NCBI RefSeq assembly: GCF_019059575.1
Contig: NW_024882801.1
Span: 124,001 to 188,000, forward strand
From: Amphibalanus amphitrite
Taxonomy: Eukaryota > Arthropoda > Thecostraca > Balanomorpha > Balanidae
Length of the DNA stretch: 64,000 bases
Reading direction: 5' to 3'
Shown here: positions 1 through 64,000 of the stretch, one piece after another
Layout: each line of letters opens with the position of its first letter
Numbering within the stretch: position 1 is the first letter of the stretch
The notes under the pieces: model-generated
Database searches by the model: none
Told to the model about the DNA's origin: nothing
The model's input: the letters and a program-made list of their open reading frames with translations, nothing else
Translations under genes and position numbers: made by a program

Positions 1-3000
1 TCGCAAACAGAATATTGCACGTTGCCTGTATTTCCCCAGATAACCTCACAAGTTTCCCACAACAATCACGGAAATGTACCTTATCTCAACTGCCAAGTAT
101 TAAAATTATTGTACCATACCATAATAATATCATAACGCTCGAAAATAATATTCATCGCCTTAAACTCAACAGCGTCGCCGCTCAACGCCCACGTTCCGTT
201 GGTGACAAGCACGCACTGGCGGCTTCATGTCACTTCATGAATTCGACAAACCCGCGTTGCTAAGCAACCGAAACAGCTGATGCGTACTCTTATCGCCCGC
301 GTACTCTTACCCACCCTTACCCTACGATATTGTCCAGTGAGCTAGATGAGCAGCCCGGAAGACTGGCGAAACAAACCGTCTGTCACACTGTGCCGTCATT
401 GTTTGACGGGTCATGACAACAGCATCGCAAAACTTTTACCATGATCGTCATGCTTGGCTATTGCGAACAGCCGTGTTTGCTGGCAGACGATTGCTCCAAT
501 TCCAGTGTTGCAATTTATTGAATGTCTACAGAGGACCGTCGCTTAAACGGGTCCAACAATTGTCGGCGCAGAATTGAGCCGTCAAATAAAATCTGTCAAT
601 CGGCCCGACTGTTATCAGCAGCATTACACAAATCTCCATCAGCGAGGCATGGCGTCGGCGCTCTGACGACCAGCAGGCCCGAACTGAGCCAGTTTCCGCC
701 TGCTCAGGGAAGCGATATCCCGACGTCGCCGGCGGGCCCGGCTGTGTTTCATAACTGTTTCACGGCCCAATCGAGACTCGTAGTCGCACGATGGAGACGA
801 TGAACTGAATAGGCTGTCTCGACAGTTGCGCTCCAGGAAATAAAGTAGCGCAGCTGCCGCGCTGATCCCGCTGCCGCCGCTGCTGCAGACGAGGTGGGTA
901 AACCACCACAGCTGCTGCAGATAAGGTAAATTCGCAGCTGCTGCTGCAGACGTGGAAAGCCACCAGCTGCTGCATATAGGTAAAGGTGACAGCTTCATTG
1001 TTGCAGCAGGCGAAGTGAACTTGCTTCTGGTATGCCTACAGTCGCCACGTCTCGCCGGTAGCCGATCTCATTGCTTTTCTGCAGCTGCTGCTATGCTGAT
1101 GGCTGCCTGCTGCTCTTGCAGGCTGGCCGGGACAGGCAAAACAGTGTCCGTATAGGCTCCAGATAGGCGGTCAGTGCCACATGTTAACCGAGACAGGCAG
1201 AGCAGTGCCCGTAGGTGACATCGGCTCCAGCCGGCGGTCGGTGCCACATCTGACCACTGTGTGTGGTGTGACTCCGGGTGGGGGGTAGGGGGGGAGGACC
1301 GATCCGGCCCGTCCCGATTGATCGGCTCGCCCGACCGGCCCGATCTGGTACCCGACCTCTGAGCGGCGACCCCAGGGACGGCGGCTGACTCTGACTAGAG
1401 CCGGCACGGACCGACAGACGTGTCTCATCCAATCGTCAGACGCTCCGACATCGGCCGCCGCTTGCGCTTTCATATTCACCACTCACCAGCACATATTCTT
1501 GGATTTATGTATATCGGTAGTCACTTGATTTGAAACTTATGTTGCAATGCCTTTTTTACTTTGCTGGTTGCTAATGAGCAAAATGACACATCACATTACC
1601 TTCTCGATTGTCACTTTGGTGTTCCATGCCCATGACATTTCATAATTTTTCTTTGGCGTTTAGGCTACTTGGTGCTTGGCAACCAAAGTCACTTTATTTC
1701 GCTCTCATTCCAACACATCTTTCCCAAAAAAGACAGACAAAAAGAAACATGTTGATTGTTGCAGCTTCGAGGACTGCTTTGGTTAAAGCCAACAAGCTTT
1801 TCTAGTCTGGCAATTTCGTACAGCCATGTGCAGCACTAGCAGGTTGCAGGGCCCAGGGTCGCGGTGGCTGGGCATCCCGGCCCCGGGGGCGATAGTCACT
1901 CTCCAGCTACTCTGTCAGAATGGAGTCACGCGCGCGGGCGTGGCTGATTGGCCGATAGCGTGCCGACCGACCAACCGGAGGCGCTTCGTGACCAATCAGA
2001 AGGCGCCGCCGAGGGCCGCTCGCCTCAGACGCGTGTCCTGAGCGGAGCTGTGCTGCACTGAGAGCTGGGGTCGTGAGATACAGTTCGACGGTCCTCACCT
2101 GTGCTCGGTGGTACGGTGTTGTAGTCCAGCGCATAGAGATCTTATAATGTTATAAGACCTCTATTCTCTGTGGTCCAGCGGTGCTGGCTCAGCTGTGAAG
2201 TGTGACGTGATCCAGTGGTCGTGCTCTATGGTCCAGTGATTTGGTCCAGACTCCACTTCCAGTGGTTTTACGCTGTGGTCCGATGACCTGTGTTGTGGTT
2301 CGATGGTATTGTGTTGTCGCAGCCCGGCGGCCCTGTGCGGTGTGTTACTCTCTGGTGCGGTCAATGATCTAGAGCCGTGTTGTTCTTGGCACGGGGTGGT
2401 GTTTTGACCAAAGAACGCTAAATTGAGCGCACAAACTACGAATTCGACGGATATTGGCAACGTCACACTCAAGAATCGTCAGGTAATTCATGTAGAAAGA
2501 GTACCAACAACTTATTGATAAAATTCGCTTTCTAGTTAGATAAAAAGTCGTTAATAATTGCACACCTTCTTCCCAACCTTTTATAAAGAAGTGCCTGAAC
2601 TGGAAGAAGAAACGTCGCGCAGTTGGCTTTGTGTTCGGTGTCGCTGTTTATTACTTCTGTAAATTACGACCTCCTATGTCTCGCTGCCAACAGTCTTTGA
2701 GACACCATTTTATGAGTGCTTTGTCCAGTTTCTGAACTTTTAGTGACAAATGTTCCAGTCATCGCTAAAAGTACGTAACAGAGGAGGTAGGAATGGACTA
2801 ACTATTTATTTTATTATTTCTCACACATACAAAACATTGAGAAGATACAAATACTAGACAAAGCGAGGGTATCGGAATTATATTGTGTTAAATTTCTAGT
2901 TTGTATTATGCATGACACAAGATGAGCGTTTTCAATGAAAAACATGGAAGTTAATTAACATGTAATGAAGGAATATGCAATTCCGTAATAATCATGCAGC

Positions 3001-6000
3001 ACACATTCCTCCCATAAATAATAATACGCAAGTGTGCCAATCACTTAGAGAAAGACGCCAATTCTCCTCCACCGTGTACACAAACGTGCACTGCTCGGGC
3101 TCCGCTGGATTACTTTGCAAAGCTGCACTCACAGTTCCACTAAGCGGCCGCCGAGGGTTTCTGTAGGCAGGCGGGCGGGCCACTCGAGGTGGCGTGGAGA
3201 GCTCCCGAGCTGCCACTCGGCCGGCCGGCCGGCGGGCTCTCAGCTCGGCTCGGCGCCGGCCGCTCGCCTAGGCGGCTCACGTGCCGCCCCCGGTACGGAG
3301 CTGCAGCCTCCGGCGCCCCTCCCTGCCCGCCGGCTCACCGGCGCGGTAAAGTCGATACCGACGGCCGGCCGGTACCGCAGAGATGCCGGCGGGCCGGGTG
3401 TTGATACGGCCAGGTGGGCCGGCGGCCGACAGCGCCGGACAGCCGCCGACGGAGCGGTGCTGCCGCTAATGGAGACGGCACAGCTGCTGACAGGGTGAAA
3501 TGGTTGTTGACAGCTGAAGAGATCGCTACATCTGTTGATGAGATGACACAGGCGGTGTCGGAGCTAATAAAACTGTTGACTTGTATGTCAAATATACACA
3601 AAGTCACGTAACATGTCCTTTCATGTGAGGCGAATCATAAGCTCAATATTTGTATTAACTTTTGAGAATGTCACTTTTATCATTTTGAGCCCTGGCTCAG
3701 TCTCCGACATTCGAAATTCAAAGAATAATATTAGGCTTCACTAGCCGTAAAATAAAATATTGTGACTCAGGTTCTCACGTCAGAGGTGCTTTCCCTGAAC
3801 TATTTTTGTCTCCGTCTTCACCACTCCTAATCCGCTCTCTGATTCGGTTACATTTGTGAAAGGAGGGCAGATGATCGAGTTCGCGCCGGAACATCGCTCA
3901 GAACATATGGGGATGAATCGGGCGTTGATGATCCCGGCTGGCCCCGCCACCGGTAATGTGACTGAAAAGGGCCGAGCGCGGAGAGTCTGGCCATCTGTAT
4001 ATTGATGAAATGAATAATTAACTTTGCCATATGTAGTATGGTGCTGTATTCTATATGAAATCAAAAATGACATTTCATTTGAACGTCAGAGTTTAATGTG
4101 ATATTATATGTGGACTGTGTCCTCAGCGCACTGCACCTACTCATTTGCAACATCATTCCACATTAGCGAATTACTTTGGTGTCTTATGCTTTTACAAACA
4201 CAATTTCTCAGCCATCGTGATTCTTCCTGTTGGCCGTCTAAGTTATGGCGTCGACGCATTTTGCTCCCGTGACGAGGGAACAGCCCGCGATTTAGATACT
4301 AGTTACGTCGTCATAATTCAGTCGGCTCGGCCAACTTGGTTAACTGGATTAGCGGCGGCAGTCGGCCGTTGGCGAGCCAGCCGCGGCGGCAGTCGGCCGC
4401 TGGCGAGCCAGTCGCGGCGGCGGCGGCTGGTCCGTGGATGGCTGATAATGCCTTCAGCGGCGCGGCAGCGCCCCGGCCCGGCCGTCTGTTGCCGCTTTCT
4501 GAGGCGTCTGGCACAGACACCGGGTCACTGCGTCCCGATCAGTATTCAGTGGCCCGTTGATCCGGTGAGCAGCAGCCTCGCAGCGACGACGGCCGCTGTC
4601 GGATCGACTGAGCCCCGCAACTGTCAACCATGTTGTGCCCGGACAAACGGACTTTTGGTGGAATATAAATCAGCATACGGCCATCGCTAGCGTTACACTT
4701 CAAAGAAATTTGATGTCACATGTCTAATCCCTTAGCAAGAACTGAAAGTAGGCCTGAACAAACTTGGGCAGGATACATAACTGCTTTGCGTGCTGAGCTT
4801 GGAAAGACGAGTTCAATGCAGTGCAATGCAATGCAGCGGGCAGTGAACAACTTCAGACAGTTGGCAAACCGCCCACATGCCACAGCCTGCAAGTTTTTCG
4901 GAAGTTTGCTATGCAAACATCAAATCATCGAACAGTAGACCTTTGCATACACATTATACAGCATTAAATCAGGAGATGCCGAGTTTACATAATTGCTGCT
5001 ACAGAAGCCAAAACTCACTGGCTTGCGCTTGTAGACCCGATAAAGAATAGCACCTCAATGCGCTGCCCAAACAATTGCCCGGATTCTGATTTATGCAATG
5101 CATGCAATATGCACGCAGTGAACATCCAACGATTGAAACAATCTGGCATCTACAGCTGCCAACTTCACTGTTCCGTGCGCCAGCCGCGCCTCAGCGCCGA
5201 AGCACGGATCGCTGCTGGTTAGGCTGCGCCGCAGCACAGGGATGTCGAGCGGGACAGCCTACCTTCAGGTATTCTCCGCCGCGCCGCCCGGTCCGACGTG
5301 GCGCGGCGATAAGGTGGTTTTAGAGAATTCTTCACGTTCAGCCAGCTTTTGAACACTGATAAGCATTGAAATTAAGTGTATCGTCTCTGATCAATGAGCA
5401 TATTGGATTACAATAATGTGTCAGTGGGACTGTGCAATGCGTACTGTGAAGCGATACAGCACGGGTGGGTCACTGACCCCTAAGAACAAGTAGCACTGGT
5501 AATCTTATTCCACATAGAACTCCAATGTGCGGCTGGTGGTTTTAGGTGGCTGGTAGGGCTGGGTCGGTCATTAAGGAAGCCCGGTAATTTCGTCGCCGCC
5601 TCTGACACGGGTCGGGTCATCAGCGGTCGACGGCCGGGTCTCGGCGGCGCCGGCCGACACGTCGTCCTGCCATAAAGACGGGCGGCGGGCGGCGCTCATC
5701 ACTTATCAGGCCGCCTCCGGTCTGGACGGCGTCGGCGCTCTCATCAGCGCCCGCCGCGCGGCACTTGACCGGCGACGGTGGCCGCCCGAGGACGAGATGC
5801 TATCTGCGGCGGCCGTCATCCCGGCCGGCTGCCGCGCCGGCGATGACTCGATTTCCGCGCGCGCGCCCGTAATTCGTCAGGGAGATCCGGTCGGTCGCCG
5901 GGCGAGAGTACGTGGTGACACAGGTCCCGCTTCACTAAGGAGGGGTATATTAGTGTCAAGTCAAACGAAAGCCTCGTTTTTTATACATAAATCAAATGAT

Positions 6001-6250
6001 GTAATTAGGCTGATATGAAAAATAATTGCAGTTTGCAGGACTTCTGCTGCAATGACGGTGAAACAAATCGCTAACCCATATCAGATAAGCTAATCAACTT
6101 CATAGGGAAGCTTAAACTTAAACATGGTATCCAGATCAGCTTTGAAGGGAAAGCTGACTGCTTAGCTAATAGCTATCTCTATGTACATAATTCACAAATA
6201 TGTACATGTTTAGACATAGTACAAATATGTACATGTTTAGACATAGTGAG
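1..6250. other. Gene-poor stretch with GC-rich patches
   Basis: I see no open frame here that looks protein-coding beyond what GC-rich DNA gives by chance. There is a CTGCTGCAG-rich patch at about 850-1110 and GC-rich CpG-island-like patches at 3160-3500, 4320-4640 and 5570-5930. A short GC-rich repeat (unit GGCGGCAGTCGGCCG...GCGAGCCAG, about two copies) lies at 4350-4430. The intervening DNA is AT-rich and unassigned. Regulatory DNA or untranslated exons could be present but cannot be shown from sequence alone. Confidence 0.5.
1930..2100. promoter_or_regulatory. Possible CCAAT-box promoter patch
   Basis: A GC-rich, CpG-rich stretch holds two CCAAT boxes in opposite orientations: GATTGGC at 1946-1952 and CCAAT at 1992-1996. 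They are about 45 bp apart and embedded in GC-rich sequence. Paired CCAAT (NF-Y) boxes in a CpG-rich setting are typical of animal TATA-less promoters. No gene could be attached to it, so direction and target are unknown. Confidence 0.3.
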
Positions 6251-6258
6251 GACCTTTC

Positions 6259-6423
6259 CATTGGCGGATCCAGCCGGCTTTGGGGGGGGGGGTGACAAAT
6301 GGCCGAAATGGCCCCTTTCTTTCCATGCACCACCACAGCCGAAATATTAATATTCGTTTTTTTAGGGGGAGTCCAAACGTGCTTGGGGGCATGACCCTAA
6401 ATGCCCCCCTGGATCCGCCAGTG
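6259..6423. mobile_element. hAT-like MITE with exact 8-bp target duplication
   Basis: This 165-bp element has terminal inverted repeats: CATTGGCGGATCCAG on the left, and CTGGATCCGCCAGTG on the right, which is the reverse complement with one mismatch. It is flanked by the perfect 8-bp direct repeat GACCTTTC (6251-6258 and 6424-6431). An 8-bp duplication and CA...TG ends fit the hAT superfamily. The interior has a G-run after the left end and no coding capacity, so it is a non-autonomous miniature element. Confidence 0.8.
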
Positions 6424-6431
6424 GACCTTTC

Positions 6432-7223
6432 CCATACCAAAATAAATGGTGCTTACGAGCATGCGATGCTTATTCAGATTCGCAGCTGAAAATACAAATC
6501 AGTGAAAGGTAGAGATGCTGCCAGCGTTCGCCGTGAGTCAATACGCACCCTCCCTGGCAAGATGCGTTTCGCCGCATAGCTAGCAGCTGTTTATCTCACC
6601 TCAAAGGGAGCTGCGAGTCGATACTGCATGTAAAGCAGAAAAATTAACATGTCAGAGAGGCGGTTTCAGGTGTTTTTTTTTTTTTTTGTAATTTGGACGT
6701 TCCACTTGGAGAAGCTATGCATATTGGACAACTGTGGTTAGAATCTCTATAACTTTTGCATAACAAAAATAAAAAGACACCCACCCACACCCACATGGTG
6801 CATGCCCATGCCGATAACGCATAGCGATAGGCTTCTTGGAGCAGGTAGATGAAAATTTATTCTAAACTTATTTGTAAGAATTTCTGCTTTTCTTGAAACA
6901 ACAACCTAACATAAAGCCCAACTACAAAAATACAAACGACAGTCGGGTCTAGCAACAATACTGCTGAGTCTAGTAACAAATACTGCTGGAACGGCTGCCA
7001 ACCATAGAGGCGTTGCGAACGCATTTAGACCACATCCTATTTCACGAGGCTGCGTGTGGTGCTGCCAGAAACCCAGTTATATGCCAAATCACGCTGTTTG
7101 GAGGCAGTACCAATCCAGAGCCAAGGCTAACCATTGAGCTCTGGGCCGGGTGGGTCGGTATGGGGAGAGAGGGAGATACGCACGGAGGGGAGTGCAATCG
7201 ATCCGATTTGGCGGTGTGTCCCA

Positions 7224-7281
<58 letters not shown>

Positions 7282-8863
7282 CCCTTCTCCCCCTCTCTCC
7301 TCTCTCTCTCTCTCCTCGGCTCCATTAGTGTTCTTTCACGGCTGGAGCACACGACACTGGCTGCTGGCAGCGGCCGCGCCGCGCCGCGCCGCGCCGCCAA
7401 CTCGGCCGCTCGATGCCACTTTTGTGGAGGCTCTGTTTGCGCCCTGACTCGGCCGTAAGTAGGCCGGCACACAGCCGTGACTCACTCACTCCTGATAGAA
7501 GCACACATCCCACCGCGGCGACCCGCCGCCGACAGACTTATGGTCGTCTCCTTTTAACATCACTCACACGTATCGTTGTGGATAAATTATCCCACATACT
7601 AGCAAAGTGTTTAATATTACGCGAAACATTTAGCTAGAAATATCTAACATGTTTATATACTTCTATATTTATTTGAATATTTTCCATCGCGAGAAACAGT
7701 GATGAAATAAATTTAGCTGTGTATCTACTATCTAGTATCTACTGACGATGGATGCAACATGCGGCGCGGACGCAGTATCCGTCGTTTTCGCCGCATCGCC
7801 TTCCTTCCGGTGATGTAACTCAGCCGTCCGTCGACGGACGTGGCCTAATGGCGCACTAGTGACGCCGCTGCTTTTAAACTTAGCACCGTGTTCCAGCCAA
7901 GACAATGGCCAACAGGCCGTGAAAAGCGGAGCCTCTGAATTAACGGAGCCATCAGGACAAAGGCGGCGCTTTCATTTCCCGCACATTCTGACTTTGCCGA
8001 GTCTGATTAAGCGAGTTCATATTCGTAACAAACTTATTCCAGGATGCAATTAAGGTGATAAATGACCACTAATTAAGCCACTCTATAAGAACAGAGGACG
8101 TTGGTGGACACAAAGTCATACATGGTGCACCACAATCAGTAGGTTGTCAATAAATTTTAACTGAAAGGTAAATTCGTCCACATTCCTACTGAAATCTATG
8201 TTTTTAACGGGCATATAAAAACAAGAAGTTTGATATAGATAGGTATACTTGGGGATTCAGAGGTTGATTAAGTTTTAGACTTCAAGCTTGGGCAGTAGAC
8301 CGATATTGGTGGTGTTCTGGAGAGAGAAAAACTTATTTAGAAAGCATTGTTTTTACCTCAAATTTTTACGGAAGATGTGTAACACTCCGTATGGCCAATT
8401 GCATCAGGCTTCTGTACGCTACTCGAAGGCAGTCAGTGCTCGGCAGGAGAACTCTACGTCGTTTGACCCGCGTTTCTACATTCATCCAGCTATCAACTGT
8501 CGGGAGAAGACCACGTTAGACCCGGGAAGACCGTGTCGTCATCTACCTGCGATGCGTTATCCACCTGCGATATGTGGCCAAATGTCGCCCATTCATCCAT
8601 TGCTATAAAATATTTGTAAGCTGCCCCATAAAACTGGGGTTTTTCTCTTCTCTGCGGCTCGGTAGCTTCGTACGGCAGATAGCTTTTCATTCTGTATTTG
8701 TATTTTACATCATCGGCACTCTTCCACTCAAGGTGGCTATTCCGAGCCCTCGTCAAAACAGTAAGCGCGTTAAAAAGACACATAAACAGTTAAACCAGCA
8801 AAAGTATAAAAGCACGCTAAAACTAAAAGCACAGCTAAAATGTTTGTATGGTCGCCTATCCAG
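6432..8863. other. Non-coding stretch; no gene seen
   Basis: Apart from the CT microsatellite at 7225-7279 and a GC-rich patch at 7360-7520, nothing recognisable is present. The moderately long open frames across the microsatellite only translate the CT repeat as Ser-Leu or Arg-Glu runs. Confidence 0.5.
7225..7279. repeat. (CT)n microsatellite
   Basis: About 55 bp of near-perfect CT dinucleotide repeat, followed to about 7320 by imperfect CCCCT/CTCTC tract. It is a simple-sequence repeat and should be length-polymorphic. Confidence 0.95.
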
Positions 8864-9700
8864 CTACCTGACTAGGTGACTTTTAATACCTTTCTTAAAG
8901 CGCGGACCAGACATGACCTGAAGCTCCGTTCCTATGACATGTTCGTTGTACAGTTTACACGCTCGCTGCTTGAAAGTTCTTTGGCCAAGGCTGGTTCGAA
9001 CACGCGGTATATGTAAATGACCGGACTGCCTAGTCTGGCGCTCGGAAACATCTCTATTGTACGATATGTCCTGTCGCAGTACCTCAGGCTCACCCCTGCT
9101 AATCACCCCGTGTAGCAGACATACGTCGTTCATGTCAATCAACGCACTGACGGGGAGCCACTCCAAATTCATAATCACGTCGGACACATGATCATACTTC
9201 CGTCTGCCAGATATCACTCTGGCAGCAAAGTTTTGCACTTTTTGCAGTCGCTTTAAGCTCGTTTTGCTGGCACAGCCGAATACCTGACTACAATAGCGCA
9301 CATGTGACATGACTAAGGCGTCCAGTATAGTCGGAAGTACGCTTGGAGGAAGCACATGCCTGGCGTGCATCAGGCCAACAAGAACGCCTAAACATTTGGT
9401 GACGATATAATCAATGTGTGGTTCAAAGGTCAGTCGGCTATCAAAGATTACACCTAGATTTTTAACAGTTGACACCGGTTGCAGAGTCTCTCCCAGGAAC
9501 TGCACTCGGACCGGATCCCTCTCGGCAGCCTGTAGCGCCGATCGGCCTCCGGCGACCATCATCTCGGTTTTAGCAGCGTTTATCTTCATGCCGTTCTGGA
9601 GAAAGTAGGTGGCCAGAGTGTCCAGGACACCCTCCGGTGCAGTCTGGATCTCTGGCAGCCTCTCCTTGGGTCCTGAGACGACCAGCCTAATGACGACCAT
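8864..9700 (-). pseudogene. 5'-truncated non-LTR retrotransposon reverse transcriptase
   Basis: The frame encodes 278 residues resembling the C-terminal half of the reverse transcriptase of jockey/CR1-type non-LTR retrotransposons. Visible landmarks are NGMKINAAKTEMM near residue 37 (thumb-proximal 'N-x-x-K-T-E' motif), VKNLGVIFDSRLTF near 80 (the LG-x-x-x-D motif after the active site), and a downstream region, VRYCSQVFGCASKTSLKRLQ, typical of these elements. The catalytic A-D-D motif that should lie just before the N-x-x-K-T-E segment is missing. Upstream of about 9700 the frame breaks up, so the endonuclease and most of the polymerase are gone. 5' truncation is usual for non-LTR insertions. 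This is a dead copy. Family assignment beyond non-LTR is inference. Confidence 0.8.
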
Positions 9701-10130
9701 TCTCCACCGCCTAATGAACTAATAAATACATCAGCTTCACCTACAACAGACTCCAACCAAGCATAGCATAGAGGTACCTGCAGCGCATGCATATGCATTC
9801 ATTCGCAGGCCTTATGAGGACTTAAAACGGTGTGTGTAGCTGATTCTTGGAAGGACCAACAGTTCGGTTGAGGCCACTCTAGCTAGCCTCTTCAAAAGAC
9901 TACCTCGACTGAATTATCCCTTTTAGCTGAGGTCTGGCGGCTGCACGCCACTGAATCTAACGCAGTACCTAATTAAAATTCATCAGCACCGCCGTACGAA
10001 ATGTGACAGCGTTCGTGTGTCAATGGGCAGCGGGCACGGGCTCTAACGAAATTATCCAGGGGAAGGGGCAAAGGGAGGTGGCATTCTGGTTTCCTTTACA
10101 CTGTAAACCAAATCTACAAGTTGGCTCCTT
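9701..10130. other. Unassigned spacer
   Basis: Short gap between the reverse-transcriptase remnant and the 96-bp tandem repeat. It may include decayed retrotransposon sequence next to 9700. No gene or clear repeat seen. Confidence 0.4.
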
Positions 10131-10133
10131 GTT

Positions 10134-10372
10134 ACAAGTTTGGTTCCAATTCGCATAGGCGTCACCTTGTCGATACCTTGTCGATTCACCAACCCCAGGC
10201 TTGTTGGCCAGCAAACTAACAGTTTGTCTACAAGTTTGGTTCCAATTCGCATAGGCGTCACCTTGTCGATACCTTGTCGATTCACCAACCCCAGGCTTGT
10301 TGGCCAACAAACTAACAGTTTGTCTACAAGTTTGGTTCCAATTCGCATAGGCGTCACCTTGTTGAGTACTAG
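10134..10372. repeat. 96-bp tandem repeat, about 2.5 copies
   Basis: Units starting ACAAGTTTGGTTCCAATTCG recur at 10134, 10230 and 10326, giving an exact 96-bp period. The first two units are almost identical and the third is cut short. Open frames across it simply repeat the same peptide and are not genes. It ends about 190 bp before a TTAA element. Confidence 0.9.
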
Positions 10373-10567
10373 TCTGGGCCTTATGAACCTACCAACTTCT
10401 GGATAGGCATAGCCGTTTCCTTGTCGGTTCAACAACCCCTGGTTTGTTGATGAACTAGCCTTTGACTGGGCATTGCTAGTTTACAAATTGTCAACAAGTA
10501 AGTGTACTAACGCTCAGTTCGAACTTGTTCTTCCTTACAATCGCTTTGTTTGCGTTGATAACCTTAA

Positions 10568-11564
10568 CCCGCGCACCGACGGGGGTCTGCGCCAACTTCG
10601 CACCGACGGGGGAGGGGGGGCGGATGACCGCCCCCCCTGAGATCTCGAGAACGAAGCAAGATAGCGACAAGCGGTAAACGGCATCGGATACGCACGGTCA
10701 AGATCTACAATTTTTACTAAGGTCATTTTCAGGTCAGGTCGAAGATGACGTCACAGGGGTCGAAAAAGTCAAAATGGCGGCGCTAGATATGGAGAGAGTT
10801 TTTCTCGAATAACTTTCGAATTAGTCAAGATAGGAACAAACTAAGGGCATCATCGTGATCCTCTCGTCAATCCGCATCCTATGATATATATGTTGACCTC
10901 GAAAGGTCAAGGTCAAAGGTTGACCTCAGGTCACGTGACCTCGAGGTCATCATGTATATCATTCGATGCGTCTTGACGAGCTGAACACAATGAGACCATC
11001 CACGCGTCTGTATCTTGTTCCTGTACGGAGGTATTGGCCAAAAACCTTTGGTGACCTTTGATGACGTCACATGACCTCACAGCTGCCCAACAGCAAAAAA
11101 GACTTCAAGGTAGTGAAGGTTGATCGTATATGAAGTCATGTATGGTATATGGGGCCATTCCGACCCGTTTTAGTGGTAAAAACAGGGAGTTGATTTTTCC
11201 CCCATTGACTTATAATGGGGAGGTCGCGAAATTGACCTGACCTTAGGTCACCGATATCAAAATTCCGAGATACACAAATTGTAGCTACTAATGACCTAAT
11301 AACAGCCTGCGACTTTCAAAGGCCTCCGACATCTACTGTAGCTCTGGCACGGTGACAAAGTTGCAAAAAAGTGACTTGAGGTTGGGTCATTCAAAGTGAC
11401 CTGGTGACCTGACCTTAAAAGGTAGGAGGTTCAAACTTGCACACCATGTGTAAAATTGATGAGGTTATAATTAGTCATACCAAATTTCGCGGCGCGTATT
11501 TCCCGCTATTCGCGAAAAACCTCAGGGGGGGGCGGATATCCGCCCCCCCCCGTCGGTGCGCGGG
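10568..11564. mobile_element. TTAA-flanked hairpin-ended element, copy A
   Basis: A 997-bp element is bounded by TTAA on both sides (10564-10567 and 11565-11568). Its inverted termini begin CCCGCGCACCGACGGGGG. Just inside each end is a G-run/C-run hairpin; the right one (about 11525-11551) is a perfect palindrome centred on CGGATATCCG. The interior has no transposase frame and is crowded with AGGTCA/TGACCT hexamers, notably at 10900-10945. TTAA duplication is known for piggyBac and Kolobok elements, but the termini match neither in a way I recognise. It shares this architecture with copies B, C and E below. Confidence 0.8.
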
Positions 11565-11568
11565 TTAA

Positions 11569-13728
11569 GAACTTACGATTCGCGTTCGTTTTCAATTGCC
11601 ACGATACTGATTCAGGAAATATTTTATATACGGACAGGTCATTTTTTGGCTGGAAGTGGTGCACAAAACCATGACTGGCATCAGTTATTGCTCAAAGGCT
11701 TGCGCTGACAAGAAACGAAATACTGATGGGTTATATAATCGATGAATGCATACACCACATCCATTCGGAAGTTTCTGGAATCATTAGTATTTATTACGGT
11801 CACGTACCTACATCACGTAGTATGTAATTAATACTATTGACTGGAGACAATTCCAAGTGCATATTTTCGAATGGATGTGGTAAATGCATGAGGTAGGTAT
11901 AGCTATCGTGCACCGTCAGCATATAAGTCTTTGAAGCAAGAACTGCTGCGTATGTGGAAGAACATGGTTTTGTGCATCGCATCTAGCCAGAAGTATAACA
12001 TGCCCGTATGACGAATATTTCCACATTGACCATAACAATCATGGCAGTTGCACGATCACGCAGATAATTCGAATAAATCATGATCGCCAACCAGATTAGC
12101 TTTTACAGCCCATATATGTCCATCAGTTAAGTTAAAAATTGAAAGAGTTGAATTATAGGCAAATAAATGTATTTATATATAAAAAACACCGACCGCAAAA
12201 CATCTGCTCACATGTGCATGCAAAGGTCTGGCCCACTTACATTGCGCGCGCAGGGGAAGGGAGGCGTCTCGACCGCGGGTATAGGCACGATTAGTGCGTC
12301 CCGCAGGCCAGAGCGGGCCTCACTCACAGCACGAACACCACAGTTCAAAGATTTCACTTTTTACTGCACAAATGCTGGAACAGCCCTCGTCGCTGATCCA
12401 TGCTGCACGGCGGCCGCGCGACAACTGCTGGTTTGAACGGTTTGAAACCGCCGCGCCGGGGCCGGACGGCGACCGCTGATTGGTCCGCCAAGTCTGACGT
12501 CACGGGCGCAGCTGACCATGTGTATGCTGACCAGCTGACCAGTACAAGTTAGGCGCCGGTTAAAAAAACATGCGGCAACAAGTTTCCAAAACTGGTTAAG
12601 AAACAAACGTTGAAACAAATGTAGAGTTGGTCTGGATACTGAGAAGTTGGTGTGCATAGTAACTATTGACTCGTAGTTGTCACCTGACAAGCAATGCACC
12701 AGACAACGGCTTGTTTGAAAAGTATCAGTTGGTAAACATACCAAGAGATGATTGGTTATATTACACAAGACTTGTCAATTTGGTTTACAGTGTACCGAGG
12801 CATTCATCTATTTCACAGAACTGCAATTTACAAACGTAGAGGTGACTTACAAAGAAGAACACAATTTTACGCGGAAACCGCTACAAACTATAAGGAAAGT
12901 AAACATGCATTTGAAAATCATTTTTTGAATATACTGTTCTAACCTACAAAATATTTCCAGAATATCATTTTCCGCAAGTAAATCGTAGTGAAAAACCAAC
13001 CAGGAAACTGGAATGCAGACATAAGGACCACGGAGTGACGCAAGGGAATCTGTCAACACCTACCGTCTCGGTGTTCCCAATATTCTGTTCTCTGTCTCTC
13101 GCAGTACCTATACTTCCACAGTCGGCCACGGCCTCTGGCCACTGCAGACACGCCCGACCCGCGAGACGATCCTTAGTCAGACACGGGCGCGAATTAACGA
13201 CGGACCGTGACGGATCGCCGGCCGGTAATTTACCGGCGCCAGGACGTCACAGGACCAATGTCCGGACGACGCTAATTTGCTGGTGTCGGCTGTCGTTGGT
13301 GGGAGGGAGAGGAAGCGAGAGAGATGCGCCGAGGATACGTGACGACTCCGACTGGGGTAGGATCACGGACGCCTCTTTACATTGCAGCGGGCCGTAACAG
13401 AGACTTCGTGGTTGTTGAAAAATCACATACCATATCGGATCATGGGATAAGTTTGATTTATAACTACGAACGTTTCCGCAATAACTACCTTTAATTCATG
13501 TAATAAAAATGTACCCATATCACAATCTGCTGGTTCACTTCAAAAGCGAACGAATGTCCTGATAGGTGAGTGCCAATTATTGATGGTTTATTTTCCCCGT
13601 TGTTAGCACATTTTAAAATGCCTCCTATGCAACACTCATTGGAATACTTGATGAATGTGGGTACGGTAAAACAGAAATGTCGACCGGAAAAAAATGCACT
13701 GGATGAGCGCACTTTTCTGTTACATGAT
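11569..13728. other. Non-coding stretch with a promoter-like patch
   Basis: No convincing coding exon. A GC-rich patch at 12240-12540 and another at 13120-13390 interrupt AT-rich DNA. The frames there have no recognisable domain. Confidence 0.4.
12440..12515. promoter_or_regulatory. Promoter-like patch: CCAAT box plus CRE
   Basis: GC-rich DNA carries GATTGG (a CCAAT box read from the other strand) at about 12477-12482. A full palindromic cAMP-response element, TGACGTCA, follows about 12 bp later (about 12494-12501). CCAAT and CRE sites spaced this way are typical of animal core promoters. No transcript can be assigned. Confidence 0.3.
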
Positions 13729-13732
13729 TTAA

Positions 13733-14918
13733 CCCGCGCCCTGCTGGGGGGGGGGGGTGTTTGAACACCCCCCTTGTGGTTTTTCGCAAATATCTCAAAA
13801 ACGGCGGCACCTTATCATACATCAGTTCTACACATGTTGTGAAAATTTCAGACCAAGGTCATTCAAGGTCAGGTCACCAGGTCACTTGAAGTGACCTCAC
13901 CTCATAAAAAGTTTCAATGTCTGTCATAGCTACACCGAGAGACCGATTACTTTGAAACTTTCAGCGATTGCTAAGAGCAATAGCATGTACAAAATGTATA
14001 TCTCAGAATTTTGATATCAATGACCTAAGGTCAGGTCAATTTTGCGACCTCCCCATTCAATCAATGGGAAAAAATTGTCAATGGGAAAAAATTGAAATGC
14101 GCCTCTTTTGGACGAAAGACATTATAAACACTCCCAAACACTGAATTACAAGTGGTTTAGACACACTGAACATGAAACTGGTGTCCGTGACCCCTATTCA
14201 TGCCCTGAGGTCATCTTAGGTCACGAATGGTATCTAACAGTTTTTCGCAAATAACTTTTGATAGAGGCGTGCTAGAGCGATGAAAACGCCTTAGATGTGT
14301 TCAGATCGACGATACGGATCGACTGATATGCAACATGACCCTTTCCGGTCAGGTCATGACCTTGACCTGAGGTCAAATTTTCAAGTTGACCTTTCAAGGT
14401 CAAATTATAGTTCATTCGATGCGTCTTGACAAGAGGAACACGATGCCGGTAAAAGTAAGCTCGTACAAGGCTTGGGTCAAAAGTTATTGCAGAAAAACTG
14501 TTTCCGAAAAAATCGGTTATTTTTGCAGTTTTTGCCCCCTGCAGGCAAAACCGTTGACGTTAGGTCAAATCTGAGAGAACTACTCAGAAAGAGCGTTAAT
14601 AGGGCCATCGAATGCGCTTTTCCGCCGCGCTGTAGCTCTATTGGTTCCCGAGTTATGCGTTGGCTTCTTGGAAATTGTCGACATTCGACCTGGAAATCGG
14701 CGAAATTTTGCCTTCAATGACCTCTGGTGAGCTGACCTTTGACCTGACCAAAAAATTGACCGAAGTGATTTCCTCATTATTTTTGACGCTCTTTCGAACG
14801 CCGCCTTCCGCGTATCGCTACGTGGCCCAGGATCCGAGTTAGAAGGGGGGGGGTGTTCAAACACCCCCCCCCCCCCCCAGCAGGGCGTGGAAATCCAGGA
14901 CCCCCAGCCGGGCGCGGG
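13733..14918. mobile_element. TTAA-flanked hairpin-ended element, copy B
   Basis: A 1186-bp element is flanked by TTAA (13729-13732 and 14919-14922). Its termini begin CCCGCGCCC on the left and end GGGCGCGGG on the right. The left end carries a G-run, then TGTTTGAACA, then a C-run. The right end carries the matching GGGG-TGTTCAAACA-CCCC hairpin at about 14846-14878. Inside are many TGACCT/AGGTCA hexamers, for example 13856-13895 and 14340-14400. There is no coding capacity. Confidence 0.8.
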
Positions 14919-14922
14919 TTAA

Positions 14923-17900
14923 ACCTAGTAACTGGCTGCATTCTTTTCATACACCAGAAGGAATTTTGCCATTCTGCCTGCATGCTTCTCCGAAGCCTTT
15001 AACAGAAAACTGCCGAATTGCTGCCCCCACCCGGAGACTTGTCAGTTATTCATGAGTATGGAAATGTGGTCTCCGGGTAAAACAAATGGACTCGTTTTAA
15101 TATGAAATGCCCCTCTTCCTAGCATATTCAGTGTTTAGGAGAAGCAATCGTGGATGTAGCGCGGAAAGATGATAAGAAGTTTGATAAAAGAAGGCCCAAG
15201 TTTTCCCACTGCATTTCAGTGGGCTAGGTACTTATAAACAGGAACAATAGAAGCAACTTTTTAAAATGTTTGAAAAAAGCGACATCATTTGACAGACAGG
15301 AAACAATTTTTGAACATGTATGGGATGCGCATTTTAGCGCGAAGCTGCTCCCCACTCGATCATTTTCAGAATGTTGGCCAGCGACGTGCTTCCGGCGGCC
15401 GCGCTGCGCGATTTTTCATGACTGACGATCTCTCTGGAGCATTACCATTCAAATATGCCGGTCCATTTTCGCCGATGGGCTCGAAGGGCGGCGCTCGGAG
15501 CCGGCGACTTGATCGTCTGAGCCGCGACGGAGCGGTGGGCACTGCGCCGCCAGCCGACCGTCAAACATCCATCACCGCCTCTTTTGTCCGACCGTTCGCA
15601 CCGCCATCAATCGAGTGGTCTCCCATCGCTCCATGTAATACTGACCAGGATATTGGGGACAAAATGGAGTCAGAGGCTGGCTGAGCGGCGGGAGCCGGAC
15701 GCTGGGTGCGAGCGGCAGGATCACACACTGGATCACACACTGGATCGCAGGCGGGATCACAGGCTTGTCCCAGGATCAGATGACATCCCGCTGGGTCCCC
15801 AGGAGACAGCGCTGAGCTGAGGCAGGAGCGATAGAGGTGGAACGACCGACCGCCTACAGATGAGACGACATTGGCCGCCGCTGTCCGAACATCCCCTGAC
15901 CGGGCCAAACTTGGTCCGAAACTGTCAGAACAATTAAACCGAGTCTCCATTGTAAATGAGCCATGTTCTGGCGAAGTCTGAGCGGGAACTAAATTGACGT
16001 TTCTATCTGATCCTGCACGACATTGACGAACGTCTTCGTAAACTAACCTTGAGAATCTGATAACTTTGCAATACAAGTCATTTAGTATGTAGTAATAATT
16101 CAAATTACAAGTTAAGTATCCTTGCTCAAATACTGCAACTTAAATTTTAAGCAGCCCTAAGCCTCTTATCAAAAAAGACACCATTATGTAAAATTGTTTC
16201 AAATAAAACAGGCAGCTTACTTCCAACTGCCCTAAAAAGCTGCCACTCTCGTCGAACTGCAAAGCACGGGCCGATCTCCTTCGATTGTTCTTCGCTGGAG
16301 ATTCTCTTTCGAACGATTAGCAGAACGACCGTTGTTAGAAATCCGATAATTGAAGCCTTTGATAACCGATGGAGGAGGCAGTACCGCCGGGCATCGCAGC
16401 GCCGCGCCGGCGAACTCAGAGCGGGTCCGCCTGAAGAACACAGAATGCTGCACCGCAGTACACCGGAGCCTTGCGGGACAACAGCAGCCGCCAGCGATCA
16501 TTGAGAACGCCAGACGTGCCTGCTGGCTGCTGCATAGAAATGAAATAACCTCGACCGGAAGAAAAAAGCGGATTAGTTGAACTGGGGACACTTGCTATGC
16601 TTTTCTTTTGACTGATATATCCACCATTTTGGTCACTACATGGTGCGTTTAATCATGGATAGTCAAAGTGCCGGCTACGGTCGCAGTTGCGGCGGAGACG
16701 GCTTAGCCCGGTGGCCGACAGATAGCCTGGGGATGGCGCGGCCGGCAGACAGGCAGGACGTTCGGGTCGGCCCCGCCGGAAGGCGCCGTCGACTGCCGAT
16801 CGTCGGGTTAATGGAACGGCGTGATGTATGGCGATGGGCGGGGCGCGGCCATCTGTCCGGACCGCGGCAGATGAAGCCGGCCCATCCGAGGGCGGCCTCG
16901 GAGCCAAGATTCCTTCTCTTCCAGCGCCGCCCCCGCGACCGACCCAGCGGCACACAAAGCTGCACCGTCACCGCCCCTGCAGCCACTACCGCCGCGCCGC
17001 CATTGCGCCTCATTGTCTCCTCCGCCTCTGCAGCCGCCGCCGGCTCCGCTGCCTTCTCCCCTACCGCCACCGCTGGCCCTATTCCTCCGCCACCGCTCCA
17101 GCCTCCTGCCTCCAGCCATCACCCTACTTCTATCGCCGCCTCCCCCACCACGGCGGCGGCGGCTGTATGCTCTGGCGGCCACCCCAGCCGAGCAAATCGG
17201 CTGAGCTGGCGAGCATTAGCGCTTATTGGCGATCCCCTTACCGGACTTAGCTGCATTCCAGATGAGATGGAATCACGGCAGATCGCGGTCAAGCTTACAT
17301 GATATGAGGCGCAGCCTTAATTATTTCCACGGATGCCATCGTCGGCTCCGTGTCAACGAGGATGATTACCATAAATGGTATGAGAAGTGGTCCCAGTTTG
17401 CTACCGCCATGAAAAGTAAAATACTGCAGCTATGCCTCGATGTATTTTAGTAGGATGATTGCAGCGTCCTCTATTACAGCTCTTGCAATGGGATAAAATC
17501 GTGGAATTTATTAATTACATGGCCGGACAGCCTTCCTGCTAATAAGGAAGGCGTAGATCACCAACGAAGTAAAAGTATCCTGGTTGCAGGCCAAGGTAAT
17601 GCAAAGGGGCAATGTGTTGCTGCGCGTGTATGCTTTGTGATAGTTTTTATACCGTGGGAATCCGAATATCCATCAAATTTAGCTGCGAAAGTCATATGGG
17701 GGACTGGGGAGAATCATATAGGCAGAAATGTGGAGCTCGGAAATGTTTATGACATTTTAATACTTTTTCCTCTGTATCTTTCAAGACGTAATCTGAGGAG
17801 ATTAACACGTATCACTGCAAAAAGGCGCATCACTTCAAAGAAACCGTTGCAATTTAAGCCCTCAGCTAACGAAAAGACTGACTTTTATAGCGCAAGATTC

Positions 17901-18750
17901 CATTTAAAACCAAGTTTGGGTACATGCACAATATATGATTACCGACGCTTTTAAATGCTTAGTAACCAAATGCTGCACAGAAATGAAATTTATGGAATTT
18001 TGAATATGTATCTATCTACTTAATGAAAGCATAAGAAGCGCCGTCCAAAAATGATCATGGCCCCAATTCCAATGTTACCTTAGCAGCATTGCCGTCCTGA
18101 CCAAGTTACCCTGACCGGGTCAGAGCTGGCAGCGTATTGTTACATGCCTGATCACAGATGCGAGTGGTGTCTCTGTCTACGGCCCAACGGCGCGGATCGG
18201 CAACTTGGACGCGCTCTCGGCTCGTTCCGCGGCAAAGTTTGCGCGCTTCCGCGATGTGCGGCGCAATAGGAAGAGTTGGCCAGCGCGGCTATTGGTGCGC
18301 CGGCGGTGGTCCGAGATTGATCCGAGTCGACTGGTCATCTGACCGATCGGCCGGCCGGCTGTCCGACCGAACCAACTGCCGAACAGACGGACCGAACGGC
18401 GGCACGGCACAGCTCTATCGCCAGGCCGAGGGTCGACTCACGGACGAGCGGGACGAGCGCCTGTTGAGTGGGAACGGTGCCGAGCCGCGCTGGACAATCC
18501 TCTGTGCCAGCACGAAACTCTTCTCACCTCTCCCGCACGCGTATCCGAGCCAATGAGCGTCAGACACGCGAACGTGTGTGCTACTGAGCACATTCACTCT
18601 GGAAGCTTATGTCAAAATATACATCTCATGCCCCTGAGCACGCATGTTCGAACCCGCTTCAGTTTCTTCAAAAATCCATTTTCAGTATTGGCAGTATTGA
18701 CAGAATGCAATGCTGTGGGCGTCTGGTATTGGACGGTGACCGACAGACTG
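14923..18750. other. GC-rich gene-poor region
   Basis: Alternating AT-rich DNA and CpG-rich patches at 15370-15900, 16380-16510, 16640-17250 and 18150-18560. Long frames in the 16640-17250 patch are low-complexity Pro/Ala/Arg readings open on both strands at once, as expected of GC-rich non-coding DNA. A small GGATCACACACT tandem lies at 15717-15770. The patches could be promoters or untranslated exons, but I cannot support a gene. Confidence 0.4.
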
Positions 18751-19545
18751 TTACTGGCAGGCGGTGGGTGGTGGATAATGGACGGCACTCAGTGGATGGT
18801 GGGCAGTGGACAGTACAGTGGGCAGTCTGGGCGGTGGTGGGAGTGGATGTGACAGAGCTGGGTGGTGGATAATGGACGGCACTCAGTGGGCGGTGGGCAG
18901 TGCCGGCAGTGGACAGTGGGCAGTCTGGGCGGTGGTGGGAGTGGATGTGACAGAACTGGGTGGTGGATAATGGACGGTACTCGATAGGACGGTGGACAGT
19001 GGACAGTGGGAAGTCTGAGCGATGGTGGGAGTGGATGTGGCAGAACTGGGTGGTGGATAATGGACAGCAGTCGGTGGGCGGTGGGCAGTGGACAGTGGGC
19101 AGTCTGGGCGGTGGTGGGAGTGGATGTGACAGAACTGGGTGGTGGATAATGGACGGCACTCAGTGGGCGGTGGGCAGTGGACAGTGGGCAGTCTGGGCGG
19201 TGGTGGGAGTGGATGTGACAGAACTGGGTGGTGGATAATGGACAGCAGTCGGTGGGCGGTGGGCAATGGACAGTGCGAGTGGATGTGACAGAACTGGGCG
19301 ACAGACAGTGAAGACTGGGCGGTGGGCGGTGGACGGTGGGCGGTGGACGGTTGTCGGTGGACAGTGGGTAGTGGACAGTGACCACTGAGCGGTGGACGGT
19401 TGGCGGTGGACAGTGGATGGTATGTGGTGGGCGGTAGGCAGTAGACGGTGGGCGTTAGACGGTGAGCGGTGAGTATTGGATTGTGGACGGGTGAACACTG
19501 GGCAGTGGGCGGTAACCACTGGGCGGTGGACGGTGTAAGCACGGT
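18750..19545. repeat. GGTGGGCAGTGG-type minisatellite, about 92-bp higher-order unit
   Basis: Units of about 87-96 bp, recognisable by GGTGGATAATGGAC followed by GTGGGCAGTGGACAGTGGG, recur at about 18770, 18863, 18959, 19049, 19140 and 19226. From about 19300 the array decays into short GGTGGACGGTGGGC-like units. Long frames on both strands (Ser-Thr-Ala-His-Arg-Pro repeats on the minus strand) are by-products of the repeat and not proteins. Confidence 0.93.
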
Positions 19546-19884
19546 GGGCGGTGGGCCGGCGTGCCCCGCTCTCCGCCACTGCTCTCGGGCCGATCGATGG
19601 TGGGGGACGTGCCGGCGTGGCGGCCCGTCGAGCAGCCGCCGCGGCTCTGCGGCGCTCCGGCCGGCCGGCGGGGACAGTCCGGCTGGCTCTATTGAGCGCC
19701 ACCGGCCGCCCTCTCACCTGGCTCACCTGCCACTCTGCCACTCTGCCACTCTCCCACTCTGACCACCCCGGCCCACTCCTCCCGCTCTGCCCAGCCCCCA
19801 GCAGGAAGTGCAGCGCGGCACCCACCGAGCGAGCAGAGGGATCAGAGCGACCGGCAGGCCATTCTTCTGCATTAGCGCCGCTTT

Positions 19885-20091
19885 ATGGTCTTTCAGGGGC
19901 CCTGGCACCTGGAAAGCATTTATCGGTCAGCCGTGCGGCAACGTAGTACAGTGCGATATATATTAACCGTACCGTAAAGTGAAATCTACCGTACCGGAGA
20001 CAGGCGTAGTTGGCGCATGCGCCGTACGAGCGCATCGCCTAGCCGCCATTGTCGCTTCAGAGCTCAACCGCAGCGGACACGAGTGGTTTCT
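19885..20091. repeat. Block B1 of a modular duplication
   Basis: This 207-bp block begins ATGGTCTTTCAGGGGCCC and recurs, with no difference I could see, at 20315-20521. It contains the CpG-rich palindrome TTGGCGCATGCGCC. The companion block C (20222-20314 and about 20618-20720) is also duplicated, but the sequence between B and C differs in the two units. The repeat's identity is unknown. Confidence 0.9.
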
Positions 20092-20314
20092 GCGAGTGAT
20101 TTCTTCTGTCGTGAGTACACATTCCGGGCGTTATGAGCCACGCTTGAGAGCACAAGCAGCTATAGCCCGGTGAATTCCCTGTGTTGGGTGCGTGTCCAGG
20201 CTGCGGCAGTGGGGTATGGGCGTGGTCACCTCACCAAAAAACCAGATGGACGTGAATACAGTCCCATTGTCACACTGCATCTGGTTTTGTTGCAAGCGCG
20301 AGCTCGACGGATAA

Positions 20315-20521
20315 ATGGTCTTTCAGGGGCCCTGGCACCTGGAAAGCATTTATCGGTCAGCCGTGCGGCAACGTAGTACAGTGCGATATATATTAACCGT
20401 ACCGTAAAGTGAAATCTACCGTACCGGAGACAGGCGTAGTTGGCGCATGCGCCGTACGAGCGCATCGCCTAGCCGCCATTGTCGCTTCAGAGCTCAACCG
20501 CAGCGGACACGAGTGGTTTCT
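20315..20521. repeat. Block B2 of a modular duplication
   Basis: Direct copy of 19885-20091 at an offset of exactly 430 bp. It is followed by a spacer unlike the one after B1, then by the second C block. The C block carries a short inverted repeat (AAACCAGATG and CATCTGGTTT); the second C copy has an extra TCACACTG duplication. Confidence 0.9.
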
Positions 20522-20720
20522 CCCACCACCGGCCCCATGCGCCCTGCCGTTAATTAAGGTGTTAGGTATTGAGTGTTTATTATGCGTCGCCTACCGGATT
20601 GTATTCCTGTGTGCCATGTGGTCACCTCACCAAAAAACCAGATGGACGTGAATACAGTCCCATTGTCACACTGTCACACTGCATCTGGTTTTGTTGCAAG
20701 CGCGAGCTCGACGGATAAAA

Positions 20721-21090
20721 TATTTTACGAACGCAGCCAATCGCAAACCATTGAATCATATTAGCACGTTGTGTGGTCTGTTGCGCCATGTCATTATGTT
20801 CTGCAGAGGAGAGGGGTCAGGGTCATTTGGTCACACACGAATGCTCTTGCTCGCTGGAACTATGAGAAGTAGGCATTAGTGTCGTACTTACGGGTCATAA
20901 GTCATGCTTAGAAGATCATTCTGAATAATTTTACACAGGTCTACTAGGTCTAGTAGATTTGAAGCCTCCCTTTGGTACTATATTGCAATGTCATATAATG
21001 AACAGGCCAACACGTCATGAAGCAAGTTGTTTGCTTGCCAGACTCCGTTTTAATGTATCGGAAGAGAGCTTATTGTATTGGTCAAGCCCT
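20721..21090. other. Unassigned spacer
   Basis: AT-leaning sequence between the modular duplication and TTAA element C. Nothing recognised. Confidence 0.4.
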
Positions 21091-21094
21091 TTAA

Positions 21095-22016
21095 CCCGGC
21101 AGTTGCTGGGGTATTTCGCCACCCACCGTTTGCTGGGGGGGGGGGGGGCGTTAAACGCCCCCAGCCGATAACTCGAGAACCAATAGGCGCAGCGAAACGC
21201 ACGAGGCGGCAAACGAAAGAACGCGACGAGACGCTTCAGATGAGTACTTTAAAGTTGAATTTTGAGGTCACAGGTCAGGTCAAGGTCAGGTCAAACACCT
21301 GAAATCGGGCTTTCAGTAGCATGGACTTCAGGACTTCGCAATGGGCGCCTCTCGTCATAAACTCTGTCAAAACGGTGCACAATCCATCATATAAGGCCTA
21401 CAAGAGTGTCAGCTCCATGCAGGGGTCAGTCAAGCATAGGTCAGGGTCAAGGTCAGGTCAACCGGGCAGGCACATATCCCCGAAAATAAAAACTGATATT
21501 CGCAGCCTGTGACACATGTTTTATGGGTAATTTGGGGCGTAGAACACGATGGTGATATTCATTTTATCATATGTGTACGTGTTTGGCTAAAAAAGTTCAA
21601 TTTAAGAAATTCATGTATCACGGTCGTGAAGTAGTCACGAGAAATTGCCAAGATTCAGTTCAAGATTTTGGAAAATGCGGAACGATAATCAATAATCGAA
21701 GATTGCCATTTGATTCTTCATGGTATTGGCAGTCTAATGGCGTTTACGGCATGTCTATATGTCTATTGTGTGATTTTATATGATTTTTTGAACATATGCC
21801 GTTTTTGGTCGAAAACTCAGAAATCATGACGTCACTAAAACCTGGATATCTCAAAAATTTTCCGACCGATTTTTTTGAAACTTTGACACAATAAACTTCA
21901 ATCAATTCCCTACAGGTACCCAGAATTTGGCGCGCCTGCGGCGCGCCGTTTTTATGCTATGGCCCGGCGAAAAAAGTGGGGGCGTTTAACGCCCCCCCCC
22001 CCCAGCAACTCGCGGG
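21095..22016. mobile_element. TTAA-flanked hairpin-ended element, copy C
   Basis: A 922-bp element is flanked by TTAA (21091-21094 and 22017-22020). The left terminus reads CCCGGCAGTTGCTGGGG and the right ends CAGCAACTCGCGGG. Both ends carry the G-run/C-run hairpin, here with core CGTTAAACG (left) and CGTTTAACG (right). AGGTCA direct repeats cluster at 21265-21295 and 21425-21460. There is no transposase frame. Confidence 0.8.
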
Positions 22017-22194
22017 TTAAAGGAAAAGTGCCACCTTCTTGAAATATGAAGATATCGTTGGTTTTTATTTTGACATTATTATTTTCCATTTTCTTTTCAA
22101 AACCGGTGCCAGAAGTGCATAATTCGCTAAAAAGTATTTCAAACTATTTAACATATTGGTACTATGTTTATACTCTCTACCGCAGCTACTGTAT

Positions 22195-22323
22195 GATGTC
22201 ATAGCAATGACGTCACACTCAAGCCAATCAGCCTTGAGGAGGATAGACTCGTCGGACTGTAGCGGTTGTAAACAACTTGTCGCCCCGTGTGTCTGCCCGT
22301 GGCGCTAGTTATCTGTCGAAGGT
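22195..22323 (+). promoter_or_regulatory. Possible promoter and untranslated first exon
   Basis: A palindromic CRE, TGACGTCA (22208-22215), is followed by CCAAT (22224-22228). About 90 bp later comes a consensus 5' splice site, GAAG|GTAAGGG (GT at 22322-22323). The order CRE, CCAAT, short exon, donor suggests a plus-strand promoter with a non-coding first exon. A candidate next exon lies at 23304-23378: it has a TTTCCAG acceptor, a small frame from the ATG at 23317, and donor G|GTAAGT. Its phase does not fit the coding exon at 24315 directly, so at least one exon is missing or the link is wrong. Confidence 0.3.
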
Positions 22324-22858
22324 AAGGGTGAAAGATGGATATAATGGCCATGGAACGCTATTTTAGGATTATTGGTGAATAGCAAGAATATAGTTTTGGT
22401 GGTTTGAAATTGTTTGTCCTCAGTGATTGGCTTGATTCTCATTTTGCGGCATAAGCGGCTGTTTGGTTACATTGCATTTTTTATGATTGTGTAATTATTA
22501 TGATGTTCCTCCAAAGTAGGCATCACATATCAATCTCAAAGGCAGATCATCTTCTTTTCATGCCTATAATTTTCTTCAAGAATATTAATAAAAAATATTC
22601 CATTTACCCCTGCCTATCATATATCCCATGGAGCTGCCGGTGGAAGTAGGCATGCAATGTGACCTAGCATTGGCGATGTGGTTAATTAGCTTTAAAGTAC
22701 TATGGAATGCTAAAGGTCATCATTTAGAATGGTTTTCAAAACATTCCACTAGGAAATATTCATTGAAACCTGAAAATTACTTACAAAATGTAAATGTATA
22801 GCCACGTCTCAAGAGCATTCAGCCGTCTTCTCAGTACCTAAATATATAATGAAACATA

Positions 22859-22997
22859 ATCTTACCTGACCTAGCCTTACCTACAACCTACAACGTACGG
22901 CATTGGTAAAGCTGGCATCACTGTCAGCGTATATTAGTTTGGTAGGTTGTGGGTAGGTAGGTTGCAGGTCAGTAGGTAAGGTTAGGTTAGGTTAGAT
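22859..22997. mobile_element. MITE-like inverted repeat with TTAGG-like arms
   Basis: An imperfect inverted repeat: the left arm is rich in CCTTACCTACAACCTACAAC, and the right arm is rich in GTTGTGGGTAGGTAGGTTG and GGTTAGGTTAGGTTAG. The right arm therefore contains about three units of the arthropod-type telomere repeat TTAGG. Related AACCTACAACC sequence recurs at 23070-23105, 61330-61412 and 62885-62965. No target duplication was resolved. Confidence 0.5.
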
Positions 22998-23484
22998 TGT
23001 TTTTAAGATTCCTTTTATCTACACATTTACCGGTTAGCGCTGACGGTGACACCAGCTTTACCGATACCCAACCTACCACCTACAACCTACAACCTAAAAC
23101 CTACATTCAATGGTGGCGGGTGGTGATAATTGTTATACCTATATGATAATACTGGAGATAAATACCATACAGATTAGCTGGTATCCATGACACACTTTCT
23201 TAAGAAGAAGGTCTTCTATTAAATCATGTCTATTTTATAGGAATGAAATGATTTTTGTTGTAGTCACATTCCCTACTCTGACCATCATGTCTGATTATTT
23301 CCAGTTACCACTGACAATGCCCAAAACAAGAACAACAAAGGCCCAAAGGTGGCTGTTTGGTAGTGCGCAAAGCTGCTGGTAAGTGGCATCAAAGGATAGG
23401 ATGTTGTTGTTGTTATGGGTTAGGGCGCGTAGCAACTTGGCTCTTGCGTCCAACATCAAAGGATAGGATGTGCTTTGTTATTTC

Positions 23485-23705
23485 CAGGCACGTAGCCAGG
23501 ATTTTGCTCAGGGGGGGGGGGGTCACAGGTTGTGGCCTAGTGTTGTACCCCCCTCCAAAAAAGGAAAATTTCTCTGATTAGGCCCACTATTTTGGGGGTG
23601 TGTCACAGCTGTTTTTATTTAAAAAAAAAATCGCCATCACCGAGGGGGGAAGGGGCACGAGGGCATGGCTCCCGTGCCCCTCCCCCCTCCTTGGTTACGT
23701 CCCTG
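23485..23705. mobile_element. hAT-like MITE with exact 8-bp target duplication
   Basis: Termini read CAGGCACGTAGCCAGGA on the left and, reverse-complemented from the right, CAGGGACGTAACCAAGG. The element is flanked by the perfect 8-bp direct repeat GTTATTTC (23477-23484 and 23706-23713). The interior has a G-run at about 23511-23522 and a CCCGTGCCCC/GGGGCACGAGGG inverted repeat. It is non-coding. The 8-bp duplication and CAG-type ends fit hAT. Confidence 0.8.
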
Positions 23706-24134
23706 GTTATTTCTGAGAGTTTGGATATCACAAAGCTTTAGATATAAATTAGAATGTAATAAGAAGCTTTCAGCATTGCACCTTTCCAGACACTGATAAT
23801 TCATTTGCCTTTATTGTTTCAAAAGTCAATTTTCAACAAAAAAAAGTTGAAATTATTAACTCAAATAATTGCAAATATATACTTTGGTAATTTGCCTTTC
23901 GCATCACTATCAACAAAATAATCAAGGGTGACTAAATATGAAATGTTCCTGCATGATCTTCATCGTGAACAATTGTCAAGGTATGATGTTTGCGTGTTGA
24001 AATGTTATAAAGAACTTATGTCATAAAAACACAACTTGTAAAATTGTGTCTTTCCATATTATTCTGCAAGTAAGCCTTGGAAGGAAGAGACACTATTCCG
24101 TCCTACAGAAGCCATTTAGAAATGTGTGACATGT

Positions 24135-24304
24135 TCACTTTGAGTCAGTCGGTGCCCGGACCTCAGTCGGCTGTATGACCGTCTCCTCGTCCTCTTTTGT
24201 CGGCTCCGCCCCGTGCTGTTCTATAAGGGTGTCTGACCCGCTGCCGCTATCCCCACTGTGAGGTCTGACCCGCCGCGCGCTGTCACCACTGTCGGCCCTC
24301 TGTG
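24135..24304 (-). CDS. Possible C-terminal exon on the minus strand, unrecognised
   Basis: Read on the minus strand, a CACACAG acceptor-like site near 24305 is followed by a frame that ends in TGA at 24135. The last 50 or so residues are acidic and Ser/Asp/Glu-rich (SGDSGSGSDTLIEQ, then TKEDEETVIQP), which reads like a disordered C-terminal tail rather than chance translation. It abuts, on the opposite strand, the acceptor of the plus-strand exon at 24315. Both can be real only if two genes converge here, so I rate this low. Confidence 0.25.
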
Positions 24305-24314
24305 TGCGCGGCAG

Positions 24315-24899
24315 GTGGTGGTGGACGTCTCTGCCCTGACGCGCGGCGTGCGTCTGCTCAGTGTGGAGGTGCCGCTGACAGCGGTGCCGGCCGGACCGGC
24401 TGCCTCTCCGGCGGCCGACATTGAGCGCGGCACGTGTCCGCCGCCGTTCGGGCCGCTGCAGCTGCTGCAGTCGGCGGCGCAGCTGTCCGTCTCCGTGTCG
24501 CTGGCCGTGCCGCTGGACCTGCTGCCGCGGCCGGCGCCGGCGCGCTGCGCCTACGGCCGCCTGCTGGCCGTCGTCTCGCAGCGCGGCCTGCAGCGCAGCG
24601 GCGTGCTGCAGCTCATCCAGCAGCTCAACGAGCCGCCCAGCCCGGCGGCGGCCGAGGGCGCCGCGCCGCGCCGGCCCGGCGACGTCAGCACACCTGGCAT
24701 CAGCGGCTTCTGCCTGGCCGACCGTCAGCTGCACCTGCTGTTCGCCGAGGGGCGCGCCGACGCCGAGCTGGAACAGACGGCGGCCGCGCCGCGCGCTCTG
24801 CCGCGCCGCGACGCTCGACTCTGCCACCACTCGGGCCTACTGTTACGCCGTCCGCGCCATCAGAGAGTGCTTCCGCACGCAGTGGCTGTCGGAAAATGA
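24315..24899 (+). CDS. Coding exon of an unidentified protein
   Basis: The acceptor TGTGCGCGGCAG ends at 24314. The frame then runs 194 residues in phase 0 to a TGA. Third codon positions are almost all G or C, as in the other host exons, and the peptide has protein-like alternation: VVVDVSALTRGVRLLSVEVP, then LSVSVSLAVPLDLL, LLAVVSQRG, LIQQLNEP and GFCLADRQLHLLFAEGRADA. The pattern suggests beta strands of a small globular domain. I do not recognise the family with confidence; a cilia-associated DUF4550-like domain crossed my mind but is only a guess. From about 24830 the reading becomes Arg-rich and may be past a donor I cannot place. Upstream exons are not identified. Confidence 0.5.
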   Translation: MVVDVSALTRGVRLLSVEVPLTAVPAGPAASPAADIERGTCPPPFGPLQLLQSAAQLSVSVSLAVPLDLLPRPAPARCAYGRLLAVVSQRGLQRSGVLQLIQQLNEPPSPAAAEGAAPRRPGDVSTPGISGFCLADRQLHLLFAEGRADAELEQTAAAPRALPRRDARLCHHSGLLLRRPRHQRVLPHAVAVGK

Positions 24900-26390
24900 A
24901 CCTGCTTCCCAACGAGGCCGGCCTGCAACAACTGCTGGCCGGCTGTTGGCCGAAAAAAAACGCCTTCAACCGGATGTCAGTTGTCAAATCAACGCGTATT
25001 AATGCATTCAATAGGATGGGCTTACGTAAAGCTGTATAATTGCAAATATATAATGGCACTGTTTTTGATCCGTTCGGTATGCATTGGTATCATATGATCT
25101 CTCATTCACAGACGATCAGCTGCGAAGACCCAGATCCGTAGTAGAGGGCTCATCGAGTCCGGGTCCAGCTCCCCGTACTTCCTCCACTTTGGAAACACCG
25201 CAGCGCAGATCACAGTTATACATAATATTTAGTTTTCATTCACTTCATAACCGAAGGTTGTTTGATAGGTGATATGCTGCTTGAGTTGCACCCCGGTATA
25301 TCAATACGAAGCTTCCGTCCCTGCCACATACCAGTGAAGGAGGCGGCGGCGGCGGCGGCCGGGGCCGGGCTGCCCTGCCCACCGACACAGTCTGTGAAAT
25401 GCCCCAACAACCTTTAAAATTCAACAGGCTTCATAAATGTTTTTTTGCACCATATTTTCTCGCGTATATGAAAGCTCTAAAATGTACAATATTCCTTTCA
25501 GCCACAAGCGATATAAAAGCTCTACAAAACGTCATGTCTCTGTGTGCAAGAAAGACACATATATTGTGTATAATCGAGCGTACATGATCTGCAGCGCTGC
25601 GGAGGGCTGCTCGGTTGCCGCTTTTTACCAGTCGGCTCTAGGTCGGACATATGGGTAAACAAAATGGAATAGTAATATTAAACAATGCTACCTGCTGATG
25701 CTACTGGGCCTCTCATTGGTGAAGAACTGGCAGCCAGCCAGCGTGTTTTTGTGAGAACTGTTTTAACAGCAGCAACCGAACGGCTCTCGGGCCAGCGACC
25801 AGTGAGCGTAGACAGCACAGCGCTCCGTTAGGCATCGGCGGGCAAGCACGCATTAGCTGTGGACGGACCGGCCGCCCGAACATATTTGTCGGTATCGAAA
25901 GTATCGTGAACCAAATGACTGCTAGCGAAAAAAGGACTGCCTCTCGTATCCATGAAAACATGTGTTCTACAAAAGTACATAATTGCTTAGTTGTCGCCAA
26001 TCACTCATTGCACCATGGCGTCAGTGTGGGGCCGCGCCCCGAATCATCTCAATCGCCAGGCAAAGCATCTCAATCGACAGGCACATGGTAGTCCAGCTAC
26101 GAATCCGAGCCGCGGCATCCCGTCTATGTATCTACATTACACCACAATCGAACACTGTCGGGCCACAAGAGACAGCAGTCTCCAATGTAACATCAAAACC
26201 CGCCACTCGTCTAATATCAGAAAAATGAGCATTGAGTACCTACCGAATATCGACTACAGAAGATTACAATGGGGTGCAGATCTAGCAAGAGTGTCGCGGT
26301 TCGTCTCGGCACGGCTTACAGGCCGCCGAGCCCGCGCAGGTGACCGCCAGCTCCACCTGTTCCACCTCCGGCGCGGAAGCTCGATCACAA
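24900..26390. other. Unassigned region
   Basis: AT-rich DNA with a (GGC)n run near 25340-25360 and GC-rich patches at 25780-25880 and 26280-26390. Nothing with codon bias or a recognisable domain. Confidence 0.4.
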
Positions 26391-26398
26391 GACTGACC

Positions 26399-26626
26399 TC
26401 AGTCGGCGCTCTGTGCTCGGCACAGGGCGACCGGGTCAGGAGCGGGCCGCTGCCGCCAGGGCCGCGGCCACCAGCCACGCGGCAGCGCCCGCGCACCGGC
26501 CGCCACCACCCGCTCAGCCCAGATGCGCGCCACGGCGTCATTGGGGCTTCCCTGAGCAGGATCGAACCAGAGCTGCATGCACGGCTCCGTATCCGCCGTG
26601 AACTTCCACGAGTGATCCCACACCTG
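26399..26626 (-). CDS. Probable coding exon of an unidentified gene
   Basis: On the minus strand an acceptor with a good pyrimidine tract (CGCCTTTTTCAG) ends at about 26627. The exon then reads VWDHSWKFTADTEPCMQLWF followed by DPAQGSPNDAVARIWAERVV. Codon third positions are G/C-rich and the composition is balanced (Trp, Cys, Met, Asp), unlike the opposite strand, which gives Ala/Pro/Arg runs. A possible donor follows the ...WAER codons (GCGG|GTGGTG); beyond it the frame becomes low-complexity until a stop at 26399. It opens in phase 0, which matches the upstream minus exon at 29051-29128. I do not recognise the protein. Confidence 0.4.
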   Translation of the reverse strand, partial: QVWDHSWKFTADTEPCMQLWFDPAQGSPNDAVARIWAERVVAAGARALPRGWWPRPWRQRPAPDPVALCRAQSAD

Positions 26627-27584
26627 AAAAAGGCGCACGGTTTGCGTCACAGCTCGGCTCACTTTCACAGTCCACGCACCGGCAGCAATTAAGGGCTACT
26701 TAGATAGTGTGCTAATAGAGCGCAATCACTTAGCTTAATCCATATAGTCAACCATGAATTGTTAATTACGAGCGAGCGAGCGAAGCGAAGTCTTTTCAAT
26801 ATCACGGAAAAAGCTCAGTATGAGCGGCCCGACCCGGCCCGGCCTGTAACGCTTTTGAGAGGCTTATATCTCAGCAACCGCTGCACAGTGGGGATTTTTC
26901 CGATCTAGCGCCTATTAATTCAAAAAATATTTTTTGGATTTTGGTTTATTTTTTGTGTCAGTAGGGCTAAGAAATGTCTGAATTTTTCATATATGGCATT
27001 GTTTTATCTGTATGTCCACAGCAAAACTAGGAAAAATGCGCCCAAAGTTCACACTCATGCGTGATTACTCAATGGGCTCAGCAAGGCCCGAAAGTATAGC
27101 TCAATTTCATTGTCCTGTCCTGTTGGTTTTAATCTTGCGAGGTCTTAAAGTTGCATATCGTCTGAAAGGCACCTTTATTAGGAATGGAATGGCAAACAGA
27201 AAGTATGCCACAACCTTACTAAGGTCACAAAAATGCCCTTTACAAAAAAACCCTTACAGACACCATATTGAAGGAATGGTATTCTAAATAAATGTAGGAA
27301 ATCAACAATGTCCTCCACACTTTTCCACTCCGAAATATATCCTATCGAATTCGCCACATTCTTCTGCACAAGACAACGCCTAGTTTGGCTGCCGGAACTT
27401 GCCTGAACACGGAATATTCACAACACCCCACTCGAGGAGCGCTAGGGCAAACAGCACGATATAGGTATGTTTCGGACATAGGCGAATAATTTTACTTCGT
27501 GATTTATATGATGCATATTTTCTGAGACACATTCATTAGGAATAGGATGACAAGCGTAAATTATACATACCGTAACCTAATTAA

Positions 27585-28445
27585 CCATCGCACTGGTGGG
27601 GAGGGGGAGGGGGAAGGGGTCGGATAAAACCCAATGGTTTTCCGCAAATTACTCGCGCAAAAAGCGGCCGATCGCGCCGAAACTTTCGGTACCCTCGAGA
27701 TCATCAATTTTACATCTAACCTAAAAATTTCATGACTCTGACCCAACTGACCTTTGACCTGTGGCATATTTCTCGAGACCATGTTTGGCCGGAATCGCGA
27801 TTCGGCGTATGCCAGCTCACATTATCCGCGGTTTCCAGTCTTTTTGTGGTTTTAAACGTTCAAATATGTGAAATGATGTTGGTGCCATGCATAATGGTGG
27901 GTGTCAGGGTCACGTGAAGGTCAAGTCAAGGCCATTGACCTTTTGATGACCTTGGTTCACTTTTTCGAGTTTTACTTGTTTCTAGGGTAGTCTTTGGTGC
28001 TGATTTCGATTTTAGCAGCCATTTGAATATTTACGAAGTAGTTCTAGTGCCTTCGTTCCATGTTACGAAGCTATCAGTAGTAGGTGACACTTCTATGGAT
28101 GGCCGGCAGGACGCCTACTAATTGATCTAACATGACCTGACCCGACCTGGCCTAAATGCATAAAGACATCGTCTGTGATCAAAACTAACATGACATTCGT
28201 GATCAGCACCCCAAAATACCCCGTAACACCCTAACTTTGCGAAGATTCAAGAGGTCTCGATTTCCCAACTTTAGTTAGGTCATTAAACTGACTTGGAAAG
28301 TCAGCTTATGACCTTGGACTTTGAAATTGGATATATTCGGCCTAATGTCGTCATAGGCAGCACGCTTGACTTTTCCGCGAAGCTCTAGCTTGATCAGGGG
28401 CCAAACGGCTGAGCGGGGGGTCCAATTGAACCCCCTATATATGTT
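27585..28445. mobile_element. Decayed TTAA-family element, copy D
   Basis: The interior matches the reverse complement of copy E (44350-45221): both contain AAAAGCGGCCGATCGCG followed by GAAACTTTC and TACCCTCG, and both contain CTAGCT-GATCAGGGGC near the other end. A TTAA sits at 27581-27584 and a G-rich tract at 27596-27620. At the right end only the hairpin relic GGGGGTCCAATTGAACCCCC (about 28419-28438) survives and the terminus is eroded. It is older than copies A-C and carries several TGACCT/AGGTCA hexamers. Confidence 0.65.
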
Positions 28446-29050
28446 GATTATGCACATTTACAGGTAAAATTCTCACCAGGACACACCAGCCAACATCTGT
28501 GCACAATCTGGCTACAATTCTACCTATGGTTTGCCCCCTACGAATAAATACGTGCTAGATCGGAAAAATCCCCACTGTGCGCTGGACCGATTGGCCTGCG
28601 GTCTTTTTTTTGTTGGCTAGCACTATTCCCTCTACCCCGTAATTGACTACTCTTGATACATTACAGGGACCGTCGTGGCACGTGCCACGTGAAAAGTCAA
28701 GGGTGTTATTTGTCAAAAGTTGCAAAAGAAGTGATTTTGAGAGGCTCATCTCAGCAGCCGCTTGGGCGGTCTTGCGGTAAATTTTGTAGGGTAGCTGCAC
28801 CCCTTCAACCAAAGGTCGGATGCTCTTGATCTATGTGAGTGACCCCCACTGCACGTGCAAAATGCAAAAAGAAGAGGTGCCGAATTTGTTCCCATTTCAA
28901 TAACTCTGTAATTACTGGGGCGATTTAGCTGAAACTTGGCATACAGGTAGGCAGTAGGCACCCACCAGGCAATGCATTCCCATATGTTGCGGTTAGGGTG
29001 CTACTGCTTGTGTATTATGTGTAAAATAAAGGACGCTTGAATCTTACCTG
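28446..29050. other. Unassigned spacer
   Basis: Mixed-composition DNA between element D and the small minus-strand exon. Parts resemble sequence near 42080-42400 (for example CATTCCCATRT...GGGGTRCT and an 'aaaagtt...ttttgagagg' segment), so it is probably a dispersed repeat. No coding signal. Confidence 0.4.
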
Positions 29051-29128
29051 AGTGATGTCCATTTCTTGATCACTTTCATCTGTGGGTGACCGAGCAGCGA
29101 CAGCAACCCAAGGCGTATACGGAATCTG
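29051..29128 (-). CDS. Small internal exon with both splice sites, unidentified gene
   Basis: On the minus strand the acceptor GATTTTTTACAG is followed by 78 nucleotides and then a strong donor, CTCAG|GTAAGATT. One frame is open through all 26 codons (IPYTPWVAVAARSPTDESDQ, then EMDITQ), starting and ending in phase 0. The Ser/Asp/Glu-rich end looks like a linker. If it joins the minus exon at about 26626, the phases agree. The product is unknown. Confidence 0.45.
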
Positions 29129-29711
29129 TAAAAAATCAGCACACCGTTACCACATGTTTTAATAAAACTTACCTATAGGGAGGTAGCATAAAATACAGAT
29201 CAAAACAATAACATACAAACATACAGATATTCGGTTAGGTTGAAATGGCTAAAAAATATAGAAAATAAGGGCAAGGTACTAGGGCTGTAAAGCTGTAAGG
29301 GCTCGGTACTAGTAATAATTTTTGGCTAAAAATATCACAAATAAAGACTCTGCACTAAAGCTGTAATGTCTGGTACTAGGAATAACTTTAGAGTGAAGTG
29401 TTACAAAAACAATATTCAAAGTCTTTTGATAACTTTGCAGGCATTTTCATCACTTTTAAAAAATAACTTACATTCTGATCCGGCACAGCACTGTTCTTTA
29501 GACGCAAACGTTTTTGACTGTGCTTATCATGGTGCGCACTTCTTGTTAAGTTTAAGTGGTCATGTGGTCTTGGCTCATTGGTCATGCCACACACCCTCAT
29601 CCACTTTTCTCTGTACTTCTTTTTTTAGCGGGAACCTAAAAGTAAAAAAGGGTCAACACATGCTTAGTCCATGCAACACATACTCTGTGTATTAAGCTGA
29701 ATAGCTCCACT

Positions 29712-29830
29712 GAGCCCAGTTTCACCAAGTGCGGTAAACTTAATTTTGGGGTAGTTTTTGTAGTTAAGTAGTGGGGTAGTTTGGTAGTTTACCCCAAATT
29801 GAGTTTACCGCACTTGGTGAAACTGGGCTC
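29712..29830. mobile_element. 119-bp palindromic MITE
   Basis: Perfect inverted ends of about 28 bp begin GAGCCCAGTTTCACCAAGTG and enclose a short internal TTTGGGGTAGTTT region. The transcript or single strand would fold into one long hairpin. The terminal motif resembles that of the MITE cluster at 51883-52535 (GGGCCCTGTTTCACC). Target duplication not resolved. Confidence 0.75.
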
Positions 29831-30443
29831 TGGTGAGTTTCCTTTTCTTGTCAGCACATAAGTGAAAGAAAACTGTGTAGACAAGAGATGAACCAAACCC
29901 CCATGGAAAGGTAGGTGTTACCACAACCAGGAAATGGGATTTGAAGGGCTGGATAAATGTGTCTGAGTTCTGCCTTTCAGCAGACTGGAAAACATCCATA
30001 CACTACGCCGGATGCCCGTGAGCCCCTCATGCGCCAAAATTTGAAGCAAGCAATTTTGAGCTGAAATTCCAGTGCATGATTTCCACTGAAAGTTGGGTGC
30101 CTGTTTGCACCAAAATTAAGCCACTTTTACATAAAGCACATGTGCATATCTACCGACCAAGGCTATATCAACCAGACAGATCGTTCCGGGGCCTCGGAAT
30201 CAGACGCTCTTCCCTTTCTGAGCGTCTGAATTAGTTAATGTTCCCATGTAAACCCAATACCACAATTTGTGTGGCACACTGTAGAGGAAATAGTTCACTT
30301 TCACGAAATTATTTTTTTTGCAATGGATTTGTGATTTTTTATGTTCAAAATGATCAGCAAAGAAAATAAAACCTTTTTACAGCAAAAGATTATTTTCTAT
30401 ATTTTTGATATAGGAAGAACTTTTCAGTTTCTGTAAGGCACAC

Positions 30444-30645
30444 GCGATCCAGTATGAAAAGAGCATGGGTCCCGAAAATTCTTAGAAACTAGAGAAATTA
30501 TCGCGGCCACCGGCATTTGGGCGATCTGCTCGTGCTTTTGTTACTGGAGCGCCTCACTGGAGCGAATTTCTCTAGAGTTCTCGTAGATAATTTCTCTAGT
30601 TTCTGAAGAATTTTCGGGACCCATGCTCGTTTCATACTGGATGCG
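30444..30645. mobile_element. Long-arm hairpin element
   Basis: Arms of about 59 bp (30444-30502 and 30586-30645) are nearly exact reverse complements, starting GCGATCCAGTATGAAA on the left. They contain GCATGGGTCCCGAAAATTCTT and the AGAGAAATT palindromes. The spacer is 83 bp. AAGGCACAC occurs just outside on both sides (about 30435-30443 and 30655-30663) and may be a target duplication. A foldback or MITE-type element is the likeliest reading. Confidence 0.7.
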
Positions 30646-33600
30646 AATATATGCAAGGCACACATCCTCAACGTAAGACACATTTTTCGGGACGAGAAAT
30701 AGAATATCTTTGCCTAGGGTGATCGTTGGGCTGTAAAAGCTCCTGATTTATGCTCGTCTCAGCCCAAGCTACGGAACTGCTATTCCAGTTCAAAACCCAT
30801 GTTAAAATGTGAACTATTTCCTTTAAGGTGAAACAAGGCCCAGGCCGGAAGTTCCGACTCTCTTCAGACCTGCCAGCGCCCGCAGGGCAAGTCTGCTGCT
30901 AGATTGACCACAGCGTGTCAAAAAATTCGGTGACAGCCATTTGCATAAACATTATGCGCCATGCGGTCACCCTGCGCCTAAAAATTCAGCTGCCACCATG
31001 CGTTGAATTTGACGCATGCAAAATTATGCTGGATGTGCGATGAAATTTTCGGGGCAACGCCGCAATCACGCCACTTCGCATGACATATTCGGCATAACTT
31101 GCGTTTTTTTATCCAGTCTGGCATTTCAGTTGTGAAAGCCTGAACAGTTCAAAAGGGTTTGCTAATCCAGGGGAGAGTTCTGTGAAAACAAAAGTAATAG
31201 AAGAGCCATTGCAATAAATAAGAATTTAGGTACCTACCTAGGTACTTACTTGTGCACAGTCACACGCATATCAGTCCCGACCCGACGTAGGTCGTTTGCT
31301 CCGCGGATCACGCACTTCTTCATCGTTATTACTTATTATAGGTATTTGTTCGAACAAAAATGCCCTGATTTCGGATCAGAGCCACGGTATAAAATATGGT
31401 ATACTGCCTTGCGTAAGATAAAAATGCATTTTAGCAATTGGCTACCAAACGAGATGTCATCTGTTCAGGGCATAGCATAGGTTTACTTTCATAGACCTCA
31501 TGAAAGTAGCTCATGAAACTCATCACCAATCAGCGCGACGGATTTCAAGATTCGATTGCGGATGTTCATCCGCCGGCCGATTGCCAGAACAGACAACGAA
31601 AAATAATGCAACTGCTCGTGGTCTGCTCGCTAGTACAGGGATCCGTGCCTGATCAGTACTGCTGCAAGCTGATTGGTTAAAAACCAAAGCCTCGCCGCGG
31701 GTGGCTGTATTGTCGGATAAGAACGCATTCCTGGGATAAGAACGCATTCCTGGCATATTTTCTTTTAAAATTGCCGATAACTACGAATGGAGGCCGAAAT
31801 CGGCCGTAAGGAGGTAGACAGAGAGGTTTTCGGACACGGGCTACAAGATGGCTATCTCAGTTTCAATCCCCATGTTAAAGGTGGCCCTTTTCCTTTAAGC
31901 CTTGTTACTTTGAACTATTTTCATTTAAGTTAACACTTGAAATATTTACACCCGTCAGCATCCATTTATTCCTGTGGATAAAAACTACACAGAATAAGCA
32001 ATAGCCAGTCCTTGCATCTGATTTGACAACGCTTGTGCAATGACACTGCACACTGCATAGACAATAAGCATATAGTGGAGCGACTCTAAATGTTAGGGCA
32101 GTGCTCCAATTAGTCGCCCGGTACAGCTAATGAATGCTTTTTCTTTCATCCGGCCCACCAGCAGGTCTAAACTACGCCGGCGAGCGCACGGACCTCTTTT
32201 CGTGGTGTTCAATGAGGATCATTTGTGACACCAACGCTCCTTATTGTGTCAGTGGACACCGGTGTATTTCGTGGTCTCACGGTAGACAGGGAGATTTAAG
32301 CACACATTCAGTGGGCCAGGTATTCCATTTTTTTATGGTTCCACTAGACCTAAGCGTCGACGAAATTAGAGGAATGTATCAACGAATGCGGCAGCAAGGT
32401 TACGTGTAAACGAGTAGAGAACATGAAAAGGAATGCATCCGCATCAGCGGAAACATTTCCGTCTGATATGTTCTGAGAGATGTCGATTATTGATGTCGCT
32501 TACTTGGCATAAACACTTGTAACTGCCGCTCATCTGGGTAAGCAGACACATGCATCATGGTATACTCGTAGTTCGTTCCTAGGTAGAACGAACAATGAAG
32601 TTTGCGAGTACCTAATGGTCATTGGTCGCCATGTGCATTTATATGTTGTTGCATAGGTATATGTAGCGTAACGAAATGAGGTAAATGAGGAGCTCAACAT
32701 CTCTCATTTTAAAAGGGTCGGGTCAATCATATTAACCGATTTCCCGCATATTTTTGCGTTATTCTGGCATGCTCCAAGTGATGGGGGAATTATGAAAGAC
32801 AAGAATCATTTTGCATAGATATGCGCTATTGTAATATGTATCTGTGCTGCTGTTCTATATGTGTTTTGGACTAGCGAAACCTCCGAAGCTGCAGCGGAGT
32901 TTTCGACGGTAGCGGCGCATAGGCTTCTCAGACCTCACTGTTCCCCGGCCCTCGGCCTATCGAGCGCCTCTCATTGCTCAATCAGTGGTCCAATTCTGGC
33001 CTCTCTTTTCAGTCAGGATTAGACAAAGAAGCCCACAATCTCCCGATGCAAAAGCGTGAGAAAGTTCCACCGGCTCGAAATCAAACTCAATCTGGGCTAA
33101 GGAAATGTGTGAGGGTCATTTTGCAGAGCTGCGGGAGGCTCGCGGGCGCTCTATTGACCCAGGGTCCTGATGGGGCGGCGATCCCAGGAGGAACGCCGGC
33201 TCTTTTTCTTCGCCCCTCCCCTCAGCTGTTGTTATTGGATACCTCCGAGCCAGCAAACGGCGTCGGTGGGGGCCGTTGGATTGAACGAGTGTGACAGATT
33301 AAGCCATCACTGAGAACAGAGCGCCATCAGCGCGGAGGCCGTTCGTAGATGGGCCGACCGCTACTCTGCGGCCGCTGTTTTGGCATCCGCGGCACAATGA
33401 TGGGAGTCTGAACGACACCACATCATTGGACGCCCTGGGCTTGGGCCGCCGCCGGTGATCATAGGGCATCCTAGGGCGCGGCGTAAAAACATGTTCGGAA
33501 AGCCTCACTGATCATTTGCACCAAGTTTACCTACACCCAATTCTGACGAAGGAGCGGAGGACGATCGATCATTGGCTGAGTCTACAGGGACCTAACGGAC

Positions 33601-33660
33601 CTAACATGACGATCTGACCTAATATGTCTCGTGTGACCCATCACCCCCCTACTGGTGGCG

Positions 33661-33927
33661 ATGGCCGGTCTCGCCAGCAGCGATCCTGAGGCAAACGAGG
33701 AGTTCAACATGTTCTCTCCTCTCTTCAGCCCCACACAACACAAGGTGGTGAGACCGGCGGCCAACCCCTCTGAGCAGATCCACGTCAACACCAGTATTTA
33801 TCTAGTTTACACAGACTTGCACGAGGCTGTCAACAAGGCTACGCTGGGAACCGGGCTGCAAATGGGCAAGGTGGACCAACGGATGGGCTGGAGCGGGAGC
33901 GATGGATGTCATCTGTGTAATTTGTGA
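33661..33927 (+). CDS. Possible nicotinic acetylcholine receptor-like N-terminal exon
   Basis: From the ATG at 33661 the frame gives 88 residues. Codons from about 33667 to 33790 are G/C-ending and protein-like. After a hydrophobic Ala/Leu/Ser start come DPEANEEFNMFSPLF and then HKVVRPAANPSEQIHVNTS. This fits, in order and spacing, the start of a mature Cys-loop acetylcholine receptor subunit, where an acidic 'NP-D/E-A...L' segment precedes 'N-x-L-x-RPV-x-N-x-S/T' and a beta strand. The frame beyond about 33800 looks like intron readthrough. No downstream receptor exons (Cys-loop, M1-M4) are visible in the window, so it is an isolated exon, a pseudogene fragment, or a resemblance by chance. 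Confidence 0.4.
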   Translation: MAGLASSDPEANEEFNMFSPLFSPTQHKVVRPAANPSEQIHVNTSIYLVYTDLHEAVNKATLGTGLQMGKVDQRMGWSGSDGCHLCNL

Positions 33928-35988
33928 TTACAATAGCGTTAGATCAAATATCCAGCTGACACTTTTCAGACATTTTGAATAAAAGTATCACAAAATGTAG
34001 GCATTGTCATCGCATAATATGCAACAAATATCACGTCTTTATGTACATAAAGTTGAAGGAAAAATGTGACACGTTCTAGCCAAAGAGAAATGTCCCTTTA
34101 TCAGTGGCGCGGTACAAAACATTTTAATTAATCGCGCAACGCAGGAGCCATTTGTGAGAATTTCAACTGGCATGCAATTGCTTCCTGTCTGGGCAAATGA
34201 ATATGCAAAGGGATGCAACACCAATCTCTCCTGTCGGGATCCCGGCGACACTGAGAAATGACCTCTGCAATCTTAACCAGCACTCGTACAAAGTCGGGCG
34301 GGCCGGCCAGGAGCCGCGGCGCGGTGTCCGACGGAGACGCATGTGGCTGGTTTATTGGACGGCCTCCTGTGCGGAGCCACCATCAGTGGAACTTCAGACA
34401 CTGCCAGCTGCGCCCCTCCACTTCACTGCATTAGTGTTGGCGCCCCGCCGGCGCGGCCTCATCTGTATCCGTGAACACTGGTAACTTAGCCGGCTGAAAC
34501 ATTTCTGTGAACTGTGAACGAGACGGGAGAGAATTCGTCGCGGAAATTATAAGACCACGTAACTCGTTGTTCAGCTGCACCACCTGAAAGCTATTCGACT
34601 TTCGTCATTCATTCATTCTACCTCATTGGAGAAGCACAAACGCGATGACAGCTTATGAATGTTTGAGCGGTTAGATTCGGCCAGCGTCCTAAGGGCTGAA
34701 TATGAGAGAGGAGCATGAGGTCCTTTAGCATAAGGTACTTTATCATGAGGTCCTTTCGGTCTAATAAGACCGTTCCAAGCCCATGTGATTGGAACACAGG
34801 GGAAGATTTTGGGCCGAGTCGACCACCGACTGGTGCGCCGCTGTCGTTGAGCACATTCTGGGACGGGAGAGTCCCTGTGAGACGGGCCACCCAGCCACTC
34901 AAACACTGACCCTGAAGGGGCATGTCTAAGAAAATAATAGTGTAAGCAGCTGGATGCGGAATGCGGATGCGTTGGTCCTGAGGAAGAAGGGGAGGGAAAA
35001 ACTTCTCCAAATAAGGTGTGCGTGTTAATAAGGTACCGAGGAATGCTATTACACGTACTGTTGGCAGCCATGTTATTCTTGCTGTTTCATATGAACAGTC
35101 CCAGTGGGCATTATCTGCGCTAAAGTTTCTCGCCATTGTTTTTCTTGGCGAAGAATTTCAATAGCAATGCTCATTACCTCCGTTCCCACCATTTTTCCAT
35201 CCAGAGAGGCTGTTTTGAACCTCGCCAGTCTTTCTAACAGGCAAACAAACGGCACTGTGCGCGGTCGGCATTCAGAACCACTCGGCCGGCGGGGCTCCAC
35301 TTGAGCGCCAGCCTCGTTTGAAGCCGTACAACGCTCTGGCCCTGCGGATCGTGACTAGAGTACTTACAGAGCTTTAGCGCTAGTTCATAAACGACAGGTT
35401 AACTTAAAAACTTAAATATGAACAAGGTCGAAATGTTTTGAGGCATATGCATGGATTACTTTAAACGACACACTATTCAATATATGTTGTGGTTGTCCGA
35501 CGTCCATGCCTATCACACGTACAATACAATGCAGCTGGGCAGCATCCCATGTATTTGAGCCCGAGGCTGATGCATACGTAAAGGAATCGTTTCGCCTCCC
35601 GGCCGGCTGTTTCCGCCTCCGAACGACCGGCCAATCTGATGATACGGCGCGGCCATGCGGTGCTCGTAAACCGGTGATGCATAAACTTTCGGCGGCGCCA
35701 GCGCCCCAGCCACATGGCAACCGAGATGGCTCTTACAGCCCGCACCAGCGCACTGCGGCTAGATACGATCCGCTAGGGTCGAGCTGCTGCCAGGACACAC
35801 TCCCGCGTATCGCTCAGACCGTGACCGTATCGCACCCCGAGGCTCGCAGCTCGAAGACGGACGGCGTCCGCCATGTCGGCGGCGCCGCTCGGCCGTCTGA
35901 CCATTCCGCCCCATCGGCCGGCTACAGCGACCCGGACTTCCAGCCCAGCGGCTCCCTATCGATAACAGTCGTCTGTTTTTGTTCCCAG
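33928..35988. other. Intergenic or intronic region upstream of the LRR gene
   Basis: GC-rich patches at 34290-34470 and 35580-35960. The frame open upstream from 35506 into the LRR exon is broken conceptually by a good 3' splice site at 35988 and has no protein-like content, so it is probably intron. The first exon with the LRR protein's start codon was not found. Confidence 0.4.
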
Positions 35989-37977
35989 ACTGAGCGGCGG
36001 CCGCCGGCGCTGCCGCTGTGGGCCCTGCTGGTCACCAGTGGCGCCGCCCTGGTGGCCTCCGCCGACACCAGCAGCGACATCTGTCCGGAGAAGTGCAGCT
36101 GCTCCGAGCAGACGCCGCGGGCCGTCAGCTGTCGAGGACGCAGTCTGGTGGAGCCCCCTGACGGCCTCCCACCGGACACGGCCGTCCTCGACATCAGCTC
36201 CAACCGTCTGGCCGGCGGTCTGGCCGAGCTCGGCCGTCTGACAGCGCTGCGCGAGCTCCGGCTGGACGACAACCGGCTGCCAGCGGTGCCGCGCGGCGCG
36301 CCGCTGCGCCTCCTCTCACAACTGCGGCTCCTCAGCATGACCCGGAACGGCATCCGGACCATGTACGAGGACGCGTTCCGGGGTCTGGTGAGTCTGGAGG
36401 AGCTGTCTCTGGCGACCAACAAGATCGGTCACATCGAGGATGAGGCGTTCTCTGAGCTGCAGTCGCTGCGAACGCTCAACCTGAGCGGTAACCAGCTGAC
36501 CACTGTGTCACCGGCCTGGTTCCGCCAGCTGGCTAACGTCACCACGCTGGACCTGTCAGGGAACCGGCTGCGGCACATGCCGGTCGGCGTGCTGGGCGGC
36601 ATGGCGGCGCTACGGCGGCTGCTGCTGGCGGAGAACCACATCACCTCACTACACACAGCATCACTGCTGGGCCCGCGCAACCTCTCCTCGCTCGACCTGA
36701 GAGGAAATCAGCTGACGGCGGCACCGAGCGCGGCGCTGCGGCGAGCCGCCCACCTGGACACAGTGCGGCTGTCGGACAACCCGTTCGCCAAGCTGCCGGC
36801 GGCGTCGTTCGCCGGCCTCTCCGTCCGTGAGCTGGATCTGAGCTCGCTGCCGCGGCTGCAAATTATCGACAGCGGCGCGTTCGTCAACCTGAGCCGCCTG
36901 GTGGAGCTGCGTCTGAACGGCAGTGGCGCGCTGAGGTACGTGGCGCCGCGGTTTGTACACGGCGCGCCGGCGCTCCGCCGCCTGCTGCTGCACGACACGG
37001 GCCTGCTCAGCCTGGCAGCAGAGCTGGCCGAGGAGCTGGCCGCGCCGCTGCAGCTGTCTCTGTACGGTGCGCCGCTGCGCTGCGACTGCGTGCTCGCCTG
37101 GCTACCGACGGCGCTGGCCTCAGGCTCAGTGACGCTCGCCCAACCGGAGGGCACACTATGTAAGACACCCGAGCAGCTACGCGGACGCCGACTGGACGCG
37201 GTGCCGGCGGCGACGCTGGGGGACACCTGCGGTCCGACGTTGGTGCCGCTCGGACGGTCCACCGTGCGGCGCGACACCGGCCAGCGGCTAACACTCGAGT
37301 GTCGCGCCACGGGCCGGCCGGCGCCGCGACTCAGCTGGAGGTCACCGCGGCAGAACACCAGCCGCAGCGGTGGCTCGCTGCTGCTGCGCCACGTCACCGA
37401 GGCGGACGCCGGCCGGTACTGGTGTGTGGCCGAGAGCAGTCGCGGCACAGCCAACAGGTCCGTCACCGTGCGGGTCCAGGAGGTGGACATCCACCTCTTC
37501 CCCACCGGCGTCTCCTCCAAGTTCGTCACGCTGGTCTGGAACGGCACGGCGCGCAACAACTTCCCCCGCTATCAGCTGATGTACGGGCGCGCCGGTGAGG
37601 ACGAGTCGGACTACGAATCGCGCATCGTCACCCCGTTCCACCGCTCCTACACTATCGGCGGTCTGCAACCGAGCACCAGCTACCAGTTCTGTCTCAGCTA
37701 CCCGGACCGCGACAGCCGACCGGTGCGCATCTCCTGTACAGACGTCCGCACACGAGACGCCGCGTTCATGACGCGAGGCATCCGCCGAGAGTGGACGGCA
37801 GCGGCGGCGGCGGCGGCCGGCGTGGCGGCGCTCGTGCTGGCCGGTCTGACACTGCTGGCAGTGGCGGCACGCCGCTACCGCAGCCGGCTGAGGGAGGAGA
37901 ACGACAAGGACACCGGCAGCCAGATCCCGCTGGAGAGCTTCTACAGCCCGCTGCTGAGCCAGTCGTCACCCAGCTGA
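35989..37977 (+). CDS. LRR-Ig-FN3 single-pass transmembrane protein (LRIT/LRFN/kekkon-like)
   Basis: Predicted cell-surface adhesion or receptor protein. A strong acceptor (GTCTGTTTTTGTTCCCAG, ending at 35988) opens the exon in phase 0, so the true start lies in an unseen upstream exon. The 662 codons here begin with the hydrophobic part of a signal peptide (LPLWALLVTSGAALV). They continue with an LRRNT cysteine cap (CPEKCSCSEQ...VSC), about 12 leucine-rich repeats (e.g. LRTLNLSGNQLTTV, VTTLDLSGNRLRHM), an LRRCT cap (PLRCDCVLAWL...C...C), one Ig domain (LECRATG...LSW...DAGRYWCVA), an FN3 domain ending in a Tyr-x-Phe-Cys strand, a transmembrane helix of Ala/Val/Leu, and a short basic tail. This order is shared by vertebrate LRIT and LRFN proteins; I cannot name the orthologue. 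GC3 is extreme. The stop is TGA followed by C, with a long open frame after it (next entry). Confidence 0.9.
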   Translation, partial: TERRPPALPLWALLVTSGAALVASADTSSDICPEKCSCSEQTPRAVSCRGRSLVEPPDGLPPDTAVLDISSNRLAGGLAELGRLTALRELRLDDNRLPAVPRGAPLRLLSQLRLLSMTRNGIRTMYEDAFRGLVSLEELSLATNKIGHIEDEAFSELQSLRTLNLSGNQLTTVSPAWFRQLANVTTLDLSGNRLRHMPVGVLGGMAALRRLLLAENHITSLHTASLLGPRNLSSLDLRGNQLTAAPSAALRRAAHLDTVRLSDNPFAKLPAASFAGLSVRELDLSSLPRLQIIDSGAFVNLSRLVELRLNGSGALRYVAPRFVHGAPALRRLLLHDTGLLSLAAELAEELAAPLQLSLYGAPLRCDCVLAWLPTALASGSVTLAQPEGTLCKTPEQLRGRRLDAVPAATLGDTCGPTLVPLGRSTVRRDTGQRLTLECRATGRPAPRLSWRSPRQNTSRSGGSLLLRHVTEADAGRYWCVAESSRGTANRSVTVRVQEVDIHLFPTGVSSKFVTLVWNGTARNNFPRYQLMYGRAGEDESDYESRIVTPFHRSYTIGGLQPSTSYQFCLSYPDRDSRPVRISCTDVRTRDAAFMTRGIRREWTAAAAAAAGVAALVLAGLTLLAVAARRYRSRLREENDKDTGSQIPLESFYSPLLSQSSPS

Positions 37978-38448
37978 CAGTCACCGGCCGGCGGCGGCCG
38001 GCGCTCGGCGCCCTGTTCGCGCCAGTGCACGCCGCGGCCGGCCCACCGCAACAACCGCCGCCAGTCGACGCCGGCCACGGCCTCGGGCCGGCACCTGACG
38101 CCGCGCGGCGGCCGCGGCCCGCGCCGGCCGCAGTGCGACTGCGCCAGTCTGCGCGGTACGCCGCTGGCCGGGCGGCGGCCGGCCGACGGGGACGGCTCGG
38201 GGCCCAGCGGAGCCGCCGCCGGCCCCAGCGGGCCCACAACCACAGAGGCGGTGGTGGAGAAACCACCTGAGTCGACAGAGCCAGCGACCAAGGCGGTGAC
38301 GGCCGCGGTGGAGCCGCGCCGCCACTCGGGAGGGGTGGAGCCCCGCCGCCACTCGGGTGGGGCGATGGTAATGCGCACAGACCATTCGGTCACAGAGACA
38401 GTGGACATTGAGACGGTGCCCATCATCGAACAAGAGCTCAAGAGCTAG
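37978..38448 (+). CDS. In-frame 156-codon extension after the LRR gene's TGA (candidate stop readthrough)
   Basis: The reading frame of the LRR protein stays open for 156 codons past the TGA at 37975-37977 and ends at TAG. It reads as a cytoplasmic tail: basic Arg/Pro/Ser-rich, then acidic, finishing TETVDIETVPIIEQELKS. A nine-residue tandem repeat (VEPRRHSGG twice, 38308-38334 and 38335-38361) differs at 2 of 27 bases, both synonymous third positions (CCG/CCC and GGA/GGT), which argues for selection on this reading frame. The stop context is UGA-C, the leakiest context in animals. Six bases further on, an all-GC stem can form (CCGGCC 37984-37989 with GGCCGG 37996-38001). Alternatives are an alternative splice that removes the TGA, a recent nonsense mutation, or an assembly error. 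Confidence 0.6.
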   Translation, partial: QSPAGGGRRSAPCSRQCTPRPAHRNNRRQSTPATASGRHLTPRGGRGPRRPQCDCASLRGTPLAGRRPADGDGSGPSGAAAGPSGPTTTEAVVEKPPESTEPATKAVTAAVEPRRHSGGVEPRRHSGGAMVMRTDHSVTETVDIETVPIIEQELKS

Positions 38449-39824
38449 AGCTGCCACAGCGCTGGGTGGCGGACGCGTTCAAACTAAGTGGCGAGCTTCG
38501 ATGGAGATTGGAAAAACTAAACCTGGGCGGTCTCGGAATACCGGGCCAAACGTTCCCGTAATATTCACTATCGCTTCGAAGCGCTAACGCACCAAGTATT
38601 AGTGAATTCATGTGCCAAACACTACGCTTACCATTCACTGCACCAGCGCTTTTTAATGCACAAAAGGGGTTGGATGTCTTGTTTGCAGATGTGTTGCTTA
38701 TGACGTGGAGATGTTATGATGTTGACAGAATATGAGATCTCATTAATACAATTCAACATTAAATGCATCCTTTTCCTCTAACTTTATGCTAGGAGAACAG
38801 CTCCTGCCAGACCCCAACAAAGAAATGACACACGAAATGAACCGTGCGACTGATCATGTCAACTGTCGACTCTACTACCAGCAGACGGCGGCCACAGACC
38901 ATCTCCCGGCCACCTAAATCTCAGGAACCGTGTGGGAAGCCGCCATCCATCACTGTCCCGTGGGCGCCCCGAATCCGCCAAAGGTCAGCCGGACATAATG
39001 TAAATAATGGACATGGCCAAACCCCGTGCTCTAACGTTGTTCGCCCAGATTATTTACGGCTAACCCAATCAAAAACTAGTTCGGCAGCAAACTGGCGGAG
39101 CTTCAATTGCAAATTACATCCCACCCAGTTGTCGCCATCAATAACAGAGAATGTAAAAAGAGTGTTATCGATTGTTAGGTATATTTATGATGCAACTCCC
39201 GCACTCCATCTAAAAGTATGAATACTACAGCACTTTATGGGCATGCACACTAATAAAATGGATATACAACAGTGATGATGGGACGTCGACAGCGCATATG
39301 ACTCCTCACAGAACCGTGTTAGCCCGCAGCTATTTCTAGCAGCCACACACGTCAGTCTGGTCTAGCATCAAACGAACCTCCATCTAAAAGACCTCGAATA
39401 GGTACGCCACTTGATCGCTCCTAACCAATTCTGACCCCTCAGTATGTTGGGCGAATATCGTCTTAACGGGAGCTTCACAACCGCTCAAATAACCCGACAG
39501 CTGGAGACGCATCGCCCCACCTAGCGGACTACACCCGTCTTTGGACACTTGGTCTGCGAGCCCAATATCGCAGAGTCTGAGTTTGCTGACCGAAAAGACC
39601 TACCGATCACCGGCTATAAGACATCACCCTCAGGTCTCCAGTCAAACTCAGGTCACCGCCGGCCACTGTCGGTCTCCTTCGGCACTCCCTTCTCTACTCA
39701 CCCTGCGGTCGCCGTCCTCTCACCAGGGGCTGAGCGGGCTCACCAGCTCCTCAAACCACGACCGTGTCCGTGGGTCGGCGGGAGGCGGCACGCGTCCGGT
39801 CGCGGCGCGGTGCGGCGACGCGTT
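38449..39824. other. 3' intergenic region between two converging genes
   Basis: AT-rich DNA between the LRR gene on the plus strand and LIN37 on the minus strand. No coding exon or structured repeat seen. The two 3' untranslated regions probably lie here. Confidence 0.5.
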
Positions 39825-41926
39825 CTAGCTGTCCGGTATGCAAATCGAGCTCAGCACGGCGAAGCTGTCCGTGTAGCGGCGCTCGTTGTTGGCAGCGGCG
39901 GTGCGCCACTGATCGCGCACAGAGCGCCACCGCGCCAGGTGCCCGGCGAGAATTTGGCTCTTCGGCGGCGCGTCATCCGCCTGGGTGAGACAAAAGGGTG
40001 GGTTAGATTGAATCAGCACACATCAGCAGGTACCTTGTATATGGTATATGGCTACGGCGAAGGAGACAATGCACGGACAAACCCGGCTTGAAATACGGCG
40101 GCACCTAGCAGAACACATTTAAAGGTACAGTGCCAACTAACAGTGTGAATAGACCGAAAACAATTATGGGCCCATGTTCACAAGTTCATCTGAAGATTTG
40201 CCTAACAAATTCAGCCATCCTCTTATAAGCGGCATGACAAAACTTCGAAATGTCAGCAGTCATCGGCATATCACATTCACTATCAAACTACGTAAACATC
40301 CACGCAAACAACCCATTCCAATAACTACCGAAGCTCCCCGTCCCCCGCTGCCTGCCGCCATGTCCCCAGTCACCTTGCTGGGCTGCAGCTCGGGTAGCTG
40401 GACGGGGTCGGGCGGCCGCAGTCCGGCCGGCACGCGCAGGTTGGCCGGCTGGCCGTCCTCATCCAGTGGCGGGAACAGCGGCGGCGGCAGCTGGTACACC
40501 AGGTCGCCGTCGGACGGCTCCTCCTTGGGCTCGGCCTTTGGCGGCGGCGCGGCGGCCGTGCCGTTCGGGTCGTTGGCCATCCAGGCGCGGCAGACGGGGT
40601 AGAGCGAGGAGCCGGCCGGGAACTGCGCCAGGTTCACGCTGCGGTCGAACAGTTTCATCACGTAGGTGTCGGGCAGGCTGCCGGGCGCCGCCGGCTTACG
40701 GCGACGCCGCTTGGAGCCGCGGCTCGGCGACGATATGTCCCTGGCGAAAGGTAGGGAGCAAAAATCAGAGCAATATTCGCACTAGGATGTGTGGCAGGGC
40801 TGCAATGGTTGCACAGACTTAATGGTATACCTGGCTTCCAAAATCTACCACTGATCACAGCAGACTGCTAAGCTAATTATAGTTAGAAATCTGCCTCAAA
40901 CAACGAAATAACTACACATGAGCTTTGATGCAACTGATTTATGACACATGTGAACAGTAAACTTGACAGAGCCCAACACTAGTCGTGTTTACATAGGGTT
41001 CCCTTAATCTTCCCCTATTTCTCCCCTATTTTCAGATCGAATTTTAGGCATCATAGCGCTCGCGTGTAACGTTGCTATGGACGCTATTGTTGTTAGAAGC
41101 ATACTAAGCATCGTTTATGCTGTAAACAATATAAATTGGGCTTATTTAATACTCGAAATTCAACAATTCATATTTTGAAGTAATTTTATCCTGCCCTTCA
41201 ATTCCCTGACGACGAATAGGGGAGGATTTGGTAGCGTAGCGCCTTTCCAAAAGCTGCTACGCTACCATATCCAGTGGTTCTCAAACTATCACATCACAAA
41301 AGCAGCGTGCTGATTGGCCGGCAGTTCCGAATCGTCCGAATGGTGGTCCCCGACTCGACAAGCGCACGTGCGCCGACTGAGGATTTTTAAGTGGCATTAA
41401 CGCATAAACGGCAGAAAGTCAAGGCGGAAATTCGACAGGTGCGGTGTTCTGATATTGCCGTGGATGTGATTATACCTACTTGAATAATAGCTCAGCCGTT
41501 TAAAGTATGTTAAATGCCAGATAGTTTTCTGATTTTTCTTGCTTTGAGCTTTCATGTGCTATCACTTTTACCTCAGTGTCTAGTCTGGAAGCTATTTGGG
41601 AGAGCCCTAAAGGTAAGTAACAATTGCAAACTGCTTCTAGAATGACTTAGTTGCGCCATATTTGTAGTGAAGCGAGGTAAAGGAGACAGAGGATTCCTTT
41701 ATAAGGGACATTTAAGAGACAAATAGGGGAAGATTAAGGGAACCCTATGTAAACACGGTTACTGCCACCTACACCAGCCAGCACAGTGTCACTGCCAGCA
41801 CGGAGCTCACTGGATATCGATCAGGTTGTCCTCCTCCGAGCTGTCCCACTCCGAGCCACGTTTTCGGGAGCCGGCCGCCTGCAGCGCCCCCTGCAGCTGG
41901 CCACGCGCCTCGCTGATCGGGTCCAT
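39825..41926 (-). CDS. LIN37: LIN37, subunit of the MuvB core of the DREAM complex
   Basis: LIN37 (Drosophila Mip40) is a nuclear subunit of MuvB, which represses cell-cycle genes together with E2F/DP and pocket proteins. Three minus-strand coding exons agree in phase: 41926-41811 (ATG, ends in phase 2 at CCA|GTGAGC), 40740-40374 (acceptor TTTCGCCAG, donor CAAG|GTGACT) and 39980-39825 (acceptor TCACCCAG, stop TAG). The total is 212 residues against about 246 in human. The second exon holds the family signature, TYVMKLFDRSVNLAQF followed by LYPVCRAWMAN, then an acidic linker and YQLPPPLFPP. The last exon holds the C-terminal helix HLARWRSVRDQWR...RYTDSF. The N-terminus has ARGQLQGALQ, like the ARNQL segment of vertebrates. 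A pyrimidine-rich AG just upstream of the ATG suggests a 5' untranslated exon further right. The first intron carries a transposon (40984-41757). Confidence 0.93.
40984..41757. mobile_element. DNA-transposon remnant in LIN37 intron 1
   Basis: Inverted ends of roughly 40 bp: the left begins CGTGTTTACATAGGGTTCCC and continues TTAATCTTCCCCTATTT; the right is the reverse complement with few mismatches. The 774-bp interior has no transposase frame. No clear target duplication. It lies wholly inside an intron of LIN37. Confidence 0.75.
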
Positions 41927-43276
41927 CGCTCTGGCTCCTGGAGGCACAAACATGTGTGTTGGGAGCCATCGCGAGCCACAGGGGTTGCAGGGCAACAGTC
42001 AAACAATGATCCAGAAAAAGGAGTGATGAGGCTAACCACTGATGTCCTGTACCAGTCATCAATGATGACTGGTACAGTGAATGCCATGTGAAAAGTCAAG
42101 TGTGTAAAAGTTGGTTTGCTGAAGCAATGCTTTTGAGAACATTAATCTCAGAAGGAACTTCAGCCCACTTGGCCGATTAATTTGTGATCATCTTTACAAG
42201 ATAGCTTTATCCCTTCTACCAAGCGCCAGACCTGTCTTGATGCATGAGAGTAATCCCTGCTGAGCATGCCAGGTGCGAAATAGAGTGGTGTGAAGTTCAT
42301 CCTATCCTCATGCCATTAACTTAGCAATTACCAGGCCCATTGTGCTGAAACTTGTCCTATAGGTAGGTCCCCACCAGGAAATGCATTCCCATGTCTCACA
42401 GTTGGGGTACTTATGCAAATGCAAGTGTGTACAGTGTGTCTAAAAAGAATGTACCGTCGCCACTACGTGGCGCTGGTGTCGCGAGCCGGTAGTTGGCTGA
42501 ATCCGCACCAGACCACACATTCCCAAGCGCTAGGTGACAGCTGCGCAGCGGCCGGTAGTAGCGTAAGCCCGAACCTTCGTGACACGACCCCGGGGAGGGG
42601 GGAGGGAGGGGAGCGGGCGGGGCAGCGCGTGTAGGGAGGGGTGCTCCAGCAAGCTGGCAGTTGTCGCGGCCAAAGGTCAAGGGGTCACACACCAAGCGAA
42701 CGGACGCTGATGTGGGTTCGTGGGGATCATGAACTTGTGTGTGGTAGGTGCGTCTTGCGATGCACGGGTGATACGCCAGGTCTATGCCAAAGGATTCAGG
42801 GGAGAGCTGAAGAAAAACATCTGGTCAACTACGGCGAATAATGGTGCTGAAAAATGGAAAGTAGGTATGGGTCAATGCAAGCCTTCATGACTATAAACAA
42901 CTTTTCTGAGGACGCAAAGGCCAGCATTGAATAACGATATCCGGATCGAAATTAGCAATGATTTATAATTAAATGCTGAACTGATAGCGCTGCAAAACCC
43001 TCCTAGTAAATTGTCAAGTCGGATTATACCCACTTGAATTAAACTATCCTAAATAAAATTGTTAATTAACTTTCTAACACTGACGTTCTTTATCATACGA
43101 TAAGTATGGGGTTAACCAAGATTCAGCATCTTCCGCGTTCAAACAATCACCTGTAAGGCTAGAACATTAATGGCCAGGTAAAAACATGGTCGGGATTTGA
43201 TTAACCGGATTATAAGTCAATTTTTTTTAGTCGGGATTTGATAAGTCGGATTTTTTTACGCCAACCGCATTTTTAA

Positions 43277-43743
43277 AGGGACACTCCCACCTTAACATTA
43301 GTTTTGAGTTGAGATAGCCAAATTGGTGGCCATGGCCTGCAAATACCGGTTTGGGCACTCACAACATCGACAAATGCTTTAATTCGGAGATATGGAATTT
43401 CAAACTTGCAGTTTTCGGATTCTAAGGGGCTAGTGCATTGGTATGCCCCCTTAGAATTTGTGACGTCAGCGGAGATCTAACGATTTTTAAATCTTTTACT
43501 AAAACGTTTGGTAGCACGCGGTGGTATATGCTGCTTTGCGCGCAACAAATGCCGCACTTTCAAATAAAGTCGATAGGAACAGCGGAGATCCCAAAAAGTA
43601 AACAAAAGTAAAAGTCTAATATCTTGAAAACCGGTGAATATTTTTCGATGAAATTTGGTAGATATTCGTTTTCGCTCTTTCTGAACCGAGCGACATCACT
43701 TTCGTGCCAATTCATTAACTTTTTTGAAGGTGGGAGGGTCCCT
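43277..43743. mobile_element. TTAA-flanked MITE inside mariner copy 1
   Basis: Flanked by TTAA (43273-43276 and 43744-43747). The ends AGGGACACTCCCACCTT and AAGGTGGGAGGGTCCCT are inverted repeats with one mismatch. The 467-bp interior is non-coding. It lacks the G-run/C-run hairpin of the A-E family, so it is a different TTAA group. Confidence 0.75.
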
Positions 43744-44349
43744 TTAAGTCAAGTCAGGTCACTGATCTATGACGTCATAAATGAGCAGTCCTAAAATGAA
43801 CTGTGTGAAACTGTCCTAAACTGTCCTAAAATGAACATTTTAGGACTGAGCTAAAATGTTCCAACTTCGCAACACCCTCAGTGCAGAGCTTTCATAGGGA
43901 GATGAAACTTACAGGATCTTATAGTATGATCGAGAGGTCTCACAACTTGTATAAATGTATATCTAGGATTTTCTGAAGGGTCGCCTGAGATCAGGTCAGT
44001 CTCTCACCATTAAAAGTCAGGGGAATATGGAAATAGCTAGTTTGGTCCGGAAATGATATACAACTATCTCAAATTCTCAAGCACACGGAATCGTGATTTC
44101 ATGCGCTCCTTGCAAGGTCTGATGCTTCAATTTTGCTTTGTTGATCTTGCGTGACGTCATTTATCACGTAACTAAGGCTATCAGTTTTTCGTCAATAACT
44201 CCCGATCAACTAAAGCTACCGAGTCGATAAAGCCACTAATGGACATGAAAAGACCTGCCGAATCGATTGATATGCAATATGACCTCCTTTGACCAGCTTC
44301 GTGACCTGACGGGCTGTGACCTGACCTTGACCCGAGGTTAACACCTTAA

Positions 44350-45221
44350 CTCTCGCCCGTATTGGTGTTTTTCCAGCCTCAAACGTATAAGGGTCCGTTG
44401 GACCCCCCTTGCCGTTTCGCCCCTGATCGAGCTAGAGCTTCGCGGAAAAAACGAGCGTGTTGGCCGTGACGAGAGGAAGTCGATGATACCCAATTTTAAG
44501 GTCCTAGGTCATCGGTTGACTTTGCAGGTCAGGTCAATGACCCAAAAGTCGGGGAAATCGGGACCTGTTAGAAAGTCGTAAAGCGTGGCTGCTATGGGGT
44601 TTTCGGGGTGCTGATCACGAATATCATGTTAGTTTTGATCACAGATGATGTCTTCATGCATTTAGGCCAGGTCGGGTCAGGTCAGGTCAGGTCAACCAGT
44701 AAGGGTATTCGTAGTAGGTGGCAACCGCCTCTGACAGCTTCGCAACATGTTACGAGGGCACCAAAACTACTTCGTAAATGTTCATATGGCTGCTAAATTC
44801 GAATTCAGCTCCTAAAACTGGCCTAGAAACATGTAAAACTCGAAAAAGTGAACCGAGGTCATCAAAGGTCAATGACCTGACCTGACTTTCCGGTGACCTT
44901 GACACCCACCCTAATGCATGGAAGCAAGATCATATCCCATGTTTGAACGCTTAAAACCACGAAAAGACTGCAAACGCGCCGCTAATGCGAGCCGACATAC
45001 GCCGAATCGCGATTCCGGCCAAACATGGTCTCGAAAAGTAGGTCGCAGGTCAAAGGTCATTAAGGTCAGGGTCATGACAATTTCAGGGTGGGTGTAAAAT
45101 TGATTAACGCGAGGGTACTGAAAGTTTCGTCGCGATCGGCCGCTTTTTACGCGAGTTATTCGCGAAAAATCGAGGGAGGGGGTCCGTTCGAACCCCCCCC
45201 CCCCCTCTATACGGGCGAGGG
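44350..45221. mobile_element. TTAA-flanked hairpin-ended element, copy E
   Basis: An 872-bp element is flanked by TTAA (44346-44349 and 45222-45225), with ends CTCTCGCCCGTAT and ATACGGGCGAGGG. Both ends have the family hairpin: GGGTCCGTTGGACCCCC on the left, and GGGTCCGTTCGAACCCCC on the right. The interior is homologous to copy D in reverse and carries AGGTCA repeats (e.g. 44660-44695). It lies inside mariner copy 1. Confidence 0.8.
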
Positions 45222-46439
45222 TTAAGTTGATCTCACCCGAAGAAAAAGTATACCATTCGACACGCCTGAGCTTGACAAACACGATGCTGCTAAAATCGCG
45301 GATCTGCGATCATTTTTAGCGAAGTTATTTACCAAAAACCGAACCTGTGCCTTGGGCCACTTGACCTGACCTCCGAAGTCATCGGCTGACCCTGGTCCTT
45401 AAATCGGAGACCAATCGCTGCATTTCGTAACGACACACACGATCGTTTCTTTCGTGAGGCTCTAGCTCAATTAGGGGCGAATCGGCGAAGGGGGTTGTTT
45501 CCTCACTTCCAACCCCCAACGTCCCCTCGGTATTCAGAAAACCTGAAGGTCCGGTGAGGGTTAAAACGTTTCTCCTGAACGAGGAAGAAATGTGAAAGTC
45601 AAAGCTCTATAGACGTCCTGTAAAAGTGGCCATAATAATAAATTCGTTAGAAATAAGATGCTTTTTAAACGACTTCCTCATATAAAATCGGGTGCTGGGA
45701 CCAATCTTATAAACGCTTTAGAATGGAAAGGGTGTCACTGGCTAAAGTTTGGGTGCAGAAAACGGCTATTACCTAAATGCAAAATGGTTTTCATGCATTT
45801 CAGTCAATTGTATATTGTCGGTCCCAGTGGCCGAGCTAAAAAAAAATCGGTAGTGTTTTGCATCTTTTACGCCCTAAGAAACTACACCATCTATCGAAGT
45901 GGGCGGGCTTATTTGAATGGGAGGGCGCATTATGCACGAATCGTGTGCTTTCGTTTATTTTGGACTATTTTACCACATCCACTGCTGGTATCACTATTAA
46001 TATTATCTAATGCCGTGAATACGACAGCATTCCATTTATAAGATTGGGGCAATGGAGTCGCGCCCCGCGAGCTCGGTTTTCCGCTGGGCCGCTACAGGCC
46101 AGGAAGTCGGTCTTCGCCTGAGGGCAGGACAAAGGTCAGCAAGGGTCAGCCAGGTATCGCCAAGTGCCGAGCGAAAGCCGCTCCCTCCCCTCTCTTCCCC
46201 TCTTCTCCCCTCCCCACCTCGGTACAGATGGGGAGGGACCGAACTGCCAATGACATGCGAGCGGTCAAGGCCGCTCGCGCGGCAGCGATCCTGGCGGCCG
46301 GGTGCCGCAACTGGGATTCAGCCAAGTTACCGATTCGCCTCCTGTGGGAGACCCAAACCAGGGGACATACTTTTTAGATATACTGTACATGCGCAGGCCT
46401 TTTCCAGATTTTGGGAAGGTGGCCGGGCTAATTTCCTTC

Positions 46440-46615
46440 CCTGACCTGAAAATGACCTCAGTAAAAATTGTAGACCTTGCCCGTGCGTATCCGATGCCGT
46501 TTACCGCTTGTCGCTATCTTGCTTCGTTCTCGAGATCTTAGGGGGGGGGGGGCGGTCATCCGCCCCCCCCCCCCCGTCGGTACTAAGTTGGCGCAGACCC
46601 CCGTCGGTGCGAGTG
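46440..46615. mobile_element. Right-end fragment of a copy-A-type TTAA element
   Basis: This segment matches the reverse complement of the left end of element A (10568-10740), including the GAGATCTCGAGAACGAAGC region, the G-run/C-run hairpin and the GACCCCCGTCGGTGCG terminus. It ends at TTAA 46616-46619. The rest of the element is missing toward the mariner copy 1 junction. Confidence 0.75.
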
Positions 46616-46679
46616 TTAACCCTCGCCAGGCGAGGGCCTTTTCCATAACACGGACGGCGAGGGGGGGGGAGGGTTGGTA

Positions 46680-46891
46680 CACTCGGGGGCAGATTGATGT
46701 TCCACCACTCCCTACCCATCGGGCTCCCATGGCTCAGCACTGGCTGCTGCCAGTGGCAGCACTGGCAGCACTGGCACGGCAGGCAGTGCTGAGCAGTGCT
46801 GAGGGCAGGCACCACTGGTTGCTGCCAGTGCTGAGCCATGGGAACCCGATGCAGGGCAGGGAGTGGTGGAACATCAATCTGCCCCCGAGTG
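46680..46891. mobile_element. TA-flanked MITE
   Basis: A 212-bp element with inverted arms of about 60 bp, starting CACTCGGGGGCAGATTGATG. TA lies at both ends (46678-46679 and 46892-46893). The centre is rich in CAGCACTGGCAG repeats that can fold further. Its right TA is also the left TA of mariner copy 2. Confidence 0.8.
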
Positions 46892-46893
46892 TA

Positions 46894-48646
46894 CAGTATG
46901 TCTAAAAAGAATGTACCGTCGCCACTACGTGGCGCTGGTGTCGCGAGCCGGTAGTTGGCTGAATCCGCACCAGACCACACATTCCCAAGCGTTAGGTGAC
47001 AGCTGCGCAGCGGCCGGTAGTAGCGTAAGCCCGAACCTTCGTGACACGACCCCGGGGGGGGGAGGGAGAGAGGGAGGGGAGCGGGCGGGGCAGCGCGTGC
47101 AGGGAGGGGTGCTCCGGCAAGCTGGCAGTTGTCGCGGCCAAAGGTCAAGGGGTCACACACCAAGCGAACGGACGCTGATGTGGGTTCGTGGGGATCGTGA
47201 ACTTGTGTGTGGTAGGTGCGTCTTGCGATGCACGGGTGATACGCCATGGGTCTAAGCCAAATGATTCGGGGGAGAGCTGAAGAAAAATACCTGGTCAACT
47301 ACGGCGAATAATGGTACTGAAAAATGGAAAGTATGGGTCAATGCAAGCCTTCATGACTATAAACTTTTCTGAGGGCGCAAAGGCCAGCATTGAATAACGA
47401 CATCCGGATCGAAATTAGCAATGATTTATAATTACATGCCGAAGTAATAACGCTGCAAAACCCACCTAGTAAATTGTCAAGTCGGATTCATACCGACTTG
47501 AATTAAACTATCCTAAATTAAATTGTATATAAAATCTCACGATGCTGCTAAAATCGCGGATCTGCGATCATGTTTAGCGAAGTTATTTACCAAAAACCGA
47601 ACCTGTGCCTTGGGCCACTTGACCTAACCTCAGAAGTCATCGGCTGATCCTAGTCCTTAAAATCGGAGACCAATCGCTGCATTTCGTAACGACGCGCACG
47701 ATCGTTTCTTTCGTGAGGCTCTAGCTCATTAAGGGGCGAATCGGCAAAGGGGGTTGTTCCCTCACTTCCAACCCCCCAACGCCCCCTCGGTATTCAGAAA
47801 ACCTGAAGGTCCGGTGAGGGTTAAAACGTTGCTCCTGAACGAGGAAGAAATGTAAAAGTCAAAGCTCTATAGACGTCCTGTAAAAGTGGCCATAATAAAT
47901 AAATTGGTTAGAGATAAGATGCTTTTTAAACGACTTCCTCATATAAAATCGGGTGCTGGGACCAATCTTATAAACGCTTTAGAATGGACAGGGCGTCACT
48001 GGCTAAAGTTTGGGTGCAGGAAACGGCTATTAAATGCAAAATGGTTTTCATGCATTTCAGTCAATTGTATATTGACGGTCCCAGTGGCCGAGCTAAAAAA
48101 AGTTTGGTAGTGTTTTGCATCTTTTACGCCCTAAGAAACTACACCATCTATTGAAGTGGGCGGGCTTATTTGAATGGGAGGGCGCATTATGCGTCAATCG
48201 TGTGCTTTCGTTTGTTTTGGACTGTATTTTACGACATCCACTGCTGGTATCACTATTAATATTATCTAATGCCGTGAATACGACAGCATTCCATTTATAA
48301 GATTGGGCCAATGGAGTCGCGCCCTGCGAGCTCGGTTTTCCGCTCGGCCGCTAAGGGCCGAGGAAGTCGGTCTTCGCCTGAGGGCAGGACGGAGGTCAGC
48401 GAGGGAGCGCGGGGTCAGCCAGGTATCGCCCAGTGCCGAGCGGATGCCGCTCCCTCCCCTCTCTTCTCCCCTCCCCACCTCTGTATAGATGGGGAGGGAC
48501 CGAACTGCCAATGACATGCGAGCGGTCAAGGCCGCTCGCGCGGCAGCGACCCTGGCGGCCGGGTGCCGCAACTGGGATTCAGCCAAGTTACCGATTCGCC
48601 TCCTGTGGGAGAGCCAAACCAGGGGACATACTTTTTAGACATACTG
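46894..48646. mobile_element. Mariner-like non-autonomous element, copy 2
   Basis: Flanked by TA (46892-46893 and 48647-48648). Ends CAGTATGTCTAAAAAGAATG and, from the right, CAGTATGTCTAAAAAGTATG are inverted repeats. The 1753-bp body is closely similar to the outer parts of copy 1 in the same orientation. No transposase frame. The shared right part includes a GC-rich segment whose frames (MESRPASSVFR...) recur in both copies but resemble no known domain. Confidence 0.8.
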
Positions 48647-49151
48647 TACGACCCCCCCCTCGCGATTGGCTCCTATGGCACTTAGAAACGCCAAATTTAC
48701 AGGGTAGGTGGGTCCATAGGAGATCTCGCCCCTGTGAAAGTTTGGTGACTCTAAGTCAATAGTTAGGGGGGTTTTGGGGGGTATGAGTGCAAAAATTTTG
48801 CTAAAACGTGTTAAGTTTTTTTTCGCTCATAACTTTTTACCTAGTAAAGATAGAGCAAAAATAAAAGCACCAGTGAGCTCAGGACGTCCGTGCGCATCGA
48901 ATGATATACTTCGTTACCAATTTTAGTGAACTCTGGAATTCAGTTGCCGCTAAGCTAGTCCAATTTTCCCCTGACCTTGTACCGGTTTTTGTGACCTGGT
49001 GACCTGACCTGAAAAGACTTGGACTTCAAATTCTCAGGAAAGGTGCAAAAATGTTGCCCCAGAGGGTTTGCCAAATTTGTAGCGCCGCCGTTTTTACGTT
49101 ATTTGCGAAAAAACCTTAGGGGGGGTTGCCCCCTCGTCGGGCGAGGGTTAA

Positions 49152-50060
49152 GGCAAGGCCGTATAAGTTAGGTAAGATCGTCCGGGCTCGCTAATGTTAC
49201 AAATCTGCAACACTACGGTGACGTCACCGGCGCATACGCTCCCTGGCTCCATCCTGACCCTGATGCGGCGGCTGGAATCGCTGCTAATCGAAAAATTACT
49301 TGTGCAATAGCGCTTTTAAATGACTTTAAAAAGGGGGAAAATATGATAACAAAATAATTATGAGAATCCCCTGTCCCGACTTGGATCGTACGACCCCGCC
49401 ACCTAGTGGACAACGCCGTAATTAGGGTTGAGTTGGCGATCTCCAGGTGGCTCGTCACTCGTCAGCTGTCAGCCGCAGGCAGGCGAGGGCCGGCAGGCTT
49501 AAGTTATGTTAACGCCAGGTCATGCTCAGGAAAATGCGACATGCTTCATAACGGTCATTTATCTCGAAAAAGATGCGGTGCCCTGTGGTGCTATGGCCCA
49601 CATGACTCGGGACCCATGAGGCCCCTGTAGTCACCAGCAGCTCCCAAGGCTGCTACGGACGCGATACCGCAGATACGTACTCCGAAAATTGCTAGACAAA
49701 GGACTGCGATGGAGCCTGGAGGAATGCATTGCAAGGACTATGTTTTGGTTTATGTTCCTGTGCGTAATCGCGGGGCTATCGGTGTTAGGGTCCCGGGGGC
49801 CAAAGCCATGCGGGCAACTGGGGTGTATCTGGATGGTGAATGGTGATGATATCGTGTTTTTGTTCGGCCACATGGGCACAATAACGAAAGCATTGATTCA
49901 CTCCGTCCGAAAGCCTAGGTACCGAACCAATTAAGAACCACCAACAGATGTATTCCATGACAGGAAACAAAACGACCCCAACACTGCTCGCGCATGTCTA
50001 TCCAATATCCATCCAGTGAGGGAGCACATGTGGTCCGTGTCCCCGCACACACGGGCACAC
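49152..50060. other. Unassigned region
   Basis: Includes a 81-residue plus-strand frame at 49689-49934 with a hydrophobic N-terminal stretch (MFWFMFLCVIAGLSVLG). There is no codon bias and no homology I can name, so I do not call it a gene. Confidence 0.35.
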
Positions 50061-50061
50061 A

Positions 50062-50400
50062 GACGATGGGTAACGCAACCACGAGTCGGCACAACGCAAT
50101 CACGAATGGTTAACGCAACCACAAGTCGGCACAACGCAATCACGAATGGTTAACGCAACCACGAGTCGGCACAACGCAATCACGAATGGTTAACGCAACC
50201 ACGAATGGTTAACGCAACCACGGGTCGGCACAACGCAATCACGAATGGTTAACGCAACCACGAATGGTTAACGCAACCACGAGTCGGCACAACGCAATCA
50301 CGAATGGTTAACGCAACCACGAATGGTTAACGCAACCACGAGTCGGCACAACGCAATCACGAATGGTTAACGCAACCACGAGTCGGCACAAGATGAATGA
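50062..50400. repeat. GGTTAACGCAACCACGA minisatellite
   Basis: Alternating 40-bp units (GTTAACGCAACCACGAGTCG, then GCACAACGCAATCACGAATG) and shorter 18-bp units (GGTTAACGCAACCACGAAT). The two lengths are interspersed, so the array has a mixed higher-order structure. A degenerate unit persists to about 50440. It lies just past the 3' end of the truncated THAP transposase. Confidence 0.93.
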
Positions 50401-50474
50401 GCAAAAGCGACTGTCAACCACGCAACCACGAATCCGCACAAAATGAATGAACCAAAATTACTGTTCAACAGGGG

Positions 50475-53380
50475 TCAGCACTGCGCGCGTCCAGAGAGGC
50501 CAAGCCGGCAGCTCGCGTGATCACGCCCTGGGTCCGCGCCCTCAGCCGGGGTAGGCTCACCGTGCCATCGCCGAACTGGATGACCATCGTGGAAGAGTTC
50601 GAGGTCATCTTCCGGTTGATGATGGGTGCTACCGTCGACGGTCAGTCCGGTATCGTGCCATCTCAGTGCCATCTCGTCGAAGGACACTACACATAGACGC
50701 TCCAAGGCGCCCATACCTTGGACTGCTGCCCTTAGTACGGCGAGAGCTGCCTCTATTACTCCGGGCGTCACGCGGAAGCCACGGATCCAGCGAGACAGGG
50801 TCGCAGCGGAAGGAAGAGGCAGGTGCATCACTTGTTGCACATACTCGTAGGCCTTTCGGCTCCTGCACCGCAGTCCAAGTGCCCGAGAGATGTCCTCTGC
50901 TGTCCACTGCACTCTGTGACCCGACTGGACAGTCGAGACCTGCTTTTCCGTGACGACTCCCAATCTGAGCAGTTTCTGGAGCTTGTGCGCCTTCCGCTCA
51001 GCCACTCGCAGCTTCCGCAGAAGCATCTGTCTCTCTTGCCGCCACTGCCGCTTCTGTTTCTCCATGCGCAGCTTCAAACGCCGATTTTGCTGGCTCAACT
51101 TCTGCACTTCCTCCAGGGGAGACAGATACTGGACCTCGCCAGCCGGCAAATCCGTAGCTGCAGGAGACCACTCCATCTGGTTCGAAGCATCCAGTGAGAT
51201 AGATCTGTGGGAAGGAAATAGAGCATTAGTATTTTCTTGCATCTGAAATAAAAAAATGAACAGCGAGCTTCATTTTCAGGGTGAATTATCATCACGGTTA
51301 AGCTGAAAATTAATAATTGACCCGGCAGGCGGTGGGCCTCCGGGCCACCTTACGAGCGGGGGTGGGACTTTTTTGCCTCCCCCATATCTCCGAAACTACT
51401 GGATGGATCTGCAAAATCAAACAGCGTTCTATAGCCCTGTCTATTTTTCGAGGGAAATCCAATTTTATTGACCTTGGGGTTACCGATGATGTCACAGGTC
51501 AGATCAAAAATAAAATGTTCAATAAAAATAAACTGTTCACGGGTCTTCTTGGGAATGCAATATAACATCAGGTAAAATGCATTTAATCGAAAATCAGCGA
51601 TAGGGCGCCAGTTTCCTAGTGCATATATTGCTATGAGAGGTCACTGATAATACCACCTCAGGTCACAGGTCAGGTCACCAAGAGTCAAAACAATATGAAC
51701 TCAATTTTACTATGGCCATGTAAGAAAATGCCCCCCACTCCCCCTGCCTGGAAGGTTAAGGAATAGTCTTCTTCAGAGTAATGTAAAGCAATAGAATAAA
51801 TATAAGTTCAGAGTTGCACAACTGTGAGCTAATGTCAGCTTAATGTCAGCTAGCGTCAGCTAACGTGAACATTACGTCAGCTCGCGCAATTTGATAGCCG
51901 CGTGCTGCTATCACCGGTGAAACAGGGCCCAGGTTTAGAGCCTTGCCCACAGTTTCCACTCAAGTGATTCAGAGGTAAGCTTAGTCTGAGTCTGATTGCA
52001 ACATCATTCTCAAAGCTAGCATCTGAGTGTATTCAGTCTCTATCAAAACTACTGATTGCTGGAACCCTTGGCCCTGTTTCACCAGTGATAGCAGCACGCT
52101 ACCTACTATCAAATTGCACGAGCTGACGTAATGTGATGAGGTCACACTAATGACGTTTCGTGCAATCCGTGAGCTTCGTTTCGACCAGAGTTGCTGTCTC
52201 GTTGAATTGCGTTTGCTACATTTGGGCGGTGTTTCACGGGACGCTGCTATCACGCTGCTATCAAATTGCGCGAGCTGACGTCATACTTGTGGTAGTGTTG
52301 GAGCAATGGGCCTGTTGATGTTTCCATGGAAACCCAATTTGACACGTGTAAAAGCAGCGTGCTGCTATCACCGGTGAAACAGGGCCTTGTTTGATCGCAT
52401 GGCCGTGAAGATGCTAGCAGCAATATTTGATGACATCACACAGATTGACTGAGTCATGCTTTGTTGATGTTTCCATGGAAACCCAATTTGACACGTGTAA
52501 TAGCAGCATGCTGCTATCACTGGTGAAACAGGGCCCTTGTATTGACAGTTCAAGCACCTAACAAAGAAAATATCAAATTCAATTATCTCCTCACCTTGAT
52601 CTATCACTCAGAGATGAGGACGCTCCCTCAGTGTTGATGATGTCCTGCGCAAGGGACTTCATCTGTCGGCGATCACTCCTTGAAGCCCGAGTGCTTTGTT
52701 GCGCTGGTCTGTGAAAACACCATTTACATCAACATTCAAATAGGGCACAACTTCAGTGAGCTGCTTTGATCAATTGGTGACTGATGCACAGATTATATTG
52801 ATATGCAAAATGTTTCAAGTATCATGCAAATATGTCGGTAGCGGTACCTAACTTGGTACCTACCTGCTTACTAGCAACCTAATTTACAAATTAATGTGTC
52901 ATGGTACATATCTGACAAGCGCACACAGTCACAGTGCAAATCCAAAAGCAAATATAAATTTGTTACAATTTCCATCACAATAAGAAAGATTCGAATTAGT
53001 ACATTACCAACTGAATAGTTGGCATTCATATCAAATCCATTAAAATGAAATACATACCCCGAAGACCCAGCACTGCGCAGATTCTGTGTTGGAACCGCAT
53101 TAGTCTTCAGACATGGGCTCACACCTGGCATCAGGGATGCTTTCACAAGGTAGGAAGGATCATAATCTGAATCAAGAAAGTGGTCTGAGCAAATCCTTGC
53201 CTGCAACACATTTATAGGATCCTGCCTCGAACATCTATGCACCATGGATGAAGTCCTAATCCATGTATGCACCCAGGTCGCACATGTGGCTGGATCCTTC
53301 GGGAACCGAAAAAACGATTTTGTGCAGAACTTGCCAGTCCTTCGGTAACTTCGGCATGTAGCCACCGCACAGTACGACAT
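50475..53380 (-). pseudogene. THAP-type P-element-like transposase, truncated after first catalytic Asp
   Basis: Three minus-strand exons join in phase without a stop: 53380-53058 (ATG; donor GG|GTATGT), 52708-52595 (acceptor TTTTCACAG; donor CAAG|GTGAGG) and 51204-50475 (acceptor TTCCCACAG). They give 388 residues. Exon 1 is a THAP zinc-finger domain: CAVATC, an HP-like RFPKDP segment, W36, CSDHF and AVPT (the C2CH pattern). Exon 3 opens with a basic coiled coil (EEVQKLSQQNRRLKLRMEKQ) and the domain preceding the RNase-H fold. It reaches VVSFDEM, the first acidic catalytic motif of P-like transposases, then departs from the family and stops. The remaining catalytic residues and C-terminus are absent. 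It could be a decayed copy. It could also be a THAP plus coiled-coil protein able to bind DNA without cutting, like the truncated P repressors of Drosophila. Confidence 0.8.
51883..52535. mobile_element. Cluster of MITEs with GGGCCCTGTTTCACC ends, in intron 2 of the truncated transposase
   Basis: The terminal motif GGGCCCTGTTTCACCRGTGATAGCAGC appears, in one orientation or the other, at about 51904-51930, 52070-52098, 52352-52386 and 52500-52535, with partial forms at 52228. Subterminal motifs ATCAAATTGCRCGAGCTGACG and TGTTTCCATGGAAACCCAAT recur beside them. One reasonably complete element spans about 52072-52386. The others are fragments inserted into each other. Confidence 0.7.
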
Positions 53381-54039
53381 CCTGATCCTGAATCAAGTCC
53401 TGAATCATTCAATCAATTTAAGTTTCAATGGTTTCAAACAATCAACTCGAGGGTACAACCAAGGTACAACACAAGCAAGAAACAGGAAATGAACTTGTTT
53501 ACAACCGTGAGTCCGTGACCCTCAAAATCGAATTCAAGGCCAAATTTGCGGGGAAGGCCAGCTGAGAAGTGTCCGTTCCGCTGACGTCACGGGTAATGTT
53601 AAAGATCTGGGTGCCCGGCAAATAGGAAAGCTCGGGATGACAGCCCCCTGGGTTAAGGGACAGTTTTGAGGTGTTTTGTTATATAACTCAAGAAGGGTTG
53701 GGGATAAAAGCATCAACTTTTCAGCATTTTATGTGGAATTTGGTGCTTTACATGCTTGCTACATTTAAGTTTTTTTAAATATATACATGCATATTATTTT
53801 TATTATTTTTCGTCACAGTCCCTTAGCACCCCAATGTGGGGTGTTAAGGGACACCTATATTTTTCCCAGAAATGGTCACCAAATGCCCACGATTGGGGTG
53901 TGAAAGGGCACACAATTTATTTATGGAAATATTTTGCATATTCTGTCACAAAACAAGTCAGGTTCATTCACCACTAATCAGTAGGTGGAACCATGGAGTA
54001 AATAATACTGGAGTGGACAGCTGGCGATTTCGGCGACAG

Positions 54040-54100
54040 CGCGGGGTGCGCATGCGCAGTGCTTCAGATAGCAAAGTGCGTCTACAGGCGGCCATTACTG
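54040..54100 (+). promoter_or_regulatory. Promoter region of the P-like transposase
   Basis: Between the left inverted repeat and the transposase ATG lie a perfect NRF1-type palindrome, TGCGCATGCGCA (54047-54058), and a YY1-like GGCGGCCATT (about 54087-54096). Both are motifs of TATA-less housekeeping promoters in animals. The right terminal region has a similar ATGGCGGC. The assignment is by motif and position only. Confidence 0.45.
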
Positions 54101-54182
54101 TGTGTTGCGGATGGTGCACCGGCGTCGGCATTCCGTGGATATTGGCGTTATAGCTGACGTTTAAATCTTGAAACGAGCAGAT

Positions 54183-57100
54183 ATGTCTAGAAAAAAGTAT
54201 GAGAAAGGAAATGGTGCATGGTGTGGTGCGATGTTTTGCAAGAACTCCAAGGAAAAGAATCCGGATCTTTCGTTCCACCGGTTCCCTGAAAACCCGCAAC
54301 GGTTAGTATGGTGACCACTTTTCGAGGCTCTTTAATCGCTATATTTGCCTGGGTATCGTCCGTATGTGCTTTGAGTCAATGTGAGGGTAATCTGTTTTAC
54401 TGCTACCTGTGTTGTCAGTTGTTTGGCATCTATTTTTGTGCTATAAAGCAGTGCCCTGACCTAATTGCCGTGAGCATTACATTGTCCAGTCGGCTCTAGT
54501 CTTTGTGGATATGTCTATGCTTAGATAAGTGTATTTTTGTTGGATTACATTCCCCATGCCCTTAAGTGTGACCAAAGTTATCAGCCAATAATCATTGGTA
54601 GGTCAAGTTACCTGCTGTCTGCTGAGTGCGGCACTCAGGCTAATTACTTTGTTATTTCTCAGGTGCATGAAGTGGCTCACCAACTGCAGAAGGAAGGATC
54701 TGGAAGGAAAGAGTGTTGATTATCTAAGCCAGAATGTGAGGATCTGTAGTAAGCACTTTGAAGATTCTCAGCGGCGTCCTGGAAGTAACCGCCTGAGGAG
54801 GAATGCTGTGCCAACTCTGTTTGATGTGCCGAACCCACCCAAGAGGATGGACATCAAGAGACCGCTGACGGCACGCCCTGAGCCTCAGCCAAAGAGGCAG
54901 AAACCAGGTGAGTTGCCCATTTTATGCATAGTTCCATATTCCATAAAGAAAAATAGGAATGCCATGGAAAATGTTACAGTGAAAGCAGATATTTTTAATG
55001 GCTGAGCACTGTTTTGAGAGACATGTAACAAATAAAAGGTCAGGTTGGGTCATTCAATGATTTTTTTCCCAAAATTCACTCTGGACTAACTTGGATTTTT
55101 TGTCATACCAGATGCATGATAAAAAGGATCAGATGAGGCACTAAATTTCTGATAGATCCTTCTGATCAAACTCGGGATGCGCCAACAAACTTGGTCTATT
55201 GGTTGAGATTAAACAACAGTGTTCCTTTTTTGCCATTTGTTTGTCCTGCTCTAACAAAAGTGTACTGTTTTTCCACAGAGCTGAAGCCAGAGGCGGATTG
55301 GAGTGGACTGCAGTGGATGGATGCAGACCTCGCTGAAGCAGAGAAGGAGAATGAGGAAGAGGACATCCTGACGTCCCCTTCAGTGCCCGGCAAGCTTGCT
55401 GCTAAGAGGACCATCAACAAACTCAGGTGCAAAGTGAGACGGCTGACTGTGACTCAGAAGAAGTTGGTTGCAAAGCCTCCTCAACCCATCCAGCCTTCAA
55501 TTGAATCCATCCTCGAGGCTACATCCGCCATCCTCCCAAAACCCATCCAGTCATTCATGGGACTCCAGTTGAAGTTAGCATCAGTGCCTCCAAAAGCGAG
55601 GAGGTACACTGATGAAGAGCTGGCTCAAGCTATAGCCATTTATTACCAGGGTCCCCGAGCGTACAATGAGCTGCGCAAGAGGTTTTTTCTCCCCAGCCCA
55701 AGGGCTTTGCGCAGGCGCCTGGAACTGGTTCAACTAAACCCAGGAATGCACCCTATGATCATGGCTCTACTCAAAGAAAAGTGCAAGGGAGCTGAACCGC
55801 ATGAGCGCCAGGTGGTTATCTCATTTGATGAGATGCAGGTGCGACCCAGACTCACCTACCTCCCAGCGCAAGACCGTTTCGAGGGGTTCGAGGACCTGGG
55901 GGAGCTGGGTCGGACTGAGAGACCGGCGGACCATGCCCTGGTCTTCATGGCCCGAGGACTGACTGCTAAATGGAAGCAGCCGATTGGCTATTTCCTGAGC
56001 TGCGGTCCAACACCAGCCCGTGTCCTCCAAGTCCTACTGCACTCAGCTGTGCGGCAGCTCCGTGAGGCCGGGTTTGTTGTCACAGCATCAGTCTGCGACA
56101 TGGGCACACCCAACCAGGACCTCTACAGGAAACTAGGCGTGACGGCAGACTGCCCAACGTTCCTGGTTGATGACGTTCCTGTCGCTGCACTACACGATGT
56201 ACCACACCTCATCAAGTGTGTCAGAAATGGTCTGCTGAAACATGATGTAGCTGTGGACGGTCAGGAGCTGTCCTGGAGACACATCACAGCCTTCTACGAG
56301 GAAGACAAGGACCGCCCAATCAGGACTGCCCCTAAGCTGACCAAAGCTCACCTGCAGCCGGACGCTTTCAAGAAGATGAAAGTGAAGCTGGCTACTCAGA
56401 TCTTCAGCCGTTCAACTGCAGCGGGCATGCTGTTGTACTCATCTCTCGGTAAGTATTAATGGGTATTGTGGGCAGTGGGCGTGCTAATTTTAAGTGTTTT
56501 GACCCTTTGCCACGTTATGGTTAAATATATTATCAAACATTAGAATAATAATTATGGATGCATACTACATAGATATAATATCAGTGACCAGCTGCTGTGT
56601 ATGCTATGTGACTCACCAGTCACCACTGCTTGGATCACTCATTGAGAGGTTGACTTTGTTTCATATTCCTAACATATTTGTTGTGACACTTCATTAGTCA
56701 ACTAGAGTAGGAAAAGCAAGTATATTTTTAGGAACAGTTGATATTGCTGTCCACAAACGCATTTGATTTTTCTGTTCTGAGTCTTGCTTAGTGTCGAACC
56801 TGTCACAAATGCATATATGCTATGTAGCTTACATTCTACTATTTTGACAGGTATCCTGCCAGCTGACGTCATCCCGACCGCCAACGCCCTGGATCGTCTG
56901 AACAACACCTTCGATGTACTGAACAGCTGCACCCCGCAGAGCCCCAATCCCATGAAGAGGGCTCTGTCGGTGGACAACGAGGAGCAGCTACTCGGTCTGC
57001 TGCGCGAGACACGAGCATGGATCTCGCGTTGGAGGGTGGGGAACGGCGTGAAGGTCGACTTCGTTCACGGCCTTAAGCTCACCATCACCGCGGTCATCCA

Positions 57101-57908
57101 AATCTGGACGGCGCTGAGGGGCGACCCGCTGACCTTCATGATGACGCGCCGGCTGAACCAGGATGGCCTGGAGAATCTGTTCGGCGTCGTGCGCATGTGT
57201 CATGGGCCGAACGACCGGCCTGACCCAACGCAGTTTCGGCATGCGTACCGCAAAGCGACAGCCAGCCGCATCCTGTGTGCGCCTGTGACTGCCAACTGTG
57301 AGGCAGATGGCGACACCGTGCTGGGGGTCCTGAGCAGCGTTGCTCGTCGTGTGAGCCAGCCAGCGTCTAAAGTGCGCGTTAGCTACACGCAGGGACCCCG
57401 TGTGGTGGAGGAGGTGGTGGTAGACGCCGTAATGGAGAACTGTCTTACGTACGTGGCCGGCTACCTGGCACACAAAGTGCATCAGAGTCACCGCTGTGGT
57501 GTGTGCCAAAGCGCCTTGTCCTCTGGAGAGGCAGTGGTCGCCTCCCAGCGTGACATACTGACTGGACTGAAAAGTTACACTGGGGTTAGTGATGCTGAAG
57601 TTGGAAGTCTCCTTCTTCCCACGGATGACTTTTACGCTGTGGTCAAAGGGTGCTATGTGACCACTCAGGTCCAGGCGCGGACGATGCTTCACGAGACCGG
57701 AGTCGCTCGTCGACTTGTGCTGTGCGTGTGCAGCTCCAGAGAGGCCACACGACTCCAGTCGCAGATGTGCTGCGGCAAGGTCCTGAGGGACGCAGTCGGT
57801 CGGTTTGTGCGCCTGCAGCTGCATGTGATGTCGCGTAAGGTGGTGATGGGCCGGGGGAGCGGGAAGCCTGTTTACAACAGGAAACTGCTCAAGCTGTCGC
57901 GACGCTAG
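54183..57908 (+). CDS. P-element-like transposase with THAP domain (THAP9-like), apparently intact
   Basis: Four exons join in phase: 54183-54301, 54663-54907, 55279-56448 and 56851-57908. They encode 863 residues, close to the 751 residues and four exons of the Drosophila P transposase. The transposase binds the element's ends and cuts DNA with an RNase-H-like fold. Exons 1-2 make the THAP finger (WCGAMFC, FHRFPENP, W, CSKHF, AVPTLF). Next come a basic Pro-rich linker, an acidic EKENEEED segment, and a coiled coil with INKLRCKVRRL. The catalytic motifs are VVISFDEMQ (first Asp), ASVCDMGTPNQ (second Asp) and LNQDGLENLFGVVR (Glu), with a GTP-binding-domain-like insertion between the last two. 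The C-terminus has CxxC pairs (RCGVCQSAL) and VAGYLAHKV, both typical of the family. Donors GTTAGT, GTGAGT and GTAAGT and all acceptors are consensus. Confidence 0.92.
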
Positions 57909-57959
57909 TGAATGTGTGACTATGGGACTCCAGACTGACGGCCCACCCAGCCGCGCTCA

Positions 57960-58150
57960 GTTCGCTCTAGGATGTGTCACTGCAGCCCCACCTGCCGACT
58001 CTGGCTGCTGCGTTGTTCAGTCTGATGAGCAGCGATTGTCCGGCCGCCGCGCTCGTCGGGGTCGTCACACTCGGGCCGCTGCTGCTCTCCCGGCCGGAGT
58101 TCCGCGCCGCCCACGCCGCCCAGCTGTGGACGCCGACCTGGTCCGGCGTC
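57960..58150 (+). other. Second coding-like segment inside the P-like element
   Basis: Fifty bases past the transposase stop there is a possible acceptor (TTCGCTCTAG or CACTGCAG). It is followed by a frame with G/C-biased third positions, reading LPTLAAALFSLMSSDCPAAA, then LVGVVTLGPLLLSRPEFRAA and QLWTPTWSGV. It resembles a helical HEAT-like repeat from a host gene more than transposon sequence. It may be a captured exon, an alternative 3' exon of the transposase, or chance. Confidence 0.35.
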
Positions 58151-58918
58151 TGTATAGTGTATATGTTGAGTGCTTAATGGCAAACGTAGCATGCTATTAC
58201 TGGAAATATATAAGGTATGCTAGATAATTGTTGCTTTAGGGTATGTGGTGGGAATGGATGATGACTCGACCGGGGCAGGGAAAGCTACTTTGCACTCGGC
58301 GCCGCACCAGCCACCACATTTTGATTTTTGAAACCTATGGTTTGCACTGATAAGGTCACCAGGTAAGACGGGGGAGGGTGTGATGGCTCGCTGGTGGCCT
58401 AAAAATACTAGTGAAGCAGCCCTAGACAAGTTAACTTGCTAAATTAGGTAGCGCTGGTGCCCAGCTGCCCGCCTGTCTTTGAGGAAGCATCGCTCCCAAG
58501 CTATGATGAATCGCTTAAAACAAAATACAGCATTGAATAGAGCATACTTGATTGCATCGTGTGAATATAATTTATCATATTCATCAACACCGTGTCTAAA
58601 ATTATTGGCCCATATACATCTGCCAAGCGCGCGCCGCCATTGCGTTTAGCGCACGGCGGGCCGGGTTTTGCTATCTGGAAGGATCGCGCGGCTTAAATTG
58701 GGCTGTCGCGTTTTTACAATGGCGGCAATGGGGAAGTGTCCACTCCAGGGTTCTCTACTCCATGGTGGAACTATGGTCATGAGTACCCAAATATAGGAAC
58801 GTTCCCATTTTTGGGAACGGAGTTCCCAAATATGGGAACGGGCGTTCCCATTTATGGGAACGGAAGGTAATTTTTCGGCCGTTCGCCCACTAAAACTCAT
58901 TAGTGCATCACGTCTCAA

Positions 58919-60185
58919 AAAAGTGCACGCTAATTTAAGTATCTACTAAATCTCTATAAAATTATCTTTAATCTGACCGTTGAACAAGGAAATTGACCGT
59001 CGAATGATATTTTTAATGATTTTTTTTGAAATGACGGAATGGTGAAAACATGGGTTATACTACATTTAACATGCAATTTAAAGGAAAATGAAGCGTTTTT
59101 TATATTTTGAGGTCAAGTATAATAATTTTCGCCTGGTTATGAAGTTTCATACTAGCGACACCCGATGCTGACATATGCAAGCGAACACGCGGACAGTCCC
59201 GAGGTAATATTGTTGACTTTTGGTCTCGGGGCGCACGACCGCGTGGAACGTCAGTGATTTTACCGAACTACTGTTGTAAACTCAGTTTCAGTGGTTTAAA
59301 ATTATTCAGCTGTATTCTATCAGCCCGGAAAGACATATTTTATTTGGATGCTAGCTGTTTAGCATTGTTTTATAAGGAGCATCATGAGCGTGGTTTTTGT
59401 CTTCCGTGATTCTAAGCATGATCGTTTTGGGGGAATTTCTCTTATATAGGTCGCTCTGTGTGGCTTATTTATAATTTTTATGCTGATTTCGATCATTCCT
59501 CGTGCCCATCCTACCAGGCTTTTTGCCACTTACACTCATTAAGAAAGGAAAAAACTAGATTTTCCATGGGACTAGGTGTTTTGAGGGTGTAACATATTCA
59601 GCGTTCCCATTTTTGGATACTTCCTTGTGCTCGTCAACTATCGGTGATAAACAGACAGGTGCTTGACATGTCTCCACCCTCGGCGCGGACGGTGGATATA
59701 GGTATGGAAGACCTTGTTGAACATCGCTGAGCGTTGTGAATTACGTAATCCTGCAGAGGGGGGCGTGCCCGCTGCGAGATCGACGGGAATAAAAGCGCAG
59801 AAGACCGGGCGAAACATGCGACGGTCTTGCCGGAAAGGTCATCTGATGATTGTTGCTTAACAATAATTTGCGGCGTTGGACATGATGCTTGTTAATGAAA
59901 AGAGCTCCTGAAAGGCGTCGGTGAAATCGTTCCCAATTTTGGGTACGCCGTTCCCATAATAAGGAACGCTTGCAGCGCCAGTGTACGAGAGCGTTCCCAA
60001 ATTTGGGTTCGCGGCCCGGATTATGGCCTGCCTTAGAAATAGGGGAACGATTTGAAACTACGATGGGCCTTACAATATCAAACTCTTTCCCAACAATATT
60101 GAGACAAATATCAAGCGGTTCACGATCGTTTTATATTTTTTGGACGTCATTTAACGGTTCTTTTTCTTGTTTTAAATAATTCCTA
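58919..60185. other. Interior of the palindrome-array element
   Basis: AT-rich DNA with scattered TTCCCA/TGGGAA motifs (59604, 59930). No coding signal. Confidence 0.4.
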
Positions 60186-61085
60186 CATGGCGTTCCCATA
60201 TTTGGGTTTATCGTTCCCAAACATGGGAACGAAACGTTCCCGAAAATGGGTACGCTTGACCATAGTTCCGCCTACTGTAATGGCCTTTTTAGCCAATTAC
60301 ATGTAATGCAGTTTATGCTTCTGGAAAATGTGCTAATTATAAGATGAAGCAAAAAGTACCCTTCTGTCATCAACAAAAACCCATTTTGAAGCTAATCACT
60401 TGTCTTTATGTGGCCCTTTATGTTTTGGCCTTTTTATGATGATACCTATCACATTTACCTACACCAGTCTTCATTGGCCCATCATTGTAAAAGAGATCGT
60501 GTTAAGGGAGTTTTGAGGTGTTTTGTTATATAACTTAAGATGTGTTAGAGATAAAAGCATGAGCTTGCCAGCATTTTATGTGGAATTTGGTGTTTTCCAT
60601 GCCTACTGAAAGAAAACTATGAAATTATACCTATTTAGATATTATTTTTTAATTTTTCTTCCCTGTCCCTTAGCAGCCCACATCCACCTCAAAATATGCA
60701 TGTGTCCAGAAAAGAGGAAGAGGATGAATGAATGGGTGGATTTGTATAAGTTTTTCAGGAAACATGTGCAATACATGTGACAATACACCTATGCATTCAT
60801 TTTACCTGTACACCTACTAGTTCGTGTGGTACAGACAGAGTTTTGGAGATGTCTCAATTTTGTGAAAATGTAGCATGATTTTCAAAACCATTTTTGAACC
60901 AAATCACTTGCATGAAAAACCATGCCATTTTGTCCCAAAGTCAAGAACAAAACAGTATCAACTACCACACTCGAGTTTTTATTTGACCTTCTCAAATTAG
61001 GAAATGAACATGACTCAAAGCTTTTCCCACCCAACTGTCCCTTATCACCCCACTGTCCCTTAACACCCCATTTTACAGTACTTTA

Positions 61086-61270
61086 TAAATCTTCAATCTA
61101 GTCCGCTTCTCTATACTGACATATTCAAGGGGGCATTATGTACATCAGGCCAGCCCATGTCAATTTTGCAGCACCTGTAAGCGACAAAATGAGTTTCCTT
61201 TTAAGTTTTAACTGTGTAAGAGCACATAGGTAGGTACTATTCTTGGACTGGTAGAGCAGGCATCACACAA
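61086..61270. other. Unassigned spacer
   Basis: Short AT-rich gap between the transposon nest and the next MITE. Nothing recognised. Confidence 0.4.
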
Positions 61271-61445
61271 GTTTTCCAACCAAGGAGAGGCGCTATACCG
61301 GGATGTGCTTCTTTTTAACAAAAACTAAACAAACCTAGCCTAACCTAACCTACAAACCTACAACCTCAACCTAGTAACCTACAACCTACAAACCTACCCT
61401 ACAACCTACAATTGTAGTGCTTCAGCCTCTCCTTGGTTGGAAAAC
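61271..61445. mobile_element. MITE with perfect 21-bp inverted ends and CCTAA-rich core
   Basis: The ends GTTTTCCAACCAAGGAGAGGC and their exact reverse complement enclose 130 bp. The core contains CCTAACCTAACC and several AACCTACAACC units, the same telomere-like motif seen at 22860-23105 and 62885-62965. No coding capacity. Confidence 0.8.
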
Positions 61446-61485
61446 CTTCATGTGACGTCTGCTCTACTAATGCCCTAATTATTAT

Positions 61486-61899
61486 CAGAGCCCTGTTCGT
61501 GAAGTCTGCGGTCGCTGCGGCCGGCCGCAGGTTCTAAGCCCCGTCCATTTTTGAAACGTCATCACACACTCGCCCGCAGCAGTGTTCCATGAACAGCGTC
61601 TGCTGCCGAAATAGTTTCCAACAATTGTTTACAACTGAGGCACACCGCTAGATAACCTTTTTATAAAATCGTCTCCATGACAACACAGCTTGCGCCTATT
61701 TGACTTAAGTGCACTAAGTTCAGTGCAATTAGTTTTCTTGCGGCTCGGCTGTCACTGGTTTGCGGCCACAGAGATCGTAGCGGCCGGAGCAAGGTGATGT
61801 CATACATTTGTCATACTACATGAGCCCCGCGGCCCGTCCCTTTTGTGACGTAACAACCTGGCTGACCGCAGCAACCGCCGGGGTTCATGAACATGGTCC
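61486..61899. mobile_element. Possible GC-rich MITE
   Basis: The left end CAGAGCCCTGTTCGTGAAG has an imperfect inverted partner near 61870-61899 (GTTCATGAACATGGTCC). GCTGCGGCCGGCCGCAG palindromes and GCGGTCGCTGCGG motifs lie inside. It resembles the element at 62348 in having a GTTCRYG motif next to a CAGAG end. Ends imperfect and target duplication not seen. Confidence 0.4.
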
Positions 61900-62347
61900 T
61901 TGAACTCAACTGCAGGGCAATTGATACCATGATAATTGAAAAGGGACGGAAATCACACTAGGTACAAGTTTTCTTCTAGAACTATCAAATATATTCTAAA
62001 AAATATATTTGACTGATAGGTATGTTGTCTTGGATTTCCTTAGTCTACCTGAGCAGGACACAGACACTGGTTCAAATCCACATTCGAAAACCAATTAACA
62101 GGGTCACATTGCTTACCAACAATTCAAAATGAATAAAAACAGCACCGAAATCAAATAACAAACAATATATCTCCTCACCTCAACTATATAAAGGCAACTA
62201 TAAAGGCTAAAGGCAACTAAAAGGCAAATATAAAGCAAACATCGCGCCATCGCGCGTATTTTGAATTCACCATAGGGCTCAGCCATTCCTAGAGGAATTC
62301 TAGGCACCTTGGAAAAAAGCGAAATCGCGCTAGGGATTTCAGCCGAT

Positions 62348-62601
62348 CAGAGGGCTGTTCACGGACCCTGTGTGCGGTCGGACCGCACACAGCCTCCAAG
62401 CTCCGCCCACTGCGTCCCTACGTCAGCCTTGCGTCACCGCACACAGCGACCGCTGTGGCCGGTCGGGACTGGCCACAGCGGACCGTCCACCGCACGCAGC
62501 CGTGACGTCAGAGCCGCCTACCCATCCCCTACCCCCACGCCTGCTGGACGTACCGCACACACCGCACGCAGCAGTGTGCGGTGCCCGTGAACACCCCTCT
62601 G
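62348..62601. mobile_element. hAT-like MITE packed with GC palindromes
   Basis: The ends CAGAGGGCTGTTCACGG and, from the right, CAGAGGGGTGTTCACGG are inverted repeats. Inside lie the near-perfect palindrome TGTGCGGTC-G-GACCGCACA (about 62370-62390) and GACCGCTGTGGCC/GGCCACAGCGG at 62447-62485. The CAG termini suggest hAT, but no clean 8-bp duplication flanks it. Confidence 0.6.
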
Positions 62602-63301
62602 GCAGCTCTTCCGATGCCACTGGCGCGCCTTTTAATCCAAAGCGCCTTTTTCGTGTCTCATGTTTGCTCGTTTATTGCGGAGGCCTATATATGCTTCAAG
62701 ATGCTGGAAAAGGTTGGTGATTAATAAGTATTTCCATTTTAGGTGCATGTTCTTTGCAAGAAATACAGTTGTTGTTGCTGTTGTTGTGGGTTAGGGCGCA
62801 AGAAATACAGGTATATGTCAACTTTAGGTCCTAACTATAACTGTGACGCTGTTGATACAAATCTGTAACAGCAAAAAAATTATGTTTTAGGTTACGTTAG
62901 GTTGTAAGTTTTAGGTTGCATTGTAGGTTTGTAGGTAGTAGATTGGTAGGTTATAGGTGAAAAGGTAAGGTTAGTTCAGGTTTGATTATGTTTTTCTTTT
63001 AGTTACGAGACATATAAGTATCATTTTTGGATTCAGGATGTCAAATAATGGTCGGAAACACTAAATTCAAAATTAACTAATTTTGAAGCGGGGACCTCCA
63101 TGTGTATCGGCCAAATAATGTAAGAATATGAAAAAAAAATATCCATGAAATCTGCTTAGGACTTAAACTTGACATTTACCCACATGGCTATAGGTATCAC
63201 CAGCAGAATTATAATCTTTACATAATTTTTAAAAAATGCTGTAAGTGAAGATTATGAGTCGTGTAACCATTGTTACTATATTGATATTAAATATTGAATA
63301 G
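62602..63301. other. Intergenic or intronic region
   Basis: Contains GTTAGGTT-type repeats (62885-62965) and a GTTGTTGTTGCTGTTGTTGTGGGTTAGGGCGC motif also present at 23403-23430. No exon identified, although the gene starting at 63302 must have upstream sequence here or beyond. Confidence 0.4.
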
Positions 63302-63942
63302 GTACAAGTCCGCCACCAACTTTATGGAACATTCCTTCTTCCAACAGGATCACTTCCAAGTAATCTGGAAGGCTGATGCCAAGTACATCTTGTGCGAGAA
63401 GCTTGATATGATTCCTGACCTGGAACCGGTGAGCATCAAATATAGCAATTTGCTTAAAGCAATAGCAATTGCTGATGATGGCAATTTCAATTTGCAGTAA
63501 CACATATTATATGTAATTGGTTTGAGCCATGTTGCAATCATTTTATAAATGAAAACTTCCATTTTTAAAATGGAACTATCAACTTTCCCCACAGGCTTCG
63601 GTAACAAAGTTTTATCAATTGTGAATGACAATATTATTGGTATGAGTGGTGTGTGCGGTGATCTGTATTTGAATATAACGCGTCTTGTCACTAAGTATTT
63701 GTCATCTGCATTATAGCTGACTATTACGGTAATACGATCGTGCATTGGTCCCAGACAAGAATACCCCAGTGAGACCTTGCATTATTTCGTTTCAGGAGTT
63801 GATGGAGGGCACCACTGTGGCCTACCGATGTCCGGCGTCAAAGGAATCGGCCCTGCAGTGGATTCAGCTGTACCAAGAGGCCGCCAACATCCCCCTGACG
63901 ACGTACGACTCCATGTCGAATGGCCAAAGGGTGGTGTACTGG
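63302..63942 (+). CDS. Two exons of an unidentified plus-strand gene running off the window
   Basis: Exon 63302-63428 (acceptor GAATAG, weak pyrimidine tract; donor CCG|GTGAGC) and exon 63796-63942 (acceptor TTTCGTTTCAG; donor TGG|GTGAGA) join in phase 0 with no stop. The second also ends in phase 0. Together they give 91 residues: YKSATNFMEHSFFQQDHFQV..., then ELMEGTTVAYRCPASKESAL, QWIQLYQEAANIPLTTYDS and NGQRVVYW. The W-x-x-L-Y...NIPLTTYDS...YW pattern faintly recalls the segment upstream of MULE/SWIM-type transposase-derived proteins. That is a guess, and I do not assign a function. The first exon opens in phase 2, so an upstream exon exists. Confidence 0.6.
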
Positions 63943-64000
63943 GTGAGAGCTTTAGTTTATGAAATACCAGTTTGGGCTCGCCGTGTAAAGCTCGGCAGGG

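Follow-up and report, generated by a model that had tools for sequence, protein, structure and literature searches.

The TGA at position 37975, which closes the main open reading frame of a receptor gene in the barnacle Amphibalanus amphitrite, is on balance probably a site of functional stop codon readthrough that would yield a minor long form of the receptor with a 156-residue tail. Readthrough had been proposed in an earlier note on this DNA, and it is still the best explanation found for the region within the window (the whole 64,000-nucleotide stretch analyzed). The proposal gains from a CARYYA hexamer and from a hairpin spaced 8 nt from the stop, whereas an open frame of this length is not significant, the hairpin is only moderately unusual, and word-based searches found no database protein with the tail. 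The features on which the argument draws are as follows.

33661..33747, + strand: coding part of exon 1, the first 29 residues of database protein P0001 (tblastn 100%), with donor GTGAGA at 33748
35989..37974, + strand: coding part of exon 2, 662 codons, with LRRs, Ig domain, FN3-like domain, membrane helix and short cytoplasmic part
37264..37476, + strand: Ig domain, residues 426-496 (Pfam I-set)
37489..37749, + strand: FN3-like seven-strand domain, residues 501-587 (from the model; Pfam fn3 below cut-off)
37795..37884, + strand: membrane helix, residues 603-632 in the AlphaFold2 model
37924..37956, + strand: IPLESFYSPLL, a motif of the form IPLxxxYxPL common to vertebrate LRRN1, in which YSPL is of the YXXPhi type
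37975..37977, + strand: first stop, TGA, at the end column common to four proteins
37978..37983, + strand: CAGTCA, read from the sequence, which fits the readthrough hexamer CARYYA
37986..38043, + strand: predicted 22-bp hairpin after an 8-nt spacer (folding of 81 nt from the TGA)
37978..38445, + strand: candidate readthrough extension, 156 codons (in-frame translation and third-position GC)
38308..38361, + strand: 27-base tandem repeat, two copies, with two synonymous third-position differences
38446..38448, + strand: second stop, TAG, beyond which phase-specific GC is gone
39252..39257, + strand: AATAAA, a possible poly(A) signal 3' of both stops (pattern only)

The receptor gene and its common protein end

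The 662 residues specified by the exon at 35989-37974 (+) are identical to the corresponding part of P0001 (691 aa), an Amphibalanus amphitrite protein named 'leucine-rich repeat neuronal protein 1-like' that ends at TGA 37975. The LRR-Ig-FN3 architecture assigned earlier is borne out for the LRRs and the Ig domain, which lie above the Pfam cut-offs, but the FN3 match falls below its own (18.1 versus 25 bits) and is represented by the seven-strand domain modelled at residues 501-587. The AlphaFold2 model (14 aligned sequences, mean pLDDT 73.4) contains the LRR part, two beta domains and the helix at 603-632, with low confidence from residue 632 onward; its top Foldseek match is LINGO-1. The LRRN family features present are LRRs, one Ig domain, one FN3 domain (in the model only) and one membrane helix, and on the basis of the domain order and the IPLxxxYxPL motif we call the gene a barnacle LRRN-like counterpart of vertebrate LRRN1-3. 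Up to the TGA, the cytoplasmic part comprises 30 (counted from the model helix) to 36 residues, and readthrough would lengthen it to about 190.

Four proteins (P0001, P0002, P0003 and P0004) reach the same end column in the alignment, 17 residues beyond the point where the IPLxxxYxPL motif begins. Identity to the barnacle receptor is 85% for P0002, 78-79% for P0003, and 46% by BLASTP (61% in the alignment) for P0004 from Pollicipes pollicipes; it is on this identity that P0002 and P0003 are regarded as barnacle proteins. A fifth protein, P0005 (37-38% identical), stops three columns earlier. The end column common to four proteins argues against both an assembly error and a recent nonsense mutation, and an assembly error at TGA 37975 is accordingly rated as unlikely from these sequences. 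The same observation is just as compatible with a plain end as with a leaky stop.

Several other details of the locus and window were recorded. P0002 and P0003 have an ATG at the start of the signal peptide (MRLWALL and MWLWMLL, respectively), where A. amphitrite reads LPLWALL (35989-36050); since the A. amphitrite model places its start on another exon, 29 residues upstream, it is uncertain where translation truly begins. The intron holds a 15-base tandem repeat in three copies (34712-34756). Elsewhere in the window, pieces of a P-element/THAP-like transposase lie in two neighboring open reading frames at 55191-57908 (+), with TNP-like RNase H N-terminal, GTP-binding insertion and C-terminal domains, and an N-terminal fragment of such a transposase lies on the opposite strand at 50475-51242 (-).

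Candidate recoding signals around the stop codon

The main competitor of readthrough, which is a real possibility although the less probable of the two, holds that the tail is 3' UTR, lies in a GC-rich block and merely happens to be open, that the TGA is a plain end, and that the readthrough-like signals are coincidental. The evidence around the stop bears on both. The leaky context claimed previously is present, with TGA followed by C, and the six bases CAGTCA conform in addition to CARYYA (the TMV-type hexamer), which the earlier note had not named. Across both strands of the window, CARYYA follows 3 of 2362 TGA trinucleotides and 13 of 5550 stop trinucleotides of all kinds (TGA 37975 included), a rarity whose effective surprise is smaller because a few such hexamers are known. 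According to the available text of PMC3542737, CARYYA also stimulates readthrough at UGA; the portion available of PMC4132726 gives about 15% readthrough at UGA or UAG in the mammalian OPRL1 context, for the hexamer tested as CAAUUA, not CAGUCA.

The six-base CCGGCC/GGCCGG stem described earlier can be read at 37984-37989/37996-38001, but the predicted fold prefers the longer hairpin at 37986-38043. In the 81 nt from the TGA this hairpin has an energy of -48.3 kcal/mol (z -3.06) and is equaled in stability by 1 of 200 shuffles, whereas in a 123-nt window the z-score is weaker (-2.02; 5 of 200 shuffles). A scan gave it a z-score of -3.26; of the 379 windows scanned, 3 attained this value, at two other places (36122/36129 and 38313), and 15 had energies as low. 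The pair probability of the lower stem is 0.22 in a 301-nt context and 0.42-0.69 in a 1001-nt context. The spacing agrees with the statement in the accessible sections of PMC3542737 that 3' stimulatory structures commonly begin around 8 nt past the stop. Nevertheless, the case for the hairpin as decisive evidence was weakened by a native control, in which a single hairpin of at least 20 pairs with a spacer of 7-9 occurred at 58 of 2381 positions (2.4%, three of the positions being the 37986-38043 hairpin itself), a frequency that favors the chance-open 3' UTR. Comparable hairpins formed in 2.7% of 8000 shuffles, with energies as low in 0.3%. What speaks against coincidence is that CARYYA and the 8-nt-spaced hairpin occur jointly.

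The open frame and its coding signal

Translation from 35989 reproduces the 662 codons, the TGA at 37975 and, as claimed, 156 open in-frame codons up to TAG 38446. The nine-residue repeat is likewise as described, its copies (38308-38334 and 38335-38361) differing by two base changes, each synonymous and in a third position. How long the frame stays open, offered earlier as support, provides none: 24% of 3000 dinucleotide shuffles were equally open in frame 0, and openness was dropped as proof of coding. Other frames of the tail DNA are open as well (plus frame 2 as far as 38268, and almost the entire length of minus frames 0 and 2), and both results favor a 3' UTR open by chance.

No relative of the tail was found among database proteins at E<=10, either with a 114-residue query (213 word-sharing candidates) or with the region 655-819 (3628 candidates), in searches that depended on exact matches of five residues and on candidates of suitable length, against a database from which unannotated tails are absent; this too is what a 3' UTR would give. 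The tail had no match among solved structures, Pfam or NCBIfam, and no DNA orthologous to the gene was found in the viral or genome contig collections searched. The tail is predicted to be disordered (pLDDT about 30).

The composition of the tail is specific to the frame. GC content at the three codon positions is.724/.692/.859 in the tail,.689/.544/.858 in the body and.474/.468/.481 after the TAG. With the frame fixed beforehand, the third-position GC excess in the tail is 0.151 (p=0.0007 versus dinucleotide shuffles), and it persists without the second repeat copy (p=0.0008) and without the hairpin region as well (p=0.0012). An excess of this level was seen elsewhere in 11 of 1167 plus-strand window-frames, windows starting at 35521-38445 being left out of this control. 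The frame-0 excess and its disappearance after the second stop count against a UTR that is open by chance.

Other compositional measures are less clear. Under a codon model built from the body, frame 0 is the best of the six frames in the tail as a whole and in each half, with a margin over the best rival frame of 0.068 (p=0.075; p=0.01 against the mean of the others), below all seven held-out body windows (0.167-0.409). The same model also ranks frame 0 above the others, with a margin of 0.036, in the 252 bases past the second stop, which lowers its value as coding evidence, and this weak codon signal counts in favor of the chance-open UTR. The synonymous-codon score favors frame 0 in the entire tail and in its second half, not in the first, and the amino-acid composition score favors it in the second half only, although the latter score also fails on the last 156 codons of the body. 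Overall, frame-specific composition gives moderate support for a coding tail, more even in 38221-38445.

The overall GC content of the tail (76%) was dropped as a mark of coding because the GC-rich block, with change points at 35593 and 38365, reaches similarly far into the upstream intron (approximately 395 bases) and past the TGA (approximately 390 bases); this extent is again consistent with a UTR open by chance. Three-base periodicity was likewise abandoned as a unique property of the tail: with the best phase allowed, the GC excess was.049 in the intron flank and.135,.170,.010,.029 and.199 in five other hand-picked GC-rich stretches, two of which exceed the tail's. At 24129-24960 and 40301-40768, GC-rich stretches have a three-base GC periodicity that equals or approaches the tail's. 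Pfam gave no match above cut-off for eight open reading frames at or near some of the GC-rich and other places; this holds for those tried in and near 24129-24960.

Other routes past the stop

It is improbable that alternative splicing or a separate start, in place of readthrough, gives access to a tail that is coding in whole or in its second half. The more even coding signal of the second half would suit this, as would the donors at 37422, 37458 and 37595, which fit 7 of 9 positions, and the acceptors at 38025 and 38332, where 10 of 15 bases are pyrimidines. Those donors, however, sit in the Ig and FN3-like domains and their use would remove the membrane helix; the real acceptor at 35988 has pyrimidines at 12 of 15 bases; and no such form appears in the proteins examined from the 120 listed. 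Scored by a simple consensus, no convincing splice pair was found around the TGA, and the best donor between the membrane segment and the TGA fits 5 of 9 positions (37844), in agreement with the earlier statement that no GTAAGT/GTGAGT-like donor lies there. The GTGAG donor said to cost the membrane anchor exists and would remove the helix, but lies at 37595, one base from the 37594 given for it. In their own right, the sites at 37422, 37458 and 37595, located in Ig/FN3-like coding sequence, could if used yield a form without a membrane anchor.

Bypass of the TGA by selenocysteine, by A-to-I editing to TGG or through a sequencing error is very improbable: UGA is the codon used by selenocysteine and is convertible to UGG by editing, and a stable hairpin lies near the TGA, but the TGA is outside the predicted hairpin, no Rfam family, and with it no SECIS element, matched at E<=1 in 33000-39500 (the library used presumably includes SECIS models), and four proteins with a common end speak against a sequencing error.

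Proposed readthrough mechanism

If readthrough is the correct reading, most ribosomes would halt at TGA 37975, just behind the conserved IPLxxxYxPL sorting-type motif, and the short receptor would be the main product. A minority would decode the TGA as an amino acid, aided by the UGA-C context, the CARYYA hexamer and the GC-rich hairpin 8 nt downstream, and would end at TAG 38446. The long form would gain a probably disordered 156-residue cytoplasmic tail, and its YSPLL motif would no longer be near the C-terminus, which could alter endocytosis or partner binding. The sequence signals, the protein end common to the relatives and the frame-specific composition are observed; from them we infer that readthrough occurs, that selection would act on the tail and that trafficking may be affected; a change in signaling, as suggested in the earlier note, is speculation. 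A fuller proposal is tentative and rather unlikely as a whole, namely that a readthrough switch with a virus-like double signal (CARYYA and the 8-nt-spaced hairpin) has been kept across acorn and goose barnacles and tunes internalization by means of a second LRRN-type form in which YSPLL is moved away from the C-terminus.

Comparison with known systems

The vertebrate LRRN1-3 (NLRR) proteins, which are single-pass receptors, resemble the barnacle receptor in their LRR-Ig-FN3-membrane order and in the cytoplasmic IPLxxxYxPL motif, the counterpart of the barnacle IPLESFYSPLL being IPLNELYPPLI in several fish LRRN1 sequences. For vertebrate Lrrn1, YXXPhi and di-leucine sorting motifs are reported in the 63-residue tail (PMC2225406, available portion). 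Most of the motif-bearing vertebrate sequences listed run on to IDTTKTYMW or a close variant, whereas the barnacle main frame ends 7 residues past the motif, and no IDTTKTYMW-like end was found in that frame or in the candidate tail. The idea that the tail is an ancestral vertebrate-like C-terminus was rejected, as its similarity to such ends was no better than that of shuffles (p=0.47, 48 tails).

Readthrough in Pancrustacea (Jungreis et al. 2016, PMC5100048), as described in the available part of that paper, is abundant in Daphnia and in the majority of the insects tested, although the crustacean evidence there rests on one species, Daphnia pulex. The barnacle candidate is similar in its TGA-C context, in the common protein end of its relatives, and in an open in-frame extension with coding scores between those of coding and non-coding sequence, as the same text reports for readthrough regions of flies and mosquitoes. 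Stable 3' structures accompany a minority of the cases in that text, and the barnacle candidate has a predicted hairpin; it differs in that the CAGCAGCA 8-mer was not found. The defining evidence in those cases is conservation of the tail, whereas the barnacle case is known from the DNA of one species. Barnacle coding DNA is extremely polymorphic, with a level of about 20% at fourfold sites in Balanus improvisus (PMC8270832, abstract). Literature searches returned no paper on stop codon readthrough in barnacles, no paper on readthrough in arthropod leucine-rich repeat proteins, and no title about barnacles among work on crustacean readthrough and ribosome profiling.

Among viruses, the available sections of PMC3542737 distinguish type I signals (UAG-CAR-YYA, as in tobamoviruses) from type II signals (UGA with an extended stem-loop approximately 8 nt downstream), and list benyviruses with the type I hexamer and a compact stem-loop. 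The barnacle stop combines the type I hexamer with the type II hairpin spacing, and it differs from both in belonging to an animal gene, in pairing CARYYA with UGA instead of UAG, and in being known from sequence only. If readthrough does take place, an LRRN-type receptor would exist in two cytoplasmic forms made from one mRNA, and the receptor, with a strong signal that can be pinpointed, would lend itself readily to a reporter test outside insects. Readthrough is reported to be common in Pancrustacea, and the barnacle case would be set apart by its double signal and by its place behind a conserved sorting-type motif.
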